DNA of 64,000 bases from Candidatus Eremiobacterota bacterium (lineage in GTDB: Bacteria > Vulcanimicrobiota > Vulcanimicrobiia > Vulcanimicrobiales > Vulcanimicrobiaceae). Every line of letters starts with the position of its first letter. Positions within the stretch are counted from its first letter, which is position 1. Below are positions 1-64,000 of the stretch, one piece after another. The position numbers were made by a program, and so were the translations under genes. The notes under the pieces were generated by a model, which did no database searches, was not told where the DNA came from, and saw nothing but the letters and a program-made list of their open reading frames with translations. The stretch lies in NCBI GenBank assembly GCA_019235885.1, contig JAFAKB010000076.1, positions 1 to 64,000 of the forward strand. The letters run 5' to 3'.

Positions 1-1140
1 AACCCCGGGATCGCGCTGCTCCAGCCGAACGTGAGCACGCAGCCGATCGGCGCGACGAACATCACCGTCGGGATCACCGATCCCTCGCAGATCCCCGCCG
101 CGCTCGCCTCGACGGCGGCCGGCTCGCTGACGACCGGGATCAACGCCGCGAACGAGGTCGTCAACACCGCGACCTCGGTCCAGAACAACCCGACCTTCGC
201 GCACCCCGGCGCGACGGCGGCGCCGACGACCGGGACGCTGACCGTGACGGTCGACGGCGTCGCGCAGACGTTCTCTTACGACTTCAGCGGCGCCGGGAAC
301 TCGGGGACGGTCGACTCGTTCGTCACGAATTTCAACAACGCGCAGCTCGGCGTGACGGCGAGCTTCGACAGCGTCGCGCAGAAGATCGTCTTCACCCGCG
401 ACCCGAACAACGAAGGGCTCGCGCTGCGCGGCGCGCAGCCCGGCCCGTCCTCGCCGCAGTTCACGATCACCGACTCGAACCCGGTGCTGGCCCCCGGAAC
501 CCCGCAGGGCACGACGACCACGTCGATCCTCTCGCTGCTGGGCGCGGGAGCCGTCAGCGGCGTGCAGCAGAACAGCGCCAACGCGTTCGGCGCAAGCGAC
601 AACGGGGCGGCGAACGCGGCGATCAAGGTCTTCGCGAAGAACGTCGGCGTCCCGTCGCTGCAGTACACCGCGCCGGCCGCGATCGCGCCCGGTTCGGTGA
701 CGGTCGTCGCGCCGCCCGGAACGTTCGCGCAGATCGGCGTCGGCGCGGTGCTCACCCTCGACGGCGGGACGGCGAATCAGGAGAACGTCGTCGTGACCGC
801 GGTGAACCGCGTGACCGGTTCGATCACCTTCACCGCGACGCTCGCGCACGCCGCGAACTACACGATCGCCTCGGCGCAGACGCAGACGCTCGGCGCGTAC
901 TACGGCGGGCTCGTCGGCCAGCTCGGGCTCGACACCGCCAACGCGAAGACCGGTGCGTCGGCGCAGACGGCGCTGGCCTCGAACATCGACCAGGTGCGCC
1001 AGGGGATCGACGGGATCAACCTGGACGAAGAGACGCAGAACCTCGTCAAGTACCAGAACTCGTACCAGGCTGCCGCCAAGACGCTCAACGTCATCGAGCA
1101 GCTGCTTCAGACCGCCATCGGGCTGATCCCGGGCGGTTAG
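1..1140 (+). CDS. flgK: Flagellar hook-associated protein 1 (FlgK), C-terminal part, cut by window edge
   Basis: FlgK joins the hook to the filament. The reading frame is open to base 1 (it already codes at positions 1-30), so the gene begins outside the window and the GTG at 31 should not be taken as its start. The last about 40 residues have the classic FlgK D0 helix (LDEETQNLVKYQNSYQAAAK, then a NVIEQLLQTAI-like end). The middle is a Thr/Ala/Gly-rich exposed domain, as in FlgK hinge regions. It is followed 16 nt later by flgL, the usual order. The identification rests on the C-terminus and context. Confidence 0.9.
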   Translation, partial: NPGIALLQPNVSTQPIGATNITVGITDPSQIPAALASTAAGSLTTGINAANEVVNTATSVQNNPTFAHPGATAAPTTGTLTVTVDGVAQTFSYDFSGAGNSGTVDSFVTNFNNAQLGVTASFDSVAQKIVFTRDPNNEGLALRGAQPGPSSPQFTITDSNPVLAPGTPQGTTTTSILSLLGAGAVSGVQQNSANAFGASDNGAANAAIKVFAKNVGVPSLQYTAPAAIAPGSVTVVAPPGTFAQIGVGAVLTLDGGTANQENVVVTAVNRVTGSITFTATLAHAANYTIASAQTQTLGAYYGGLVGQLGLDTANAKTGASAQTALASNIDQVRQGIDGINLDEETQNLVKYQNSYQAAAKTLNVIEQLLQTAIGLIPGG

Positions 1141-1156
1141 GAAGCGAAGGAGAACG

Positions 1157-2491
1157 ATGCGCATCGCGACCTCGACGATCTACGCGCAGCAGACCGCCGC
1201 GATCGACAACCAGACCGCGCTCTACGCCGACCTCGGCGCCGAGCTCTCCAGCGGCAAGCAGCTCAACGCGCCGAGCGACGACCCGCAGCAGATCGGCGTC
1301 GACCTGCAGCTGCACGTCTCGATCGACACGGCGACCCAGCAGTCGACGGACCTCAAGAACGCGGTCTCCGAGCTGACCTCGACCGACAGCGCGCTCAGCT
1401 CGCTGACCTCCGTGCTGCAGTCGGCGCGGACGCTGGCGGTGCAGGGCGCGAGCGATACGCTCACGCCGGCGCAGCGCACCGCGCTCGGCAACCAGGTCGA
1501 CGAGCTGCTCCAGCAGTCGATCGCGATCGGCAACACGCAGTACGCCGGAAAGTTCATCTTCGCCGGCACCTCGACGACGGCGAACCCGCCGGTGGTGCAG
1601 CAAGGAAACCCGATCAGCGCGGTGTCCTTCACCGGCAACGAACAAGTCCAGGGCCAGCTGATCTACAACAACCAGCAGTTCGCGCTCTCGACGACCTTCC
1701 AGTCGGCCTTCAACTACCAGAGCACCGACGGCTCGCCCGACGTCTTTCAAACGCTGATCCGGCTGCGCGACACGCTGCAGAACGACCAGGTCGTCGACGA
1801 GAGCACCGCGCCGATCAACCGTGCGGGAACGGTCGTCTACGGCGCGGCCTCGCCGGCCCCCACGCGGCTCAACGCGGCAAACGTCTTCGCGACCACGCCG
1901 GTCCCCGACGGCAGCGGGAACTTCTCGCTGCAGATCACCGGCTCGGTCAACGGCGTTCCCTCGACGCAGACGATCACCGTCCCGGCGAACGCGCCGCTCG
2001 ACGGCCCGGGCAGCGTCGTCGCCGCGATCAACGCCGTCACCGCGCAAACCGGGGTGAGCGCCGCCTACGACCCGGTCGCGCAGAAGATGTCGCTGACCGG
2101 GAGCGGCGCGTTCTACGTCAAGGACGTCCCGTCGGCCGGCGCCGTCAACGCCGGCAACCTGACCGCGGTCCTCAACCTGGCCAGCGCCTCCTCGTCGAGC
2201 CAGGCCGACATGGTCCAGAACGTCTCGACGCAGATCGCCAACGTGGACCACGTCCTGGACACGGTCCTGAACGCCCGCTCGGTCGTGGGGGCGCGGATCC
2301 AGACCCTCTCCTCGATCGGCGATCAACTCCAGACCACCATTACCGATAACACCAAAGTAGAGTCGGGAATCGAAGACGTCGACGTGGCGGCGGCGACGTC
2401 GAAGTTCTCACAGACGCAGACGGCGCTCCAGGCGGCGTACGCCACGACGAACCGTCTTGAGGCCAAGACCCTCTTCGACTACCTGACCTGA
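1157..2491 (+). CDS. flgL: Flagellar hook-associated protein 3 (FlgL)
   Basis: Second hook-filament junction protein, 444 aa, a flagellin homologue. The N-terminus (MRIATSTIYAQQTAAIDNQ, then ELSSGKQLNAPSDDP) is the conserved D0/D1 helix of FlgL/flagellin. The C-terminal helix (KFSQTQTALQAAYATTNRL...TLFDYL) matches FlgL ends. A Shine-Dalgarno AAGGAG lies just before the ATG. It sits between flgK and fliW, probably in one transcript. The central 200 residues are a variable surface domain. Confidence 0.95.
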   Translation: MRIATSTIYAQQTAAIDNQTALYADLGAELSSGKQLNAPSDDPQQIGVDLQLHVSIDTATQQSTDLKNAVSELTSTDSALSSLTSVLQSARTLAVQGASDTLTPAQRTALGNQVDELLQQSIAIGNTQYAGKFIFAGTSTTANPPVVQQGNPISAVSFTGNEQVQGQLIYNNQQFALSTTFQSAFNYQSTDGSPDVFQTLIRLRDTLQNDQVVDESTAPINRAGTVVYGAASPAPTRLNAANVFATTPVPDGSGNFSLQITGSVNGVPSTQTITVPANAPLDGPGSVVAAINAVTAQTGVSAAYDPVAQKMSLTGSGAFYVKDVPSAGAVNAGNLTAVLNLASASSSSQADMVQNVSTQIANVDHVLDTVLNARSVVGARIQTLSSIGDQLQTTITDNTKVESGIEDVDVAAATSKFSQTQTALQAAYATTNRLEAKTLFDYLT

Positions 2492-2502
2492 GAGCGAGTT
2501 AC

Positions 2503-2988
2503 GTGACGCAAACCATCGTGAAGGCAACGGACCGCGAGATCACCCTCGACCTGCCCCGGTTCGGCACCTGCACCTACCGCGAGTCCGAGGTGCTGACGTT
2601 CCCCTGGGGACTCCCGGGGTTCGCCAGCCTGCGGCGCTTCATCGCGCTGAACCTGGCCGGGCAAGAGCGGTTCGTCTGGCTCCAGAGCCTCGACGACCCG
2701 GCGGTGGCGCTGCCGACCGCCGACCCCTGGCAGATCTTCGAGGACTACGCGCCGCAGCTTCCGCCGTACGCGACCAGCTCGCTGGAGCTGCAGCGGCCGG
2801 AGGACTTTGCCACTTTGTGCGTGGTCGTGGTCAGCCCGGGCGCGGTCGAGATGACGATGAACCTGCTCGCGCCGATCGTCGTGAACTTGCGAACGCGCGT
2901 CGCTCGCCAGGTGACCTTGGAGACGGGCGGCTACTCGGTGCAGGAGCCGATTCCTCGCAAAGCCCCCGCTGCCGCGGCGGGAGCGTAG
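2503..2988 (+). CDS. fliW: Flagellar assembly factor FliW
   Basis: FliW binds flagellin in the cytoplasm and, when free, antagonises CsrA. The 161-aa protein has the family core: TFPWGLPGF near residue 30, then RFVWLQSLDDPAVALP, and a Val-rich strand before MNLLAPIVVN. The start is GTG, 11 nt after flgL. csrA follows directly and flagellin comes after it, so the classical FliW-CsrA-flagellin module is intact. Confidence 0.95.
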   Translation: MTQTIVKATDREITLDLPRFGTCTYRESEVLTFPWGLPGFASLRRFIALNLAGQERFVWLQSLDDPAVALPTADPWQIFEDYAPQLPPYATSSLELQRPEDFATLCVVVVSPGAVEMTMNLLAPIVVNLRTRVARQVTLETGGYSVQEPIPRKAPAAAAGA

Positions 2989-3004
2989 AGCCGCCGCACG
3001 GAAC

Positions 3005-3034
3005 GACGCCCTCCGTCCAGCCACGGAGGGCGTC
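3005..3034 (+). promoter_or_regulatory. Perfect 12-bp hairpin covering the csrA Shine-Dalgarno
   Basis: GACGCCCTCCGT (3005-3016) and ACGGAGGGCGTC (3023-3034) are exact inverted repeats with a 6-nt loop. The right arm contains GGAGGG, the only good Shine-Dalgarno for csrA, and TCGATTTT follows. It can be read as a translation-sequestering hairpin, as a weak intrinsic terminator after fliW, or as both. The GGA in the stem is also the core of a CsrA-type binding site, suggesting autoregulation (inference). Confidence 0.75.
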
Positions 3035-3037
3035 TCG

Positions 3038-3298
3038 ATTTTAGTCCTCAGCCGCAAGCTCAACCAAGCGATCATGATCGGTGACGACGTGCGAATCGTC
3101 GTCGTCGCGGTCGATCGCGACACGGTGAAGCTGGGCATCGAAGCGCCGCGGACGATTCCCGTCCACCGCTCCGAGGTGTACGAGGAGATCCAGCGCACGA
3201 ACCGCGCCGCGGCGGGCGAGCCCCCGCCGGCCAAACCGGCCGAAGGCGCGAAGGTCGTCGACCTCGGCAAAGGCCGGAAGCCGCCCGCCAAACACTAA
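3038..3298 (+). CDS. csrA: Carbon storage regulator CsrA, likely AUU start
   Basis: RNA-binding translational regulator that represses flagellin synthesis in FliW systems. The frame upstream of the ATG at 3074 encodes LVLSRKLNQAI, the invariant first strand of CsrA, so that ATG cannot be the true start. No ATG, GTG or TTG lies between the fliW stop and this point. The codon in the start position is ATT at 3038, with GGAGGG at 3025-3030, 7 nt upstream. The resulting 86-aa protein (I/M-LVLSRK...VRIVVVAVDRDTVKLGIEAP...VHRSEVYEEIQ) has a basic, Pro-rich tail of about 35 residues beyond the usual length. Confidence 0.85.
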   Translation: MLVLSRKLNQAIMIGDDVRIVVVAVDRDTVKLGIEAPRTIPVHRSEVYEEIQRTNRAAAGEPPPAKPAEGAKVVDLGKGRKPPAKH

Positions 3299-3323
3299 AG
3301 TCGCTCCTCCCCGGCGCCGAACA
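3296..3323 (+). promoter_or_regulatory. Candidate sigma-28 (FliA-type) promoter for flagellin
   Basis: TAAAG at 3296-3300, overlapping the csrA stop, and GCCGAACA at 3316-3323 resemble TAAA / GCCGATAA. The TAAA-to-GCCG spacing is 16 nt. Two other places in the window show the same arrangement (10966 and 31078), which raises confidence. Confidence 0.5.
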
Positions 3324-3384
3324 TTCTCTCAGGACGGGTCAGGAAGCACCCGCCCCACCACACGTGTGATCATGGAGGAAACAC

Positions 3385-4626
3385 ATGCCGGGCATTGGTG
3401 GGCTTTCCATCGCCAACAACCTGTTGGCGAACCAGGCGAGCCTCAATCTCAACCGTAATCAAGCAGCGCTCGGAACGGCCGTCGACCGGCTGTCGAGCGG
3501 CTTGCGCATCAACACCGCGGCGGACGATCCGTCCGGTCTTGCGATCGCCGAGTCACTGCAAGCGCAGGTGAACGGCTTCGACCAGGGTGCGCGCAACGTG
3601 CAGGACGCGACGAACGCGGCGCAGGTCGCCGAAGGCGCGCTCCAGACGACGACCGACATTCTGCAGCGCGTTCGGACCCTCGCGGTCGAAGGCGCCTCGG
3701 ACATCACCTCGACCGACGACCGCAAGAACCTGCAGGACGAAGTCCAGCAGCTGCTGCTGGAAGTCAACCGCATCTCGCAGAACACGAACTTCAACGGGCA
3801 GAACCTGCTCGACGGCTCGCACGCGGGCTTCCAGCAGCAGGTCGACGTCAACGCGACGATCACCTCGAACTCCGATCTCGCGGGCGGCGGGACGCTGGTC
3901 GACCCGACCCAGATCTCGTTCAGCCCGAACGCGCCCAACGCGTCGGTCGCGGACGGCACGATCGAAGTCCAGGTCGCGCAGCTGAACTCGACGACGCAAG
4001 GTCTGATCGTCTCGTTCTTCAACAGCTCGGCCAACACGGTCGCGGTGAACACGATCACGCTGAGCGCCGGCGGCACCGCCGCGAACACGGTGATCGACGG
4101 CATCACGATCGGCTTCGGCACGGCCGGCACCTTGGACGTCGGCGTCACGTCGTTCGTCAAGGTCAGCCAGTACGTCGCGGCGGCCTCGAACCCGAACGCT
4201 CCCGCGTTCAACTTCCAGTCGGGCGCCGCGGAAGGCGCGACGATCCAGGTTGGCTTCATCAACACGTCGACCAGCTCGTTGCGCATCGCGAACGTCAACC
4301 TGATCGGGCCTGCCGGAAATGCCGGCACGTTCCCGAACGGGTCGCTCGCCTCGGAAGACTCGATCGGCCAGATCGACAACGCCCTCCAGGCGGTTCTCGC
4401 CCAGCGCTCGCAGCTCGGCGCGACGATCGTCCGCCTGCAGGAAGACTCGAACAACGACAACGTTGCGTCGGTCAACCTGACGGCCTCGGAGTCGGCGATC
4501 CGCGACCTCAACGTCGGCCAGGAGACGACCGAGTACACGAAGCTCCAGATCCTGGTGCAGGTCGGTACGTCGGTCCTCGCTCAGGCGAACCAGAACGCCC
4601 AGTCCGTCGTCAGCCTCTTCAGGTAA
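3385..4626 (+). CDS. fliC: Flagellin
   Basis: Filament subunit, 413 aa. Both conserved ends are present: N-terminal ANNLLANQASLNLNRNQAALGTAVDRLSSGLRINTAADDPSGLAIAE-type D0/D1 helices, and a C-terminal ASESAIRDLNVGQETTEYTKLQILVQVGTSVLAQANQN region. The middle (about 150-310) is Thr/Asn/Ser-rich and surface exposed, a plausible glycosylation target. A strong GGAGG precedes the ATG by 6 nt. It is followed by an intrinsic terminator, so it is probably a single-gene transcript from the promoter at 3296. FliW/CsrA control is expected. Confidence 0.97.
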   Translation: MPGIGGLSIANNLLANQASLNLNRNQAALGTAVDRLSSGLRINTAADDPSGLAIAESLQAQVNGFDQGARNVQDATNAAQVAEGALQTTTDILQRVRTLAVEGASDITSTDDRKNLQDEVQQLLLEVNRISQNTNFNGQNLLDGSHAGFQQQVDVNATITSNSDLAGGGTLVDPTQISFSPNAPNASVADGTIEVQVAQLNSTTQGLIVSFFNSSANTVAVNTITLSAGGTAANTVIDGITIGFGTAGTLDVGVTSFVKVSQYVAAASNPNAPAFNFQSGAAEGATIQVGFINTSTSSLRIANVNLIGPAGNAGTFPNGSLASEDSIGQIDNALQAVLAQRSQLGATIVRLQEDSNNDNVASVNLTASESAIRDLNVGQETTEYTKLQILVQVGTSVLAQANQNAQSVVSLFR

Positions 4627-4648
4627 GACGCACTGACCTCTGGTCCAC

Positions 4649-4684
4649 GAGAGGGCTCGCTGCGGCGGGCCCTCTCTTCTTTTT
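4649..4684 (+). terminator. Rho-independent terminator after flagellin
   Basis: GAGAGGGC (4649-4656) pairs with GCCCTCTC (4669-4676), followed by TTCTTTTT. Placement 22 nt after the flagellin stop fits. Confidence 0.85.
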
Positions 4685-4727
4685 GTGCGGCGCGTCCGAT
4701 ATTGGTTCATAGAGGAAGAGGTAAAGC

Positions 4728-6710
4728 GTGCCGTTAGAGATCGTCGACGACTACCGCGAGAGCGCCTTCGCGCGAGCCCAAACGGGGCTGCTGTTCAATC
4801 TCCCCGTCCCGCCGCCGGCGACCGAGCAGCTCCCGGCCGGAATCAGCCTGTGCATGATCGTCAAGAACGAGGAGCGCTTCCTCGCCGATTGCCTGCGCAG
4901 CGTGTGCGGCGTCGTCGACGAGATCAACGTCGTCGACACCGGCTCGACCGACCGCACCGTCGAGATCGCGCGCGAGCACGGTGCGCACGTCATCTTCCGC
5001 GAGTGGCGCAACGACTTCGCCTGGGCGCGCAACGAGGCGCTGACGATGGCGACGCGCCGCTGGACGCTGGTCCTCGACGCCGACGAGGAGATTACGCCGG
5101 AGTCGCTCCCGCTGCTGCGGGCGCTGCGCGAGACGCCCGCTGCGGTCACCGGCGTCTACACGCGGATTCAGAACGTGATCGACGATCAGTCCGGCGCGGC
5201 GACGATGACGCACGCGCTGGCGCGCATCTTTCCGACCACGCCGCGCATCCGCTACCGCAACGTGATCCACGAGAGCGTCACGCTCGACGGCGACCAGCAC
5301 CTCGTCTCGGTGTCGTCGCCGATCCTGATCCGTCACAAAGGCTACACCGCCGACGTGATGGAGGGCAAGGCAAAGCTGCAGCGCAACAAGCCGCTCCTCG
5401 AGCGCGCGATCCGCGAGGCGGCCGACGACTCGTTCTCGTGGTTCAACTTCGGCGTCTCGGCGATCGTCTCGGGTGACTTCGAGGGCGGGATCGAGGCGCT
5501 CGAGCGAATGTTCGCGATGCCGGGCCCGCAACGCGCGTTCTTCCCGGTCGGCTACGTGATGCTCGCCAGCGCGTACGCCGACGGCCGCCAGGACCTCGAC
5601 AAAGCGATCGCGCTCCTCGACGAAGGCTTGGAGCGCTCGCCGGGCCACCCCAACATCGTCTTCACCCGCGCGCACCTTCTCTCGCTGCAGAACCGGTTTG
5701 ACGAAGCGCGCGAAACGTACCGCCGCGTGATGGCGGCCGAAGCCCAGGCGCACCACCACTCGATGGTCGACGACGAGATCTGGACCTGGAAGGCGCCGCT
5801 GAACATGGCGACGTGCTACGTTCGGGAAGAGCGCTTCGAGGAAGCCGTCGAGTGGTTCGAGCGCGCGCTCGCGAACAAGCCCGAGTCGGCGTTGCTGCGG
5901 CGCTTGATGGGCTGCGCGTACGAGAAGGTTTGCCGCTACTACGACGCGGAGCGCGTCTTCCGCGAAGGCGCGGAGCGCGAGAGCGGGAGCGCGACCGGCG
6001 GGGTGATCGAGTACGTCAACTACCTGATGCGCCGGCGGCGCTTCTTCGAAGCGTTCGAGCGCGTCGAACAGCACCGCGACGCGATCGCCGACCGCCTCTA
6101 CGCCGAGCTGCTGCACTCGGCCGCGCAGACGGCGCGCGACGAACGGCTCGGCGATCCGGAACCGTTCGCGCTGCGCGCGCTCGAGCTCGCGCCGGGGCAC
6201 GGCCACGTGCTCGCGCTGCTCGACGCGCTCTACGCGGCGCGCGGCGAGAACGCGAAGCGCGCCGCGCTGCGCGCGCACGAGCTCGAGGCGCCGCTCGCCG
6301 CCCCGGCGGACTTCGCGCGGCGTTCGCACCGGATGCTCGAGGAGAAGCGGCTCGGCGACGCGCTCGCCGCGGCGCGCGGCGGCCTGGATCTCGCACCCGA
6401 CGACGCGGTCCTCGCGTTCAACGCCGGGCTCGCCGCCGCGCGGCTGAACCGCGACGACGAAGCGCTCGCGCACCTCGAGCACGTGCATCGCGACGACGTG
6501 CACGCGACCGCAGCGCTGGCGCTGCGCGCGGAGATTCAGCGCCGCGCCGGCGATCTCGACGGGGCGGTGGCGACGATCGAGACGGTGCGCGGGCTCGCCG
6601 CCCCCGACGAAGCCGCGCTGCGCCACGCGACGCTCGGGGTGGCGACGGCGCTGCTCGAAGCGGGCCGGCTCAGCGACGCCGGGAAGCTGGCCGCGCTCGT
6701 CCTGAAGTAG
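4728..6710 (+). CDS. Family 2 glycosyltransferase with C-terminal TPR repeats
   Basis: 660 aa. The N-terminal GT2 (GT-A) domain has ISLCMIVKNEERFL (about 39-52), the nucleotide-binding DTGSTDRT (70-77) and the metal-binding DADE (117-120). From about residue 230 to the end the sequence is helical and TPR-like, with repeated A-x-Y/F-x-x-G patterns. Because it lies between flagellin and flaG-fliD it is a good candidate flagellin glycosyltransferase (inference from location). The GTG start has AGAGGAAGAGG upstream. GCGCGTCCGATA at 4690-4701 repeats the flaG promoter -10 region exactly, but no TAAA is seen 16 nt before it. Confidence 0.85.
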   Translation: MPLEIVDDYRESAFARAQTGLLFNLPVPPPATEQLPAGISLCMIVKNEERFLADCLRSVCGVVDEINVVDTGSTDRTVEIAREHGAHVIFREWRNDFAWARNEALTMATRRWTLVLDADEEITPESLPLLRALRETPAAVTGVYTRIQNVIDDQSGAATMTHALARIFPTTPRIRYRNVIHESVTLDGDQHLVSVSSPILIRHKGYTADVMEGKAKLQRNKPLLERAIREAADDSFSWFNFGVSAIVSGDFEGGIEALERMFAMPGPQRAFFPVGYVMLASAYADGRQDLDKAIALLDEGLERSPGHPNIVFTRAHLLSLQNRFDEARETYRRVMAAEAQAHHHSMVDDEIWTWKAPLNMATCYVREERFEEAVEWFERALANKPESALLRRLMGCAYEKVCRYYDAERVFREGAERESGSATGGVIEYVNYLMRRRRFFEAFERVEQHRDAIADRLYAELLHSAAQTARDERLGDPEPFALRALELAPGHGHVLALLDALYAARGENAKRAALRAHELEAPLAAPADFARRSHRMLEEKRLGDALAAARGGLDLAPDDAVLAFNAGLAAARLNRDDEALAHLEHVHRDDVHATAALALRAEIQRRAGDLDGAVATIETVRGLAAPDEAALRHATLGVATALLEAGRLSDAGKLAALVLK

Positions 6711-6715
6711 CGCCG

Positions 6716-8983
6716 GTGCGCTTCACGATTCTCGCCGCGCCGGGGAGCGATGCCGGTGAGGCGCGCGCTCGCGGCGCGGCGCTGATCGCGGTCGACGGCC
6801 CGGACGAGGTCGCGGCCGCGGCGCGCGCGAGCGGCGAGCGTTTCGTGCTGCTGCTCGCGCCGGGCGCGCGGCCGCGCTCCGGCGCGTTCGCCGGCGTCGC
6901 TTCCGCGCTCGGCGAGAACGCCGGCGTGCTCGGTGGCACCAGCTACGCGAACGGAGTGAAGCTGTTCGGCTGGATGCTCGCGCCCGCGCCCGGCGCGCCG
7001 GTCCCGTTCGAGCCGGCGCCGGTCGCGGCGGCCGCCGGGGAACACGGCATCGAGACACTGGTGCGCGGCGAAATCGACGTCGTCGCGCCCGGGATGGTGA
7101 TCGCGGCGCGCGAGCTGCTGCTCGAGCCGTTGCCGCGCGATCCCGTTGCGGCGCTGGCGGAATTGTGTGCGCGCGCGCGCGCCGCATCGCTTCAGGTCGT
7201 GTGCCGTCCGTCGTTCGCGTGCGACGCGCCGCCGCTCGATCCCGACGACCGCGGCCGTGCCGCCGCGCTGCGCGCGCTCGCTGAAGCGCGCCCGCAGCTG
7301 CGCGGCGCGCACCGCCTTCCGGCGGGGCTGCGCCGCACGACGGTCGAGCGCGAGGTCCGGCTCGAAGGCGGACGGCGCGCGCGCGTGCGCATCGCGACGC
7401 CGAAGCTCACCGTGCTCGTGCACGGCGAAGGCGCGCCGCTCGCCGCGCGGCGCGCGCGCGAGCTCGCACCGTACGTCGCCGGCGCGCGCGCGGTCGAGGA
7501 TCCGCTCGCCGCGCTGCGCGCGGAGCTCCGCGTGCGCGGCGACCGCTACGTTCTGATCGCGGCGGCGAGCGCGCTGCCCGATGCTGCGGCGCTCGACGCG
7601 CTGGTCGAAATGCTGGAAGCCGCGCCGTTCGTGGCGCTCGCCGCGCCGAGCCGCGCGGCGCTCGACGGCGACTGCGCGCTGATCGCGCTCGCGCGCGTGC
7701 CGCAGCACGTCGAACCGTCGGGCGCGACGCTCGCCGAAGCGATGCAGCGCTTCGTCTCGGAGCTGGTCGCGCTCCGCCGCGCGGTGCGGCCGCACGTCGC
7801 ATCGCCGAGCGCGCGCGCGAGCGTCGCACTGCGGCGGGCGACGATCGTTTTTCTGGCCGCCTCGGCGCCCGAGCTGATGCGCATCACGCTCGACGCGCTG
7901 GTGCCGGCTTCGCGCGCGGACGACGAGATCGTCGCCGTCTGCGCCGCCGGCGCGCACACGACGCAGCGCATTCTGGCGTCGTACCCGCAGCTGCGCGTCG
8001 AGCACGATCCCGCCGATCCGCTGCTGACCGGCGGCGCGAACCGCGCGCTCGGCGCCTCGTCGCGCGAGTTGGTCGTGCTGATCGCGGACGACGTGCTGCT
8101 GCCGGACGGCGCGCTCGACCGCTTGCGCGATGCGTTCGCGCGCGTCCCGGCGCTCGGCGCCGCGTTTCCCGCCGTTCCGGGGGCGCCGGGCGGCGAAGGC
8201 GTCCTCGACGTGAGCTATGCCGACCTCGCGCAGCTGCGCACCGTCGCGAAGCGCCGGCAGGCCGACGCCGCGCGCCGGCTCGAGCCGATCGACGTGGCGG
8301 TCACGCCGGCCGTCGCGATCGCGCGCGAGGCGCTCGACGCGGTCGGCGGAATCGATCCGGCATACGGCCCGACGCCGCGCGGAATCGCAGATCTGGTGCT
8401 GCGCCTGCGCGCCGCCGGGTACGCGGTCGTCCGCTGCGACGACGCGCTCGTGCACAGTTTCGATCCGGCCGCCTCGCACAACCCCGCGGCGGTCGCCGGC
8501 GCGCAGCAGACGCTCGCCCCGCTCGACCCGGCCGCGCTCGCGCGCGGCTTCGATCCGGCTCGGCGCATTCCGTTCGCGCCGGCCGGAAGCGGGGCGGCGC
8601 GCTCGGCGAGCGCTTCGCATGCGCTGGCGATCCCGATCGCAGACGCCGCCGAGCTCGAGCGCGCCGCGATCGTCCTTTCCGCCGCGGCGCGCGCGTTCGA
8701 CGCCGCGGCGCCCGTGCGCGTGCACCTGTTGCTCGACGGCGAGCTCGTTCCGGCCGACGCCGTCGCGCGCGTCCGCCCGATCCTCGCCGCCGGCGGGCGC
8801 CCGATGGACGAGACGGTCACCGTGCGCGTCGAGCGTGTCGCCGACCTGGCGGCGTGGCGCGCGGCGCTCGACCCCGAAGCGCGGGTGATCGTCGCGGCCG
8901 GGCACGAGCGCGACGCGCTCGCCGGGCTGCGCTCCGTCACCGCGGCGGCGCTGCGCGACCTCCTCGAGCCGGTGGTCCGATGA
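6716..8983 (+). CDS. Large glycosyltransferase-like protein (GT2-type folds)
   Basis: About 755 aa from the GTG at 6716, six bases after the previous stop; the open frame further upstream is only a shadow. The sequence is extremely Ala/Arg-rich. A GT2-like half is recognisable around residues 375-600: ATIVFLAASAPELMRITLDAL, then ANRALGASSRELVVLIADDVLLPDGALDRL (AN-A-G and DD motifs), then AREALDAVGGIDPAYG. The N-terminal half looks like a degenerate second GT-A domain without clear catalytic residues. It overlaps the next gene by ATGA, so the three glycosyltransferase genes form an operon. The specific sugar is unknown. Confidence 0.7.
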   Translation: MRFTILAAPGSDAGEARARGAALIAVDGPDEVAAAARASGERFVLLLAPGARPRSGAFAGVASALGENAGVLGGTSYANGVKLFGWMLAPAPGAPVPFEPAPVAAAAGEHGIETLVRGEIDVVAPGMVIAARELLLEPLPRDPVAALAELCARARAASLQVVCRPSFACDAPPLDPDDRGRAAALRALAEARPQLRGAHRLPAGLRRTTVEREVRLEGGRRARVRIATPKLTVLVHGEGAPLAARRARELAPYVAGARAVEDPLAALRAELRVRGDRYVLIAAASALPDAAALDALVEMLEAAPFVALAAPSRAALDGDCALIALARVPQHVEPSGATLAEAMQRFVSELVALRRAVRPHVASPSARASVALRRATIVFLAASAPELMRITLDALVPASRADDEIVAVCAAGAHTTQRILASYPQLRVEHDPADPLLTGGANRALGASSRELVVLIADDVLLPDGALDRLRDAFARVPALGAAFPAVPGAPGGEGVLDVSYADLAQLRTVAKRRQADAARRLEPIDVAVTPAVAIAREALDAVGGIDPAYGPTPRGIADLVLRLRAAGYAVVRCDDALVHSFDPAASHNPAAVAGAQQTLAPLDPAALARGFDPARRIPFAPAGSGAARSASASHALAIPIADAAELERAAIVLSAAARAFDAAAPVRVHLLLDGELVPADAVARVRPILAAGGRPMDETVTVRVERVADLAAWRAALDPEARVIVAAGHERDALAGLRSVTAAALRDLLEPVVR

Positions 8984-10968
8984 GAACGCACCGCACGCAC
9001 GAGCTGCTGGCGCCGTGGAGCGTGGGGACGCCGGTCCTCGATCCGGCGCGGCTGGCCGCGGTCCGCATCGAGCCGGTCCTGCGGCAGCGGCGGCCGGCGC
9101 TGGTCCTCGACTTCACGCTGGCCGGCGAGGGCGGGACGACGGTGATTCCGCTGGTGCTGGCCGATCCGGCGACGGTCGTCGAGCGCGACCGCGATCCCTT
9201 GATCTTTCCGGCCGGCACGCCCGGCGACGATGCGTTTGCGCTCGCACTCGGCGAGCGGATTCTGCGGCATCTCGAGCGGCTGGTGCTCGCGGGCGAGCCG
9301 TTCGCCGAGCACGTCGTCCGCTTCGGCGAGGTACCGTGCTTTGATGCGGCGCGCGCGGCCGGGTGCTACGGCGCGGCGCCGCTGCGCGAAGCGCTGGTGC
9401 GGCTCGCTCCGTACCGCTACGCCCGCCGTTTCGTGCGTGGCCGGACAGTCCGGATCGACGCGCCGGACGCGATCGGCGGCTGGGCGCTGCTGCGCGCGCT
9501 CGGCACCGCCGGGGTCGCCGCCGGCCGCCGCGATCCGGCCGCGCTGGCGTGGTACGGCGACCCACCCCAGGCCTCGGACCGGGCCGACGTCGCGATCGTT
9601 GCGGCCGACGCCGACCCGGGCGATGCGGCTTGCGTCCTGCGCCTCGATCCGGGCACTTCCGGCCGCCCTTCGGCCGGCGCGGAGGAGCTCGTCGAAGTGA
9701 TCGATCCGCTGCCGCTCGACGTGGGCGTCTCGTTCGATCCCGCCGAGGGGCCGGTCCGGCGCTGGTTCGCCGTCGAGCGCGCGCCGGAGCCCACCGAGCG
9801 CGCTGCCGCCGCTGACGCCTACGCTGCGGCGGGCGGCTCGAGCGGCCGGGTCGCGGTCGTCCTCGGGCGCGCCGACGCGCTCGTGCGGCCGGGCGCCGAC
9901 ACCGACGAAGCGCGCGCGCTGGTCGCCGCGCTCGGCGCCGAAGGGTTCGACGCGATCCTCGCCGAGTCGGCCGACGAAGCGGCCGGCGCCGACCTCGTTC
10001 ACCTGATCGGGACGCGCGACGGCCGCCGCGCGCGCACCGTCGTCGAGGCGGCACGCCGCGCCGGCGTGCCGGTCGCGGTCCACGCCCACGACGACGACGC
10101 GCCGGCCGGCGGCTGGTGGGGCGCCGAAGTGAGCCGCTACTGCTTCGAGTACGGCGCCGACGAGCGCGATATCGCGACCTACCTCGGCATGCTCGCGCAG
10201 CGCTCCGTCAGCGTCGGTCCGGCGCGCGCCGACCTTCCGTACGCCCCACCCGAAGCCGCCGCCGACGAGGGCGCGGCCGCCCTGCGCGACGCCTCGGTCG
10301 TCTTCGCCGGGAGCGAAGACGAAGCGGAAACGATTCGCCGCCGCACCGGCCGAGCCGCCGGCGTCCTGATCGTTCCGCCGCTGGCGGCGCCGAGCGCGCC
10401 CGTCGGAACGTCCGCTGCGCCGAACGCTCCGGTCGGCCGGCTCGTCGGCGCCGACCCGTTCGCGTTGGCCGAAGCGCCGATCGGGCCGCTCGCCAACCAG
10501 CTGCTGGTCGCGCGCTGCGCGGCCGATGCCGGGATCCCGCTAGTAGTGGCCGGCCCGGTCGCCGACGCCTCGTACCTGGAGCGCGTCCGCGAGTTCGGCG
10601 GCCCGGGTCTGATCGTGCTCGCCGGGGCGGCGTTCGCCGCGGCCGGAAATGCCCTGCGCGCCGCCGCCGCGGTCGTCGTCGACGCGGCCTGGGTCGGCGA
10701 GGGCGGCTCGCGGCTCGCTGCGGCGGCCCGGCTCGGGACGCGCATCGTCCTCGCCGACCGCCGGCCCTTCGCCGCGCCCGGCGTTCGCGTGCGCCGGTTC
10801 GACCCGGCCGACGCCGGCGCGCTGACCCGCGCGCTCGGCGAGGCCTGGGACGAAGCGGTGCGCGCTCCGGGGAAGGCCGCTCCCGAGACGCTCGCGGCGC
10901 TCGCTCCGGCCGCCGTCGTGCGCGCGATCCTGCGCGGTTACGCCGCGTCCGCGAGCCCGGTCACCTAA
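8980..10968 (+). CDS. Probable GT-B type glycosyltransferase (group 1-like)
   Basis: 662 aa; ATG overlaps the preceding stop (ATGA). The N-terminal 270 residues are unfamiliar. From about 290 there are two Rossmann-like halves: RVAVVLGRADALV...DEARALVAALGAEGFDAILAE...ADLVHLIGTRD, and later ANQLLVARCAADAGIPLVVAGPVAD...EGGSRLAAAARLGTRIVLAD, which resembles the donor-binding E-x7-E region of GT4 enzymes. A role in flagellar or surface glycan synthesis is inferred from position only. The assignment is moderate because the sequence is low-complexity (Ala/Arg/Asp). Confidence 0.6.
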   Translation: MRTHRTHELLAPWSVGTPVLDPARLAAVRIEPVLRQRRPALVLDFTLAGEGGTTVIPLVLADPATVVERDRDPLIFPAGTPGDDAFALALGERILRHLERLVLAGEPFAEHVVRFGEVPCFDAARAAGCYGAAPLREALVRLAPYRYARRFVRGRTVRIDAPDAIGGWALLRALGTAGVAAGRRDPAALAWYGDPPQASDRADVAIVAADADPGDAACVLRLDPGTSGRPSAGAEELVEVIDPLPLDVGVSFDPAEGPVRRWFAVERAPEPTERAAAADAYAAAGGSSGRVAVVLGRADALVRPGADTDEARALVAALGAEGFDAILAESADEAAGADLVHLIGTRDGRRARTVVEAARRAGVPVAVHAHDDDAPAGGWWGAEVSRYCFEYGADERDIATYLGMLAQRSVSVGPARADLPYAPPEAAADEGAAALRDASVVFAGSEDEAETIRRRTGRAAGVLIVPPLAAPSAPVGTSAAPNAPVGRLVGADPFALAEAPIGPLANQLLVARCAADAGIPLVVAGPVADASYLERVREFGGPGLIVLAGAAFAAAGNALRAAAAVVVDAAWVGEGGSRLAAAARLGTRIVLADRRPFAAPGVRVRRFDPADAGALTRALGEAWDEAVRAPGKAAPETLAALAPAAVVRAILRGYAASASPVT

Positions 10969-10993
10969 ACCGCTCTTCTCGCGCGTCCGATAC
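10966..10993 (+). promoter_or_regulatory. Candidate sigma-28 promoter for flaG-fliD-fliS
   Basis: TAAA at 10966-10969 (inside the stop region of the upstream gene) and TCCGATAC at 10986-10993 share CCGATA with the GCCGATAA consensus. The spacer is 16 nt, the same as the flagellin candidate. The flaG ATG follows 27 nt later. Confidence 0.5.
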
Positions 10994-11019
10994 CATCACG
11001 AGGGAGGATTCCGACGAAC

Positions 11020-11346
11020 ATGGACGTTCAGGCGATCGATCAGACTCAGGCGGCCGCGGCGCAGTCCGCTCCGGGCCTTCAGGCATTTCCCGCGCCCCCC
11101 GATTTGAGCCAGCCGAAACCGCAGGTGGTGAAAGACGAAACGCTGCACCGCGCGCTCTCGCAGCTCGTCGGCGGCGGCTCGCACGTCTCGGTGCAGTTTC
11201 GCGTCGTCGGAGCCAACGAGATCGTAACGGTCTTCAAGAACTCCGACACCGGCGAAGTGATCACGCAATTCCCGCCGGAGGCGATGGTGCTGATCGCGCA
11301 GTTCTTCAACAAGCTCGCCGGCGCCGTGCTCGACCGGACGGCCTAG
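11020..11346 (+). CDS. flaG: FlaG family protein
   Basis: 108 aa. The C-terminal 70 residues carry the FlaG pattern: LHRALSQLVGGGSHVSVQFRVV...EIVTVFKNSDTGEVITQFPPEAMVLIAQFF. The N-terminus is an Ala/Gln/Pro-rich linker. FlaG influences filament length and usually neighbours fliD, as here (1 nt gap). GGGAGG lies upstream of the ATG. Confidence 0.93.
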   Translation: MDVQAIDQTQAAAAQSAPGLQAFPAPPDLSQPKPQVVKDETLHRALSQLVGGGSHVSVQFRVVGANEIVTVFKNSDTGEVITQFPPEAMVLIAQFFNKLAGAVLDRTA

Positions 11347-11347
11347 C

Positions 11348-13381
11348 ATGAGCGGGATCGGAGCGACCAGCACCAGCAGCTCCAGCAGCAGCAGCAGCGT
11401 CCCGGGCACCAACGTTCCGCCGGTTTCTTTTCCGGGGATCGCGTCGGGGATCGACTACAACTCGATCATCCAGAAGTACACCGATCTGACCCTGCAGCAA
11501 GAACAGCCGCTGCAGACGAAGGTCACCAGCCTCAACGCGCAGCAGGCCGAGCTGCTGAAGATCCAGGACCTCGTCGCGAAGTTCCAGGACACGTTCCAAG
11601 CGGTCAGCGACCCGGCGAACTTCAGCGCGACGACGCCGACCTCGTCGAACTCTTCCGCGATCGCCGCCTCGCCCGTGCCGGGCGCGGTCGCGACGCCGGG
11701 AACGTACGTCGTCAAGACGGCGACGCTCGCCACCGCGACGCAGTTCACCAACGATCCCGCCGCCAACGGAAACTTCAGCGACACGACGGTCCTGGTGAAT
11801 GCGGGCGCGTCGATCACGCCGAACAACGGCCCGGCCGGCAGCTCCTCGCAAGGCCAGATCACGATCAACGGTCTGGTTCTCCACTACGACGTCAACTCGA
11901 CGACGCTGCAGAGCTTTATCGCCGCCAACGCCGCGGCGCTGAGCGGCGTCGGCGTAACGCTGACCTACAACGCGGCGACCGAGCAGGTCACGGTCAGCTC
12001 GACGCAGCCGCTCACGCTGGGGAGCGCGTCGGACCAGGGCAACCTGCTGCAGGTCCTCAAACTCGACACCGCGCCGATCACCTTCTCCGGCGGAACGTAC
12101 ACCGCGACCAGCACCGCGAAGATCGGCGGCATCAACGTCGGCGCGACGCTGAACACCTCGAACAACGCCGGGTTCGCGACCGCGGTCACTGCCGGCGTCT
12201 TCTCGATCAACGGCGTCGCGTTCCACGTCGACCCGACGACGAACAACTTGAACGATCTGCTCCAGCAGATCAACAACTCCTCGGCCGGCGTCTACGCGAC
12301 CTACGACGCGGCGAACGACCGCGTGCTCCTCACGGCGAAGGCCGACGGCCCGCAAGGGATCACGCTCGGCTCGTCGGGCGACACCTCGAACTTCCTGCAA
12401 GCGGTCGGATTTCTCAGCAACTACACGCAGCCGAACCAGCTCAGCGCCGGCGCCGCCGTGGCGGTCGGCAAGTCGGCGCACGTGCAGTACGTCGACAACG
12501 CCGGGACGACGCACGACGTCTACAGCAACTCGAACGACGTGACGAGCGCGGTCCCGGGCGTCGATCTGAAGCTGCAGCAGGCCGTCGACGGAACGGTCGT
12601 CGCGCCGGTGACGATCTCGGTCGCGCAGGACAGCACCGCGCTGCAGACCGCGATCAAGAACTTCGTGACCGCCTACAACGCGGTGATCGACGAGATCAAC
12701 ACCGCGACCCAGGCGCCGGTCGTCGGCACGACCAGCGACGCGACGACCGGCCAGACGCAAGGGACGCAGCTCACCAGCGGCGGCGTGCTGTTCAACAACT
12801 TCGACGTGACGAACCTGCGCGATCAGCTCGTCTCGCTGGTCAGCTCGCTCGGCACGACGGGCTCGTCGTCGTACAACTCGCTCGCCTCGGTCGGGTTGAC
12901 GTTGGACTCCTCGTTCAGCGTCGACACCGCCTCATCGAGCGACGCGCAGAACACCACCACGCAAAGCAACGTTTCGACGCAGACGTTCGACGGGACGAGC
13001 GGCCGGCTCAACGACCTCGACGTCAACACGCTCAGCGCCGCGCTCGCCGCAAACTCGAGCGCGGTCGCCGCGCTGTTCACCGGCGCGAGCAGCATCGTGG
13101 GGCAGATCGGCTCGTATCTCACCACCGTCTCCGGGCTGCCGACGCAGCTCACCGGCGCGCTGGCGGGAAAGATCCCCACCCAGTCGCTCTTCTCGACGCT
13201 CTCGAGCGAGACGAACGATCAGATCACCTCGCTGCAGCAGCAGATCAAGCTCGTCACCGACCAGGCGAACCTGCAGGCGGATCAGCTGCGCGCCGAGTTC
13301 GTCAACAGCGAGACGATGATCGCGCAGCTGCAGTCGATGCAATCCTCGCTCGGCGCCCTCACCGCCAAGTCCACGGGGTAA
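11348..13381 (+). CDS. fliD: Flagellar filament cap protein FliD (HAP2)
   Basis: 677 aa, longer than enterobacterial FliD. After a Ser/Thr-rich start, PGIASGIDYNSIIQKYTDLTLQQEQPLQTKVTSLNAQQAELLKIQ matches FliD_N. The C-terminal coiled-coil DQITSLQQQIKLVTDQANLQADQLRAEFVNSETMIAQLQSMQSSL is the FliD_C signature. The middle (about 100-480) is a Thr/Ala/Asn-rich exposed domain. It promotes flagellin polymerisation at the filament tip. It is transcribed with flaG and fliS. Confidence 0.96.
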   Translation: MSGIGATSTSSSSSSSSVPGTNVPPVSFPGIASGIDYNSIIQKYTDLTLQQEQPLQTKVTSLNAQQAELLKIQDLVAKFQDTFQAVSDPANFSATTPTSSNSSAIAASPVPGAVATPGTYVVKTATLATATQFTNDPAANGNFSDTTVLVNAGASITPNNGPAGSSSQGQITINGLVLHYDVNSTTLQSFIAANAAALSGVGVTLTYNAATEQVTVSSTQPLTLGSASDQGNLLQVLKLDTAPITFSGGTYTATSTAKIGGINVGATLNTSNNAGFATAVTAGVFSINGVAFHVDPTTNNLNDLLQQINNSSAGVYATYDAANDRVLLTAKADGPQGITLGSSGDTSNFLQAVGFLSNYTQPNQLSAGAAVAVGKSAHVQYVDNAGTTHDVYSNSNDVTSAVPGVDLKLQQAVDGTVVAPVTISVAQDSTALQTAIKNFVTAYNAVIDEINTATQAPVVGTTSDATTGQTQGTQLTSGGVLFNNFDVTNLRDQLVSLVSSLGTTGSSSYNSLASVGLTLDSSFSVDTASSSDAQNTTTQSNVSTQTFDGTSGRLNDLDVNTLSAALAANSSAVAALFTGASSIVGQIGSYLTTVSGLPTQLTGALAGKIPTQSLFSTLSSETNDQITSLQQQIKLVTDQANLQADQLRAEFVNSETMIAQLQSMQSSLGALTAKSTG

Positions 13382-13382
13382 C

Positions 13383-13808
13383 GTGACGCTCTCCAACGCC
13401 AACCTGCGCTATCTGGAAACGTCGATCCACTCGGCGAGCCCGGAAGAGCTCATCATCAAGGTGTACGACGCGCTGCTGCTCTTCGCGCGGCAGGCGCTCG
13501 ACGTCATGGAGACCCGCCCGTCGGACATCCAGGGCCGCCACGACCTCTTGCGCCGCGCGCAGCGCGCCTGCGCGCTCCTCATGGGGTCGCTGCGGCTGGA
13601 CTTGGACAGCGAGATCCCCGGCAACCTGTTCCGCATCTACGAGTTCTGGCACCACCAGCTCGTCGCCGCGAACATGCAGGGCGATCCGCAGAAAGTTCGC
13701 GAGGTGCTCCCGCTGATCGCCGGGATGCGCGAGACGTGGGTCGAGGCGATCAAACGCTATCGTGCGGAGTGCGCTGCGGCGCAGCAGCTCGATGCCCTCG
13801 TCGGCTGA
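13383..13808 (+). CDS. fliS: Flagellin export chaperone FliS
   Basis: 141 aa, GTG start one base after the fliD stop. It matches FliS: LRYLETSIHSASPEELIIKVYDALLLFARQAL, then RAQRACALLMGSLRLDLDSEIPGNLFRIYEFWHHQL. It binds the flagellin C-terminus to prevent premature polymerisation; here it may also co-operate with FliW on newly made flagellin. It overlaps the next small gene by 17 bp. Confidence 0.95.
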   Translation: MTLSNANLRYLETSIHSASPEELIIKVYDALLLFARQALDVMETRPSDIQGRHDLLRRAQRACALLMGSLRLDLDSEIPGNLFRIYEFWHHQLVAANMQGDPQKVREVLPLIAGMRETWVEAIKRYRAECAAAQQLDALVG

Positions 13809-14172
13809 GCGCGGGCGCGAGGAGATCGCGCGCACGATCGCCGCGCTGGAGCGCTCGTGCTTGGACGCCGATGCGGCGCTGGTCGAGAGACGCTGGGCCG
13901 GCGTCGACGCGGCGTTCAAAACGCAAACCGCACTCACCGATCTGCTCGCGCGGCTGTTCGACGCCGCGCCGGACGCCGCGCCCGCGAACGACGCCAAAGT
14001 CGCGCGGCGCGTCGGGAGAATCATTGCGTACCGCGCCGACCAGCTGCGCCGCATGCAGGCGTATCAGGCCAGCGTCGGAGCGCGGCTCGAGAACATCGGC
14101 AAGGTCAACGCGCTCTCGCGCAGCCTCGGCCGCCGCGGCCCCGCTGCACAGCTTCTCGACCTGCAGTACTAA
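13792..14172 (+). CDS. Small helical protein in the FliT/FlgN position
   Basis: 126 aa from the ATG at 13792 inside the end of fliS. It is predicted all helical: EEIARTIAALERSCLDADAALVERRW, then QTALTDLLARLFD, then RVGRIIAYRADQLRRMQAYQASVGARLENIGKVNALSRSL. Length, helical character and position after fliS suggest a FliT-like export chaperone for FliD/FlgK-type proteins. I see no decisive signature, so this is mostly context. Confidence 0.6.
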   Translation: MPSSAERGREEIARTIAALERSCLDADAALVERRWAGVDAAFKTQTALTDLLARLFDAAPDAAPANDAKVARRVGRIIAYRADQLRRMQAYQASVGARLENIGKVNALSRSLGRRGPAAQLLDLQY

Positions 14173-14174
14173 GT

Positions 14175-14223
14175 GGGTTCGCGTTCCGCGAACCCTTCGC
14201 GTTCGGCCTTCGGCCGATCCGCC
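14175..14223. repeat. Double-hairpin intergenic repeat, copy 1
   Basis: Hairpin one is GGGTTCGCG-TTC-CGCGAACCC (14175-14195). It is followed by TTCGCGT and a second hairpin TCGGCC-TTC-GGCCGA, then TCCGCC. The element begins immediately after the stop codon at 14172. A second copy with a different but still perfectly paired first stem is at 36113. It may also serve as a bidirectional terminator between the converging genes. Confidence 0.7.
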
Positions 14224-14229
14224 GGCTTC

Positions 14230-15003
14230 TCAGGCTCCTGAGAATACCAGCGTCGTCTCGAACGGCTCTTGGCGTTCGGTGGCGCGGGGGACTGTGTCGT
14301 CGAACGGGACGAGGGCGGTGCGATCGCCTTGCAGCACGATCATGCGCACACGGTCCGTCTCGGCGTCGGGTTCCCACGCGCTCGGCGCCGTCGCTCCGCT
14401 GCCGCGGTCGTAGTGGCCGCAGCGCACGCCCGCGTGCAGCAGCACGCGCCGGCCCGCCGCGCGCAGCCGCTCGCACAGCAGATAGTCTTCGTCGCACTGG
14501 CGCACGCTGCGCGACGAAGGGTCGACGTAGAAGTGCGCCGCGAAGTACGGCAGCGAGAGCGCGCGCAGCGCCGCGACGCGCACCACGACGCAGCCGAAGC
14601 CGACGCCGTCGACGACCGCAACGTTCCCGCTCGCATACGCGGGGATCGCGGCGGTCGTGGTGTCGCCGGAGCTCCAGCGCGCGACGGCCATCGGGCGCGC
14701 CGAGTCGCGGCTGTAGTACAGCGCGCCGGCCAGGGCGGCGTCCGGGTTCTCTTCGAGCGCGGCGATGAGCTTCACCAGCGCGTCGGGCGGCGCGACGATG
14801 TCGTCGTCGATCATCGCGAGCAGGTCGGTGCCGCGCTGCACGGCGTCGCGCGCGATCATCTCGCGCTGCACGGCGACCGCGTTCCCGGTCCACACCAGCC
14901 GGTCGGCGCCGGTGATCGACGGCGGGAGCTCGAGCGCGGCGAGCGCGTCGAGAAACGGGCGCGTCGGCTGACCGCCCGTCGGAATCCCGATCAGCAGCTT
15001 CAC
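14230..15003 (-). CDS. Small GT-A type glycosyltransferase
   Basis: 257 aa, GTG start overlapping the upstream stop (GTGA at 15000-15003). The N-terminus MKLLIGIPTGGQPTRPFLDAL and the metal-binding-like LLAMIDDDIVAPPDALVKLIAAL (near residues 62-80) resemble GT2 enzymes. The CDEDYLLCERLRAAGRRVLLHAGVRCGHY segment resembles the acceptor-site ED motif of GT2 proteins. It is the last gene of a three-gene minus-strand operon. Substrate unknown. Confidence 0.7.
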   Translation of the reverse strand: MKLLIGIPTGGQPTRPFLDALAALELPPSITGADRLVWTGNAVAVQREMIARDAVQRGTDLLAMIDDDIVAPPDALVKLIAALEENPDAALAGALYYSRDSARPMAVARWSSGDTTTAAIPAYASGNVAVVDGVGFGCVVVRVAALRALSLPYFAAHFYVDPSSRSVRQCDEDYLLCERLRAAGRRVLLHAGVRCGHYDRGSGATAPSAWEPDAETDRVRMIVLQGDRTALVPFDDTVPRATERQEPFETTLVFSGA

Positions 15004-16712
15004 GCGACGGCCAGGCGCAGCGCCGCGACCAAGTCGCGCCCCGCGCCGTGCAAGGTCGCGTCTTCGGCGGTGAGCGGGTCGTAGCGGCGGTCGACCGCGC
15101 GCCGCACGGTGACGCGCATCAGCCAGGCGCCGGCGGCGATGCGATACGCGGTGAGCGTCTCGCGCACGTGCTCCGCGATCTCCGGCGCGACGCCTTCGAG
15201 CGCGCGCGGCGCGACGGCAAGCAGCACTTGCACGCCGCGCAGGAACGGATCGTCGAGCGCCCGTCCCAGCACCGCGCGCAGCGCCTCGAGCTCGCGGTCG
15301 TCGAGCCGCGTGACCATCACCGGACCTTCGAAGTCGAGCGGCTCGCTCGTCGCTTCGGCGTCGGCGCGAATCGCGGCGAGCGCCTCCGGCGTCACGACGG
15401 CCGGCGTCGGCCGGCTCATGCGCGCTGCGACGAGCGCGCGCGGGAGCGCCGCGGCGACCGAGCGCGCGAAATCCCGCGTTCCGAGCGCAACGCTCAGCGG
15501 CGTGTCGACCGCCGCCACCGACGAAAGCAGCGCCAACGCCGCGAGCCCGTGCGGCACCGCGCCCGCGAACACGCGCTCGAGCGCGCGAACCTCGTCGGCG
15601 TCGACCGCGCGCGCCAGCACGTGCTCCACGACGATCGGCTCTTGAACCGCTTCGGCGAGCGGTTCCGGCTCCGGTTGCGGTTCGAGTTCCGGCGGAGCTT
15701 CGAGCTCGGGCTGCGTTTCGGCGGGAGGCGTTGTATCCTCCGCCGGCGCGGGCTGTTCGACGGTTTCGGCGGTCGTGATGAACTCTTCGACGATCGCCGT
15801 GGCCATCGGCTCGTCGACGAGAATCGGTGTCGGAATCGGTTCTTCCGCGACCGGCTCCACAACAGATTCTTCGACGACCGGTTCTTCGACGACAAGCGCT
15901 TCTTCGACGAGCGGTTCTTCAACGACGACCGGTTCTTCAACGACCGCCGGTTCTTCGACGACCGCCGGTTCTTCGACGATCGCCGCTTCTTCGACGACCG
16001 GCTCGACGACGATCGCTTCGTCGACGACGGTGTCTATTTTGATCGGTGCCGGTGGTTCTGGTGCCGGGGCGGCCGGCGCGGGCGTGAGCTCGGCGTCCGT
16101 CTCGCCGGCTTCCAGCTCGAAGAACGGGCGCGGCGCGTCGAACGCGACGTGGCCGGAGCGGCGCGTGAGGCGCAGCGCGGGGGCGGCGATGGCGGGAACG
16201 CCCGGCGCATCGGCGTAGGCCAGGATGTCGATCGGCTCGGTGCCGGGCAGGACGCGCAGCGTGAAGCGGACGCGAATCGTCGCGGCCGCGGCGATCGTGC
16301 CGGCGCGCAGCCCTTCGCCGAGCAGCGCCTCCCCGTCGAGCGCGACGCCGTCGCGGACGAACGAGCCTTCGACAGCCTCCGTCTCGGGCGGGATCGCGAC
16401 CCGCAGCCGGACCTCGTCGGCGTCGGTGTCGCCGTCGTCGGCGACCTCGGCGACCACCGTGACGACGGCGCCCGGGATCAGCTCGCGCTCCGGCCGGGCT
16501 TGCAGGCCGACGCGCAGCATGGGGCCGCGCGGTGCGGCGATCGGGACGCCGTCCGAGAGCATCGACTCCGGCCCGAACCGCACCGCGGTCGAGGAGCCGC
16601 CGGTCGCGGGGACGGGTGGCAGGCCGAGCTCTTCGCTGCGGCGGCGCTCGAGGAGCCGCGTGTCGGCGTTGCGGTCGAAGAGGCCGTCGACGTCGACCTG
16701 GCGCCCTGTCAT
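15000..16712 (-). CDS. Protein with DUF11/surface-type beta domain and Val/Glu/Pro-rich repeat linker
   Basis: 570 aa from the ATG at 16712, overlapping the ATPase stop by ATGA. Residues about 70-190 look like a DUF11/SdrB-type beta-sandwich (VTVVAEVADDGDTDADEVRLRVAIPPE, later IRVRFTLRVLPGTEPIDILAYAD). About 235-345 is a repetitive acidic linker built on VVEEP units, followed by Pro/Glu repeats. The C-terminal 220 residues are helical and Ala-rich. There is no obvious signal peptide, so a cell-surface location is not demonstrated. The ATPase-linker protein-glycosyltransferase arrangement hints at an envelope assembly task; function unknown. Confidence 0.55.
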   Translation of the reverse strand: MTGRQVDVDGLFDRNADTRLLERRRSEELGLPPVPATGGSSTAVRFGPESMLSDGVPIAAPRGPMLRVGLQARPERELIPGAVVTVVAEVADDGDTDADEVRLRVAIPPETEAVEGSFVRDGVALDGEALLGEGLRAGTIAAAATIRVRFTLRVLPGTEPIDILAYADAPGVPAIAAPALRLTRRSGHVAFDAPRPFFELEAGETDAELTPAPAAPAPEPPAPIKIDTVVDEAIVVEPVVEEAAIVEEPAVVEEPAVVEEPVVVEEPLVEEALVVEEPVVEESVVEPVAEEPIPTPILVDEPMATAIVEEFITTAETVEQPAPAEDTTPPAETQPELEAPPELEPQPEPEPLAEAVQEPIVVEHVLARAVDADEVRALERVFAGAVPHGLAALALLSSVAAVDTPLSVALGTRDFARSVAAALPRALVAARMSRPTPAVVTPEALAAIRADAEATSEPLDFEGPVMVTRLDDRELEALRAVLGRALDDPFLRGVQVLLAVAPRALEGVAPEIAEHVRETLTAYRIAAGAWLMRVTVRRAVDRRYDPLTAEDATLHGAGRDLVAALRLAVA

Positions 16713-17731
16713 CGCGGCCACAGCGCCGCCAGCCACGGAAAGCGCCACCACGGCGCCGGTGCGGCGCGCGGCTGCCCGTCCGCCGGCGCAGCGCCGGCGC
16801 TCGCCTCGACGGTGACGCTTCCGTTCGCCCCGGCAGCGCCCGGCTGGGCCGCGGTACCGGGTTGCGCCACCGGCACGGCGGCCGGCAACACCTGGGTTGC
16901 CGCCGGCACGGCGAGCCGCCGGGAGCGCGCGGCGGCTTCCGCATCGACGCGGGCCGAGCGGGGCCGGCCGAACGCCGCCGCCTCGCGGAGCGTCGCGTGG
17001 GCGAGGGTGAGCAGCCGCCGGGGCGTCCCGCCGCTCGCCGCGACGACCGCCGCCACCGCATCCGGGTCGAAGAGCGCCTCGACGCCGTCGACCCCGCCGG
17101 CTCGGGCGACGCGGTATGCGATCAGGGCCCGGGCCTCGTTGTCGTCGAGCGCGCCCAGCTCGTACCACTCGTCGACGCGGTCGGCGAGGTTGCGGCGCGC
17201 GTCGAGCCGCGGCCGCAGCTCGGTCTGGCCGAACAGCACGACGTTGAGCAGCTTGCGCTGCGGGACGTCGTAGTTCAGCAGCAGCCGCAGCACCTCGAAG
17301 ATCTCGTCGCTGGCGTTCTGCGCTTCGTCGATCAGCAGCGCGAGCGTCAGCCCGTCGAGCACCGCCGCATCGTACAGAAAGTTCTTCAGCGCGTTCTTCA
17401 GCGCCGCCGGCGAGCGTGGCGGCAGCGCCAGGCCGAACGAGCGCGCGACGCCGAGCAAGAACTCGGTCTCCGTCGCGAACGAGGGGTCGAGGATCTTGCC
17501 GAGCCGCACCGTGTCGTGGCCGAGCAGCTCCCGTTCGATCTGCGCCATCAGGCTGGTCTTGCCGGTCCCCGGGTCGCCCACGACGACCTGCAGCCCGCGC
17601 GACTCCAGCACGCCCCCGACCAGGCGCTCTCTCACGCGCGACAGATCGGGCGTCGTCCGGTAGAAGTGCGGGTCCGCGGTGTCGAGGAACGGATCGCGCT
17701 CCAACCCGAAGTGCCGGTAGTACGGGGTCAT
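16709..17731 (-). CDS. ExeA/GspA-type AAA ATPase
   Basis: 340 aa. YYRHFGLERDPFLDTADPHFY at the N-terminus is the hallmark opening of ExeA-type ATPases. Walker A is VGDPGTGKTS (about 51-60) and Walker B is LALLIDEAQ (130-138), with sensor-like VVLFGQTEL downstream. After about residue 270 there is a Pro/Ala/Gly-rich tail ending in WWRFPWLAALWP. Relatives work in type II secretion, exosortase or pilus loci. It is first in a minus-strand operon and diverges from rfbF. Confidence 0.75.
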   Translation of the reverse strand: MTPYYRHFGLERDPFLDTADPHFYRTTPDLSRVRERLVGGVLESRGLQVVVGDPGTGKTSLMAQIERELLGHDTVRLGKILDPSFATETEFLLGVARSFGLALPPRSPAALKNALKNFLYDAAVLDGLTLALLIDEAQNASDEIFEVLRLLLNYDVPQRKLLNVVLFGQTELRPRLDARRNLADRVDEWYELGALDDNEARALIAYRVARAGGVDGVEALFDPDAVAAVVAASGGTPRRLLTLAHATLREAAAFGRPRSARVDAEAAARSRRLAVPAATQVLPAAVPVAQPGTAAQPGAAGANGSVTVEASAGAAPADGQPRAAPAPWWRFPWLAALWPR

Positions 17732-17780
17732 CCGCGCCGTTGCTTCGGCGGACCGGCGCGAGGTCTCTCCCGCCCGTGTC

Positions 17781-17801
17781 GTCCTGAGCTTGTCGAAGGA
17801 C
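17781..17801. repeat. Short intergenic palindromic motif (GTCCTGAGCTTGTCGAAGGAC type)
   Basis: The 21-nt motif has GTCC/GGAC ends and continues into CAGCCTCAGG, which pairs with CCTGAG. Motifs of this kind recur between genes in many GC-rich bacterial genomes. Only one copy is seen in this window. It lies between the divergent ATPase and rfbF genes. Confidence 0.4.
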
Positions 17802-17841
17802 AGCCTCAGGGTGGCCGCGTCTTTCGCCGATACCCTAGCAA

Positions 17842-18615
17842 GTGAAGGCGGTGATCCTGGCGGGCGGGCTCGGCACGCGCATCAGCGAGGAGACGACGAC
17901 CCGCCCGAAGCCGATGGTTGAGCTCGGCGGCCGGCCGGTGCTCTGGCACATCATGAAGACGTACTCGGCGTACGGAATTCACGACTTCGTCGTCTGCTGC
18001 GGCTACAAAGGCTACGTCATCAAAGAGTTCTTCGCCAACTACGCGCTGCACCAGTCCGACGTGACGTTCGACATGCGCGAGCGCTCGATGCACGTGCACA
18101 ACAACGCCGCCGAGCCGTGGACCGTGACGCTGGTCGACACGGGCGACGAGACGATGACCGGCGGGCGGCTGTTGCGGGTGCGCCGCTACGTCGAGAACGG
18201 CGAGCCGTTCTGCTTCACCTACGGCGACGGGCTCTCCGACGTGAACGTGCGCGCGGTGATCGACCACCACACCGCCTCGGGCGCGCTGGCGACGATGACG
18301 ACGGTGCAGCCGCCGGGCCGCTTCGGCTCCGTGCGATTGGAAGAGCAGAAGATCGTCGCGTTCGACGAGAAGCCGCAAGGCGACGGCGCCTGGGTCAACG
18401 GCGGCTACTTCGTCCTCTCGCCGGGCGTGTTCGACTATCTCGACGGCGACCACACCGTGTGGGAGCGCGAACCGCTTGAGCGACTCGCCGCCGACGGAAA
18501 GCTGTCGGCGTTCTTTCACCGCGGGTTCTGGCAGCCGATGGACACGCTGCGCGACAAGACGATGCTCGAAGAGCATTGGGCCGGCGGCCGCGCGCCGTGG
18601 AAGGTCTGGTCGTGA
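17842..18615 (+). CDS. rfbF: Glucose-1-phosphate cytidylyltransferase
   Basis: Converts glucose-1-phosphate and CTP to CDP-glucose, the first step of CDP-deoxysugar synthesis. The 257-aa length is normal. N-terminal KAVILAGGLGTRISEETTTRPKPMVELGG is the nucleotidyltransferase signature; FTYGDGLSDVNV and NGGYFVLSPGVFDYL are RfbF-specific. The GTG start has no Shine-Dalgarno; GCCGATACCCTAGCAA lies directly in front, so the message may be leaderless. It overlaps the next gene by GTGA. Its partner dehydratase RfbG lies 4 kb away on the other strand. Confidence 0.95.
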   Translation: MKAVILAGGLGTRISEETTTRPKPMVELGGRPVLWHIMKTYSAYGIHDFVVCCGYKGYVIKEFFANYALHQSDVTFDMRERSMHVHNNAAEPWTVTLVDTGDETMTGGRLLRVRRYVENGEPFCFTYGDGLSDVNVRAVIDHHTASGALATMTTVQPPGRFGSVRLEEQKIVAFDEKPQGDGAWVNGGYFVLSPGVFDYLDGDHTVWEREPLERLAADGKLSAFFHRGFWQPMDTLRDKTMLEEHWAGGRAPWKVWS

Positions 18616-20423
18616 GCGACGAGCGCTACCCGCTGATCAGCGTCTTGGTCCCGAACTACAACTACGTCAAGTACGTGGCGACCGCGGTCGACAGCGCGCT
18701 GGCGCAGACGTACCCGAACTTCGAGGTGATCGTCAGCGACAACTGCTCGACCGACGGCGCCTGGGAGCTGTTGAACGAGCGCTACGGCACGAATCCGCGC
18801 GTGCGGCTCTACCAGAACGAGCAGAACGTCGGAATGGCGCGGAACTTCGACCGCCTGCTGCAGCTCGCGCGCGGCACGTACGTGATGTGCCTCTCCTCCG
18901 ATGATTTTCTCTTCCCGCAGCATCTCACCCAGCTCGCCGAGGTGTTCGCGCGCGAGCCGCAGCTCGACGTCGTCTACTGCAACGCGTACTTCGCACACGA
19001 GAACGGTACGGTCTACACCACCCGCGCGATGCCGGGCCAGTTCCCCGTCGACTTCGTCGACGCGCGCGACGAGCTGGTCGAGGAGTTCACCACCGTGTGC
19101 CCGGTGTGCTTTCCATGCGCCCTCTTCAAGCGCGAGGTGCTGCAGGAGCCGGGGTTGTGCGGCGATCCGCTGAACGGCCAGGACGCGCGCGACTGGGAGC
19201 TGATCATCCGGCTGGCGCTCGCGAACAAGCGTTTCGCCTACGTCGCCCGCCCGAGCATGGCGATCCGACTCCATGCCGACCAGTTCACCGGCGACGCGTA
19301 CCACAGCTCGGGGCGCAACGTGCTCGACTTCGCGTCGTACGTCGAGCGCTACATCGACCATCCCGAGTTCGTGCGCCGCATGCGTGGGCGCGAGACGGGC
19401 GTCGCGCGGCTGCTGAGCGCGCTCGTCGCCCAGGCTCCCGCGCTCAACGGCGGCGTCTCGCCGTTCGAGAGCGCGCAGCTCGAGCGCTTCGCGGCGATCG
19501 AGCGGCGGCTGCACGCTCGCGCAGCCGTCTACGAGCCGGCGCGCGTGCGCGACTCGCGCGTCAGCGTGGTGGTGCAGACGGCCGGCGCGCCGCGCCCGCT
19601 GCTGCGCGCGCTCGATTCGTTGACGGCGCAGCGCTTCACGAACTGGGAGGCGGTGGTCGTCGACCACGGCGGCTTCCCGGTCGAAGCGCTGCTGCGGGCC
19701 CATCCCGCCTGGGAACGCATCTCGTACGCGCGGCTGAGCGGCGGGCACAACCCAGGCTCGGCGCGCAACCTCGGGCTGCGGATGATTCGTGGCGAGTACG
19801 TCGCCTCGCTCGAGGCCGACAACGTGTTCGAACCAGATCACCTGGAGCGTTCGGTCGACGCGATCGCGCGCTTCGGCGCGCTGGCGTCGTTCGCCGGCAC
19901 GCGACTCGTGCTCGAACGGACGAACGGCGCGGCCAGCGTCTCCGAGCCGCTCGGCGAGTCGGCGCCCTTCGGCGGCGAGGAGCGCGACGTCGCGCGCCTC
20001 GAGGTCGCGCACGCGCTGCCGCTCGACGCGATCGTGTTCTACCGCGGGCTGCTCGACCGGATCGGCACGTTCAACGAGGGCGTCCCGCTGCTCGACGACT
20101 GGGACTTCACGCTGCGCCTCGCGCGCGCCGCGCGCTTCGCGCCGACCGGCAGCGCGAGCGTCGGCGTCGGCGCGCGGATCGGTTTGGTCGCGCAGCGGCT
20201 GGGCGCCGCGCTGCCGCACTATCTCGCGGTGCTCGACGCGCTCTACGCCGCGCATCCGGCGGACGCACGCGTAACCGAACTGCGCGCGCGCCACCGCGCG
20301 AACGTCGCGAACGTCCTCGCCGCAGCGCCCGACTGGCTGGGCGAACCGCACGGCCTCGTCGCGTTCATGGACGCGCTCGGCGGCCGCGTGCCGTCGTCGG
20401 CGCGCGCAACGCAACTCGCGTAA
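18612..20423 (+). CDS. Tandem two-domain family 2 glycosyltransferase
   Basis: 603 aa from the GTG at 18612. Domain 1 (about 1-250): PLISVLVPNYNYVKYVATAVDSALAQTYPNFEVIVSDNCSTDG, with CLSSDDF as the DXD-like site. Domain 2 (about 315-540): RVSVVVQTAGAPRPLLRALDSLTAQRFTNWEAVVVD, NPGSARNLGLRMIRGEYVASLEADN. Two GT-A modules in one chain may transfer two sugars in sequence. It is coupled to rfbF and so probably acts in the same glycan pathway. Confidence 0.85.
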   Translation: MSDERYPLISVLVPNYNYVKYVATAVDSALAQTYPNFEVIVSDNCSTDGAWELLNERYGTNPRVRLYQNEQNVGMARNFDRLLQLARGTYVMCLSSDDFLFPQHLTQLAEVFAREPQLDVVYCNAYFAHENGTVYTTRAMPGQFPVDFVDARDELVEEFTTVCPVCFPCALFKREVLQEPGLCGDPLNGQDARDWELIIRLALANKRFAYVARPSMAIRLHADQFTGDAYHSSGRNVLDFASYVERYIDHPEFVRRMRGRETGVARLLSALVAQAPALNGGVSPFESAQLERFAAIERRLHARAAVYEPARVRDSRVSVVVQTAGAPRPLLRALDSLTAQRFTNWEAVVVDHGGFPVEALLRAHPAWERISYARLSGGHNPGSARNLGLRMIRGEYVASLEADNVFEPDHLERSVDAIARFGALASFAGTRLVLERTNGAASVSEPLGESAPFGGEERDVARLEVAHALPLDAIVFYRGLLDRIGTFNEGVPLLDDWDFTLRLARAARFAPTGSASVGVGARIGLVAQRLGAALPHYLAVLDALYAAHPADARVTELRARHRANVANVLAAAPDWLGEPHGLVAFMDALGGRVPSSARATQLA

Positions 20424-20469
20424 GGCCGCTCGCGTAACCGCTGAGCGCCTTCGATCGTTCAAACAGACG

Positions 20470-21237
20470 TTAGTTCCCGCGTTCGTTCGGACGATGCGGA
20501 TCCTCGCGGTGTTCGACGCTCCTGGCCCGCTCCAGTTGTGCGCCTATCCGCAGCGACACGTCGCGCACCTCGTCCCAGGACCGCCACCGGTCCGCGATCC
20601 AGCGGTACGCCGAGATGTCGTTGTCCGCGAGGTCGTAGGGGCGCGGCTCCGCGAGCTGCCGCGCAAGTTGGCGCACCACCGATTCCCCGGTAGTCGGCTG
20701 CGGGTACAGATCCTCCATCGGCAGGACGGCCCGCACGATCGCGTCCGCGCCGTGTAGCTCGCGCAGCCGCTCAGCCAGTGCCGCGAAGTCGAGATAATCC
20801 CGCGTGGCATTACGGTCAACGACCAGCCACGCCTTGATGCGCGCCATCTCCGGCAGCGTCGGCAGCACGAGCGGCCCATGCGCGGTCTGCCAGATCGCCG
20901 TCTCCAGCGGCGCGGCGCGGCGCTGGTTGCGAATGCCGGTGTCGACGCCTTCAAGGCGCCCGAGAATCTGCTTGGGGTACTGGATGCGCTCGGTCCGCCA
21001 CCCGGCCGCCTCTTCAAGGGCCGCGAGGATCGCCTCGTAGCGTGACGCCAAGTCGCGCACGACGTGATCGTCGTCCATCGAGAAGCGGTGCCCCGCGTGC
21101 AGCGCGGCCGCCGTGCCGCCGACCAGGACCGCCCCTGGTACAATGGCCTGCACGCGCGCGGCCGCTCGAATCACCCGCTCCCAGTCCTCGGCCGTCTCCG
21201 CGGACCGCAGGCGCGGGGCGGGCGCGTCATCCCGCAC
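20470..21237 (-). CDS. AbiEii-like nucleotidyltransferase (DUF1814 type)
   Basis: 255 aa, GTG start. VLVGGTAAALHAGHRFSMDDDHV (about 36-58) is the nucleotidyltransferase GG-x(n)-R-S-x-D-x-D-like motif of the AbiEii/MNT family. RIKAWLVVDRNATRDYLDFAALAERL (about 132-158) is the family's second conserved block. It is the last gene of a minus-strand operon and overlaps the preceding small gene by 11 bp, as toxin genes often do. Family members are toxins of abortive-infection/TA systems; a defence role here is inferred. Confidence 0.75.
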   Translation of the reverse strand: MRDDAPAPRLRSAETAEDWERVIRAAARVQAIVPGAVLVGGTAAALHAGHRFSMDDDHVVRDLASRYEAILAALEEAAGWRTERIQYPKQILGRLEGVDTGIRNQRRAAPLETAIWQTAHGPLVLPTLPEMARIKAWLVVDRNATRDYLDFAALAERLRELHGADAIVRAVLPMEDLYPQPTTGESVVRQLARQLAEPRPYDLADNDISAYRWIADRWRSWDEVRDVSLRIGAQLERARSVEHREDPHRPNERGN

Positions 21238-21559
21238 GGGCGTCCTCGCGGGCCTGCTCGATCATCGCCGGCCAGAGCCGGGAGGTCCCGTACATCCGGT
21301 GCTCGGCGCAAATCCGCAGTACGTCGGCGGCGAGTGAACCGAAGGGGTCCGCGTCGATAGCCCGCCACAGTGCGGCCCAGTCGGAAGGGCCGCCCCGGTC
21401 AAGGATGTCGTCGATCGCGGCGGGTTCCAGGCCCGTGCCGTCCCGCAAGTGCCGGTGCTTCATGGCTTCGACAACAGTGTACCGCAAAGCGCCGCCGGGG
21501 ACGAAGCGCGCGGCCCGCTCGTCGTGGTGGTGCAAATCGGCGCCACCGCGTCGCGTCAC
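21227..21559 (-). CDS. Small protein preceding the AbiEii-like gene (possible antitoxin/partner)
   Basis: 110 aa if started at the GTG at 21559, which overlaps the upstream stop as GTGA; an ATG at 21463 would give 78 aa. The conserved-looking part is MKHRHLRDGTGLEPAAIDDILDRGGPSDWAALWRAIDADPFGSLAADVLRIC...YGTSRLWPAMIE, similar in style to the short proteins commonly found before DUF1814 genes. It is translationally coupled at both ends. No DNA-binding motif is obvious. Confidence 0.6.
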   Translation of the reverse strand: MTRRGGADLHHHDERAARFVPGGALRYTVVEAMKHRHLRDGTGLEPAAIDDILDRGGPSDWAALWRAIDADPFGSLAADVLRICAEHRMYGTSRLWPAMIEQAREDARAG

Positions 21560-21879
21560 GACAGCCAAACCGGACCGTTGGCCGCGACGTAGCACTGCGC
21601 GGCGGCCAGGGTGTCGTCTTGGTGCTTGCGGAGTTCCATTGCCAAGATGACCTCGGCGAAGTCTGCGGCGCCCTGCAGATCTTCGGCGACTGCTCCTTGA
21701 CGCCGAGACACGACGGCCAGCAGCAGCACTGAGACGAGGCCGCTCATTCCGCACGAGGTTTCCTGGGTGAGGAATGCCTCGCGCACCGCGCGCTCACGCT
21801 CCGTGGCCGCGGGTCTCGTCCAGTCGATGCCGAGCCGGGCAAACGGCTCAGGCGCCTTGAAGGGCACGACGTTTTTCAC
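21556..21879 (-). CDS. Hypothetical protein in the AbiEii-like operon
   Basis: 107 aa with a GTG start overlapping the upstream stop (GTGA at 21876-21879). N-terminal VVPFKAPEPF is typical of small accessory/phage-type proteins. The middle has a short hydrophobic helix (MSGLVSVLLLAVV) and the end is amphipathic (QGAADFAEVILAMELRKHQDDTLAAAQCYVAA). Not recognised. The four-gene chain of overlaps argues that it is a genuine component of the cassette. Confidence 0.5.
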   Translation of the reverse strand: MKNVVPFKAPEPFARLGIDWTRPAATERERAVREAFLTQETSCGMSGLVSVLLLAVVSRRQGAVAEDLQGAADFAEVILAMELRKHQDDTLAAAQCYVAANGPVWLS

Positions 21880-22151
21880 TGCGCCGCGCCTCCGGGCTCC
21901 GGCTTAACTTTGGGTGAATACACCAGCTCACAAGCTCTGTGGATCCCCAAAGCGCGCAGGGCGGCGACTTCGCAGCAGAACGTGCGTCCCGGGCGACCAA
22001 AGCGCTCTTGGAAGTCTTTGCAACGGACCGGCTCTTGGCGGACGAACCGTGCGACGAGCCATGCGCGCTTAATGCGGCTTGCGCCGGTGTCCTGCGCAAA
22101 AGATTCGGGCGGGGTGCGCGGCGCAGATGCGCCGAATACGCGGTTTGTCAT
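21876..22151 (-). CDS. Small winged-helix-like protein, first gene of the AbiEii-like operon
   Basis: 91 aa from the ATG at 22151, chosen because GAGG lies 9 nt upstream; ATG 22166 and a longer frame to 22250 are alternatives. RIKRAWLVARFVRQEPVRCKDFQERFGRPGRTFCCEVAALRALGI (about 26-70) has the length and pattern of a winged helix-turn-helix. It could be the operon regulator or an antitoxin. This is inference; no family name can be given. Confidence 0.5.
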   Translation of the reverse strand: MTNRVFGASAPRTPPESFAQDTGASRIKRAWLVARFVRQEPVRCKDFQERFGRPGRTFCCEVAALRALGIHRACELVYSPKVKPEPGGAAQ

Positions 22152-22260
22152 TCGATGCAACCTCATCGGGTGACGGGCCCGGTCGGTGTAACAGACCGAT
22201 CGGGCCGCTTTGCTTTCGGTGAAGAACGCGCGTTGCGGAGACGCGTCCACCCAACCTATA

Positions 22261-22782
22261 TTAGCAGAAATTTTGCGCGGAAGACATACCTAAGTCTCGC
22301 ACCCGAGACGCTCCCAACGAATTGCCGGTGTGCCGAGTCGCGTTAAGGACGTCTGCCGCGTGTCCCCGGGTCGGCTGGCTCGACATACCGAAAATAGATA
22401 ACGCTCTCTGATATGGGTTCGAGCTCCAGCTCAGAGCGCAAAGATTGTCGAAGATCAATACTAAATCGTCTACTGGAGCGGTCCCATTCTTCGCCATATC
22501 GATGGCGAATTGGCGAGCGAGTGAGACTTGATGCGCCGTACCGAGCAACTGAATGTCTGCAATAGCACTCTCAAATTGTGTCCAATCTGTCTTCGAATCT
22601 CTATTCGAAGCACTTTCAAGCCTTCTGTAGGCTTCGAGGAGGTACGATATTCGCTGTTTCCGTTTTTCATTTGTAACGTCACGGCGTGCGGAAAAATGAT
22701 GTACTATCCAACTCCCAAGGACTGCGACCACGAGGGTCACTGCCAATTGTGAAAATAGTTTCCAGTCCATAATCTCAAGCAC
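22261..22782 (-). CDS. Small membrane-anchored hypothetical protein of accessory type
   Basis: 173 aa. One N-terminal membrane segment (about 9-30: LFSQLAVTLVVAVLGSWIVHHF) is followed by a basic RRDVTNEKRKQRISYLLEAYRRLESASNR helix, then DIQLLGTAHQVSLARQFAIDMA. This layout is common in an uncharacterised accessory family. GC content is clearly below the neighbours (AT-rich third positions), pointing to horizontal gain. It lies upstream of the four-gene cassette with a gap of about 110 bp. Confidence 0.7.
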   Translation of the reverse strand: MLEIMDWKLFSQLAVTLVVAVLGSWIVHHFSARRDVTNEKRKQRISYLLEAYRRLESASNRDSKTDWTQFESAIADIQLLGTAHQVSLARQFAIDMAKNGTAPVDDLVLIFDNLCALSWSSNPYQRALSIFGMSSQPTRGHAADVLNATRHTGNSLGASRVRDLGMSSAQNFC

Positions 22783-22925
22783 GTCCGGGCATCAGTTGCT
22801 ACGAGAAAGAGGCACATCCGGTAAAACGACCCTGGGTCGCTTCGAAGCGCATCCCGGTCCGGCCTATATTTCTCGGTGCCTCTAGCGGCGCTTCGTAGCT
22901 CCAAGCCCAATACCAGGGCCGCGGC

Positions 22926-23990
22926 TCAGCGCGCGTAGGCGTCGAGGTCGCGGGCGATCAGGTGCTCGACGCGCTGGCCGGCGATGAAGTCGCGATACCA
23001 GGCGGCGGCGGTTTCGATCGCCGCGCCCGGTGACCAGCGCGGTTTCCAGCCCAGCTGCTGGCGCGCGCGCGAGCTGTCCACTTCGAGCACGGCGGTCTCG
23101 TGCTCGGCGCCGGAGGTGGGCTCAGGAACGATACCCGATGCCAGGTTGCCGCCCATCGCACCGACGAACTGCTGCGCCGCTTCCATCGCCGTCGCGGTCA
23201 AGTCGGGGCCGAAGTTGAAGGCGCCGCCTTCGATCTTGTGCTGCGCGAGCGCTTCGCCGAGCAGCAGATATCCGTGTAGCGGGTCGAGGACGTGCTGCCA
23301 GGGACGTACGGCTTCCGGGTGGCGCAGCCGCAGCGGCACGCCGGCCACGATCGCGCGATACGCATCGGGCAGCAGCCGGTCCGCGGAGAAGTCGCCGCCG
23401 CCGACGACGTTGCCGGCGCGCGCGGTCGCGATTCGCGGCGCGTTGCCGCGCGGGAAGTACGCGCTGCGGTACGTCTCGACGACCAGCTCCGCCGCCGCCT
23501 TGCTCCCCGCGTACGGGTCCGCGCCGCCGAGCCGCGCGTCTTCGCGGTAGCCGCCCGGCCGTGGAGCGTCGGCATAGACCTTGTCGCTGGTGATGACAAC
23601 GACGCTGTCGACGCTGTCGGTGTGCCGCACCGCTTCGAGCAAGTTCACGGTCCCCATCACGTTCGTCTCGTACGTGAGCAGCGGCTCGGCGTAGCCGCGC
23701 CGCACCAGCGGCTGCGCGGCGAGGTGGAAGATCGTCTGCGGGCGCATCTCGCTCAGCGCGGCGTCGATCCCGTTCGCGTTGCGCACGTCGACCATTCGGT
23801 CTTCGACGTAGGAGGCGTAGGGCGCGAGCGCCCACAGGCTCGGCGTCGTCGCGGGCGGCAGCGCGAGCCCGCAGACCGTCGCACCGCGGCGCAGCAGCAG
23901 CGCGCAGAGCCACGAGCCCTTGAACCCGGTGTGGCCGGTGACGAGGACCCGGCGGCCGTTCCAGAAACCGCTATCGGCGATGGACGTCAT
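22926..23990 (-). CDS. rfbG: CDP-glucose 4,6-dehydratase
   Basis: 354 aa from the ATG at 23990 with GAGAGG 5 nt upstream; the longer frame is not needed. SDR fold: VLVTGHTGFKGSWLCALLLRRGATVCG (RfbG-specific HTGFKG), then FHLAAQPLVRRGYAEPLLTYETNVMGTVNLLEA, and catalytic Tyr-x3-Lys in PYAGSKAAAELV. It converts CDP-glucose to CDP-4-keto-6-deoxyglucose, using the product of RfbF. The start codon overlaps the divergent epimerase start by 11 bp. Confidence 0.95.
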   Translation of the reverse strand: MTSIADSGFWNGRRVLVTGHTGFKGSWLCALLLRRGATVCGLALPPATTPSLWALAPYASYVEDRMVDVRNANGIDAALSEMRPQTIFHLAAQPLVRRGYAEPLLTYETNVMGTVNLLEAVRHTDSVDSVVVITSDKVYADAPRPGGYREDARLGGADPYAGSKAAAELVVETYRSAYFPRGNAPRIATARAGNVVGGGDFSADRLLPDAYRAIVAGVPLRLRHPEAVRPWQHVLDPLHGYLLLGEALAQHKIEGGAFNFGPDLTATAMEAAQQFVGAMGGNLASGIVPEPTSGAEHETAVLEVDSSRARQQLGWKPRWSPGAAIETAAAWYRDFIAGQRVEHLIARDLDAYAR

Positions 23991-24525
23991 CGCGACCTCT
24001 CTCGACGGAGTGTGGAAGATCCCCCTGCGCCGCGCGCGCGACGAGCGCGGCTGGTTCGTGCGCACGTTCGACGCGGCGGCGTTCGCCGCGCTCGGGCTGG
24101 CGACCGCATGGCTCGAGCACGGCGAAGCGTACAACGCGCGCGCCGGAACGCTGCGCGGGCTGCACTTCCAGCGCGAGCCGCACGCCGAGACGAAGCTGAT
24201 CCGCTGCACGCGCGGCGTGGTCTACGACGTGCTGGTCGACGTGCGGCCGGAGTCGCCGCGCTTCGGCGACTGGGAGGCGTTCGAGCTGAGCGAGGACGGC
24301 GAGTTCGCGCTCTACGCGCCGCCCGGCTTCGCGCACGGCTATCAAACGCTGCGCGACGGGTCGGCGCTGCACTACCTGATCTCGGCGCCGTACGCGCCCG
24401 CCGCCGCGGCCGGTTTCCGGTACGACAGCCCGCAGCTCGCGATCGCCTGGCCGCTCGCGCCGAGCGTCATCTCGGAGCGCGACCGCGCGCTGCCGGCGTT
24501 CGAGCGCTCACGCGTCGACCCGTAG
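23980..24525 (+). CDS. rfbC: NDP-4-keto-6-deoxysugar 3,5-epimerase (RfbC family)
   Basis: 181 aa cupin. Family features: LDGVWKIPLRRARDERGWFVRTFD, then NARAGTLRGLHFQREPHAETKLIRCTRGVVYDVLVDVR (with the catalytic His) and YAPPGFAHGYQTL. The ATG at 23980 lies inside the 5' end of the divergent rfbG; no good Shine-Dalgarno is visible and a GTG at 24010 is an alternative. Because the neighbours make CDP-sugars, the true substrate may be a CDP- rather than dTDP-sugar. Its 3' end overlaps the convergent methyltransferase by 18 bp. Confidence 0.88.
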   Translation: MDVIATSLDGVWKIPLRRARDERGWFVRTFDAAAFAALGLATAWLEHGEAYNARAGTLRGLHFQREPHAETKLIRCTRGVVYDVLVDVRPESPRFGDWEAFELSEDGEFALYAPPGFAHGYQTLRDGSALHYLISAPYAPAAAAGFRYDSPQLAIAWPLAPSVISERDRALPAFERSRVDP

Positions 24526-25767
24526 CTCGGGGATCGCGAGCACGAACTTTCCGCCCCACTCGCGCACGCCGGCGAGCTCGGCCCGAATTTCCGCTTCCAC
24601 GTTCCACGGAAAGATGACGACGTAATCGGGCCGGTCGGCGTGGATGCGGTCGGGCGCGACGATCGGGACGCGCACGCCGGGGATCGCGTGGCCCTGCTTG
24701 TGCGGGCTCTTGTCGGCGACGTACGCGATCAGGTCGGGGCGCACCCCGGCGTAGTTGAGCAACGTCGTCGCCTTGGCGGCGGCGCCGTAGCCGGCGACGC
24801 GCTTGCCGCCGCGCTTGGCGTCGCGCAGGAACGCGACAAAGTCGTCCTTGATCCGCGCCACGCGCGCGCCGAACGCGGCGTACGTCGCCACCTGTTCGAG
24901 CCGCGCCGCGCGCTCGTCGGCGAGGACGCGCGCGACGCTCGCATCGACGCTGCGCGCGCCGCGGTGCGCCACGAAGACGCGCAGCGAGCCCCCGTGCGTG
25001 GGAAGCTCGCTCACTTCGACGATCTCGAGCCCGTGGCGCGCGAAGAGCGGCACCAGCGCGAGCAGCGAGAGGTACGAGAAATGCTCGTGGTAGATCGTGT
25101 CGAACTGCATCCCCGCGATGGTGCGCAGCAGGTGCGGGAACTCGATCGTCGCGACGCCGTCCGAGGCGAGCAGCGCGGCGATTCCGCCGACGAAGTCGTT
25201 CAGGTCGGGGACGTGCGCCAGCACGTTGTTCGCGACGATCAGGTCGGCGGCGCCGAACTCGCGGCGCACGCGCAGCCCCAGCGCGACGCCGAAGAACTCG
25301 TCGATGGTCGGCACGCCGTTCGCGCGCGCGACCGCGGCCACGTTGCTCGCCGGCTCGATTCCCAGCACCGGGACGCCGCGCGCGACGAAGTTGCGCAGCA
25401 GATAGCCGTCGTTGCTGGCGAGCTCGACGACGCGCGAATGCGGCCCGATCCCGCGCCGGGTCATCTCCCGGGCGTACTCCGCGGCGTGCGCGAGCCAGGT
25501 CGTCGAGTACGACGAGAAATAGCGGTAGTCGCGGAACAGCTCTTCGGGCGAGGCGAAGACGCCGAGCTGCACCAGCAGGCAGCGCTCGCAGACGTAGGCG
25601 TGCAGCGGGTAGAACGTCTCGCCGCGCCCGAGCGCCTCCGGCGGGATGAGCGCGTTCGACGGCGGGGAAAGCCCGAGGTCGACGACGCTTTGCGAGAGCG
25701 CGGCGCCGCAGCCTCGGCACGATGTCACGCTGCTGTCCTCAAAGCGCGATTCCAAGGCGACGGCCAT
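24508..25767 (-). CDS. NDP-hexose C-methyltransferase (Methyltransf_13/11/14 type)
   Basis: 419 aa from the ATG at 25767 (TGATG overlap with the aminotransferase). The N-terminal zinc-binding domain has CRGCG...CERCLLVQLG. SAM domain: VVELASNDGYLLRNFVARGVPVLGIEPASNVA. Then YHEHFSYLSLLALVPLFARHGLEIVEV and the C-terminal GYGAAAKATTLLNYAGV, the arrangement of TylCIII/NovU-like sugar C-methyltransferases. It probably adds a branch methyl to a CDP-4-ketosugar from the neighbouring enzymes (inference). Confidence 0.88.
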   Translation of the reverse strand: MAVALESRFEDSSVTSCRGCGAALSQSVVDLGLSPPSNALIPPEALGRGETFYPLHAYVCERCLLVQLGVFASPEELFRDYRYFSSYSTTWLAHAAEYAREMTRRGIGPHSRVVELASNDGYLLRNFVARGVPVLGIEPASNVAAVARANGVPTIDEFFGVALGLRVRREFGAADLIVANNVLAHVPDLNDFVGGIAALLASDGVATIEFPHLLRTIAGMQFDTIYHEHFSYLSLLALVPLFARHGLEIVEVSELPTHGGSLRVFVAHRGARSVDASVARVLADERAARLEQVATYAAFGARVARIKDDFVAFLRDAKRGGKRVAGYGAAAKATTLLNYAGVRPDLIAYVADKSPHKQGHAIPGVRVPIVAPDRIHADRPDYVVIFPWNVEAEIRAELAGVREWGGKFVLAIPELRVDA

Positions 25768-26933
25768 CAGGAAAAGAAGCTGACGACGCCGTCGATCACG
25801 CGCTCGATCGACCGTTCCGGCATGAGCGAGTGGAGCGGGAGCGTCACGACCTGCTCGACGACGCGCTCGGTCACCGGCAGCTCGGCGCGGCGCGCGCCCG
25901 CGAAGTACGTGTGCTTGTGGACCGGCACGAAGTGAATGCCGCAGTCGACGCCGCGGGCGGAGAGGTGCTCGATCAGCGCCTCGCGCCGGCCGCCGAGCAC
26001 GCGCAAACTGTAGATGAACGGCGAGACGTCCGAGTAATCGCGGCGCAGGACGCGCACGCCGGGCAGCCCGTCGAATGCGGCGGAGTAGCGCTCGCACACC
26101 GCGCGCCGGCTGGCGATGAACTCGTCGACCCGCTTGATCTGCGAGACGCCGACGCTCGCCATGACGTTGGTCAGGTGATAGCGATAGCCTTCGCTGACGA
26201 CGTCGTAGTCCCAGGCGCGCTTGTTCTGATAGCGTAGCGTCGTGTCTTTGTCGACGCCGAGCAGCCGCAGCTTCTGCAGGCGCTCGTACTCCGCGCGGTG
26301 CGGTGTCACCACGCAGCCGCCGTCGACCGACGTGATGATCTTGACCGGGTCGAAGGAGAAGAACTGCACGTCGCCGCCGCTGCCGATCTTCGCGCCCTCA
26401 ACGGTCGAGCCGAAGGCGTGGCAAGCGTCCTCGATCACGCGCAGCCCGTACTGCTTCGCCAGCGCGTAGACGTCGTCGATCGCGCACGGCATCCCCGCGA
26501 AGTGCAGCGGAACGATCGCCTTCGTGCGCGGCGTGATCAGGGATTCGGCCGAGGCGACGTCGACTCCGAGATCGTCGTCGCGGATGTCGCACATCACGAC
26601 CTCCGCGCCGGTCGCGCGGATCGCCTGGTGGTCGGCGACGTAGTTGAACGAGGGGGTGATCACCTCGTCGCCGGGCCGGATCCCGGCCGCGAGCAGCGCG
26701 ACGTGCAGCGCCGAGGTCCCGGTGTTCGTGCAGACCACGTATCTGTCTTGGAGACCGAGATAGCGAGCGATCCGTTCCTCGAACTCTTTAGTCGTCGCGC
26801 CCATGCCGAGCCAGCCCACGTCGAGCGCGTCGGTGAGGTGCTTGAGGGTGTCGACGCCGACGTACGGGACGAAGACGGGGACACGCGCGTCCGACGACGC
26901 CGGGGGGACCGGCGGGCGGTCGAGGACGTTCAT
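25767..26933 (-). CDS. DegT/DnrJ/EryC1/StrS family PLP aminotransferase
   Basis: 388 aa. Fold-type I sugar aminotransferase: GWLGMGATTKEFEERIARYLG, TGTSALHVALLAAGIRPGDEVITPSFNYVA, IEDACHAFGST. The PLP-binding lysine is present in FFSFDPVKIITSVDGG, so this is an aminotransferase and not a His-containing ColD/RfbH dehydrase. It likely aminates the keto-deoxysugar made by RfbG. The start lies only 20 bp from the divergent gene at 26954, so control regions must overlap coding DNA. Confidence 0.92.
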   Translation of the reverse strand: MNVLDRPPVPPASSDARVPVFVPYVGVDTLKHLTDALDVGWLGMGATTKEFEERIARYLGLQDRYVVCTNTGTSALHVALLAAGIRPGDEVITPSFNYVADHQAIRATGAEVVMCDIRDDDLGVDVASAESLITPRTKAIVPLHFAGMPCAIDDVYALAKQYGLRVIEDACHAFGSTVEGAKIGSGGDVQFFSFDPVKIITSVDGGCVVTPHRAEYERLQKLRLLGVDKDTTLRYQNKRAWDYDVVSEGYRYHLTNVMASVGVSQIKRVDEFIASRRAVCERYSAAFDGLPGVRVLRRDYSDVSPFIYSLRVLGGRREALIEHLSARGVDCGIHFVPVHKHTYFAGARRAELPVTERVVEQVVTLPLHSLMPERSIERVIDGVVSFFS

Positions 26934-26953
26934 GCTATTGTTCGAGGCCTCCG

Positions 26954-27748
26954 TTGACGAATACCTTATCGGTGAGTGAGTTGGCGAGCTTGAGCGCGCC
27001 GGACGTCGACGCGGGCCGCGATCCGCACGATCCGAAGGACCCTGCGCTGCTGAAAAAGATGGGCGCCGATCCCGAGGTGCGCGCCGCGTGGAAGCGCGCC
27101 TTCGACCTGATCGCGCCCTACCGCTACGCGTACAACTGGTCCTGGCTCGGCCGCCCGGCGATTCAGTTTCCGCAGGACCTGGTCGCGCTGCAGGAGATCA
27201 TCTGGCGCACCAAGCCTGAGGTGATCGTCGAGACGGGGATCGCGCACGGCGGCTCGCTCGTCTTCTCGGCTTCCATGCTGGCGCTGCTCGGCGGCGAGCG
27301 CGAAGCGATCGGCATCGACGTCGACATCCGCCCGCACAACCGCGCCGCGATCGAAGCGCACCCGCTCGCCTCGCGCATCACGATGTTCGAAGGCTCGTCG
27401 GTCGACGAAGCGCTGGCAGCGCGCGTGCGCGAGCGCGTCGCCGGGCGCAATGCGATGGTCGTGCTCGACTCGAACCACACCGCCGACCACGTCGCGCGCG
27501 AGCTCGCGCTGTACTCGCTGCTGGTCCGCGCCGGTTTCTTCCTGGTCGTGATGGACACGGCGGTCGAGTACGCCGATCCGGCCTCGATCGTCGACCGGCC
27601 GTGGGGTCCGGGGAACAACCCGATGACCGCGGTCGACGCGTTCCTGGCGCGCGAGTCGCGCTTCGTCGTCGACGAAGAGTACGACGCCAAGCTGTTGTTC
27701 ACGGTCGCGCCGCGCGGCTATTTGCGCGCAACGCGGGATCCGGGTTAG
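26954..27748 (+). CDS. Cephalosporin hydroxylase/rhamnosyl O-methyltransferase (CmcI) family protein
   Basis: 264 aa, TTG start (GTG at 26972 is an alternative). CmcI-type SAM fold: FPQDLVALQEIIWRTKPEVIVETGIAHGGSLVFSASMLALLGG, GIDVDIRPHNRAAIEAHPL, VLDSNHTADHVARELALYSLLVRAGFFLVVMDT. Members in polysaccharide loci are thought to methylate sugars. It heads a plus-strand run of five tightly packed genes. Confidence 0.85.
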   Translation: MTNTLSVSELASLSAPDVDAGRDPHDPKDPALLKKMGADPEVRAAWKRAFDLIAPYRYAYNWSWLGRPAIQFPQDLVALQEIIWRTKPEVIVETGIAHGGSLVFSASMLALLGGEREAIGIDVDIRPHNRAAIEAHPLASRITMFEGSSVDEALAARVRERVAGRNAMVVLDSNHTADHVARELALYSLLVRAGFFLVVMDTAVEYADPASIVDRPWGPGNNPMTAVDAFLARESRFVVDEEYDAKLLFTVAPRGYLRATRDPG

Positions 27749-27749
27749 C

Positions 27750-28253
27750 ATGACGAACTGCCGGCCGCCGCGCGAGGCGGACGTCCCGGCGCTGGCCGAG
27801 ATTCGCAACGACCTCGCCACGCAGTACGCGCTGCTGGCCTCGCCGCGCCCGAACACGCTCGACGACGTGCGCGCGTGGATCGGCCGCCGCACCGCCGACC
27901 CCGCCGCCCTGTTCCACGTCGTTGCCGACGAGACCGACGCCGCGGTCGGCTTTACGCAAGTCGTCGGGATCGACGACGAGAACCGGCACGGCGCCTTCGG
28001 CATCGCGATCGACCGCCGCCACCGCGGACGCGGCCACGGCCGGGCCGCACTCGAGCACGCGTTCGCCGCCGCGCGCGCCGACGGGCGGCTCGACAAGCTC
28101 GTGCTTCAGGTCGCCGCCGACAACGAGCGCGCGCTGGCGCTGTACCGCGCCGCCGGCTTTCGGGAGGTCGGCGTGCACCGCCGCCACTACCGCGCGCCGG
28201 ACGGCTGGCACGACGTCGCGGTGATGGAGTGCTTCCTGGTGGCGCAGCCGTGA
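27750..28253 (+). CDS. GNAT family N-acetyltransferase
   Basis: 167 aa, ATG one base after the upstream stop. GNAT core: FGIAIDRRHRGRGHGRAALEHAFAAA (acetyl-CoA R-x-x-G-x-G/A) and LQVAADNERALALYRAAGFREVG. In this locus it may acetylate the amino-sugar from the DegT enzyme (inference). It overlaps the WbqC-like gene by GTGA. Confidence 0.85.
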   Translation: MTNCRPPREADVPALAEIRNDLATQYALLASPRPNTLDDVRAWIGRRTADPAALFHVVADETDAAVGFTQVVGIDDENRHGAFGIAIDRRHRGRGHGRAALEHAFAAARADGRLDKLVLQVAADNERALALYRAAGFREVGVHRRHYRAPDGWHDVAVMECFLVAQP

Positions 28254-28975
28254 AAACCGTCGTCATCATGCAGCCGCAGCTCTTCCCGTGGCGCGGGCTG
28301 TTCGAGCAGATCCGGCTCGCCGACGAGTTCGTGCACCTCGACGACGCGCAGTTCCAGAAGGGCGGTTTCACCAACCGCGTCCAGATCAAGACCGCGGCCG
28401 GCTCGCAGTGGCTGACCGCGCCGGTGCTGCGCGACGGTCTGCCGCCGATCGCCGACTGCGAGCTCGACTACAAGACGCCCTGGCGCGAGAAGCACCTGCG
28501 CACGCTGCGCAACGCGTACGCGCGCGCACCGTTCCTGAATCCGATGATCGCGCTGGTCGAGCGCGTCTACGCGGAGCGCCCGCGCACGATCGCGCAGCTC
28601 GACATCGCCGGCATCGAGAGCGTGTGCGACTTCCTCGGGCTGCGGCCGCGCTTCTCGCGCGCGTCCGCTACGCCGGCACGCGGCAAGAGCACCGCGCGCG
28701 TGGCCGAGCTGCTGCGCGCGCACGGCGCGACGCGCTACGTGACGGGGTTGGGCGCGCTGAACTATCTCGACGAACCGTCGCTCGCCGCCGAAGGCGTGCG
28801 CGTCGAGGTGATGGCGTACCGGCGTACGCCGTACCCGCAGTTGCACGGCGTCTTCGACCCGCACGTCTCGGTGCTCGACCTGATCGCAAACGCCGGGCCG
28901 CAGTCCGCTGCTTTTCTCGACTCCGAAGCCGTCCCGTGGGGACGCGCCGTCCGCCCCGAGGCCTCCGCATGCTAA
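28250..28975 (+). CDS. WbqC-like family protein
   Basis: 241 aa from the GTG at 28250. It matches the WbqC family: VVIMQPQLFPWRGLFEQIRLADEFVHLDDAQFQKGGFTNRVQIKT, then TPWREKHLRTLRNAYARAPF, and later RYVTGLGALNYLDEPSLAAEGVRVEVMAYRRTPYPQL. The family occurs in O-antigen and glycan clusters; its biochemical role is not settled. It overlaps the PhyH-like gene by 7 bp. Confidence 0.88.
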   Translation: MKTVVIMQPQLFPWRGLFEQIRLADEFVHLDDAQFQKGGFTNRVQIKTAAGSQWLTAPVLRDGLPPIADCELDYKTPWREKHLRTLRNAYARAPFLNPMIALVERVYAERPRTIAQLDIAGIESVCDFLGLRPRFSRASATPARGKSTARVAELLRAHGATRYVTGLGALNYLDEPSLAAEGVRVEVMAYRRTPYPQLHGVFDPHVSVLDLIANAGPQSAAFLDSEAVPWGRAVRPEASAC

Positions 28976-29841
28976 CTTCTCTCCGCCCGCTCGTCGACGA
29001 CGCCAAAGCCGCGTTCGAGCGCGACGGCTTCGTCGTACTGCGCGGCCTGCTCGACGTCGAGCGCGACGTGCGGCCGCTGCAGGCCGACCTGGGCCGCCTG
29101 ATCCAGCGCAGCGCGCGGGTGCTGGGCGAAGAGCACCTGATCCCCGGCAATCCCGACGAGTTCGACCGCGGCTTCATCGAGCTGGTGGCGCGCCATCCGC
29201 GCGCGAGCGGGCTCGTCTACGACATGGCCAAAGCGCTGATCCCGTTCGCGCGGCTGTGCGTGCACGAGCGGATCGTCGGCGCGTTCTGCGCGCTGCGCGG
29301 CGCGGAGCTGGCCGGCTCGGCGGAGCAGATGTGCGGGGTGCGCATCGACCGTCCCGACAACCGCTTCCGCAGTCCCTGGCACCAGGAGTTTCCCTCGCTC
29401 TTTCGCAGCCTCGAAGGGATCACGTTCTGGACGCCGCTCGTGCCGATGACGGCAGAGATGGGGCCCGTGCTGCTCTCTCGCGGCTCGCACCGCGACGGCG
29501 TGCACCGCATCGACGCCGGCGAGGGCACCGAGGCGGAGATGGCCGCCGGCGGCTACGAGAACTTCCGCATCGAGCGCGAGGACGAGGTGCTCGCCCGGCA
29601 CGAGATCGTCGCGCCGCTGGTTGCGATGGGCGACGTCGTCGCGCTGGATTTTCTCACCTTGCACCGCTCGGGGATCAACCGCTCGCGGCGCACGCGGTGG
29701 TCGGCGCAGATGCGGCTGATGAACTTCGACGACCCGGTCGGCATCGCGCTCGGCTGGACCGGCGGGATCAAGTCGGGCAAGACGATCGGGGACATCAACG
29801 CGCTGATCGACCGCGCCAACGCCGTCGTGGCGGCGTCGTGA
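28969..29841 (+). CDS. PhyH-type Fe(II)/2-oxoglutarate dioxygenase
   Basis: 290 aa. Iron-binding His-x-Glu in SPWHQEFPS and distal His in LTLHRSGINRS, with Arg residues after it for 2-oxoglutarate. N-terminal AKAAFERDGFVVLRGLLD is typical of PhyH proteins. It may hydroxylate a sugar or acyl substituent of the glycan made by this locus (inference). It is coupled to the following methyltransferase by GTGA. Confidence 0.85.
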   Translation: MLTSLRPLVDDAKAAFERDGFVVLRGLLDVERDVRPLQADLGRLIQRSARVLGEEHLIPGNPDEFDRGFIELVARHPRASGLVYDMAKALIPFARLCVHERIVGAFCALRGAELAGSAEQMCGVRIDRPDNRFRSPWHQEFPSLFRSLEGITFWTPLVPMTAEMGPVLLSRGSHRDGVHRIDAGEGTEAEMAAGGYENFRIEREDEVLARHEIVAPLVAMGDVVALDFLTLHRSGINRSRRTRWSAQMRLMNFDDPVGIALGWTGGIKSGKTIGDINALIDRANAVVAAS

Positions 29842-31013
29842 GCGCGGTCGCCATGTCGGTCGCGTGCAACGTCTGCGGGGCGCCGGTTGGTGCGCCGCTG
29901 TACCGCAACGACGGCACCGGCTCGATCACCTCGCTCGCGAAGCCGTTCGCCGGACCGACGGTCGTCTACCAGTGCCCGGCTTGCGCGCACCTGCAGACGC
30001 CGCCGCTGGAAGACATCGGCAGCTACTACGACACCCACTACAACGTGCGCGCCGAGAGCGAGGACGCCGACGACCTCTACGCGCTGCGCGACGGAAGGCC
30101 CGTGTACCGCACGGAGCACCAAGCCGCCGAAGCGCTCGCGAAGCTGGCGCTCGCGCGCGGTGCGCGCGTCCTCGACTACGGCTGCGGCAAGGCGCGCACG
30201 CTGCGCCACATGGTCGCCGCGCGGCCCGACCTGCGGCCCGCGGTGTTCGACGTCAGCGACGCCTACCGCCGCTTCTGGGACGAGTTCGTTCCGCGCGCCG
30301 AACAGGCCGCGTACGCGGCGCCGCCGAGCTGGGAGGCCCGTTTCGACGTCGTGCTGACGTTCTACGCGCTCGAGCACGTCGCCGACCCGCGCGCGTTTCT
30401 CGCCGGCATTCACCGCCTGCTCAAGCCCGGCGGCCGGATCCATCTCGTCATCCCGAACGTGCGGCGCAACGCGGGCGACCTGATCGTGGTCGATCACGTC
30501 AACCACTTCATGCCGACCTCGCTGCGGCTGATCTTCGCGCTCGAAGGCTTCGACGACGTGACGATCGACGAGGAGTCGAACACCGCCGCATACGTGGTGA
30601 ACGCGCGCCGCGCGCTGAGCGGGCCCGATCCTGCGAGCGTGAACGACGCGCCGGCCCTCGCCGCCGCGCTCGGCGAGGCGCGCGCAACGGCCGGCTTCTG
30701 GTCCGGCGCGCGCACGCGGATCGCCGCGTTCGAGCAGCGCGTGCGCGGCCGCCGCGCCGCGATCTACGGCAGCGGTTTCTACGGCGTGTTCATCGCCAGC
30801 GCGCTCGCCGACCGTGCGAGCCTTGCCTACTTTCTCGACCGCAACCCGCATCAGCAGCAGAAGCGCATCTTCGATCGCGCCGTGCTTGCGCCCGACGCGG
30901 TCGGCGACGACGTCGAAGTCGTGTACGCCGGACTGAATCCCGCCGGCGCGCGCGAGATCATCGCGGGCGTGCCGGCGCTGCGCACGCGCGAACGCGAGCT
31001 GTTCTTTCTCTGA
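29838..31013 (+). CDS. Class I SAM-dependent methyltransferase with N-terminal zinc-binding module
   Basis: 391 aa from the GTG at 29838. CNVCGAP...YQCPACAHLQTPP is a four-Cys zinc site. SAM motif I is VLDYGCGKARTLRHM. VLTFYALEHVADPRAFLAGIHRLLKPGGRIHLVIPN is the classic post-motif region. The C-terminal AAIYGSGFYGVFIASAL resembles a Rossmann segment, as in sugar C-methyltransferases. It ends the plus-strand glycan operon. Confidence 0.85.
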   Translation: MSAVAMSVACNVCGAPVGAPLYRNDGTGSITSLAKPFAGPTVVYQCPACAHLQTPPLEDIGSYYDTHYNVRAESEDADDLYALRDGRPVYRTEHQAAEALAKLALARGARVLDYGCGKARTLRHMVAARPDLRPAVFDVSDAYRRFWDEFVPRAEQAAYAAPPSWEARFDVVLTFYALEHVADPRAFLAGIHRLLKPGGRIHLVIPNVRRNAGDLIVVDHVNHFMPTSLRLIFALEGFDDVTIDEESNTAAYVVNARRALSGPDPASVNDAPALAAALGEARATAGFWSGARTRIAAFEQRVRGRRAAIYGSGFYGVFIASALADRASLAYFLDRNPHQQQKRIFDRAVLAPDAVGDDVEVVYAGLNPAGAREIIAGVPALRTRERELFFL

Positions 31014-31077
31014 ACGCGCTCGCCTGAGCGCGAAGGCGACGTAGACGACCGATGCGCCGGATTTGTAATCCTTCCGC

Positions 31078-31105
31078 TAAAGTTTGGACGCGACCGCGTC
31101 GAAAG
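31078..31105 (+). promoter_or_regulatory. Candidate sigma-28-like promoter for the LamG lipoprotein
   Basis: TAAAGTTT (31078-31085, a perfect consensus -35) and GTCGAAAG (31098-31105) with a TAAA-to-GTCG spacer of 16 nt, as at the flagellin and flaG candidates. The -10 match is imperfect (5 of 8). Confidence 0.35.
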
Positions 31106-31148
31106 CTCGGGTAGTTCAATACTCGTCAAGCTCTCGGGGGTAGCTTTC

Positions 31149-32045
31149 ATGTCCTTACGATTCATGCAAGCGTGTGCGTTGCTCTGCGCCACGCTCGCTT
31201 TGGCGGCCGGCTGTGCCGGACGATCCGTATCGCGCGGCGCGGTGCCTGCCGCGCACGATCGCCAGGTGCGCACCGTCTTCATTCATCCGCCGTACGACAC
31301 GGCGGTGCTCGCACTCTCTCCCTATGCTTACTATCGCCTCGACGAGACGAGCGGGACCATCGCGCACGACGCGTCCGGGAACGGCCGCGACGGAACCTAC
31401 AAAGGGACGAGCGGAACGGACTACCTGCTCGGCCAGACGGCGGTCGTCCCCGATTTCACGTACTCTGCCGACGTGTTCGCGACGAATCCCGGGGCGCCGA
31501 AGGTGGCGCTGCCCTCGATGAGCCTGGGTTCGAACGGTTACACCTGGCAAAGTGACTTCTCGGTGGCGCTGTGGGCGCAGCCGGACTCTTCGCAGCTCTC
31601 GCAAGCCGCCGCCGCAGTCGAGATCAACGACTACTACTTCGGCCAAGGCGGCGCGAACGGCACGACGTCGACGACGCCGTACATGGGCGTTTATCCGGTC
31701 GCGAACTGGCCGGCCACGCCGACGACGTTCGCCGACGGAAAGGCGCACTTTCTCGCCGAGACCGTCCATCGCAACACGAGCGGAACCTGCGACCTGACGC
31801 TCTATGCGGACGGCTCGGCGGTCGAGTCGGTGACCGGCACCGAATGCTCGGGCGGGAGCCACATCGTGTACAGCACGAATTCGGGAATTGGTGGCCGCGT
31901 CTCGTACGACGCCGGCGCGGGCGGATACTTCGGCGGAATCGGCGGCGTCGCGATCTTCGCGAGCGCCCTGACGGCCGCTCAGATCTCCGACCTTTATACC
32001 GGCGCGACGCCGACGCCGACCCCGACTCCGACGCCGACGCCATAA
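31149..32045 (+). CDS. Lipoprotein with one LamG/concanavalin-like domain
   Basis: 298 aa. Signal peptide with lipobox LAAGC (Cys22). One LamG-type jelly-roll: SPYAYYRLDETSGTIAHDASGNGRDGTY near residues 56-82, then DFSVALWAQPD and GIGGVAIFASALTAAQISDLYTGA before a TP-repeat tail. The repeat unit is the same as in the next gene. Surface binding or adhesion is likely but unproved. The Shine-Dalgarno region CTCGGGGGTAGCT is nearly the same as in front of 32151. Confidence 0.85.
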   Translation: MSLRFMQACALLCATLALAAGCAGRSVSRGAVPAAHDRQVRTVFIHPPYDTAVLALSPYAYYRLDETSGTIAHDASGNGRDGTYKGTSGTDYLLGQTAVVPDFTYSADVFATNPGAPKVALPSMSLGSNGYTWQSDFSVALWAQPDSSQLSQAAAAVEINDYYFGQGGANGTTSTTPYMGVYPVANWPATPTTFADGKAHFLAETVHRNTSGTCDLTLYADGSAVESVTGTECSGGSHIVYSTNSGIGGRVSYDAGAGGYFGGIGGVAIFASALTAAQISDLYTGATPTPTPTPTPTP

Positions 32046-32065
32046 AGCCGAGGCGAAGTGATCGA

Positions 32066-32093
32066 GCGCGCTCATTCACCGGAATGAGCGCGC
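32066..32093 (+). terminator. Strong hairpin between the two LamG genes
   Basis: GCGCGCTCATTC pairs with GAATGAGCGCGC (12 bp) around ACCG. No T-tract follows, so it may act as a 3'-end stabiliser, a Rho-assisted terminator or an attenuator. Confidence 0.5.
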
Positions 32094-32150
32094 CGACACG
32101 GCGGCGAACGCCGCCGCGACAATCACATCAATGCTTTCGGGGGTAGCTCA

Positions 32151-34508
32151 ATGATCACACGTCTTCAAGCGTGTGCTGTTTTCTGCGCGGTGCTGGCGTT
32201 CGCCGTCGGCTGCTCGTCGCGACCAGGTTCGCAAAGCGTCTTGCCCGACGGCGGGGCACGGCACGTCAAGACCGTCTTCATCCCGCCGTACGACACGGCC
32301 GTGCTCGCGCTCTCGCCGTACGCATACTACAAGCTCGACGAAGCAAGTGGAACCGTCGCGTACGACTCGTCGGGCAACCATCGCGACGGAACGTATCAAG
32401 GCACGAGCGGAACGCACTATCTGCTCGGACAACCGCCGGTCGTTCCGGGTTACACCCGTTCGGTTCAGGTCTACGCCGCGAACCCCGGCGGGCCGAAAGT
32501 CTCGCTGCCGGCGCCGGTGAACTTGGGCTCGAGCACGACGGCTTGGGTCAGCGATTTCACCGTCGCGGCGTGGGTCAAACCCGATCCGTCGCAGCTCTCG
32601 CAGCTCAGCGCGGCGCTCGAGATCAACGGGTATTACATGGGCGAGTCCGGCGGCTCGAGCGGCACGTCGGGGACGGTGCCCTACATGGGTGGTTACGTGA
32701 ACGGCGGCGAGTACTTCTCGAGCGCCGGCACGTTCGCCGACGGCAAAGCGCATTTTCTGACCCAAACCGTGCACTATAATGCGAGCGGCTACTGCGACTT
32801 GAACCTGTACGTCGACGGCGCGCTCGCGAAGAGCGCACCGAGCACGCGCTGCGCGGGCGGCCCGCTCAACGGCGGAATCGGCTCGCGGCTCGATCCGACG
32901 TCCGGTTCGCTCGGATTCTTCGGCGAGATCGGCGGCGTTGCGCTGTTCTCGAAGGTGCTGACGGCGACGCAGATCGCAAACCTCTATGCGCCGCCGCCCC
33001 CGCCTTCGCCGCCGCCGACTCCCGCGCCGGGTTACGAAACCGCGGTGAGCGCGCTGTCACCGTACGCGTACTACCGCCTCGACGAGACGAGCGGAACGGT
33101 CGCGAACGACATCTCGGGGAACGGCCGAAACGGCACGTATCAAGGAACGAGCGGAACGCACTACCTGCTCGGGCAGACCAGCATCGTTCCCGGCGTGGCG
33201 TACTCGGCGAAGTTCTTCAGCGCGAACCCGGGCCAGCCGAAGGTCTCGATCCCGTCGGTCGCGCTGGCGTCGAACGGTTCGACCTGGCAGAGCGACTTCA
33301 GCGTCATGCTGTGGGCGAAGCCCGATCCCTCGCAGCTTGCGCAGACCAACGACGTCGTGGAGATCAACGACTACTACATCGGTCAAGGCGCCGTCGGACC
33401 GGTCAACAGCACGAGCCCGTACATGGGCGCCGAACCAACCGGGAACTGGTACGCGACGAGCGGCCCGAACTTCGGCGACGGCAACGCGCACCTTCTGGCG
33501 ATGACGGTCCACCGCAACACGAGCGGGACCTGCGATCTGTACTTGTACATCGACGCGACGCAGGTGCAGAGCGCGACGGGAACGGCGTGCACCGGTGCCA
33601 ACTCGATCGTCTCGAGCACCAACGCCGGGATCGGCGCGCGCGTCGACTGGTCGTCCGGTTTCGCCGGATACTTCGGCGAGATCGGCGGCGTCGCGATCTT
33701 CTCGAGCGCGCTGACCGCGGCGCAGATCTCGAACGTCTACAACGGCGCGACGCCCCCGCCGAGCCCGACGCCGACGCCCGCGCCGTACGACGCCAAAGTG
33801 CTCTCGTACTCGCCGTACGCGTACTACCGTCTCACCGAGACGAGCGGAACGGTCGCCGCCGACGCGTCCGGAAACGGCCGCGACGGAACCTACCAAGGGA
33901 CGCCGGGGACGCACTACCAGCTCGGTGCGACCAGCATCGTGCCGGGGTTCAGCTCGGCGCTGAAGGTGTTCAGCGCCAACCCGGGCCAGCCGAAGGTCTC
34001 GATCCCCTCGGTCCCGCTGGCGTCGAACGGCTCGACGTGGCAGAGCGACTTCACGGTGTCGCTCTGGGCGAAGCCGGATCCGAGCCAGCCCGCGCAGACG
34101 AACGACGTCGTCGAAGTCAACGACTACTACATCGGACAAGGCGCGGTCGGGCCCGTCAACAGCACGAGCCCGTACATGGGCGCGGAGCCAACCGGGAACT
34201 GGTACGCGACGAGCGGCCCCAACTTCTCGGACGGCAACGCTCATCTGCTCGCGCTGACGGTCGGCCGGAACTCGGGCGGGACTTGCGACCTGGTCCTCTA
34301 CATTGACGGCACCGCCGTGCAGAGCGCATCGGGGACGGCCTGCACCGGCGCGAACTCGATCGTGTCGAGCACGAATGCGGGGATCGGCGCGCGGGTCGAT
34401 TGGACCTCGGGCTTCGCCGGTTACTTCGGCGAGCTCTCGGGCGTGGCAATCTTCAGCCGGGTGCTGAGCTCGACCGAGGTGCAGTCGCTGTACACCGGGG
34501 TCCCGTAG
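32151..34508 (+). CDS. Lipoprotein with three tandem LamG-type domains
   Basis: 785 aa. Signal peptide with lipobox FAVGC (Cys21). Three jelly-roll units begin at about residues 50, 293 and 544, each with SPYAYY(K/R)L-x-E-x-SGT and ending in (G/S)VA(I/L)F. They are separated by PP/SP/TP-rich linkers (near 281-292 and 533-543). Units two and three are almost identical over long stretches, including the INDYYIGQGAVGPVNSTSPY segment. The architecture suits a cell-surface sugar- or protein-binding rod. It probably arose by duplication of the single-domain gene next to it. Confidence 0.88.
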   Translation: MITRLQACAVFCAVLAFAVGCSSRPGSQSVLPDGGARHVKTVFIPPYDTAVLALSPYAYYKLDEASGTVAYDSSGNHRDGTYQGTSGTHYLLGQPPVVPGYTRSVQVYAANPGGPKVSLPAPVNLGSSTTAWVSDFTVAAWVKPDPSQLSQLSAALEINGYYMGESGGSSGTSGTVPYMGGYVNGGEYFSSAGTFADGKAHFLTQTVHYNASGYCDLNLYVDGALAKSAPSTRCAGGPLNGGIGSRLDPTSGSLGFFGEIGGVALFSKVLTATQIANLYAPPPPPSPPPTPAPGYETAVSALSPYAYYRLDETSGTVANDISGNGRNGTYQGTSGTHYLLGQTSIVPGVAYSAKFFSANPGQPKVSIPSVALASNGSTWQSDFSVMLWAKPDPSQLAQTNDVVEINDYYIGQGAVGPVNSTSPYMGAEPTGNWYATSGPNFGDGNAHLLAMTVHRNTSGTCDLYLYIDATQVQSATGTACTGANSIVSSTNAGIGARVDWSSGFAGYFGEIGGVAIFSSALTAAQISNVYNGATPPPSPTPTPAPYDAKVLSYSPYAYYRLTETSGTVAADASGNGRDGTYQGTPGTHYQLGATSIVPGFSSALKVFSANPGQPKVSIPSVPLASNGSTWQSDFTVSLWAKPDPSQPAQTNDVVEVNDYYIGQGAVGPVNSTSPYMGAEPTGNWYATSGPNFSDGNAHLLALTVGRNSGGTCDLVLYIDGTAVQSASGTACTGANSIVSSTNAGIGARVDWTSGFAGYFGELSGVAIFSRVLSSTEVQSLYTGVP
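33031..34505 (+). repeat. Tandem duplication of a ~740-bp LamG-coding unit
   Basis: The unit from 33031 to about 33782 is repeated from about 33783 to 34505 with high nucleotide similarity. For example, the stretch coding YIGQGAVGPVNSTSPYMGAEPTGNWYATSGPNF occurs in both. This indicates a fairly recent duplication and a possible site of copy-number change. Confidence 0.8.
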
Positions 34509-34529
34509 CCGAGCGCCTGCCAGGCTAAT

Positions 34530-34563
34530 CCCGGGGCCGGACCGGCTTTGGTCCGGCCCCGGG
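34530..34563 (+). terminator. 14-bp perfect GC hairpin terminator after LamG gene
   Basis: CCCGGGGCCGGACC (34530-34543) and GGTCCGGCCCCGGG (34550-34563) pair perfectly around GGCTTT. Only CTGTGTT follows, so the U-tract is poor. The rpsB promoter overlaps its right arm. Confidence 0.65.
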
Positions 34564-34575
34564 CTGTGTTATAAT
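34548..34575 (+). promoter_or_regulatory. sigma-70-type promoter of the rpsB operon
   Basis: TTGGTC (34548-34553), 16-bp spacer, TATAAT (34570-34575, perfect). A start near 34582 would give a leader of about 120 nt before rpsB. It is the clearest housekeeping promoter in the window. Confidence 0.75.
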
Positions 34576-34581
34576 GCGGGG

Positions 34582-34703
34582 GTTGTGCCCGCGGCTCCGC
34601 CGCGGCTCGACCCTACGAACAACACTTCACCCGGCCGGAGGCCGGGGGCGAATGCGCCCAACACGGCGCCACGGACGGCGGCCGCGGGCTCAGAGAGGTT
34701 TTC
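34582..34703 (+). promoter_or_regulatory. Structured 5' leader of rpsB-tsf
   Basis: It contains two perfect 7-bp hairpins: CCGCGGC-TCC-GCCGCGG (34589-34605) and CCCGGCC-GGA-GGCCGGG (34630-34646). GTTGT near 34582 can pair with ACAAC near 34618 to enclose the first. Such a leader may bind ribosomal protein S2 for autoregulation, as known for other bacterial rpsB leaders; that is inference here. Confidence 0.5.
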
Positions 34704-35468
34704 ATGGCATCCGGCGTTTCCATGCGCGCTCTTCTGGAGGCGGGAGTCCATTTCGGACACCAGACCCGCCGCTGGAATCCGAAGATGAAGCCGTACATCT
34801 TCCAGGAGCGGAACGGCATCTACATCATCGACCTGTCGAAGACGCTGTCGATGCTGAACGGCGTGTACGACGCGGTCAAGCAGCTCTCGCGCGAAGGCCG
34901 CGTGATCCTGTTCGTCGGCACCAAGAAGCAGGCTCAGGACGTCGTCAAGGAAGAGGCCGAGCGCGCCGGGACGTTCTTCGTCAACCAGCGCTGGCTCGGC
35001 GGCACGCTGACCAACTTCGCGACGATCCAGAAGCGCATCGCGCGGCTGCGCGAGCTCGAAGGGATGCGCCAGCAAGGCACCTTCGATCTGCTTCCGAAAA
35101 AAGAGGTCGCGCGGCTGACCGACGAGCTCGAGAAGCTCGAGAAGTTCCTGGGCGGCATCAAGGACATGCACCGCCTGCCGGACGCGATCTTCATCGTCGA
35201 CCCGAAGAAGGAACGCATCGCGGTCGCCGAGGCGAAGAAGCTGCGCATCCCGATCATCGCGGTGATCGACACCAACTGCGATCCCGACGAGATCGACTAC
35301 GCGATCCCCGGCAACGACGATGCGATCCGCAGCGTTCGGCTGATGGTCTCGACCATCGCCAACGCGATCGTCGAAGGGAAGACCGAGACCGAGTCGGCCT
35401 ACGACGCGGCCGAGTACGACCAGCAGTACGCCGAGATCGGCGCCGAGCCCGAGACGGCCGGCGTCTAA
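34704..35468 (+). CDS. rpsB: 30S ribosomal protein S2
   Basis: 254 aa. It matches S2 throughout: [65 protein letters not shown], and [30 protein letters not shown]. The tail is acidic ([15 protein letters not shown]). GAGAGG precedes the ATG. It heads the classic rpsB-tsf-pyrH-frr cluster. Confidence 0.98.
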
Positions 35469-35497
35469 ACCAGCCGCACCCCCGAACGAAAGACGAC

Positions 35498-36112
35498 GTG
35501 GAAACCACCGCTACCTACAAACCCACCGCCGACGAGATCAAACGGCTGCGCGAAACGAGCGGCGCCGGGATGTCCGACGTGCGCAACGCGCTCATTTGGG
35601 CCACCGGCGACATGGAGCGCGCCAAGGCGCGGCTCGCCGAGCTCGGCCAATCGAAGGCGGAGAAGAAGTCGGCCGAGCGCACCGCCAACGAGGGTCTCGT
35701 CGGCTCGTACATCCACGCCGGCGGGAAGATCGGCGTGCTGGTCGAGGTGAACTGCGAGACCGACTTCGTCGCGCGCAACGACCGCTTCAAAGAGCTCGTG
35801 CGCGACGTCGCGATGCACGTCGCCGCGATGTCGCCGCAGTACCTCGACCGCGCGGCGGTCCCGGAGAGCGTGCTCGCCGAGGTGAAGGCCGAGCTCGAGA
35901 AGACCGTGCCGCCCGGCAAGCCGCCCGAGGTGGTCGAGAAGATCCTCTCCGGGAAGCTGAACAAGTGGTACGAGGAGCACACGCTGCTGGAGCAGCCGTT
36001 CGTGAAGGACGACTCGCAGACGGTCGGCGAGCTCGTCAAAGGCGTCTCGGGGATCCTCGGCGAGAAAGTCCAAGTCCGCCGCTACGTGAAGTTCGCCTTA
36101 GGCGAAGAATAG
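35498..36112 (+). CDS. tsf: Elongation factor Ts, short form
   Basis: GDP/GTP exchange factor for EF-Tu. 204 aa from the GTG at 35498, the short form rather than the ~280-aa enterobacterial form. The N-terminal UBA-like domain has EIKRLRETSGAGMSDVRNALIWATGDMERA. The core has GKIGVLVEVNCETDFVARNDRFKELVRDVAMHVAA. A helical LNKWYEEHTLLEQPFVKDDSQTVGELV segment and VRRYVKFALGE complete it. Confidence 0.97.
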   Translation: METTATYKPTADEIKRLRETSGAGMSDVRNALIWATGDMERAKARLAELGQSKAEKKSAERTANEGLVGSYIHAGGKIGVLVEVNCETDFVARNDRFKELVRDVAMHVAAMSPQYLDRAAVPESVLAEVKAELEKTVPPGKPPEVVEKILSGKLNKWYEEHTLLEQPFVKDDSQTVGELVKGVSGILGEKVQVRRYVKFALGEE

Positions 36113-36166
36113 TGGATTCAGCTTCGCTGAATCCTTCGCGTTCGGCCGCTTCGCGGCCGATCCGCC
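36113..36166. repeat. Double-hairpin intergenic repeat, copy 2
   Basis: GGATTCAGC-TTC-GCTGAATCC (36114-36134), then TTCGCGT, then TCGGCCGC-TTC-GCGGCCGA and TCCGCC. The plan matches the element at 14175, again directly after a stop codon. The first stem differs at several positions yet stays fully paired. Confidence 0.7.
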
Positions 36167-36181
36167 CTCAGTAGGAGGATC

Positions 36182-36937
36182 GTGATCAAACCGGCGTACG
36201 ACCGCATCCTGCTCAAAGTCTCGGGTGAGGCGTTCGCCGGGCGCGGCGGGAACGTCGACGTCGATACGACGACGGCGATGGCGCGCGAGATCGCGCAGGT
36301 GCACGCCGACGGCGTCACCGTCGCGGTGGTCGTCGGCGGCGGAAACATCTGGCGCGGCAAAGCGCACGAAGCGGCCGGGATGGACCGCGCGACCGCCGAC
36401 TACATGGGAATGCTCGCGACCGTGATCAACGCGCTCGCGCTGCAGGACTCGCTGGAGCGGATCGGCGTCGCCTCGCGCGTGCAGACCGCGATCGCGATGA
36501 ACGCGATCGCCGAGCCGTACATCCGCCGCCGGGCGCTGCGCCACTTGGAGAAGGGGCGCGTCGTGATCTTCGCGGCCGGGACGGGGAACCCGTACTTCAC
36601 CACCGACACGACCGCCGCGCTGCGCGCGGTCGAGATGGGCGCCCAGGCGATCCTCAAGGCCACCAAGGTCGACGGCGTCTACAGCGCCGACCCGTTCAAA
36701 GACCCGTCGGCGACCCGCTTCACCCAGCTCGACTACCTGCGCGTGCTGGAGCTGGGGCTGGAGGTGATGGACTCCACCGCGCTCACGCTGTGCATGGACA
36801 ACGCGCTGCCGATCATCGTCTTCGACATGAACGTGCCGGCGAACATCCGGCGGGTCGTCCACGGCGAGCCGATCGGGACGACGGTCGGGCGGAGTGCGGC
36901 GGCGATCCGCGGCGAAGAGGTCGGCCATGCTGGATGA
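36182..36937 (+). CDS. pyrH: UMP kinase
   Basis: Phosphorylates UMP to UDP. 251 aa with AGGAGG before the GTG. Amino-acid kinase fold: [69 protein letters not shown], and [14 protein letters not shown]. It supplies UDP for sugar and lipid precursors. It overlaps frr by 11 bp. Confidence 0.98.
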
Positions 36938-37484
36938 CGTCTACCGCGAGACCGAGCAGAAGATGAAGAAGGCGATCGAGGCGACGACGAGCGACTTCGC
37001 CACGATCCGCACCGGCCGGGCCTCGCCCTCGCTCCTCGACCGGCTCCACGTCGAAGCGTACGGCTCGACGGTCCCGCTCAAGCAGGTCGCGAGCGTGAAC
37101 TCGCCCGACGGCCGCTCGCTCCTGGTCACCGCCTTCGACAAGAGCGTGGTTCCCGCGATCCGCAAGGCGATCGAGACCAGCGACCTCGGGCTGAACCCGA
37201 ACGTCGACGGCGCGACGATTCGCCTCTCGATCCCGCCGCTGACCGAAGAGCGCCGTAAAGAGCTCGTCAAGCTGGTCAAGAAGAAGTCGGAAGAGCACAA
37301 GGTCTCGGTGCGCAACGTGCGCCACCACGCCAACGACCAGGTGAAAGCGCTCGCGAAAGCAGGCACGATCACCGACGATCAGATCAAGCGCGGCACCGAT
37401 CAGGTCCAGAAGCTGACCGACAAGTACGTCAAGCAGATCGACGATCTGGTGCACGGCAAAGAACAGGAAATAATGGAAGTCTGA
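36927..37484 (+). CDS. frr: Ribosome recycling factor
   Basis: Splits post-termination ribosomes with EF-G. 185 aa, normal length. Signatures: [98 protein letters not shown] at 36927 lies inside the end of pyrH, so translation is coupled. Confidence 0.98.
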
Positions 37485-37493
37485 CGGCTTCCG

Positions 37494-37700
37494 ATGAACG
37501 TTGAGGATCTCGTGCTAGTCCCTTGGCTGGAAGCGCGCAGGGCGCTCGGTGACCGGGCGCTGCGGTTTCGCGTGCTCGCGCCGCCGTATCCGGCGCTCGG
37601 CGTCGGCGAGTTGCGCGCTTTGCGCGTGAGCGCGCTTTCGGGCGAGCACGACGGCGCGTGGGAGCTGCTCGCGGGCTACGAGCGGTACGAGCGCGTCTGA
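37494..37700 (+). CDS. Small hypothetical protein between frr and uppS
   Basis: 68 aa: MNVEDLVLVPWLEARRALGDRALRFRVLAPPYPALGVGELRALRVS and onward. The stop overlaps the uppS ATG (TGATG), and the frame fits the gap exactly, which favours a real gene. No domain recognised; it could be a small soluble alpha/beta protein. The Shine-Dalgarno is weak. Confidence 0.5.
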   Translation: MNVEDLVLVPWLEARRALGDRALRFRVLAPPYPALGVGELRALRVSALSGEHDGAWELLAGYERYERV

Positions 37701-38443
37701 TGGCGACGCTGCTCAGACCGCCGCGGGGCGTGACGCTCGACGCGACCAGCCTGCCGAAGCACGTGGCGATCATCATGGACGGCAACCGGCGCTGGGCGCG
37801 CGCGCGCCGGCTCCCGGCGATCGAAGGCCACCGCCGCGGGATCGTCGCGCTGCGCGAGATCACCCGGGCCGCCAGCGACTGGGGCATCCCGATGCTGACC
37901 GTCTACGGTTTCTCGACCGAGAACTGGAAGCGCGACAAGACCGAGATCTCGCTGCTGCTCGACCTGTGCGTCTACTTCGCGCGCAGCGAGCTCGCCGAGC
38001 TCTGCCGCAACAACGTGCGCGTCAACGTGATCGGCCGGTACGAGCAGCTCCCGCGGGCCTCGAAGGACGCGCTCGACGGGCTGGTCGCGAAGACCGCGCG
38101 CAACACCGGTCTGGTGCTGAACCTGGCGGTGAACTACAGCGCGCGCACCGAGCTGCGCGACGCGGTGACGCGCATGATGCGCGACGTGCAGGACGGCGCG
38201 CTCGCGCCCGACGCGATCGAGGAAGACACGCTCGCCTCGTACCTGACCACCGCGGGAATGCCCGATCCCGATCTGCTGATCCGGCCCGGCGGCGAGTCGC
38301 GGCTCTCGAACTTCTTGCTCTACCAAGTCGCGTACGCCGAGCTGGTGCTGCGCGAGACGTTCTGGCCCGACTTCTCGCGCGACGAGTTTGCCGGCGCGAT
38401 CGCGGAATACCAGCGCCGGCAGCGCCGCTTCGGAGGCGCATGA
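37700..38443 (+). CDS. uppS: Isoprenyl transferase (undecaprenyl diphosphate synthase type)
   Basis: Makes the lipid carrier for peptidoglycan and glycan export. 247 aa. cis-Prenyltransferase motifs: HVAIIMDGNRRWARARRLP (catalytic Asp), GHRRGIVALREI, LTVYGFSTENWKRD, and PDPDLLIRPGGESRLSNFLLYQVAYAELVL. Coupled to cdsA by ATGA. Confidence 0.97.
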   Translation: MATLLRPPRGVTLDATSLPKHVAIIMDGNRRWARARRLPAIEGHRRGIVALREITRAASDWGIPMLTVYGFSTENWKRDKTEISLLLDLCVYFARSELAELCRNNVRVNVIGRYEQLPRASKDALDGLVAKTARNTGLVLNLAVNYSARTELRDAVTRMMRDVQDGALAPDAIEEDTLASYLTTAGMPDPDLLIRPGGESRLSNFLLYQVAYAELVLRETFWPDFSRDEFAGAIAEYQRRQRRFGGA

Positions 38444-39321
38444 CCACCGGCGCGGCGGCGGCCGGCGCGCAGGCGAAGGCGAAGACGCCGAAGCCGTCGC
38501 CTGCCGTGAGCGCGCGCCGCATCGTCGTCGGGCTCGCGCTCGCCGCGCTCGGTTTCGCGGCGGTCGCCTGGCCGCCCGGGTTCACGCTGTTCGTGCTCGC
38601 CGTCGCGACCGGCTGCATCTACGAGTTCGCCGGCTTGTCGGCGAAGAAAGGACCGGCGCTCGAGCTGCCGGTCGCGACCGCGGCGGTGTGGGCGTACGTG
38701 ATCCTCACCCACTTCGGGCTGATCCACCGCTACGAAGGGCTCTTGCTCGCCGGCACCGTGATCGTCGCGCTCGCCACGGCCACGTTCACCGCCGAGTCCG
38801 GGTACTTCGCGCGCAGCGCGTACACGCTGCTCGGCGTGCTCTACATCGGCAAGCTGCTGACGTACTTCGTCGCGATCCGCGCGCTGCAGGACGGCGTGGT
38901 CTGGACGGTGTGGATCATCTTCATCGTGGCGTTCACCGACATCTTCGCGATGCTGGTCGGCTCGGCGTTCGGGAAGCACCCGCTCACGCGGCTCTCGCCG
39001 AAGAAGACCGTCGAAGGCGCGCTCGGCGGATTCGCCGCCGCGCTGCTCGCGGGCGCCGCGATCGCGCTGGTGCCGTGGGTGCACGTCGCGTGGTGGCAGG
39101 GGCTCATCGTCGCGGCGATCACCTCGGTCGCGGCGCAAGCCGGCGACCTGGTGGAGAGCGCGCTCAAGCGCGACGCGCGCGTGAAGGATGCGGGCTCGCT
39201 GATCTCCGGCCACGGCGGCGTGCTCGACCGCTTCGACTCGTACATCTTCGGCGGCGTCGCGTTCTACTTCGCGCTCTACCTGATCGGCGTGATCACCGAA
39301 TACAAGCTGGTGACCCCGTGA
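38440..39321 (+). CDS. cdsA: Phosphatidate cytidylyltransferase
   Basis: Membrane enzyme making CDP-diacylglycerol. 293 aa, about seven to eight membrane segments after a basic N-terminal tail. The family signature is near the C-terminus: SALKRDARVKDAGSLISGHGGVLDRFDS. AFTDIFAMLVGSAFGKHPLTRLSPKKTVEGALGG is also characteristic. It overlaps dxr by GTGA. Confidence 0.96.
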   Translation: MTTGAAAAGAQAKAKTPKPSPAVSARRIVVGLALAALGFAAVAWPPGFTLFVLAVATGCIYEFAGLSAKKGPALELPVATAAVWAYVILTHFGLIHRYEGLLLAGTVIVALATATFTAESGYFARSAYTLLGVLYIGKLLTYFVAIRALQDGVVWTVWIIFIVAFTDIFAMLVGSAFGKHPLTRLSPKKTVEGALGGFAAALLAGAAIALVPWVHVAWWQGLIVAAITSVAAQAGDLVESALKRDARVKDAGSLISGHGGVLDRFDSYIFGGVAFYFALYLIGVITEYKLVTP

Positions 39322-40562
39322 AGCGCGTCGCGATTCTGGGCAGCACGGGGAGCATTGGGCGGCAGGCGCTTGAGGTGATCGCGCGCCACCCCGACCGGTT
39401 CGACGTCGTCGGGCTGGCGGCGGGGCGGAACGCCGAGCTGCTCGCCGAGCAGATCGCGCTCTTCCGGCCGCGCGTCGTGTCGACGGCCGACGCGGCGACG
39501 CTGACCGAGCTGATGATCCGGCTCGACGCGATCGGCGTTCTGATTCACGGCTCGATCTTCGGCAAGGAGCGCGACGTCGAGCGGACCGCGCACGGCGCGG
39601 AGGGCTTGCGCGTCGTCGCGTGCGAGTCGGGCGCCAACATCGTCCTCGCCGCCACCGACGGCGCGGTCGCGTTCGACGCGATCTTCGCCGCGGTCGAGCG
39701 CGGGATCGACGTCGCGGTTGCCAACAAAGAGCTGATCGTCGCCGCCGGCGAGCTGCTGGTCGAACGTGCCGCGCGCAGCGGATCGCGCCTGCTCCCGGTC
39801 GACAGCGAGCATTCGGCGATCTTCCAATCGCTTCAAGGCCAGCCGCGCGAGCGGATCGCTTCGATCATCCTGACCGCGTCGGGCGGACCGTTCTGGAATC
39901 GCACGCGCGAGCAGATGGAGTCCGCCACCGTGGACGAGGCGCTCGCGCACCCGACGTGGCGGATGGGCGTGAAGAACACGATCGACTCGGCGACGCTGAT
40001 GAACAAAGGGCTCGAGGTGATCGAAGCGTCGAAGTGGTTCGGCGTCCCCGGCGAGCGCGTGCAGGTCGTCGTGCACCGCGCCTCGGTCGCGCACGGTTTC
40101 GTCGTCTTCACCGACGGCAACGTCGTCGGCCAGCTCGCGGCACCCGACATGCGCCTGCCGATCGGCTACGCGCTGGCCTACCCCGACCGGCTCGACGACG
40201 CCCGCCCCTTCGACGACCCGATCGAGGCGCTGGGCGGAACACGGGGCGCCGCGCTGACCGCGCTGGCGTTCGAGCGGCCGGACCCCGAGCGGTTCCCGTG
40301 CCTGGGGCTCGCCTACGAGGCGCTCGCCCGGGGCGGGACCGCGCCGGCGGCGCTCTCGGCGGCGAACGAGGTCGCCGTGGGCGCGTTCACGGCCGGGGAG
40401 ATCCGGTTCGGCGAGATCGCGCCGTGCATCGAAACGGCACTGGACCGGGTCGGTACCAGTAACTTGAGCCTCGAAGCCGTCCGCGACGCCGATCGCTCGG
40501 CCCGAGACGAGGCGCGAGCGTTCGTCGTTGAACGAACGGCAAGGCCGTCACGGAGCATATGA
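39318..40562 (+). CDS. dxr: 1-deoxy-D-xylulose-5-phosphate reductoisomerase
   Basis: Second step of the MEP isoprenoid pathway (DXP to MEP with NADPH). 414 aa from the GTG at 39318. Motifs: ILGSTGSIGRQALEVI (NADPH), VAVANKELIVAAGE, LPVDSEHSAIFQ (metal site), KNTIDSATLMNKGLEVIEA. Together with ispG downstream it shows a committed MEP pathway. It is longer at the C-terminus than usual by a short basic tail. ATGA overlap with rseP. Confidence 0.97.
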   Translation: MKRVAILGSTGSIGRQALEVIARHPDRFDVVGLAAGRNAELLAEQIALFRPRVVSTADAATLTELMIRLDAIGVLIHGSIFGKERDVERTAHGAEGLRVVACESGANIVLAATDGAVAFDAIFAAVERGIDVAVANKELIVAAGELLVERAARSGSRLLPVDSEHSAIFQSLQGQPRERIASIILTASGGPFWNRTREQMESATVDEALAHPTWRMGVKNTIDSATLMNKGLEVIEASKWFGVPGERVQVVVHRASVAHGFVVFTDGNVVGQLAAPDMRLPIGYALAYPDRLDDARPFDDPIEALGGTRGAALTALAFERPDPERFPCLGLAYEALARGGTAPAALSAANEVAVGAFTAGEIRFGEIAPCIETALDRVGTSNLSLEAVRDADRSARDEARAFVVERTARPSRSI

Positions 40563-41668
40563 CCACCGCCGTCCAAATCGTCGTCTTCTTGCTGATGCTC
40601 TCGGTGCTCGTGGTGCTGCACGAGTACGGACACTTCTTGCTCGCCCGCTCGAACGGGGTGCGGGTGACCGACTTCGCGGTCGGCTTCGGCCCGACGCTGC
40701 TGAAGTGGACCTCGCCGCGCAGCGGGACGCACTACCGGCTCAACGCCCTGCCGCTCGGCGGCTACTGCCAGATGAAAGGCGAGGACGGGAAGACCAGCGA
40801 GGCCGAGCAGCAGCGGGAGTTCCGCAGCGGCGAGGTCTTCGACCACGACAACTTCCAGGCCAAGTCACCGCTCCGGCGGCTTTCGATCGTGCTGGCCGGC
40901 CCGGTGGCGAACTTCATCGTCGCGCTGGCGCTGCTCTTCGGCGGGGCGCTGATCTTCGGGACCCCCGGCGACGTTCCGACCACGCAGATCTTCCAGCTGG
41001 TCCCCGACTACCCGGCCGCCAAAGCCGGGATGCTCGCCGGCGACCGCATCCTGACCATCGACGGCCGCCCGATCTCGAACGGGAAAGCGCTGGTCGCGCT
41101 GATCCACGAGTCGACCGGGAAGCGGCTGCACGTCGTCTACGAGCGCAACGGCGTGCAGCGCGCGGTCGACGTCACGCCGGTCGCCTCCACCCTGCCGGAC
41201 GGAAGCAAGGTCGGGCTGCTCGGCTTCCTGCCATTGCCGGCAACGCATCGCGTCGGGATCGCGGAGGCGTGGCGGTCGAGCTGGTCGCAGTTCGCCGGGA
41301 TCTTCACCAGCACGATCGCGGCGCTGAAGGCGCTGGTGACGCACCCACAGACCGTCGCGGGCCAGGTCCGCGGGCCGATTGGGATGTACCAGGCGTCGGC
41401 CCAGGCTCAGCAGTTCGGGCCGTACATCTTTCTCTCGCTCGCCGCGCTGATCTCGATCTCGCTCGGCATCTTCAACCTGCTCCCGATCCCGGCGCTCGAC
41501 GGCGGGCGGGCGGCGTTCATCGTGGTGGAGCTCGCGCGCGGCAAGCCGGTCGATCCCGAGAAAGAGGCGCTGGTCCACGTCGGCGGCTTCGCGGTGCTGA
41601 TCGCGCTGATGCTGGCGGTCTCGTTCCACGACGTCACCGCGCTCTTCTCCGGTCGCAGCGCCTTCTGA
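40559..41668 (+). CDS. rseP: Site-2 membrane zinc metalloprotease RseP/MmpA
   Basis: 369 aa. Zinc site HEYGH at about residues 21-25 in the first membrane helix and the distal Asp in LPIPALDGGRAAF near the C-terminus. One PDZ domain lies between (PAAKAGMLAGDRILTIDGRPI). It performs regulated intramembrane proteolysis of anti-sigma factors and clears signal peptides. It is in the usual place after dxr. Confidence 0.96.
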   Translation: MTTAVQIVVFLLMLSVLVVLHEYGHFLLARSNGVRVTDFAVGFGPTLLKWTSPRSGTHYRLNALPLGGYCQMKGEDGKTSEAEQQREFRSGEVFDHDNFQAKSPLRRLSIVLAGPVANFIVALALLFGGALIFGTPGDVPTTQIFQLVPDYPAAKAGMLAGDRILTIDGRPISNGKALVALIHESTGKRLHVVYERNGVQRAVDVTPVASTLPDGSKVGLLGFLPLPATHRVGIAEAWRSSWSQFAGIFTSTIAALKALVTHPQTVAGQVRGPIGMYQASAQAQQFGPYIFLSLAALISISLGIFNLLPIPALDGGRAAFIVVELARGKPVDPEKEALVHVGGFAVLIALMLAVSFHDVTALFSGRSAF

Positions 41669-41678
41669 CGGCGTTTGA

Positions 41679-41690
41679 TACGATAGCATC
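41679..41690 (+). promoter_or_regulatory. Possible -10 element giving a leaderless ispG message
   Basis: TACGAT (41679-41684) ends 6 nt before the ispG GTG and no Shine-Dalgarno is present. If used, transcription would start at or next to the start codon. No clear -35 is seen. Confidence 0.3.
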
Positions 41691-42845
41691 GTGATTCGCC
41701 TGCGCCGACAGACCAAGGCCGTGCTGCTCGAGAACAAGTCGAGCTGGTCGAAGGACGCCAAGAAGGTCTGGATCGGCGGCGATCATCCGATCGCGGTGCA
41801 GTCGATGACGACGACCGACACGGCCGACGCGGACAAGACGCTGGAGCAGGTCTACGGGCTCGCGATGGCCGGGTGCGAGATCGTGCGCGTCACCTGCCAG
41901 GACCCCAAGGACGCCGCCGGCCTGCCGCAGATCGTCGCGCGCTCGCCGGTGCCGATCGTCGCCGACGTCCACTTCGACCACCGCATGGCGCTCGCCGCGA
42001 TCGAAGCGGGGGTGGCGAAGCTGCGGCTCAACCCGGGCAACATCACCGACCCGGTCAAGACGCGCGAGGTCGTCAAGCTGGCCGTCGAGCGCGGGACGCC
42101 GATCCGGATCGGCGTGAACATGGGCTCGCTGGCGCGCGACCTCGAGGAGAAGCTCGGCCACACCCCGGAGGCGCTGGTCGCCTCGGCGCTGCGCCACGTC
42201 GACATTCTGGAAGACCTGGGCCACACCGACATCGTGATCTCGGTCAAGGCCCACGACGCCGTGACCACGATCTACTCGTACCGGCTGCTCGCCAAGCAGC
42301 TCGACGAGCGCGGGACGCCGTACCCGCTCCACCTCGGGGTCACCGAGGCCGGGCTCCCGCTCGACGGGACGGTGAAGTCCTCGATCGGCCTGGGCGTGCT
42401 GCTGTTCGAGGGGATCGGCGACACGCTGCGGGTCTCGCTGGCCGCCGACCCGGTCGAGGAGGTCCCGGTCGCCTGGGGGATCCTCAAGGCGCTCGGGCTG
42501 CGCGAGAAGGGGTTCGACATCACAGCTTGCCCGTCGTGCGGCCGAGCGGAGATCGAGGTGGTCGAGCTCGCTCGCATGGTAGAGGCGATAGCCAAAGAGT
42601 ACACCGCCCCGGTAAAAGTCGCTGTGATGGGCTGTGTCGTCAACGGGCCAGGCGAGTCTAAGATGGCCGATGTAGGTATAGCAGGAGGCAAAGGAAAGGG
42701 CGCCATCTACCGCAAGGGCGAGCTGGTGGGGACCTTCCCGGAAGCCGATCTCCTGAGTAGGCTGCGGATCGAGATCGAGAAGGTCATCGACGAGCAGTAC
42801 CCGGACTATAGACACGAAATTCACCGTGAGCCCACTCCCGCATAG
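41691..42845 (+). CDS. ispG: (E)-4-hydroxy-3-methylbut-2-enyl-diphosphate synthase
   Basis: [4Fe-4S] enzyme of the MEP pathway (MEcPP to HMBPP). 384 aa. N-terminal TIM barrel: PIAVQSMTTTDTADADKTLEQV, VADVHFDHRMALAAIEAGVAKLRLNPGN. Cluster cysteines: ACPSCGR and GCVVNGPGE near the C-terminus. It overlaps the following gene by 20 bp. The start is GTG. Confidence 0.97.
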   Translation: MIRLRRQTKAVLLENKSSWSKDAKKVWIGGDHPIAVQSMTTTDTADADKTLEQVYGLAMAGCEIVRVTCQDPKDAAGLPQIVARSPVPIVADVHFDHRMALAAIEAGVAKLRLNPGNITDPVKTREVVKLAVERGTPIRIGVNMGSLARDLEEKLGHTPEALVASALRHVDILEDLGHTDIVISVKAHDAVTTIYSYRLLAKQLDERGTPYPLHLGVTEAGLPLDGTVKSSIGLGVLLFEGIGDTLRVSLAADPVEEVPVAWGILKALGLREKGFDITACPSCGRAEIEVVELARMVEAIAKEYTAPVKVAVMGCVVNGPGESKMADVGIAGGKGKGAIYRKGELVGTFPEADLLSRLRIEIEKVIDEQYPDYRHEIHREPTPA

Positions 42846-43320
42846 CGCCCTGGCGGCGCTCGTCCCGAGCGGACGACTGATCGTAGCGACGGCGGCCATC
42901 GCCCTGACGGCCTCGGTTTCGCTCGCGCTCTCGACCCCGGCGACGATCAGCATCGACGGCCAGCGGCTCGCCTCCGACGTCGCCCCGGTGACGACCCCGA
43001 GCGGCGCGTACCTCCCGCTGCGGGCGGTCGCCGAGGCCGCCGGCGCCCAGGCCTCGTTCGACCCGACGAACGGCGACGTCGTCGTGCACAAGGGGACCGA
43101 CGTGCTGGTGATGCGCGCCGGCACGACGACGGCGAAGCTCAACGGACACCGCATCACGCTCGCCCACGCGCCGTTCACCGTGCGCGGCCGCGTCATGGTC
43201 GCAAGCGCGACCGTCGCCAGCACGTTCGGCTCGTCGGTCCGTTACGACACCGCGCGCCACCGCGTGCTCGTCCGCACCCCCGGCGTCGTCATCGCCGGCG
43301 CCGCCGACGACGCTCCATAG
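42826..43320 (+). CDS. Secreted protein with copper-amine-oxidase-N-like domain
   Basis: 164 aa, GTG start within the end of ispG. Residues about 19-38 form a signal/anchor (IVATAAIALTASVSLALS). The rest matches the CuAO-N fold: ISIDGQRLASDVAPVTTPSGAYLPLRAVAEAAGAQASFDPTNGDVVVHKGTDVLVMRAG, repeated in weaker form. These domains are found in exported envelope proteins; the role is unknown and unrelated to amine oxidation. Confidence 0.8.
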   Translation: MSPLPHSALAALVPSGRLIVATAAIALTASVSLALSTPATISIDGQRLASDVAPVTTPSGAYLPLRAVAEAAGAQASFDPTNGDVVVHKGTDVLVMRAGTTTAKLNGHRITLAHAPFTVRGRVMVASATVASTFGSSVRYDTARHRVLVRTPGVVIAGAADDAP

Positions 43321-43351
43321 CCTGACGTAGCGCACTACCCCTAGTTGCGCC

Positions 43352-43381
43352 CACCGCACCGCGTGATTCGCAGGTGCGGTG
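43352..43381 (+). promoter_or_regulatory. Inverted repeat overlapping the hicA start (possible HicB operator or RNA hairpin)
   Basis: CACCGCACC (43352-43360) and GGTGCGGTG (43373-43381) are perfect 9-bp inverted repeats. The right arm includes the GTG start of hicA. It could be the autoregulatory operator or a structure limiting hicA translation. Confidence 0.5.
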
Positions 43382-43567
43382 AATTATAGACAAATCGAGA
43401 AGTTGCTCCGTAATAATGGGTGGGTCCGGGTCCGATCGAAAGGATCGCACCGGCACTTTCGCCATCCTTCGAAGCAAGGCACGATTACGGTACCCTATCA
43501 CGGCGGTGGGGCACGGATCTCGCCCGGGACCGTGCTTTCCATATTGAAACAGGCAGGTTTGCGATGA
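43379..43567 (+). CDS. hicA: HicA-type mRNA interferase toxin
   Basis: 62 aa: NYRQIEKLLRNNGWVRVRSKGSHRHFRHPSKQGTITVPYHGG, with the catalytic His in GSHRHF. dsRBD-like fold of HicA. The start is GTG. It overlaps hicB by ATGA. Toxin-first order is typical of hicAB. Confidence 0.93.
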   Translation: MNYRQIEKLLRNNGWVRVRSKGSHRHFRHPSKQGTITVPYHGGGARISPGTVLSILKQAGLR

Positions 43568-43806
43568 AATTTGTGATCGGCATGGAGCAATGCGACGACG
43601 GGTCGTGGTCCGTGATCGTTCCTGACCTTCCGGGCTGTTACAGCTGGGGACGGACGCGCGAGGAAGCAGCGCGTAACGCTGGTGAAGCGATCGATGGGCA
43701 CATCGAAGTGATGCGTGAGTTCGGCGAGCCGATCCCGGACGGGTTCGACGGTGCCATAACCGTGGAAGTGCTTGATTTGGCGAGGTCCGACACTGGAACG
43801 GTGTGA
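43564..43806 (+). CDS. hicB: HicB-type antitoxin
   Basis: 80 aa from the ATG at 43564. HicB fold: FVIGMEQCDDGSWSVIVPDLPGCYSWGRTREEAARNAGEAIDGHIEVMREFGEPIP. It has the RNase-H-like part but little room for a separate C-terminal DNA-binding domain, so it is a short HicB. It neutralises HicA. Confidence 0.92.
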   Translation: MKFVIGMEQCDDGSWSVIVPDLPGCYSWGRTREEAARNAGEAIDGHIEVMREFGEPIPDGFDGAITVEVLDLARSDTGTV

Positions 43807-43811
43807 GCGCG

Positions 43812-43840
43812 GCGTGTACGGGTACGAAAACCGTACGCGC
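43812..43840 (+). terminator. Hairpin after hicAB
   Basis: GCGTGTACGG pairs with CCGTACGCGC (10 bp with one G-U) around TACGAAAA-type loop sequence. No T-tract follows. It may end the hicAB transcript or act as an operator for the downstream gene. Confidence 0.4.
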
Positions 43841-43848
43841 TTGAGGGC

Positions 43849-44457
43849 TTGGGAATGAGCTTTGGCAAGGTGACGCGGCGCCGCTTTCTCGTGCGGGCGG
43901 CGGCGGCCGGGATCGTGGTTGGGACGCCGCGATTGAGCGCGGCAGCGCAAGCCGTCGCTTCGGTGCTCGTCGTGCCGGCGAGCGGTCCGGGGCCGATCCC
44001 GGTGATGCTGAACGTGAACGGTGCGGCGCATGCGCTGAAGATCGAGCCGCGGGTGACGTTGCTCGACGCGCTGCGCGAGCGGCTGCAGCTGACCGGGACC
44101 AAGAAGGGCTGCGATCAGGGGACGTGCGGGGCGTGCACGGTCCTGGTCGACGGGCGGCGGGTGAACTCGTGTCTCACGCTCGCGGTGATGGCGCAGGGGA
44201 AAAAGATTACGACGGTCGAGGGGCTGGCGAACGGCGATCAACTTCATCCGGTGCAGGCGGCGTTTCTCCAGCACGACGGCTTTCAGTGCGGGTACTGCAC
44301 GCCGGGACAGATCATGTCGGCGGTCGCGCTGCTCGCGGAGAAGCGCCCGACGGATGAAGCCTCGGTGCGCGAGTGGATGAGCGGGAACATCTGCCGCTGC
44401 GGCGCGTATCCGAACATCGTCGCGGCGGTGCGCGCGGCGGCAGGCAGCGCGTCGTGA
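43849..44457 (+). CDS. paoA: Tat-exported [2Fe-2S] subunit of aldehyde oxidoreductase (PaoA type)
   Basis: 202 aa. N-terminal twin-arginine signal KVTRRRFLVRAAAAGIVVG. Two [2Fe-2S] clusters: CDQGTCGACTVLVDGRRVNSC (ferredoxin-like) and CGYCTPGQ...NICRCG (helical). Homologous to the small subunit of periplasmic PaoABC, which oxidises aldehydes. It overlaps the FAD subunit's expected GTG start (GTGA at 44454-44457). Confidence 0.92.
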   Translation: MGMSFGKVTRRRFLVRAAAAGIVVGTPRLSAAAQAVASVLVVPASGPGPIPVMLNVNGAAHALKIEPRVTLLDALRERLQLTGTKKGCDQGTCGACTVLVDGRRVNSCLTLAVMAQGKKITTVEGLANGDQLHPVQAAFLQHDGFQCGYCTPGQIMSAVALLAEKRPTDEASVREWMSGNICRCGAYPNIVAAVRAAAGSAS

Positions 44458-44497
44458 ACGCGTTTCGCTATGCGCGCGCGACGACGTCGCCGGCGCG

Positions 44498-45436
44498 ATG
44501 GCGACCGTCGCCGCCGATCCACGCGCGAAGTACGTTGCCGGCGGGACGAACGTCGTCGACCTGATGAAGGAGTACGTCGAGCAGCCCTCGCTGCTGGTCG
44601 ACATCACGGCGCTCCCGCTGCGAGCGATCACGCATTCCTCCGACGGCGTGCGGATCGGCGCGCTCGCGACGATGAGCGAGGTCGCCGATCATCCGGAGCT
44701 AGCCGCGCTCTTCCCGGCCGTCGTGCAAGCGCTGCTGCTGAGCGCCTCGCCGCAGCTGCGCAACATGGCGACGATCGGCGGGAACGTCATGCAGCGCACC
44801 CGGTGCGCGTACTTCCGGGACGTCTCGCAGCCGTGCAACAAGCGCGCGCCGGGCAGCGGCTGCGCGGCGCTGCGCGGCGTGAACCGCCAACACGCGGTCG
44901 TCGGGGGCAGCGAGCAGTGCATCTGCACGCATCCTTCCGACCTCGCCGTCGCGCTGCTCACGACCGACGCGATCGTGCACGTGCAGGGACGTACCGGTGA
45001 GCGCCGGATTCCGTTCGACCGCTTTCACGTGCTGCCCGGCGCAATGCCGCAGCGCGAGACGGTCCTGGAGCGCGGCGAGCTCATCACCGCGATCCAGCTG
45101 CTGAAGAGCCCCGTTACGAAGAGCTCGTACTACCTCAAGCTGCGCGACCGCGCTTCGTACGAGTTCGCGCTGGTCTCGGTCGCTGCCGGGCTCGACGTTG
45201 CCGGCGGTACCGTGCGCGCTGCGCGCGTCGCGCTGGGCGGGGTCGCGCCGACGCCGTGGCGCTCGCACGAGGCCGAGACCGCGCTGGTGGGGCAGCCTGC
45301 GAACGCAGCGACATTCGCTGCGGCCGCGCAAGCGGCGACGCGCGGGATGCGCGGCTACGGCGAAAACGACTTCAAGGTCGCGCTGACGCGCCGCGCCGTG
45401 GCGCGCGCGCTCGCGCACGCGGGAGGGATCGCATGA
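44498..45436 (+). CDS. paoB: FAD-binding subunit of aldehyde oxidoreductase (PaoB type), apparent N-terminal frameshift
   Basis: 312 aa in the intact frame: KYVAGGTNVVDLMKEY (FAD), then SPQLRNMATIGGNVMQRTRCAYFRDVSQPCNKRAPGSGCAALRG and the [4Fe-4S] cysteines typical of PaoB. The expected N-terminus, VNAFRYARATTSPA, is present from the GTG at 44454 but in another frame; one missing base near 44488 would join the two and give 327 aa, close to PaoB size. Hence either a sequencing error or a damaged gene. It overlaps paoC by ATGA. Confidence 0.9.
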   Translation: MATVAADPRAKYVAGGTNVVDLMKEYVEQPSLLVDITALPLRAITHSSDGVRIGALATMSEVADHPELAALFPAVVQALLLSASPQLRNMATIGGNVMQRTRCAYFRDVSQPCNKRAPGSGCAALRGVNRQHAVVGGSEQCICTHPSDLAVALLTTDAIVHVQGRTGERRIPFDRFHVLPGAMPQRETVLERGELITAIQLLKSPVTKSSYYLKLRDRASYEFALVSVAAGLDVAGGTVRAARVALGGVAPTPWRSHEAETALVGQPANAATFAAAAQAATRGMRGYGENDFKVALTRRAVARALAHAGGIA

Positions 45437-47604
45437 GCGCGCTGGTCGGCGCGCCGGTCGACCGCGTCGACGGACGCCTGAAGGTCACGGGCGCTGCGAA
45501 ATACTCGGCGGAGATCGCCGTGCCGAATCTTGCCTATGGCGTCATGGTGCTCAGCACGGCGGCGAGCGGGACCGCCTCGGTCGACGCGACGACGGCGCTC
45601 CGCGCGCCCGGCGTCATCGACGTGATGACCCCGCAAAACGCGCCGCGCGTGCAGAACGGAGGCCAGGGCGGCGGCGACCGCACGTTGATGGTCCTGCAGG
45701 ACGAAGTCGTGCGCTACGACCGGCAGCCGGTCGCGGTCGTCATCGCCGACACGTTCGAGCGCGCTGTCGACGCGGCCGCGATGGTGCGCGTCCGCTATGC
45801 GCGCACCGCGGCCGTCACGCGCTTCGACGCGGCGCCGGAATACAAGCCTGGCACTCAGGGACAAGGCGGTCAACAGCCGCAAGGCGGTCAGCAGGCGCAA
45901 GCGGCGCAATCGCATGACGTCGACAAGCACAAGGGCGACGCGGCAAGCGCGCTCGCCGCGGCCGCGGTGAAGGTCGACAACGTCTACGTCGTGCCGGTCG
46001 AGCACCATAACCCGATGGAGCCGCACGCCACGGTCGCCGCTTGGGACGGCGACAAGCTGACGGTGTACGAAGCGACGCAAGGCATCATCAACGCGCGCCG
46101 CAAGCTCGCGACGACGTTCGGGCTGCCGGCGTCGAACGTGCGCGTGGTCTCGAAGTTCATCGGCGGCGGTTTCGGCGGCAAGGGTTCCGTCTGGCCGCAC
46201 GCGGTGCTCGCCGCGATGGCGGCGAAGCTGGTGAACCGGCCGGTGAAGATCGTGCTGAGCCGTCCGCAGATGTTCGGCTCGGTCGGGTTCCGGCCGCGCA
46301 CGGTGCAGCGCGTCGCGCTCGGCGCCGGGCGCGACGGAAAGCTGACCGCGCTCGTGCACGAGACGAGCGCCCAGACGTCGGTGTTCGACGAGTTCATGGC
46401 GCAGACGGGCGCGCTCTCCGCGGTGCTCTACGCGACGCCGAACCTGACGATCACGCACCGGCTGCGGCGGCTGAACTACTCCACGCCGACGTTCATGCGC
46501 GCGCCCGGCGAGTCGTGCGGCTCGTTCGCGCTGGAGTCCGCGATGGACGAGCTGGCGTACGCGACCGGCATCGATCCGCTCGAGCTGCGGCTGCGCAACG
46601 ACACGAACGTCGACGCCGACGGCAAGCCGTTCTCGAGCCGTTCGCTCGCGCAGTGCATCCGCGCGGGCGCGGAGCGGATCGGCTGGAGCCGCCGCAATCC
46701 CGCAGCGCGCTCGATGCGCGAGGGCAACCTGCTGGTCGGGATCGGGATGGCCGCCTCGACCTACCCGACGCATCGCAGCCCGGCGAGCGCGCAGGTGCAG
46801 GTGCGGGCCGACGGGAGCGTCGTCGTGCGCAGCGCCGGCGTCGACATCGGGACCGGCGCGTACACGGTGTTCTCCCAGGTCGCGGCCGATGCGCTCGGCG
46901 TCCCCGTCGAGCGGGTGCGCATGGAGCTCGGCGACAGCGACTTCCCGAACGCGCCGAACGCCGGCGGCTCGACGCTCACTGCCAGCGCCGGATCGGCGAT
47001 CAAGCTCGCCGCTCTCGACGCGCGCGCGAAACTGCTCGCGCTGGCGGGCGGCGATGCGAGCGCGCTCGGCGCGGCCGGCGCGATCCCCGCGCTGCTCCGC
47101 GCGCACGGCACGGACGTGGTCGAAGGGCGCGCCGACGCGAAGGCCGGCGAGGAGGCGCATCAGTACGCGATGCATGCGTTCGGCGCGCAGTTCGCCGAGG
47201 TCCGCGTCGACCCGGATCTCGGCACGGTGCGAGTCGTGCGCTTCGTGAACGCGTTCGGTTCCGGCCGCATCCTCAACGAGAAGACCGCGAAGAGCCAGTA
47301 CATGGGCGGCGCGATCTTCGGCATCGGTATGGCGCTGCTCGAGCACACCCGCTACGACGAGCGCACCGGCCGCATCATGAACGCGAACCTCGCCGACTAC
47401 CTGCTCCCGACGAACGCCGACGTCCCGGCGGTCGAGTCGATCATCGTCCCCGAGAACGACCCGCACGTCAACGAGATCGGCGTGAAGGGAATCGGCGAGA
47501 TCGGCATCGTCGGCGCCGCCGCCGCCGTCGCGAACGCCGTCTACCACGCCACCGGCAAACGCGTCCGCGACCTCCCGATTACCCCGGAGAAGCTGCTGGC
47601 GTAG
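45433..47604 (+). CDS. paoC: Molybdopterin-binding subunit of aldehyde oxidoreductase (PaoC type)
   Basis: 723 aa. Xanthine-oxidase-family catalytic subunit: VDRVDGRLKVTGAAKYSAE, FIGGGFGGKGSVWPH, TFMRAPGESCGSFALESAMDELA, and the catalytic Glu in GVKGIGEIGIVGAAAAVANAV. A Gly/Gln-rich insert (TQGQGGQQPQGGQQAQAAQ) lies near residue 140. Expected to be exported with PaoA. No chaperone (XdhC/PaoD) gene is seen next to it. Confidence 0.93.
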   Translation: MSALVGAPVDRVDGRLKVTGAAKYSAEIAVPNLAYGVMVLSTAASGTASVDATTALRAPGVIDVMTPQNAPRVQNGGQGGGDRTLMVLQDEVVRYDRQPVAVVIADTFERAVDAAAMVRVRYARTAAVTRFDAAPEYKPGTQGQGGQQPQGGQQAQAAQSHDVDKHKGDAASALAAAAVKVDNVYVVPVEHHNPMEPHATVAAWDGDKLTVYEATQGIINARRKLATTFGLPASNVRVVSKFIGGGFGGKGSVWPHAVLAAMAAKLVNRPVKIVLSRPQMFGSVGFRPRTVQRVALGAGRDGKLTALVHETSAQTSVFDEFMAQTGALSAVLYATPNLTITHRLRRLNYSTPTFMRAPGESCGSFALESAMDELAYATGIDPLELRLRNDTNVDADGKPFSSRSLAQCIRAGAERIGWSRRNPAARSMREGNLLVGIGMAASTYPTHRSPASAQVQVRADGSVVVRSAGVDIGTGAYTVFSQVAADALGVPVERVRMELGDSDFPNAPNAGGSTLTASAGSAIKLAALDARAKLLALAGGDASALGAAGAIPALLRAHGTDVVEGRADAKAGEEAHQYAMHAFGAQFAEVRVDPDLGTVRVVRFVNAFGSGRILNEKTAKSQYMGGAIFGIGMALLEHTRYDERTGRIMNANLADYLLPTNADVPAVESIIVPENDPHVNEIGVKGIGEIGIVGAAAAVANAVYHATGKRVRDLPITPEKLLA

Positions 47605-47616
47605 CCGTCGAGGGGA

Positions 47617-48339
47617 TCAGGCGGGGCTCAAAATCCCGTCGCGCAGGGTTGGCACGACGGTCAGCGTGTCGAGGGCGGCGCTGGTGGTGATGTCGGCGGC
47701 GAAGCCTTTGTGGGCGAGGGACTGGGCGTGGTCGGCGCTCGCGATCGCGTCGGGAAGGCGTGAGGCGACGGAGCGGTAGAGGAGCGCGGCGGCGCGGGCG
47801 CCGTCGCGCAGCTCGACGTCGCCGATCTGCGCGAGCAACGCGTCGACGAGGGCGCCCGCGCCGAGCGCGTCCTCGAGCGCGAAGCCGTTCGCTTCGCCGG
47901 CGCAGACGATTGCGACGTCGCCGTCCTCGTTCGCGAGCGCGTCGGCGACCGCGAGGCGGTTCACCAGCGCGGCGGTGCGCACCGACGCCGCCGTCGAGAC
48001 GGCGCGCAGCGCGCGGGTGCCGTTCGTGGTCGTCATGACCAGCATCTTCCCGGCGACGCGCTCCGGCGTGAACGACACCGGCGAATTGTCGAGGTCGAAC
48101 CCTTCGATGCGCACCGCGTCGCGCTCGCCGCAGAAGAGGACGCGCTCGCGGCCCAAGCGGTTGCCGAGCGCGATCGCGTCTTCGGGCTCCGCGACGGCGA
48201 TCACGCCTTCGGCGCCGTTCGCCAGCGCGACGGCGATCGTCGTCGTCGCGCGCAGGACGTCGACGACGGCGACATGCGCACCGCGCACCAGGTCGCTCGA
48301 CGCCGGCGGGCTCAGCAAAACATCGACACAGCGGCTCAC
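47617..48339 (-). CDS. comB: ComB-type 2-phosphosulfolactate phosphatase
   Basis: 240 aa. Family motif VAVVDVLRATTTIAVALANGAEGVI near residues 23-47, then LVMTTTNGTRALR and VAIVCAGEANGFALEDALGAG. Members hydrolyse phosphosulfolactate, but in bacteria without coenzyme M the substrate is uncertain. Convergent with paoC, 12 bp apart. Confidence 0.88.
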   Translation of the reverse strand: MSRCVDVLLSPPASSDLVRGAHVAVVDVLRATTTIAVALANGAEGVIAVAEPEDAIALGNRLGRERVLFCGERDAVRIEGFDLDNSPVSFTPERVAGKMLVMTTTNGTRALRAVSTAASVRTAALVNRLAVADALANEDGDVAIVCAGEANGFALEDALGAGALVDALLAQIGDVELRDGARAAALLYRSVASRLPDAIASADHAQSLAHKGFAADITTSAALDTLTVVPTLRDGILSPA

Positions 48340-48401
48340 GTGCGGCGTTACTCCGCACGTGACCGCTGCGCCTTTGCCCTAGGGCGTGGCGTCCCTAGCG
48401 A

Positions 48402-48803
48402 CTACTTGGTGAAGTCCACCACGAAGGCGTACGTGCCGCCGACGTGCGCGCAGTCGCGCGATTCCGCACTGTAGCGCGACGAGCGCGCGGCGCGCAGCGC
48501 GGCCTGGTCGAGCCAGCGGTTTCCGCTCGATTCGAAGACCGAGCTGGAGGTGAGGCGACCGGCGGCGTCGAGCGCGATCTTCACCGAGGCGATCCCGGTG
48601 ACGTGCTGCTCGGCGGCGATGGTGGGAAGGTCGGCGGGTTGGGCGTCGGTGATCGCCGCGGGGACGGCGGCGCAGGTGACCGATGCGCCGACCGACGGCG
48701 CGGACGGGAGCGAGACGAGGCGGACGGTGGCGGCGCCGGCGGCGGCCGAGAGCGCGAGGCTGAGCGTGGCGGCGATTCCGGCGATGCGAAGCGGGCTGAT
48801 CAC
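48402..48803 (-). CDS. Secreted TonB-C-terminal-domain protein
   Basis: 133 aa from the GTG at 48803 with AGGAG 6 nt upstream. Signal peptide ISPLRIAGIAATLSLALSAAAGA. The C-terminal half resembles a TonB C-terminal repeat: GIASVKIALDAAGRLTSSSVFESSGNRWLDQAALRAARSSRYSAES. No TonB membrane box or ExbBD partner nearby; it is probably a small periplasmic protein of unknown function. Confidence 0.75.
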   Translation of the reverse strand: MISPLRIAGIAATLSLALSAAAGAATVRLVSLPSAPSVGASVTCAAVPAAITDAQPADLPTIAAEQHVTGIASVKIALDAAGRLTSSSVFESSGNRWLDQAALRAARSSRYSAESRDCAHVGGTYAFVVDFTK

Positions 48804-48881
48804 GGTGTTCTCCTGGAAGAGTTGTCGCGGGGTTGCCGGGAGAACACGGATGCGCCGCAAGCGTTGCATCGGCGCGCGCGG

Positions 48882-50296
48882 TCAGCCGATCCGTTCCGCC
48901 ACGTGATCCAACGAGGAGTAGCGCGCGAGCACTTGGTCCGCGCGTCCGTCACGTCCGAGCCTGAACGTCATCGTGCCGTCGCCCAGCGGAAAGTAACATT
49001 GGGTCGCCGACATCGGGATGAGGCCGGCCGTGAACTGCTCGGGAATCACCGCCATCAGACCGAGCCGCTCGTCGGGCGAGATCGTCATCACTCGCCCGTT
49101 CGAAAAGCGATAGTGTCCCGACAACGCGGCCTTCTCCGCTACGGTCAGCGTGACGACGTCGCCGCTGACCGGATCGTCCCACGTGCCGCCCCGCGCGATC
49201 CGGGCCAACGCGTTCGTGACCAGCATCGGGCGCGAGCGCATCCAGTTCGTCAGGACGACGATCGTGAGGCGCTCGTCGGGCCAGATGCTGCTCACGGTGA
49301 GGTAGCCCGGCATTTCGCCGGTATGCCGATAACGCCGGCGCCCTTCGTCGTCATTGCCGATCATCCACCCTGCGCCGTAGCCGAACGCCCCACCGTCGAA
49401 GATCTCGCGAACGAGCGCGCCGGTGACGACGTTTCCGTCCGGGTGCAGCATGAGATCGTTCCACCGCGCGAGATCGGTCGCGGTGCTGTACACGCCGGCG
49501 TCGCCTTCGGGCGGCGTGAGCGGCAAAACGGGGACACGTTCGGCGAAGTCGGCGAGCCGAAAGCCCGGCAGAAAACGCGGCCAAGATATCTCGGCAGCGT
49601 TGTACCCCGCGGCGAGCGCCGCCGGCGCGTCGAACCCGACCGTGCCCGTCGCGTGCATCCCGGCCGGCGCGAAAATCGTCTCGCGTAAGAACGCGCCGAA
49701 CGCCTTTCCGGCAGCGCGCTCGACGATCGTTCCGAGCAGCAAATACCCCGTGTTGGAGTAGTGGAACTTCGAGCCCGTGAGAAGTCGAGCGGCAGCGGAC
49801 GCATATTCGCGATCGCACGTTGCGCGGAGTTCGGCTGCAGCATGAACGCCAGGTACGCCGGCGATTCGAGATCGAGCTTCGCTTCGTAGTCGGGGATGCC
49901 GGAGGTGTGATGGACGAGATGCGCGATCGTGACGCCGCGCCAGTGCTCGGGGCAGTCGTCGAGATGGTCGCAGATCGGATCGTTCAGCCGTAGGGCGCCG
50001 CGGTCGCGCAGCTTCAGGACCGCGAACGCCGTGAACATCTTCGAGAGCGAGGCGATCTCGAATTGAGTCTGTGGCGTCGCGCCGCGCTCGGGCGCGACGG
50101 TGGCGGAGCCGTACGCTGCTCCGAAAACGAGCGCGCCGTCGCGCCGCACCTCGGCGGCGCCGCTGAAGCGCCCCAGGGCGGCGAGCCGGCGGAGATAACG
50201 GTCGCACCGCGCGGCCGGCCCCTCGGCCGCCAATCCGATGCGCGGGACCGCCGCAGCGGCAGCAGCGAGGGACGAGACGAACGCGGAACGGTTCAT
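48882..50296 (-). pseudogene. Serine hydrolase (beta-lactamase class C/PBP4-like), frameshifted
   Basis: The first part (from ATG 50296) has a signal peptide and the SxxK nucleophile in IASLSKMF (Ser83, Lys86), ending coherently at MRPLPLDF. From about 49780 the family sequence continues in another frame with the YxN motif in SKFHYSNTGYLLLG and HTG in RHTGEMPGYL, to the stop at 48882. Restoring one base gives 471 aa, normal for the family. No intact single frame exists, so it is a pseudogene or an assembly error. Confidence 0.8.
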
Positions 50297-50381
50297 ACAC
50301 CGAATGAATTAGGTTTCACCGGCGCCCGCCCCTGCGGCGCCGCGCAGAGCCCGCTCGCCGCGTTGTCGAAAGCCGTTCCGG

Positions 50382-51449
50382 GTGAGCACGAACGTCCTCG
50401 ACCTCGTCGTCGAAGCGCTCCCGCATCTGCGCGGCGGGCTCGGCGAAGAGTCGGCGAGCTTCACCGCGCGGCTGCTCTACCGCAACTTGGGACTCGACGC
50501 GTGCGCGGTCGTCGACACCGAGCGCGTGCTGGCGTACGTCGGGCGCGGCGAGGACCACCACCGCGTCGGCGGCCCGGCGCTGACCGGGCTCACGCACCGA
50601 GCGATCGCGACCGGGCACGCCTACACCGCCCGCACGCGCGAAGAGATCGACTGTCCCGTCCCGGCCTGTCCGCTCACCTCGGTGACGATCGCGCCGTTCA
50701 TCGTCCGCGGCGCGGCGGTCGGCGCGCTGAAGTTATATCGCGCCGGGACGCCGATCGCCGAAGACGACGAGAAGGTCGCGCTCGGGCTCGCGCGCGTCTT
50801 CTCGGTCTCGCTCGAAGCGGCGGAGCTCGACGCGCGCTCGGCGCTCGTCACGCAGGCCGAGCTCGACGCGCTGCGCGCGCGCGTCTCGCCGCATTTCCTC
50901 TTCAACACGCTCACCACGATCGCCGCGCTGACGCGCACCGATCCCGACCGCGCGCACGACCTGGTCGTCGACTTCGCCGAGTACTTTCGCGACTCGCTCG
51001 CGCAGCACGCGGAGTTCGTCTCGCTCGACGACGAGATGGAGCACGTCGAGCAGTACCTGCGCTTCGAGCGCGCGCGCTTCGGCGATCGGCTGCAGGTGGC
51101 GTTCGAGGTGGACCCGCGAGCGCGGCTGGCGCTCGTTCCGGTGATGTCGGTGCAGCCGCTGGTCGAGAACGCGATCATGCACGGGCTCGCGCCGAAGGGC
51201 GGCGGCGGAACGGTCCGCGTCCTCGCGCGCCCCGACGCCGACGGCATCGAGATCGCGGTCAGCGACGACGGCATCGGGTTCGTGCCGGGAGCGCCGGCCA
51301 AGCACAACGGGATCGGGATGGACAACGTCGACCAGCGGCTGACGAAACTGTTCGGCCCGGCCAGCGCGCTGCGCATCACCAGCGCGCCGGGCGCCGGCAC
51401 GACGGTGGCGTTCCGCGTGCCGGCGAAGATGCCGGTCGCCGCGCGATGA
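50382..51449 (+). CDS. LytS-type sensor histidine kinase, soluble with GAF domain
   Basis: 355 aa, GTG start. GAF-like domain about 25-140 (CAVVDTERVLAYVGRG...VTIAPFIVRGAAVGALKLYR). His_kinase domain with phospho-acceptor His in RARVSPHFLFNTLTTIAAL, then VMSVQPLVENAIMHGLAP (N box) and SDDGIGF (G1). No membrane segment, so it senses a cytoplasmic signal. It pairs with the LytTR regulator 10 nt downstream. Confidence 0.9.
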   Translation: MSTNVLDLVVEALPHLRGGLGEESASFTARLLYRNLGLDACAVVDTERVLAYVGRGEDHHRVGGPALTGLTHRAIATGHAYTARTREEIDCPVPACPLTSVTIAPFIVRGAAVGALKLYRAGTPIAEDDEKVALGLARVFSVSLEAAELDARSALVTQAELDALRARVSPHFLFNTLTTIAALTRTDPDRAHDLVVDFAEYFRDSLAQHAEFVSLDDEMEHVEQYLRFERARFGDRLQVAFEVDPRARLALVPVMSVQPLVENAIMHGLAPKGGGGTVRVLARPDADGIEIAVSDDGIGFVPGAPAKHNGIGMDNVDQRLTKLFGPASALRITSAPGAGTTVAFRVPAKMPVAAR

Positions 51450-51459
51450 GCGGGCTCGC

Positions 51460-52188
51460 GTGCGCGCGCTAGTCGTCGACGACGAGCCGCTGGTCCGCAG
51501 CGAGCTCGTCTACGCGCTGCGCAAGGCGGGCGGTGAGATCGAGATCGACGAGGCGCCCGACGCGGTGGAGGCGCTGCGCGTGATCGCCGGCGGCGCGTAC
51601 GACGTCGTCTTTCTCGACATCAGCCTGCCCGGCCTGAGCGGGCTCGAAGCGACGAAGGTGATCAATGCCCTCCCGTCAGCGCCGCAAGTGGTGTTCGTCA
51701 CCGCGCACGACACCCATGCGGTCGACGCGTTCGAGCTGGCGGCGTTCGACTACGTCGTCAAGCCGGTCTCGCAAGAGCGGCTCGCGCGCACCCTGGAGCG
51801 GCTGCGCGCGCAGCGGGAAACCACCGCTGTGCCGGCTGCCACGCCGAACGGCAACCTCGGCCGCGTCGCGCTCGAGGACGGTGAGCGCACGCGGCTAGTC
51901 AAGCTGGCTGAGATTCGCTACGTGCAGGCGAACGGCCACATCGTCACCGCGCGCACGTTCGACGGCGATTTGCGTTGGAAAGGCTCGCTCGCCGAAGCGG
52001 CGGCGCGGCTGGAGCCGGCCGGTTTCCTGCGCGTGCACCGCGCGTATCTGGTGAACCCGGAGCGCGTCGTCGAGGTCGAGCCGTTCTTCGGCGGCTCGTA
52101 TCTGCTGCGCGTCGACGACAAAGCGCGCAGCGAGGTGCCGATCTCGCGCAACTACTTTCCGACCGTGCGCAAAGCGCTCGGCTTGTGA
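51460..52188 (+). CDS. LytTR-family response regulator
   Basis: 242 aa. Receiver domain: ALVVDDEPLVRSEL, phospho-Asp in VVFLDISLPGLSG, VTAHDTHAVDAFELAAFDYVVKP. C-terminal LytTR DNA-binding domain: IRYVQANGHIVTARTFDG...LEPAGFLRVHRAYLVNPERV. The TGA overlaps the GTG of the GH47 gene (GTGA), an unusual coupling of regulator and enzyme. Confidence 0.93.
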   Translation: MRALVVDDEPLVRSELVYALRKAGGEIEIDEAPDAVEALRVIAGGAYDVVFLDISLPGLSGLEATKVINALPSAPQVVFVTAHDTHAVDAFELAAFDYVVKPVSQERLARTLERLRAQRETTAVPAATPNGNLGRVALEDGERTRLVKLAEIRYVQANGHIVTARTFDGDLRWKGSLAEAAARLEPAGFLRVHRAYLVNPERVVEVEPFFGGSYLLRVDDKARSEVPISRNYFPTVRKALGL

Positions 52189-53588
52189 AGCTGCGCCGCG
52201 GCGCGTTTCTCGCCGGGGCCGGCGGCGCCGTCGCGGCGCCTCTCGCAGCAGCGGCGCACCCGATCGGAGGCTATCGCCGCACGCCGGCCCCGCTAGAGAT
52301 CGCGCAGGCGGTGCGCGCCGAGTTCGTGCACGCCTGGAACGGCTACAAGCTGATCGCCTGGGGGCGTGACGAGGTGAAGCCGGTCGCGGGGACGACGAAC
52401 GACTTCTTCGTGGACGGCCGGACGTTCGGGCTGTCCATCGTCGAGGCGCTCGACACGCTGTACGTGATGGGGTTCGACGACGAGCTGGCGCGCTGCGTGC
52501 GCTGGATCGGCGATCACCTGGAGCTCGACGTCGACGCCGACGTGCAGATGTTCGAATGGGTCATCCGCATCGTCGGCGGGTTGCTCGCCGGCTACGCAGC
52601 GACCGGCGAGCGAATGCTGCTCGAGCGCGCGCGCGACGCGGCGGACCGCGTCCTGCCGTGCTTCGTGAAATCGCCGACCGGCGCGCCGTACCGGTACGCG
52701 AACCTGCGCACCGGCGCGGTGCGCGAGCCGGCGATGAACCTCGCCGAGATCGGCAGCAACATCCTGGAATTCGGCGAGCTCACGCGGCTCACCGGCGACC
52801 CGAAGTACATGCGGGCATCAAAGCGCGCCTACGAAGCGGTAATCGCGAAGCGCTCGGGGCTGAACCTGCTCGCGACGTACTTCGACGTGGAGAAAGGCGC
52901 GTTCAGCAAGAACGTCGACGTCGCGCCGAACCCGCCGGTCGACTCGTTCTACGAGTACCTGTGGGGCGGGTGGGCGATGTTCGGCGACGCGCAGTGCCGC
53001 GACTGGTACCGCATGCTGACCGACGCGATCCTCAAGCACCAAGCGGACCGCACCACCGTCCGAGGCCGGCTGTGGTTCCGCCAAGTCGACTACCAGACGG
53101 GTGCGCCGGCCGGGACGCGGCAGGTCGAGCTGGCCGCGTTCTACGCGGAGCTGCTCGCGAAGGGCGGCGACCGCGAAGCCGGCTCGGACTACTACGACTC
53201 GTGGACCTCGGTCTCGGACCGCTACGAGATCATCCCGGAAGTCTTCGACTACGCGAGCGGCGCGGTGAGCGCGCCGAGCAACGAGCTGCGCCCGGAGTAC
53301 GCGAACGCCGCCTTCGACCTGTGGTTCCTGACCCGCGACGAGAAGTATCGCAACACCGCGTACCGCCACTTTCTCGCGATACGCGAGCACTGCCGCGTCG
53401 CGAACGGCTACACGATCGTCGACGACGTCCGCCCGCGCCCGATGAAGCTGGGCGATCTCTTCCCCGCCTACTCGTTCGCGGAGAACTTCAAATACCTGTA
53501 CCTGATGTTCGCCGAACCGCGGCGCTTCGACGCCGCGAACTACTACTTGAGCACCGAAGGAAAAGTGCTGCGCGGCTTGAGACGCTAA
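52185..53588 (+). CDS. Glycoside hydrolase family 47 (alpha-1,2-mannosidase type), exported
   Basis: 467 aa. N-terminal LRRGAFLAGAGGAVAAPLAAAA looks like a Tat or Sec signal. GH47 blocks in order: WNGYKLIAWGRDEVKPV, DGRTFGLSIVEALDTLYVMGF, FEWVIRIVGGLLAGYA, NLAEIGSNILEFGELTRLTGDPKY, DSFYEYLWGGW, NELRPEYANAAFDLWFLT and FAENFKYLYLMF. GH47 is mainly eukaryotic, with few bacterial members. It may trim mannose from external glycans under LytS/LytTR control (inference). Confidence 0.88.
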   Translation: MKLRRGAFLAGAGGAVAAPLAAAAHPIGGYRRTPAPLEIAQAVRAEFVHAWNGYKLIAWGRDEVKPVAGTTNDFFVDGRTFGLSIVEALDTLYVMGFDDELARCVRWIGDHLELDVDADVQMFEWVIRIVGGLLAGYAATGERMLLERARDAADRVLPCFVKSPTGAPYRYANLRTGAVREPAMNLAEIGSNILEFGELTRLTGDPKYMRASKRAYEAVIAKRSGLNLLATYFDVEKGAFSKNVDVAPNPPVDSFYEYLWGGWAMFGDAQCRDWYRMLTDAILKHQADRTTVRGRLWFRQVDYQTGAPAGTRQVELAAFYAELLAKGGDREAGSDYYDSWTSVSDRYEIIPEVFDYASGAVSAPSNELRPEYANAAFDLWFLTRDEKYRNTAYRHFLAIREHCRVANGYTIVDDVRPRPMKLGDLFPAYSFAENFKYLYLMFAEPRRFDAANYYLSTEGKVLRGLRR

Positions 53589-53594
53589 TCCGCA

Positions 53595-54569
53595 TTATGA
53601 GCATTGCGCCGCCCGCGGCTCAACCGGCACGATAGACTCCAGCGGTTCTCCGGCGATGAAGCGCTGCAGGTTGCGGGTGACGAGCGCGAGGATGCGGCGC
53701 GGCGCGACGTCGCCGCCGTAGCCGGCTACGTGCGGGGTGATCAGCACGTTCGGCAACGTCCAGAGCGGGTCGTCCGCGGGGAGCGGCTCGGGCTCGGTCA
53801 CGTCGAGGGCGGCGCCGCCGATGCGTCGTTCGCTCAGCGCGGTGCGCAGCGCGTCGTGGTCGACGACGCCGCCGCGCGCGACGTTGATGAGGATCGCGTG
53901 CGGCTGCATCGCGGCGAGCGCGCCCGCGCCGACGAGGTGCCGCGTCTGCGCGCCGAGCGGGACGGCGAGCACGACCGCATCGCTGCGTGCGAGGACCTCG
54001 TGCAACTCGGTGCTCGGCGCGGCTTCGTCGCAGAGCGGATCCGCGCGCCCGCTGCGTGTCACCGCGACGATGTGCGCGCCGCAGCCGCGCAGCCGCTGGG
54101 CGACGGCGCGGCCGATGTTGCCGAAACCGATCACCGCGACCCTCGCGTCGTTCAGCGTGCCGATCCGCACGGCGTTCGACTGATCCCAGATGTTGCGCTC
54201 TTGGTTGCGGACCGCTTCAGGGATGCGCCGCAGCAGCGCGAGGAGCATCGCGAGCGCGTGCTCGGCGACGGTCGGTGCGTACGCGTCGCCGGCCGACGTG
54301 ACGGTCACGCCGGGCGGGACGCCGTGCAGCTCGACCGGATCGTAGCCCATCGTCGGAAGCTGCACCCAGCGCAGGCGCGGCGCGTTCCGCTCGAGCGTCG
54401 CGACCAACGCGGCGTCGTAGAACGCGGGCCAGGCCCACAGCGCGTCGGCGTCGGCGAGCTCGCGGTGCATCGCCTCGGCGTCGGTGACGGCGACGCTCTC
54501 GACGCCGTGCGCGGCGGCGAGGGCTTCGAACTGGGGCGCCAGGACGTGGGTTCGTATCACGACGCGCAT
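53595..54569 (-). CDS. D-isomer-specific 2-hydroxyacid dehydrogenase
   Basis: 324 aa from the ATG at 54569. NAD-binding GFGNIGRAVAQRLRGCGAHIVAV (about 145-167), ILINVARGGVVDHDALRTAL with the conserved Arg, TEPEPLPADDPLWTLPNVLITPHVAG with Glu and catalytic His. The N-terminal catalytic half is typical. Substrate unknown; phosphoglycerate dehydrogenase or glyoxylate/hydroxypyruvate reductase-like enzymes share this pattern. Confidence 0.9.
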   Translation of the reverse strand: MRVVIRTHVLAPQFEALAAAHGVESVAVTDAEAMHRELADADALWAWPAFYDAALVATLERNAPRLRWVQLPTMGYDPVELHGVPPGVTVTSAGDAYAPTVAEHALAMLLALLRRIPEAVRNQERNIWDQSNAVRIGTLNDARVAVIGFGNIGRAVAQRLRGCGAHIVAVTRSGRADPLCDEAAPSTELHEVLARSDAVVLAVPLGAQTRHLVGAGALAAMQPHAILINVARGGVVDHDALRTALSERRIGGAALDVTEPEPLPADDPLWTLPNVLITPHVAGYGGDVAPRRILALVTRNLQRFIAGEPLESIVPVEPRAAQCS

Positions 54570-54678
54570 CAACCGACCGTTCGCCGTGCGGCGGCTGCTG
54601 CATTTCGGGCGCCGTTTTCGGCCTTTCGCGCTCGGCGGCGAGACGCGGGCAGGCGGGCGCGGTACCGTCGGGGTTGTC

Positions 54679-55641
54679 ATGGCACGCTCACAGACGATGA
54701 CGAACGACCTTGCCGGCGTCGCGCAGCTGCTGGTCTCCGGCGGGCGCGGGATCATGGTGCTCGACGAGCCGCCGCAGAGCTGCAACGCGCGCTTCGCGCG
54801 GCTCGGCATCGCGCCGACCGCGGAGCAGCGGCGCGCATACCGCGAGCTGCTGATCGACGCGCCGGGCATCGAGCGCTACGTCTCGGGCGCGGTCCTCGAC
54901 GACGAGACGATCCGCCGCGGCACCGCCGACGGACGCCGCTTCGTCGACGTGCTGCGCGCGCGCGGGATCGTGCCGGGGATTCGCCTCGAAGCGAGCAACG
55001 CCAACCTCGCCGAATACGCCGCGCTCGGCGCGGGTATCGCCGCGATGCGCGGCGACGCGCCGACGCTCGCGCGCTTCGCCGCGCGCTGCCAGCAGAGCGG
55101 GATCGTCCCGGTCATCGAGCCCGACGTTCCGAGCGACGGCGAAGAGACGCTCGAGGAATGCGCGCAGGTTACCTCACGCGCGCTGCGCCGGCTGTTCGCG
55201 GAGCTGGCCGAGGCAGAGGTCGCGTTCGAGGCGCTGATCCTGACCACGAACATGATCGCGCCGGGGACGGCGTCGGGACAACATGTTTCGACCGCCGACG
55301 TCGTCTCCGCGACGCTTCGAGTGCTCGGCGCGACGGTTCCCGTCGCGGTCGCCGGGGTTGCGTTCGTCGCGGGCGCGCAGCACGATCACCTCGCCGCCGA
55401 GCGGCTGTGCGCGCTCAACAAGACGATGCCGCGCCGCCGCCCTTGGCCGCTGACGTTCACGTACGACCGCGCCCTGCAGCAAGCCGTGCTGGTCGCGTGG
55501 CGCGGCCGCGCCGAGCACACCGCGGAAGCGCAGCGCGTGCTGCTCCACCGCGCGCACTGCAACGGCCTTGCCGCCTGCGGCGCCTACACCTCGAAGATCG
55601 AGGACCAGTTCGAGACGTTCGTCCCGCCGCTCGCCGCGTAG
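54679..55641 (+). CDS. Class I fructose-bisphosphate aldolase homologue lacking the Schiff-base lysine
   Basis: 320 aa. Family blocks are clear: LLVSGGRGIMVLDEPPQSCNARF, ARFAARCQQSGIVPVIEPDVPSDG, PWPLTFTYDRALQQAVLVAW, NGLAACGAYTSK. In muscle aldolase the Schiff-base Lys229 lies in LLKPNM; here the aligned segment is ILTTNM, with Thr189 in its place. GIKVDKG (Lys107) is GIRLEAS, and the segment that carries Lys146 is shortened. It is therefore unlikely to work as a standard aldolase. Alternative start at ATG 54697. Confidence 0.85.
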   Translation: MARSQTMTNDLAGVAQLLVSGGRGIMVLDEPPQSCNARFARLGIAPTAEQRRAYRELLIDAPGIERYVSGAVLDDETIRRGTADGRRFVDVLRARGIVPGIRLEASNANLAEYAALGAGIAAMRGDAPTLARFAARCQQSGIVPVIEPDVPSDGEETLEECAQVTSRALRRLFAELAEAEVAFEALILTTNMIAPGTASGQHVSTADVVSATLRVLGATVPVAVAGVAFVAGAQHDHLAAERLCALNKTMPRRRPWPLTFTYDRALQQAVLVAWRGRAEHTAEAQRVLLHRAHCNGLAACGAYTSKIEDQFETFVPPLAA

Positions 55642-55701
55642 CATGCCGCGCGGCGTTTCGCCGGCGGAGGCGAAGAACATCGGCTACGCCACCGTGACGG
55701 C

Positions 55702-55735
55702 GAGAAAGAAGAAGGGGAGCCGCTAGCTCCCCTTC
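55702..55735 (-). terminator. Rho-independent terminator of the DyP operon (minus strand)
   Basis: On the minus strand GAAGGGGAGC, loop TAGCG, GCTCCCCTTC, then TTCTTTCTC. It lies 8 bp beyond the DyP-type gene stop. Confidence 0.8.
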
Positions 55736-55742
55736 GGGCGAA

Positions 55743-57233
55743 TCAGCCGGTAGCGTAGCCGGCGATCGTTGAAATCGCCTGCATTCCCGGCAAGTACACG
55801 TACGCGCTGCCGCGCGTGCGAACGAAGTTGGTGAAGCCCGGCACCGGCGAAGCGCTGAGCGTGAAGACATTGGTCTTCATCGTCGGCGGCGGCGGCGGCA
55901 TGACCGTTGTGAACGTCCACGGCCCCGTCGTCAGGTTGTGCCCGATCACCGGATCGGCGGGATCGCGGCTCGCGGGGTACGGCAGACCGCTCGACGATCC
56001 GCCGTTGACCCACGTCTCCATGAGAAACTCGAACGAGTCGCGCAAGCTTGCGCCGATGAAGAAACCCATCAGGCCGCGTTCGCCGGTGTTGCGGTCGTTC
56101 GGATCGTAGGGAAGCTGGTACGGCATCGCGCGGCGCATGATGCGGTGGCGCGAGGGCAGGTCTTCGACAGTCGTGTTGCGCGGGTTGTTGCGCCGAATGT
56201 GCGAGCTGTACGGGCAGTCCGAGCCGCCCTTGTCGGTGTAGAGAAAGTCGTTGATCTCATCGCTTGGAAGATCGGGCGGAAGCGTCTGCCGGCCCTTCAC
56301 CGGGTCGATCGCGACCGGCGTTCCGTTCGCCGGCCAGCGCCCGACCAGCAACGCCTTCATCGCGTCACCGGCGATTGCCGGGGACGTTCCGTAGAGTGAG
56401 GCGATCCTGTCGCGCTGGCCCTCGACGAACGCTTCGAACTCCTCGACCTTCTGCTCGAGCATGCGGAACGCCGCGAAGCTGCCATGTAGCCCGATCCCCG
56501 GCGGTTTGTTTCCGCCGGGGAGGTTGACGTTTTGGAAGTACGTCGTCGTCGCCGTGCCGAGAATGAACGCGCCGTTGTCGACCGGCTGCTGGTTGCCGTC
56601 GGGGCGCTTGTAGTACGGGTCGATCGAGAGGATCGGCTGCGCGATCCCGTCGCGGTACCCGAAGTAGATCATATCGTGAAGCAAGTCTTGCGACGTGAGT
56701 TCCTGCTGGATCTCGAACCCCGCCGCGAGCAACGCGCGCAGCTCGACGCTCGCCGCCTCGAGCGTCGCCAGGTCCTTCGCCCACAGCGCCAGCATGACGT
56801 CGAAGTTGCGGTCGTCGACGATCCAGTTGCTCGGCGCGCTGTCGGCGACGTCGCCGATCGTCGGCGCACTCGCCGCGGAGCCGTTCATGAACGGCGTGTG
56901 CGAGGGCGAACCGAACCACGCCGGCGAGCTCAGCGTCGCCGCGGGGATCCCGAAGCTGGCCAACCCGTTGAACGAGAAGCCGATGTTCAGACAGGTCGCC
57001 GGCGTGCTCGGGCCCCAATCGGCAGACGAGCGAATTTGGAAATCGGGAACCGAGCCGTCGACGAGGCTGCGCACGAGCGTTCCCGCGGCGGTTCGATCGC
57101 GCACGACCAGCACGAAGTAGCGCGCGAAGGTCGGTTCGCCGAGCCGGTAGCCGCGCATGACGATTCCCTGAACGTCCGGCAAGACGTCCGAGAGAAACTG
57201 CGCCGCCACCGCACCCCGAACGGCGCGGCTCAT
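55743..57233 (-). CDS. DyP-type heme peroxidase family protein
   Basis: 496 aa. YFGYRDGIAQP holds the catalytic Asp of the G-x-x-D-G motif; CPYSSHIRRNNPR carries the proximal His in the form seen in long (class C/D-like) DyP proteins; LPSRHRIMRRAMPY and ERGLMGFFIGASLRDSFEFLMETW also match. No signal peptide is evident. It oxidises dyes or phenolics with peroxide in known members. The start overlaps the preceding gene's stop (ATGA), so the two are made together. Confidence 0.85.
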   Translation of the reverse strand: MSRAVRGAVAAQFLSDVLPDVQGIVMRGYRLGEPTFARYFVLVVRDRTAAGTLVRSLVDGSVPDFQIRSSADWGPSTPATCLNIGFSFNGLASFGIPAATLSSPAWFGSPSHTPFMNGSAASAPTIGDVADSAPSNWIVDDRNFDVMLALWAKDLATLEAASVELRALLAAGFEIQQELTSQDLLHDMIYFGYRDGIAQPILSIDPYYKRPDGNQQPVDNGAFILGTATTTYFQNVNLPGGNKPPGIGLHGSFAAFRMLEQKVEEFEAFVEGQRDRIASLYGTSPAIAGDAMKALLVGRWPANGTPVAIDPVKGRQTLPPDLPSDEINDFLYTDKGGSDCPYSSHIRRNNPRNTTVEDLPSRHRIMRRAMPYQLPYDPNDRNTGERGLMGFFIGASLRDSFEFLMETWVNGGSSSGLPYPASRDPADPVIGHNLTTGPWTFTTVMPPPPPTMKTNVFTLSASPVPGFTNFVRTRGSAYVYLPGMQAISTIAGYATG

Positions 57234-57727
57234 TCGGGCGGGTTACCAGGTCCGCCGAGGCAGGTCAGGATGTCGACGACGCCCCAGTAGTAACCTTGGA
57301 AGACCGGCGTGACCACGCCGCCGTTGCCCTCCGAAGGATCGCGCTGGGCCAGGTCGTTCGCTTGAACCCAGGCGATGAAATTGTTCAAGCGCGAGGGATC
57401 GGTCGCAGAGTAGACGGGATAGAGATCCTCCGCTCCGACGATCAAGTTTTGGACGGCGTAGTTGAACGGCGCCGGGTTCGCCTGCACGAGGATCGCGATG
57501 TACTTGGCGAAGTCGAGGTCGTACGCGGTCGTGAGCAGCACCCAGTTGCCGGGCGGCGCGGTCTGCGGCGGCAGCACGGTCGCCCACGCGTAGTGCAAGA
57601 TCTGCGTCGACTCGTTGGTGTCGTCGCTCGCGCCGTCGCCGGATTGCGGGACGAAGAGCGTCTGGAACCGAGGCTCCTGCTGCGGCGGAACCTTCGCCTG
57701 GAACAGAAGCGAAAGAAAATTGGCCAT
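57230..57727 (-). CDS. Hypothetical partner of the DyP-type peroxidase
   Basis: 165 aa, ATG with AGGGG 7 nt upstream. NWVLLTTAYDLDFAKYIAILVQANPAPFNYAVQNLIVGAEDLYPVY looks like a ferredoxin-like alpha/beta domain, the same kind of fold that forms DyP halves; VFQGYYWGVVDIL lies near the end. No cofactor motif. Its constant coupling to the peroxidase suggests a subunit or cargo-type partner (inference). Confidence 0.6.
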   Translation of the reverse strand: MANFLSLLFQAKVPPQQEPRFQTLFVPQSGDGASDDTNESTQILHYAWATVLPPQTAPPGNWVLLTTAYDLDFAKYIAILVQANPAPFNYAVQNLIVGAEDLYPVYSATDPSRLNNFIAWVQANDLAQRDPSEGNGGVVTPVFQGYYWGVVDILTCLGGPGNPPE

Positions 57728-57820
57728 GCATAACCCCTGATGCGGCTGACGAGGACCAAGACGATCGCTCGGACGAGCACCGTTAGGGGAGCGGGCGAAT
57801 TCTCCTACGAACGGGGGCCC

Positions 57821-59332
57821 ATGTCGTTTTTCGCCGACCTGTTCGCCACGAGCTCGGTCGAGAAGTTGCGGGAAATGAGCCGGAGCAAGAAGCTCCGGCG
57901 CGCGCTCACCGCGAAGGACCTGGTCGCGATCGGGCTCGGGACGATGATCGGGGGCGGAATTTTCACGACCATCGGGACTGGTGTCAAAGGCGCCGGCCCG
58001 GCCGTCATCGTCTCGTACCTGTTCGCGGGGCTCACCTCGTTTTTCGCGGCGCTCTGCTACGCCGAGCTCGGTGCGATGGTGCCGGTCGCCGGCAGCGCCT
58101 ATACGTACGCATACGCGACGCTCGGGAAGCTGTTCGCCTGGATCATCGGCTTCGCGCTGATCTTCGAGTACGGGATCAGTGCGGCGCCGGTCGCGCAGCA
58201 GTTCTCGGCCGCGCTGCAGGACGTGCTCAAGACGGTCGGGATCGCGCTGCCGGCGTGGGGGCAGACCTCGAACCTGGTGATTCATGGCGCGTGGTGGCTG
58301 CCCGGCTCGTACGACCTCGCGCACTCGCAGTTCGACGTGCTCGGCGCGGTGTTCGTGCTCGGGCTCTCGATCCTGCTCTCGATCGGCATCCGCGAGTCGG
58401 CGACGACGAACAACATCTTCGTCGTGCTGAAGATCTCCGCGCTCATCGTGTTCATCATCGCCGGCGCCTTCTTGTTCCACGCGGCGAATTTGCACGACTT
58501 CAACCCGAAGGGCTGGGGCGCGCTGGTGCCGTTCGGCGGCGCGGTCGAGAACGCGCAGACCGGAATCATCCCGATCGCCGCCTACGTGTTCTTCAGCTAC
58601 ATCGGCTTCGACACGGCGACGACGACGGCGGAAGAGACGAAGAACCCCGCGCGCGACGTGCCGCTGGGCGTGATCGGCGCGCTCGCGATCGGGACGCTGA
58701 TCTACTGCGCGACGGCGATCGTGCTGCTCGGCGCGCTGCCGTGGGCGCAAGTTCCCGAGAAGAACCCACTGGTCACCGCGCTCGCGCCGCTGCACTTTCC
58801 GGTGCTGAACTGGGTGATCACGATCGGCGTGCTGGCGGGGACGACCAGCGTCGCGCTCGCCTCGCTGCTGGGACAGGCCCGCATCTTCTACGTGATGGGG
58901 CGCGACAAGATGCTGCCGCCGGCCGTCGCGGAGATCCACCCGCGCTTCAAGACGCCGGTCCGCTCGACCATGTTCACCGGGGTCGCGGTCGCGATCCTCG
59001 CGCTCATTGTCCCGCTGAACCAGCTGCTCAATCTGGTGAACATTGGGACGCTGATCGCGTTCACCGTCGTGTGCGCCGGGGTGCTGTACCTGCGCCGCCG
59101 CAAGCCCGACATCCCGCGCAGCTTCCGCGTGCCGTTCGTCCCGCTGTTCCCGATTCTCGGGATTCTGATGTCGTTGTTCCTGGCGGTCTTCGGCCTCTCG
59201 CGCGACACCTGGATCTGGTTCGCCACCGCGCTGGTCGTCGGCTTGGTCTTTTTCTTCAGCTACGGATTTCGGACGTCGAAGCCGGAGCAGATCGAGTTCG
59301 TCGAAGAGCCCGAAGCGCTGGAGCTCGCATAG
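57821..59332 (+). CDS. APC-family amino acid permease
   Basis: 503 aa from the ATG at 57821. About 12-13 membrane helices. Signature LVAIGLGTMIGGGIFTTIGTGVKGAGPAVIVSYLFAGLTSFFAALCYAELGAMVPVAGSAYTYAY; later IIPIAAYVFFSYIGFDTATTTAEETKNPARDVPLGVIGAL (CAT-type). It probably imports cationic or other amino acids. It is followed by TMEM175, Nudix and MmcQ genes in one direction. Confidence 0.92.
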   Translation: MSFFADLFATSSVEKLREMSRSKKLRRALTAKDLVAIGLGTMIGGGIFTTIGTGVKGAGPAVIVSYLFAGLTSFFAALCYAELGAMVPVAGSAYTYAYATLGKLFAWIIGFALIFEYGISAAPVAQQFSAALQDVLKTVGIALPAWGQTSNLVIHGAWWLPGSYDLAHSQFDVLGAVFVLGLSILLSIGIRESATTNNIFVVLKISALIVFIIAGAFLFHAANLHDFNPKGWGALVPFGGAVENAQTGIIPIAAYVFFSYIGFDTATTTAEETKNPARDVPLGVIGALAIGTLIYCATAIVLLGALPWAQVPEKNPLVTALAPLHFPVLNWVITIGVLAGTTSVALASLLGQARIFYVMGRDKMLPPAVAEIHPRFKTPVRSTMFTGVAVAILALIVPLNQLLNLVNIGTLIAFTVVCAGVLYLRRRKPDIPRSFRVPFVPLFPILGILMSLFLAVFGLSRDTWIWFATALVVGLVFFFSYGFRTSKPEQIEFVEEPEALELA

Positions 59333-59338
59333 GGTGCG

Positions 59339-59995
59339 ATGAAGCGGATCATCGCGCGGCCCGACGCGATGGACAAGGGCCGCACCGACGCCTTCACCGA
59401 CGGCGTCTTCGCGATCGCGATCACGCTGCTGGTGCTGGAGATTCACATCCCGGACCTGAAACCGCTGCCCAGCGGCGGCCTCGACGCTGCGATGCGCGAG
59501 TACCTGGCGAACCTCGGGCAGCCGCTGCTCACCTACGCGCTCAGCTTCGCGACCGTCGGGATCATCTGGCTCAACCACCACGCGACCTTCGCGCAAATTC
59601 GCTACGTCGACCGGACCGGAAACATTCTCAACCTGCTGCTGCTCGCGATCGTCTGCTTCATTCCGTTCCCGACCGCGCTGCTGGCGCGCTACGGCCCGCT
59701 GCCCTCATCGACGGCATTCTACGGCGCAACGTTCACCGCGATGTCGGTCGCGTACGCGCTGAACTGGCGGTACGCGGTGCTTAAGCAGCACAAGATCGAT
59801 CCGTCGTTCCCCGACCTGACCTTCGCGCAAGCGCTGCCGGGGATGATCGGTACCGTGTTCTACGCGATTGGCGCGCTGACGGCGTTCGTCGCGCCGCGCG
59901 TCGCGGTGGGGATCTACGTCGCGGTCACCGCGTACTACGTGCTGCCCGGACTGTTCACGCGCGGCGACGCGGCGCGAAGCGCGGACGCCGGGTGA
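59339..59995 (+). CDS. TMEM175-family potassium channel-like protein
   Basis: 218 aa, about six membrane helices. The family's RxxxFSDGVFAIAITLLVLEI signature appears as RTDAFTDGVFAIAITLLVLEIHIP; the second conserved region FATVGIIWLNHHATFAQI also matches. Bacterial members conduct K+. Overlaps the Nudix gene (GTGA). Confidence 0.9.
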   Translation: MKRIIARPDAMDKGRTDAFTDGVFAIAITLLVLEIHIPDLKPLPSGGLDAAMREYLANLGQPLLTYALSFATVGIIWLNHHATFAQIRYVDRTGNILNLLLLAIVCFIPFPTALLARYGPLPSSTAFYGATFTAMSVAYALNWRYAVLKQHKIDPSFPDLTFAQALPGMIGTVFYAIGALTAFVAPRVAVGIYVAVTAYYVLPGLFTRGDAARSADAG

Positions 59996-60534
59996 GCGAG
60001 ACGGGCTACGTTCGCCGCGCGAAGCGCGTGGTGTACGAGAACCCGTGGCTGCGGTTCGAAGCGCACGAGATCGTCCACCCGACCGGCGTCGCGGGCGAGC
60101 ACGGCGTCGTCGTCACGCCCCGCGCGAGCGCGGTCGTTCTGGTCGACGGCGATGAGGTGCTGCTGACGCGCCAGGCGCGCTTCGCGATCGACCGCGTCGT
60201 TCTGGAAGTGGTCAAAGGCGGCCGGCACGCCGGCGAGGACGGTTTGGCCTGTGCGCAGCGCGAGTCGCGCGAGGAAGCCGGCGTGATCGCCGCACGCTGG
60301 ATGCCGCTCGGCGTGACCTACGAGATTCCGTCCATTGTCGAGGAGGCTGTCGAGCTATTCCTCGGCGCCGGTCTCTCGCCGGCGCCGCTCCCGCCCGAAG
60401 CGGTCGAGCGAATCGACGTCGTGCGGATGCGCTTCTCCGACGCGCTCGACGCCTGCGCCGACGGCCGCATCGCCGACGCCGTCACCGCAATAGCGCTTCT
60501 GCGCGCGCACAAAGCTTTGGAGCGGCGTCCATGA
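59992..60534 (+). CDS. Nudix hydrolase
   Basis: 180 aa, GTG start. Nudix box GGRHAGEDGLACAQRESREEAGV fits G-x5-E-x7-R-E-U-x-E-E-x-G-U except for Ser in place of the first hydrophobic residue. The N-terminal YVRRAKRVVYENPWLRFEAHEIVHPTG resembles ADP-ribose pyrophosphatase-type members. Coupled to MmcQ by ATGA. Confidence 0.9.
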   Translation: MSETGYVRRAKRVVYENPWLRFEAHEIVHPTGVAGEHGVVVTPRASAVVLVDGDEVLLTRQARFAIDRVVLEVVKGGRHAGEDGLACAQRESREEAGVIAARWMPLGVTYEIPSIVEEAVELFLGAGLSPAPLPPEAVERIDVVRMRFSDALDACADGRIADAVTAIALLRAHKALERRP

Positions 60535-60881
60535 CGAAGAAGAACCCGAGTGCGAAGCTCCTCGCGCACGCGCTGACGTTTCCCGGCGCGTGGCAAGACG
60601 ATCCGTGGGGCGATAACGTCGTGAAGGTCGGCAAGAAGATATTCGCCTTCATCGGCGAGGACTCGCTGACGCTGAAGCTCACGGAGGCGCACGCTGCCGC
60701 GATGTCGGTCCCAGCCGCAAAACCAACCGCCTACGGCCTCGGCAAAGCCGGCTGGGTGACGCTGCCCATCGCGGCAAACACGCCGCCGCTCGAGATCCTG
60801 TGCGATTGGCTCGAAGAGAGCTACCGCGCGGTAGCGCCCAAGAAGCTCAGCGCCCAACTCGGCGGCGGAAAACCGGTTTGA
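60531..60881 (+). CDS. MmcQ/YjbR family protein
   Basis: 116 aa. ALTFPGAWQDDPWGDNVVKVGKKIFAFIG, LTLKLTEAHAAAM and the end CDWLEESYRAVAPKKL are family features. YjbR fold; no defined activity. A partial C-terminal copy exists 0.9 kb downstream at 61775. Confidence 0.9.
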   Translation: MTKKNPSAKLLAHALTFPGAWQDDPWGDNVVKVGKKIFAFIGEDSLTLKLTEAHAAAMSVPAAKPTAYGLGKAGWVTLPIAANTPPLEILCDWLEESYRAVAPKKLSAQLGGGKPV

Positions 60882-60889
60882 GCGCTCCG

Positions 60890-61642
60890 TCAGATCTGGC
60901 GGATGCCGATTGCGAATGCGGTCACGGTCGCCGGGGAAGGGTGTATGTGGTCTTTACCCGCCACAGACCAACATTTGCCCTGAGGGAATGAGGCGGTCAA
61001 CAGGTTCCCGTCGCCGTTCCAGTTGTCGAGGGCGCCGCCGCCGGACAGAGTCCATTCCGAGGACAGGCACGCGGTCGCGGTCGGGTGTTGATCATTGTCG
61101 CCCGTGACGGGTTGAACCGTTCGCTTAAGATTAACGTGTCCGCCGCGGTGCCGAATGCCGATCGCGTACGCAGTGATCACCGCCGGATCGGGAACATCAT
61201 GGTCTTTGCTGCGCGCCTCCCATGTGAGATCGCCGCTCGGGAAACTGGCCGTCAGAAGATTGCCGGCGCCCGTCCAGTTCACCGACGCTCCGCCGCCGGT
61301 TAAATGATATCCGTCCGGCAACGTCGCCGTGGCGCTTGGATGCGGATCGGGTCCGCCCGACTCAGACTGGATCGTCACGTCCCACTCGTCGTTCGGATCG
61401 TGGATCGCAATCGCAAAACCGATGATCGTCGCCGGCGACGATTGTTCATGATCTTTTCCAGCGACGAACCACGCGTTTGGTCCCTGCGGATACGCAGCGG
61501 TCAACATGTTTCCTACCCCGCTGCCCCAGTTGTCGAGCGCGCCGCCCCCGATGATCTTGAAGCCGGCGGGGACATCCACCGTGACCTGCGGATGTGCTGC
61601 TTCGGCACTGATCGCCTGAAATAGCTTTGTTTTGATCGACAT
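60890..61642 (-). CDS. Triple-repeat protein (GGGA-NW-GNLLTASFP repeats), unknown function
   Basis: 250 aa from the ATG at 61642 (AAGGGG 8 nt upstream). Three repeats at about 17-82, 101-164 and 186-248 share HP-x-(A/V)-T, LTGGGA-x-x-NW, GNLLTASFP, SKDH/GKDH, PA-x-(I/V)T-AYAIGIR. The spacing of 84-85 residues suggests three beta-rich modules. No signal peptide. Base composition is less GC-rich than the surroundings. I do not recognise a named family. Confidence 0.8.
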   Translation of the reverse strand: MSIKTKLFQAISAEAAHPQVTVDVPAGFKIIGGGALDNWGSGVGNMLTAAYPQGPNAWFVAGKDHEQSSPATIIGFAIAIHDPNDEWDVTIQSESGGPDPHPSATATLPDGYHLTGGGASVNWTGAGNLLTASFPSGDLTWEARSKDHDVPDPAVITAYAIGIRHRGGHVNLKRTVQPVTGDNDQHPTATACLSSEWTLSGGGALDNWNGDGNLLTASFPQGKCWSVAGKDHIHPSPATVTAFAIGIRQI

Positions 61643-61774
61643 CGTGTACACCCCTTATGCGGATTATGGTTCTTGACTAGCTAGGGAAGCCAATCATACG
61701 CCGCTCTGTCGAGAAAAGCACCGAGCAAGCGAGCATGTTCGGAAGGTAACTCCGGCCCCGACCGGCAGGGCCCT

Positions 61775-61852
61775 TGGCTCGAAGAGAGCTTCGCGGAGAT
61801 CGCACCTACGGAGCTCAGGATGCAGATCGGAAGGCTCGCTCGAAAAGCTTGA
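61775..61852 (+). pseudogene. C-terminal remnant of an MmcQ/YjbR gene
   Basis: Reads WLEESFAEIAPTELRMQIGRLARKA-stop, similar to the end of the intact MmcQ (WLEESYRAVAPKKLSAQLGG). TTGGCTCGAAGAGAGCT is identical in both. No start codon or upstream domain is present. It indicates a past duplication or a recombination footprint around the triple-repeat gene. Confidence 0.65.
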
Positions 61853-61859
61853 CCTGCCA

Positions 61860-62396
61860 TTGACGATCGAGACGCCGCGGCTCGAGCTGATCGCTGCCAC
61901 TTTCGAGCATTGCGATGCCGAAATCCGCGATACGGCGGAGCTTTCGCGCATGCTGCGCGCCGGCGTACCGCCGGAGTGGCCTCCGCCGCTGAACGACGCC
62001 GGCTCACAGCAGTTCTTTCTGACGACGCTGCGCGACCGCCCGGACGAGGTCGGCTGGTGCGTCTGGTATTTCATCTTGCGCGAAGGCAACTCGCGCACCG
62101 TCGTCGGGAATGGCGGCTTCAAGGGGGCACCGCGCGACGGGACGGTCGAAATCGGCTACTCGATCCTGCCGGCGTACCAGCGTCGCGGATATGCGTTGGA
62201 GGCGGTCGAGGCGCTCGTCCGCTGGGCCTTCGAGGACGCGCGGATGCGCCGCGTGATCGCCGAGACGTACCCGGACTTGCACGCCTCGCTCGGCGTCCTG
62301 CGAAAGGCGGGCTTCCGCCGCTGCGAGGGTGCAAGCGCGCCCGAGATCGTGCGCTTCGAACTCCTTCATGGAACGTCGCCTCGCGAATGTAAGTAG
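61860..62396 (+). CDS. GNAT acetyltransferase (RimJ/RimL type)
   Basis: 178 aa, TTG start (no better in-frame start with the MTIETPRLELIAATFEH opening). Acetyl-CoA motif VEIGYSILPAYQRRGYALEAVEALVRWAFE, then VIAETYPDLHASLGVLRKAGF. Substrate unknown. Confidence 0.88.
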   Translation: MTIETPRLELIAATFEHCDAEIRDTAELSRMLRAGVPPEWPPPLNDAGSQQFFLTTLRDRPDEVGWCVWYFILREGNSRTVVGNGGFKGAPRDGTVEIGYSILPAYQRRGYALEAVEALVRWAFEDARMRRVIAETYPDLHASLGVLRKAGFRRCEGASAPEIVRFELLHGTSPRECK

Positions 62397-62420
62397 CTGG
62401 ACGAAATAGAACGAGACAAC

Positions 62421-62588
62421 ATGACGTTGACGCGGGATGCAAAGCAGACGGTGATCGACCGCGCGATGCGCGACCCGGCTTTTGTCAAAGCCCTATTTGA
62501 CGAAGTAGTCATTTTATTCCGCACCGGTGAACCGGAGACCGCACGACTCGTCCTGCGTGATTTGATTAGGGCCCTGATTGCTCGTTAG
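62421..62588 (+). CDS. 55-aa protein like the N-terminus of addiction-module antitoxins
   Basis: MTLTRDAKQTVIDRAMRDPAF, then KALFDEVVILFRTGEPETARLVLRDLIRALIAR-stop. This matches the opening half of small HTH antitoxins (probable addiction-module antidote type) but stops before the helix-turn-helix. It is either a truncated relic or a short family form. Its stop overlaps the convergent gene by 4 bp. Confidence 0.6.
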   Translation: MTLTRDAKQTVIDRAMRDPAFVKALFDEVVILFRTGEPETARLVLRDLIRALIAR

Positions 62589-63058
62589 GCGCCCTTTGGT
62601 AGCGGCACAGCGAAGCAGGGGCTTACGGTGAACGACTTAAGCTCGTCGGAGTATACAAATCTCTTGTCGATGCCGTGGCGCATCAAACCGGTCCGAAACG
62701 AGTTGTATGTGCTGCGAATGGCGCTGGCCGACATCGATGGGAGTCCGATGACCGGCGGAGTGCCGACCTCTTCCTTCTCGATCTTAGACGCGTGAAGTGC
62801 AGCAAGCACGAGGCGCCCGTCGCGACTCGTGAGGATCCAGGCGACGGGATCCCACCCGTTAGCCAGGATCACAGCTTCATTCACGATCGAGCTGCCTGGA
62901 AGCCCTTGGCCCGGCACGGGAAAACCGATGGCGAAGCTATCGATCGGCGTGCAGTTATCGCCGCGTTTGGCTACGGATCCGATGCCGGCTCCCGCTGTGC
63001 TGCCACACAGCACCAGAAGACCGAGCACCATTGAGGCAACGACCCTTCGGCTAATCAT
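62585..63058 (-). CDS. Secreted hypothetical protein
   Basis: 157 aa with an N-terminal signal peptide (VVASMVLGLLVLCGSTAGA). The mature part has two Cys (NCTPID near 36 and SPCFAVP near the C-terminus) that could form a disulfide. AWILTSRDGRLVLAALHASKIEKE may be a beta-rich core. Not recognised. GC is lower than in the main clusters. Confidence 0.65.
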   Translation of the reverse strand: MISRRVVASMVLGLLVLCGSTAGAGIGSVAKRGDNCTPIDSFAIGFPVPGQGLPGSSIVNEAVILANGWDPVAWILTSRDGRLVLAALHASKIEKEEVGTPPVIGLPSMSASAIRSTYNSFRTGLMRHGIDKRFVYSDELKSFTVSPCFAVPLPKGA

Positions 63059-63118
63059 ACATATGCTAATTCGCGTCGGCCCTGCCGCGTACTTCCCGCC
63101 TGAAGAGGGCTGCCGAAT

Positions 63119-63325
63119 CTACGTGTGCGCGCACTCGGACCAAAAGAACTCGCAGTCTTTGCAGTACAGACAATGGCCCGTGATAGCGGAGTGCGCATTG
63201 AGCTCGTGGCCGCAGACGCAACGCGGTCGTATTACGACTGTCGGCGAACCCGGTTCGCCCGTCAGCAGATGAAGAGACCGCTGCCGCCGATCGTTCCCGG
63301 GGTGTAGGCGAACGTCGCAGCTCAT
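63119..63325 (-). CDS. Small zinc-ribbon-like protein
   Basis: 68 aa. RCVCGHELNAHSAITGHCLYCKDCEFFWSE gives C-x-C-G-H-x4-H-x6-C-x2-C-x2-C, a plausible Zn-binding knuckle of the small CxCGH type. The ATG at 63325 lacks a Shine-Dalgarno, so the start is uncertain. The next tiny gene on the same strand has a related pattern. Confidence 0.5.
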   Translation of the reverse strand: MSCDVRLHPGNDRRQRSLHLLTGEPGSPTVVIRPRCVCGHELNAHSAITGHCLYCKDCEFFWSECAHT

Positions 63326-63391
63326 GTCCCGTGTGTGGTCCCGGGACGGGCGCGCGCGCTCGCAGGAGCGATCGGCGGGCAGGGCCGGCCG

Positions 63392-63568
63392 CTACCCGCG
63401 CTCACCCCGTCGAAGACGGCATTCGCACGGCAACGGACGTTCGTTTCGCGTTCCGGGGCGCCAATGAGTGCATCCCGCTTCGTCGTGCAGCGACGTACGA
63501 TGACCGCAGCCCGCGCATACTAACGCAGCGCGTTCATCGTACCGTCCGCATACCCAAGCGTATGCCAC
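63392..63568 (-). CDS. 58-aa Cys/His-rich protein
   Basis: GTG at 63568 with GGGAGG 6 nt upstream, an excellent ribosome site. VCAGCGHRTSLHDEAGCTHW then LPCECRLRR gives C-x2-C-G-H-x4-H-x4-C and C-x-C. It resembles the C-G-H knuckle of its neighbour at 63119. Probably a small zinc-binding protein; function unknown. Confidence 0.5.
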   Translation of the reverse strand: MAYAWVCGRYDERAALVCAGCGHRTSLHDEAGCTHWRPGTRNERPLPCECRLRRGERG

Positions 63569-63754
63569 CCGTGTCCTCCCTGGATCGCGCTGTCCGCCGT
63601 GTTGGTCGCGGGCAGTAGCAGCACGCTAGCACAGGTCGCCATTTAATCGCCATCGGGAGCCTTGTCCCGGGGGTCTGCGCCCGCGTTGCGGTACTCTAAT
63701 CAAGACCGGGACGTTTATCCCGGTCTCCTGGCCTCCGCGCCGGAAAGGGTGCCC

Positions 63755-63907
63755 ATGCTCGTGACCCTCGCGCTTGCCGCGTTACTGCTTGGCAGAACCG
63801 CAACGCCTAGTGAAATTCTCCCCGGCGGACCGTCCGTAACGACTACGGTGACAGCGCCTGCCGCTAGTCCGTCTGTTGCCAATGGTCTTCCGGGCGGGCC
63901 CTCGTAG
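63755..63907 (+). CDS. 50-aa secreted peptide with LPGGPS repeats
   Basis: ATG at 63755 with AAAGGG 6 nt upstream. LVTLALAALLLGRTA is a signal-like hydrophobic stretch; the mature part is Thr/Ser/Pro-rich and contains ILPGGPS and GLPGGPS, the second at the very end. Not recognised. Confidence 0.45.
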   Translation: MLVTLALAALLLGRTATPSEILPGGPSVTTTVTAPAASPSVANGLPGGPS

Positions 63908-64000
63908 CCGGTTTGATGGAGTTCGCACGCGCGAAGCGAAGGGTTCGGCGCGACGGTGAGTTTCGCCGACCCATGGTTCAGGCTCCTAAAACTCTGCGTA

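Follow-up and report, generated by a model that had tools for sequence, protein, structure and literature searches.

The window, meaning the whole 64,000-nucleotide stretch of DNA analysed here, comes from an Eremiobacterota genome and carries on its plus strand a three-gene run in which lytS is followed by lytTR and then by a GH47 mannosidase gene. We confirmed the coordinates, strand and order of the three genes (Table 1). The nearest named relatives of the window are Candidatus Eremiobacterota MAGs; it belongs to contig 76 of a 4.5 Mb genome, and the host is a soil-type bacterium. A gap of 10 bases separates lytS from lytTR, and the GH47 start codon (GTG, 52185-52187) overlaps the lytTR stop codon (TGA, 52186-52188), as had been originally predicted. 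This GTGA junction is identical in all three genomes that have the lytTR-GH47 arrangement (the window genome G000, G028 and G135). The three genes are probably expressed as one transcript.

Table 1. Features of the lytS-lytTR-GH47 locus and its surroundings in the window.
Feature	Position	Strand	Remarks
lytS, soluble LytS-type sensor histidine kinase	50382..51449	+	GAF-like domain, His_kinase, HATPase
lytTR response regulator	51460..52188	+	receiver and LytTR DNA-binding domain
GH47 alpha-1,2-mannosidase (predicted), likely export signal	52185..53588	+	catalytic E124, D253, E371
GTGA start/stop overlap, lytTR/GH47	52185..52188	+	sequence
2-phosphosulfolactate-phosphatase family gene	47617..48339	-	opposite strand upstream of lytS, two genes between
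D-2-hydroxyacid dehydrogenase	53595..54572	-	downstream of LytSR at the majority of genus loci
class-I fructose-bisphosphate aldolase	54697..55641	+	start position as called
amino-acid-permease (APC) transporter	57821..59332	+	near LytSR in 8/10 assessable genus genomes

The GH47 protein matched PF01532 with an E-value of 1.7e-95 (321.1 bits, cut-off 22.9), and its closest solved relative was CkGH47 (PDB 4ayo), aligned over residues 39-467 (E 1.3e-121). The catalytic acids E124, D253 and E371 were kept in all 31 sequences of the full alignment, which comprised 20 from Eremiobacterota including the window, 10 from Streptomyces and 1 from Lewinellaceae, and which excluded fragmentary sequences and records duplicating a genome already included. 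T457, which we take to be the C-terminal calcium Thr, was present in 30 of the 31, with one gap. The catalytic acids of CkGH47 presumably include E121 and E365, matching E124 and E371 here. By a manual count on the 4ayo alignment, D249, R363 and L310 of CkGH47 correspond to D253, R369 and the Leu within a VELAAFY stretch. These three are among the active-site residues given in passages of PMC10685318, where CkGH47 also hydrolyses alpha-1,2-mannobiose. Because the catalytic acids are kept and the CkGH47 active-site residues are matched, the enzyme is in all likelihood an active exo-alpha-1,2-mannosidase. It is also likely exported, to judge from an N-terminus in which an Arg pair is accompanied by a hydrophobic stretch and AAAA. 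Since the closest solved relative is itself bacterial, a bacterial GH47 is already established and is not new; what sets the window enzyme, whose activity is predicted, apart from CkGH47 is its genomic setting. Of the four papers that matched both Eremiobacterota and mannosidase, none names either in its title or abstract.

We found that the kinase and regulator form a LytS/LytTR two-component pair: LytS matched PF06580 (1.1e-24) and HATPase_c (2.5e-10), with His171 in an SPHFLFN motif, and its partner matched Response_reg (1.2e-24) and LytTR (1.7e-20). LytS has no membrane segment by hydropathy, the top 19-residue window (1.58) lying inside the GAF-like region, and these results uphold the original prediction of a cytoplasmic pair. 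Its assignment of a GAF domain fared less evenly. The match to PF01590 (8.1e-4, 20.4 bits) lies under the Pfam cut-off of 22.4, whereas a 17-row LytS profile matched SpoVT chain 2w1r in the PDB over profile positions 25-145 (E 0.0078). Among the 40 matches listed, the others were relatives of the kinase and ATPase domains, and 2w1r was the only one for the N-terminal part. The matched SpoVT domain is presumably GAF-like, and the profile match thus suggests a GAF fold in the N-terminal part of LytS. An AlphaFold model of LytS built from 3 sequences was discarded, as its mean pLDDT of 43.5 was too poor to judge the GAF domain. H171 and the putative GAF residues H59, H60, C91 and C96 were invariant in all 17 aligned kinases, including two of BtsS type that lie beside btsR-annotated genes. 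The LytS tree was mostly open (10 of 14 inner branches without resolution).

The pair resembles BtsS/BtsR and YpdA/YpdB, as described in passages of PMC5552118 and PMC10653868, in its GAF-DHp-CA kinase core and CheY-LytTR regulator. A suggestion in the former, within the passages available, is that the BtsS GAF domain might serve a further intracellular stimulus. Unlike these systems, the window LytS has no 5TM-5TMR_LYT membrane input domain by Pfam, with a library that detects this domain in an Azospirillum relative; the identity is 35-37%. The likeness raises the alternative that LytSR acts as a transporter switch of the BtsSR or YpdAB kind, sensing a C3 acid and controlling the nearby APC permease, with GH47 as a passenger. 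The best NCBIfam model for LytTR is indeed the BtsR equivalog, although the score of 159.6 bits falls below the cut-off of 246, and a Nonomuraea LytS/LytTR pair is followed by an SSF symporter. The permease accompanies LytSR in most of the genus loci (Table 1), but in the stretches examined it is missing from G134, G102 and the four non-genus genomes with LytSR. Under the LytTR binding consensus, which we take to be WMMGTTNRK, one match falls at 57779-57787, 33 bases ahead of the called start of the permease, although the window as a whole held fewer matches than expected by chance (12 versus 20.95). With the membrane sensor domain absent as well, we regard this transporter reading as unlikely.

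No WMMGTTNRK match in the window was near lytS, so that the motif search upstream of 50382 that had been originally proposed gave no site. When the DNA before lytS was aligned in 10 rows from the genus (the window and 9 other genomes), clear conservation was seen only inside the coding start; with neither conserved upstream DNA nor a consensus site near lytS, no LytTR target was found. A scan for promoters and terminators gave a single promoter-like site and a single terminator-like one, each on the minus strand, and nothing usable.

Within the genus, orthologs of LytTR were present in all 11 genomes and of LytS in 10 (the G122 contig ends inside lytTR), and GH47 was present in 5. Among the 10 genomes assessable because their contig runs on past lytTR (that of G078 ends there), GH47 adjoins lytTR in 3 and the other 7 have LytSR without an adjacent GH47. 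The place directly after lytTR is taken by a hydroxyacid dehydrogenase in G134, G122 and G096 and by another gene in G102; in G067, G008 and G137 it holds members of one protein family (217-218 aa), which share 49-54% identity with the copy from G008. That copy gave no Pfam match. G067 and G096 carry GH47 away from LytSR, and its coupled partners there, as called, are the solute-binding protein SBP_bac_5 in G067, and a 237-aa protein with SBP_bac_5 in G096; YhhN comes after GH47 in G028. Across the phylum, GH47 matches came from 27 of the 148 genomes sampled, 23 of them below 1e-50 (the window genome and 22 others) and 4 weak and partial. LytSR is adjacent in 3 of these 23 and is not adjacent in 20. 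No GH47 locus outside the genus adjoins LytS/LytTR, within loci many of which span only 1.5 kb on each side. In one Streptomyces GH47 locus, a receiver domain about 2.7 kb off matches residues 1-131 of LytTR, and the match does not reach the LytTR domain. A dedicated mannan unit, in which a mannose-derived metabolite sensed by LytS leads LytTR to switch on GH47 through the shared operon, agrees with the conserved overlap and the intact enzyme, but the pair and the enzyme so often occur apart, and GH92 had no match in the window genome, that we consider this self-contained sense-and-degrade unit, as first proposed, quite improbable.

The GH47 tree was partly informative. Under a midpoint root the Eremiobacterota enzymes were separate from those of Streptomyces (93/84); G000 and G028 paired as sister sequences (100/99) and G067 joined next (94/94), but the position of G096 stayed open. 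The window genome has a single GH47, and the G135 copy is fragmentary and was left out of this tree. Since the LytS tree is mostly open and G135 lies outside the GH47 tree, a single insertion of GH47 behind lytTR is an argument from parsimony.

Outside the genus, orthologs of LytSR at 55-65% identity were found in 4 of 138 genomes (G089, G097, G058 and G113). None has an adjacent GH47, and in three of the four the pair lies among rbcL, rbcS, PRK, FBPase or aldolase genes and next to a CbbR-like LysR. Specifically, G089 has rbcS and rbcL on the same strand, followed by LysR-LytS-LytTR and, after about 0.9 kb, by PRK-FBPase-aldolase, its rbcL being split over two frames. G097 and G058 share LysR-LytS-LytTR-aldolase divergent from rbcL-rbcS-cbbX, where CbbX passes its model cut-off in G097. 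The fourth, G113, has LytSR behind hydrogenase-maturation genes (hypC-hypD...hypF-LytS-LytTR); some 6 kb further on is an FBPase of glpX type. Furthermore, the genus member G008, a genome in one contig, carries LysR-LytS-LytTR, two genes and then a PRK above its NCBIfam cut-off. Some 17.5 kb from LytSR it has rbcL-rbcS-cbbX-phosphatase, set in a block that apart from this shares synteny with the window. The phosphatase is a phosphosulfolactate-phosphatase relative that shares four bases with cbbX as called, and its counterpart in the window is found 2 kb before lytS. Phosphoglycolate phosphatase occupies the equivalent place in other cbb operons; the literature search found nothing joining phosphosulfolactate phosphatase with phosphoglycolate. 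Among NCBIfam models, CbbR ranked first for the LysR of G097, G058 and G008, and for that of G089 it came second, 0.5 bit behind; its scores were 155.9-166.4 bits against a cut-off of 450. In G102, also of the genus, LytSR adjoins isocitrate lyase, malate synthase and GlcD/GlcE/GlcF-like (glycolate-oxidase-like) genes, the Glc and malate synthase models scoring under their cut-offs. Four of the 10 genus genomes have the aldolase close to LytSR, with only 40-58% identity to the aldolases in the relatives. Plasmid relatives from Azospirillum, Burkholderia and Nonomuraea (3 of 346 matching records) had no RuBisCO gene in their annotation or labelling.

Form I RuBisCO (called at >55% identity to the reference, or as the reference itself) was present in all four non-genus genomes with a LytS ortholog and in 12 of 137 non-genus genomes overall, an association (Fisher 3.5e-5 by genome) that was tested after the pattern was noticed and is seen in three genera only. 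By genus, it is 3 of 3 versus 11 of 69 (Fisher 0.0031). Another 20 genomes had a RuBisCO match: 11 share 24-29% identity with the reference, and 9 were set aside on weak matches alone. Several results speak against a Calvin-cycle link. A close LytS is missing in 8 of the 12 non-genus RuBisCO genomes, and only G089 of the four with a LytS ortholog had a NiFe large-subunit match below 1e-30. Within the genus, just two of the 11 genomes (G008 and G137) yielded form I RuBisCO; the other nine, the window genome among them, have LytTR but no form I match. The window genome has no detectable form I RuBisCO, phosphoribulokinase or NiFe hydrogenase, its only RuBisCO-like match (4.0e-13, 26% identity) lying below the form I threshold. 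The present role of LytSR there therefore cannot be Calvin-cycle control, and what it does in this organism today we can only infer.

Because LytSR often occurs without GH47 and sits among CO2-fixation genes in other lineages, it is probably no dedicated sugar sensor, and we conclude that the pair was probably not built for GH47. The reading we favour, with somewhat better than even confidence, is that LytSR is by origin a regulator of carbon metabolism (Calvin cycle or C2-C3 acids), rather than a mannan sensor, behind whose lytTR GH47 was inserted. Its observed parts are domains, residues and gene context. The ancestral setting was probably among Calvin-cycle genes with a CbbR-like LysR, together with glycolate/glyoxylate or C2-C3 acid handling. 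The GAF-like domain, through its invariant His-His-Cys-Cys set, would read an intracellular metabolite, metal or redox state; LytS would then phosphorylate LytTR, which would tune carbon-metabolism promoters. GH47 would have come to lie behind lytTR in the lineage comprising G000, G028 and G135 and would ride the lytSR transcript through the GTGA overlap, gaining the operon's expression. A more specific version is tentative, and we give it less than even weight: that in Eremiobacterota this soluble, BtsS-related pair works beside CbbR as a regulator linked to the Calvin cycle and glycolate, that it reads an intracellular C2-C3 acid or metal/redox state at the His-His-Cys-Cys site, and that it outlived the loss of RuBisCO here and now drives a mannosidase.

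Two-component input to Calvin-cycle genes has a parallel in the CbbRRS system of Rhodopseudomonas palustris, whose genes adjoin cbb genes. As passages of PMC3018481 describe it, those genes are likewise also under a LysR-type CbbR, but CbbRRS consists of a hybrid kinase and two response regulators, in contrast to the LytS and DNA-binding LytTR found here. A LytTR DNA-binding domain also serves the gas metabolism of an autotroph in RcoM, a CO-responsive PAS-LytTR protein; unlike LytSR, it is a single-component system, and it regulates CO oxidation genes rather than cbb genes (passages of PMC4257681). Among the matches listed in our literature search, no title, abstract opening or passage described a LytS/LytTR pair in cbb loci. 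Eremiobacterota have been linked with atmospheric chemosynthesis and phototrophy (PMC9758169, PMC9561532), and for Vulcanimicrobium alpinus WC8-2 the former paper describes a RuBisCO of type IE, Prk and a hydrogenase of group 1h.

The families involved are ordinary, and a soluble LytS/LytTR pair linked to carbon fixation is a more interesting lead than a mannan unit. The locus also serves as a warning that gene overlap alone does not prove a shared purpose of regulator and enzyme. If LytSR regulates the Calvin cycle, this would be testable in the cultured member Vulcanimicrobium alpinus.

The GAF-like domain of LytS, the soluble sensor kinase encoded at 50382-51449, carries a His-His pair (residues 59 and 60) and a Cys-x4-Cys motif (residues 91 and 96), and alignment showed all four positions to be invariant in 17/17 LytS/BtsS-type kinases. 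Together the four residues may form a metal or redox site there. Upstream of lytS, the Pfam match of a serine hydrolase begins only at profile position 126 and the upstream half lies in another frame, which appears to reflect a frameshift or an assembly error.

Surroundings of the related loci were also recorded. In the congeneric genome G102 (L119:3579-16421), around the LytSR pair lie genes for isocitrate lyase, malate synthase, GlcD/E/F-like proteins and a GntR regulator. In three genus members, lytTR is directly followed by a family of proteins for which the searched G008 copy gave no Pfam match; a search with the 496-residue protein likewise returned none at 0.001. In G067 and G096 (L129:7438-10411, L130:5085-8756), GH47 shares a run with SBP_bac_5 lipoprotein-like genes, which show 60% mutual identity.

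Features of the window and of related loci
Feature	Position	Strand	Remark
2-phosphosulfolactate-phosphatase-family gene	47617-48339		G008 counterpart, L165:11373-12095
Beta-lactamase-family serine hydrolase	48882-50300	-	Pfam match; apparently split over two reading frames
496-residue protein	55743-57233	-	adjoins hydroxyacid dehydrogenase/aldolase cluster
217-218-residue protein family	L117:10084-10737, L116:8045-8698, L118:1681-2337	opposite lytTR	

In the rbcL-rbcS-cbbX run of G008, cbbX is overlapped by the 2-phosphosulfolactate-phosphatase-family gene, a candidate stand-in for phosphoglycolate phosphatase.

Follow-up and report, generated by a model that had tools for sequence, protein, structure and literature searches.

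The window, the whole 64,000-nucleotide stretch of DNA analyzed here, comes from a soil bacterium of the little-studied phylum Eremiobacterota and encodes a homolog of the class I aldolases (class I FBA), here called pFBA, which lacks the three catalytic lysines of that family. We consider it probable that pFBA is a pseudoenzyme, that it arose from an aldolase of the Calvin cycle, and that it has been retained for a non-aldolase role, probably binding; most likely it was kept in this capacity once the Calvin cycle had been abandoned in its lineage. The chief uncertainty is whether the gene is constrained by a function that it has now or is decaying slowly under partial constraint.

Catalytic residues of the window protein

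The pFBA frame has a strong coding composition (GC1/2/3 = 0.74/0.52/0.91) and its product is homologous near full length to the class I FBAs (PF00274, NF033379), as represented by the structures 1zah, 5o0w (Trypanosoma congolense), and 3mmt (Bartonella). The match to PF00274 scores 271 bits (E 1.4e-80; gathering score 22.2) and that to NF033379, the NCBIfam equivalog model for class I FBA, 281 bits (cut-off 250). The same equivalog model scores two other lysine-less sequences, L047:8169-9224 and L050:8446-9474, at 362 and 303, respectively. Membership of the DhnA-type (PF01791) or class II FBA (PF01116) families was considered and rejected for the window protein, as only PF00274 matched it at E ≤ 0.1. 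The gene and its key codons are listed below, reference residues being numbered after rabbit aldolase A (1zah).

54679..55641, + strand: pFBA, class I FBA homolog without catalytic lysines, 320 aa (open frame, PF00274, NF033379, model)
54763..54765, + strand: Asp29, equivalent to rabbit D33, kept (alignment)
54982..54984, + strand: Arg102, replaces K107 (alignment)
55042..55044, + strand: Ala122, replaces K146, in strand beta4 (alignment and model)
55117..55119, + strand: Glu147, equivalent to E187, kept (alignment)
55243..55245, + strand: Thr189, replaces the Schiff-base lysine K229 (alignment)
55369..55371, + strand: Ala231, replaces the phosphate-binding S271 (alignment)
55465..55467, + strand: Asp263, replaces G302 of the phosphate site; the adjoining Arg264, equivalent to R303, is kept (alignment)

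A preliminary description of this gene, made from the sequence alone, had claimed that the Schiff-base lysine segment LLKPNM reads ILTTNM, that GIKVDKG reads GIRLEAS, and that the region holding Lys146 is shortened, and the alignment confirms each of these observations. K229 corresponds to Thr189 and K107 to Arg102, while the shortening around K146 resolves into two in-frame deletions, one of 19 residues and the other of 16. Strand beta4 itself is still present, reading GAGIAAMR for GADFAKWR, with K146 replaced by Ala122 and R148 kept. Further changes are S35 to Pro and Y173 to Phe, and the phosphate site formed by S271, G272, G302, and R303 has become Ala, Gly, Asp, and Arg. pFBA therefore has the barrel of the class I FBAs, many of their structural invariant residues, and a score above the equivalog cut-off, but differs from them in the absence of all three lysines, the replacement of Ser271 and Gly302, and the deletion of 35 catalytic-face loop residues.

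Orthologs in the genus and the constraint acting on them

Our sample of the genus comprised 11 genomes, with the window genome designated G000. pFBA is present in five of these (G000, G003, G004, G005, and G008) and an intact PF00274 aldolase in two (G006 and G010); no genome has both and four have neither, single gene absences being weak evidence because several of the genomes are 73–86% complete. The lysine loss is not an accident of assembly, since the four other pFBA genes are orthologs at the same locus that also lack the Schiff-base lysine. The preliminary description had listed a regulator among the possible roles; no second PF00274 protein was found in the window genome, which makes it unlikely that pFBA regulates an active paralog of the same family. 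When 149 genomes from the phylum were searched, the only strong matches beyond the genus came from the same taxonomic family, and those that were aligned have intact lysines. A search of genome contigs with the single window protein gave no match, and a search with a five-row alignment gave, among the matches listed, the G008 and G004 contigs and one gene from an actinobacterium, whose lysines are intact.

K229 and S271 are lost in all five orthologs (T/Q/Q/A/A at position 229), as is K107 in the four with a readable residue at that position (R, T, A, E), the G004 gene being cut by a contig end that leaves its N-terminal positions unread. Position 146 reads A/K/K/T/R across the five. There is no lysine common to all of the orthologs and the window protein has only two, K248, which aligns to the loop that leads into strand 8, and K306, which aligns to the C-terminus, neither of them at a catalytic position; on these grounds Schiff-base chemistry by the window protein is ruled out as far as sequence allows. 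A residual aldolase using a displaced lysine, the finding that the preliminary description had named as contrary to its proposal, could draw on the K146 that G008 and G004 keep, but the same lysine counts make it highly improbable.

The window protein also retains D33, R42, R148, E187, and R303, which is consistent with a lysine-independent reaction carried out in the old pocket through D33, R148, and E187, in line with the earlier suggestion of a new chemistry. However, no active site common to the orthologs can be drawn: G004 has Val in place of E187, G003 lacks D33 through a deletion, S271 is lost throughout, and R303 (R/G/S/A/P) is lost in four of the five. As active-site positions vary freely between the orthologs, we consider this explanation quite improbable. 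When the five proteins are pooled, retention is 24 of 52 for catalytic or substrate residues vs. 268 of 365 for other invariant residues (P = 1.5e-4, with related rows treated as independent); the difference does not reach significance in the window protein by itself.

The differences at the active site, along with ortholog lengths that range from 352 down to 262 aa (the latter in G003), are also what would be expected of a relict in slow decay, that is, a former Calvin-cycle aldolase, weakly useful or recently useless, that erodes through in-frame deletions and drift at the active site and is then deleted. On the other side, no stop or frameshift was found in any of the five orthologs as far as they were read, and all five frames are open. 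The dN/dS comparison among relatives that the preliminary description had recommended bears directly on this explanation. Using a purpose-written GY94 likelihood program, a one-ratio model for the five orthologs gave an omega of 0.09, but with saturated synonymous distances. Because saturation compromises free-branch estimates, we fixed branch lengths using the neighboring transporter and nudix genes. With this calibration, omega on the terminal branches was 0.15 (G000), 0.05 (G008), 0.22 (G004), 0.18 (G005), and 0.32 (G003), with likelihood ratios against omega 1 of 60–296, and the window branch gave 0.158 with four calibration genes; the short internal branch leading to G003 and G005 had an omega of 0.62 (likelihood ratio 4.0). 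The corresponding terminal-branch values for neighbor genes were 0.02–0.07 and 0.085–0.14, and the intact aldolases of G006 and G010 had an omega of 0.095 by a similar method.

pFBA is under purifying selection, looser than that on its neighbors, as its dN/dS is mostly 1.5–4 times that of the flanking genes. The excess over the neighbors, and the absence of the gene from other congeners, agree with slow decay. However, omega is far below 1 on every terminal branch, and the constraint measured since the split of G008 (0.05) and G004 (0.22) has acted on a protein without a Schiff-base lysine, since both lack K229 and S271. We consequently regard slow decay, the principal competing explanation, as rather unlikely, and a pseudogene under relaxed selection is likewise disfavored by terminal dN/dS values of 0.05–0.32 and the five open frames. 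The preliminary description was right that selection persists, and the term pseudoenzyme fits a protein whose Schiff-base residues are gone while purifying selection continues. Of its alternatives, a new chemistry in the old pocket is not supported and a regulator of an active PF00274 paralog is unlikely; it made no mention of the looser constraint or of the absence of the gene from congeners.

Locus and Calvin-cycle context

The genes flanking pFBA in the window are as follows.

53595..54569, − strand: divergent D-2-hydroxyacid dehydrogenase; the same neighbor is found in G008
55743..57233, − strand: Dyp-type-peroxidase-like gene that separates pFBA from the transporter; none was found next to pFBA in congeners
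57821..59332, + strand: APC amino-acid transporter, a neighbor of pFBA in 5/5 genomes

In the other four genomes the transporter gene lies about 40–75 bp downstream of pFBA; separation of the two by the Dyp-type-peroxidase-like gene and a small gene (55743-57733) is seen in the window genome only. The two flanking genes, for the dehydrogenase and the transporter, are 85–88 bp apart in G010 and G009 with no gene in between, and in G006 the slot between them, where G000 and G008 have pFBA, is filled by a PRK/uridine-kinase-family gene (L057:6871-7791). With nothing in the slot in two congeners and a different gene there in a third, pFBA is evidently dispensable. In G005 a relative (72%) is situated beyond the transporter gene. 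Upstream in the window, between a response regulator and the dehydrogenase, is a gene without an NCBIfam match (52188-53588) that occurs in 5 of 11 congeners. A promoter scan gave nothing useful.

Phylogenetic analysis placed the five pFBA proteins in one group (support 100/99), whose sister group comprises the intact aldolases from G006 and G010 (support 93/94). These sister proteins keep all of the lysines, are encoded at another locus, and belong to the genomes with clear RuBisCO matches: G006 and G010 are the only two with matches of 445–455 bits, while elsewhere in the genus matches score 44–62 bits, except in G003 (210 bits) and G007 (none). The G003 match, to the RuBisCO large chain (G003:C54:2876-3712), falls between the true (~450 bits) and weak (44–62 bits) levels. 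In both G006 and G010 the intact aldolase gene adjoins that for phosphoribulokinase (NF011997, scoring 490 bits in G010); a transketolase gene is also beside it in G006. Based on the tree and these gene neighbors, we infer that pFBA descends from the Calvin-cycle aldolase of autotrophs within the genus. A complete Calvin cycle with a type IE RuBisCO is known in the same phylum from the 3.50-Mb genome of the cultured Vulcanimicrobium alpinus WC8-2 (PMC9758169).

No class II FBA was found in the genus. Aldolases of the DhnA type (PF01791) are class I enzymes that also act through a Schiff base. Matches to this family occur in 11/11 genomes, and in the member encoded elsewhere in the window genome the lysine is kept, aligning with K177 of the Thermoproteus tenax FBA (1ojx); it is of a different family and is not a relative of pFBA. 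The general need for an aldolase is plausibly met by this DhnA-type enzyme.

Structure, probable role, and meaning

The AlphaFold model of the window protein, built from a 19-row alignment, has eight barrel strands (pLDDT 91.2) and is closest in the PDB to class I FBAs (TM 0.86–0.90), aldolase homologs in the input alignments of our models favoring an aldolase fold. The 262-aa G003 protein, which has lost ~84 residues relative to G006 through eight deletions, is also modeled with eight strands (pLDDT 91.4). We counted 13 deletions in total, two in G000, three in G005, and eight in G003, and as we read the alignment all would fall in beta-to-alpha connections on the catalytic face; this placement is suggestive only, because by a hand estimate from the model such connections make up about three-quarters of the loop length. 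Among the deleted loops is a region that would form one of the tetramer contacts. That the deletions leave all barrel strands intact in the models nevertheless argues against slow decay, as does the fact that some segments are better conserved than in active homologs: the full-length pFBA proteins are more conserved than intact homologs at residues 194–218, 244–268, and 294–318.

Twenty-one positions are invariant in the pFBA clade but rare in intact homologs, and eight of these are Arg. They include the following.

54874..54963, + strand: stretch with the codons of the clade-conserved Arg66 (54874), Arg93 (54955), and Arg95 (54961), immediately ahead of strands 2 and 3
55432..55440, + strand: clade-conserved Arg252-254 (PRRRPW), just before strand 8

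By barrel topology, R66, R93, R95, and R252-254 are predicted to lie on the side of the barrel facing away from the former active site. The arginine enrichment may be due in part to the replacement of Lys in very GC-rich genomes, and the net charge of pFBA is not raised.

We envisage that the ancestor of pFBA was an aldolase working in the Calvin cycle of the genus's autotrophic members, and that the copy beside the transporter gene would have lost K229, K107, and S271. The simplest placement of these losses is in an ancestor shared by the five, within a lineage that could obtain aldolase activity from a separate DhnA-type enzyme. Trimming and variation would then have affected the catalytic face, with retention of the barrel, of the conserved segments near residues 194–218, 244–268, and 294–306, and of the opposite-face arginines. 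Less firmly, pFBA may now act by binding rather than catalysis; a putative binding role is favored because the catalytic face is deleted and varied, segments of the protein are conserved, and the arginines are predicted to be on the opposite face. As to how it would act, the mechanism we favor, very tentatively, is the binding of a partner or polyanion at the arginine face, perhaps tied to the co-located amino-acid transporter. Equally tentative is the idea that pFBA represents a genus-level binding or scaffold family, with its functional surface opposite the old active site and the catalytic face pared back to a minimal barrel of 262 aa.

In having an enzyme fold, a lost catalytic motif, and a retained gene, pFBA resembles pseudoenzymes in general. 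Aldolases are not mentioned in a review of pseudoenzymes (PMC10211241), and no described class I FBA pseudoenzyme was found in the literature searched. An immediate consequence concerns annotation, as automatic assignment via NF033379 will label the three lysine-less proteins as active aldolases, and since their equivalog scores are above the cut-off, metabolic reconstructions would wrongly credit pFBA with a glycolytic or Calvin-cycle step. Beyond this, the five orthologs, at differing stages in the loss of the catalytic face, together with their intact sisters constitute a natural series within one genus, which serves the question of what keeps an enzyme fold once its chemistry is gone.
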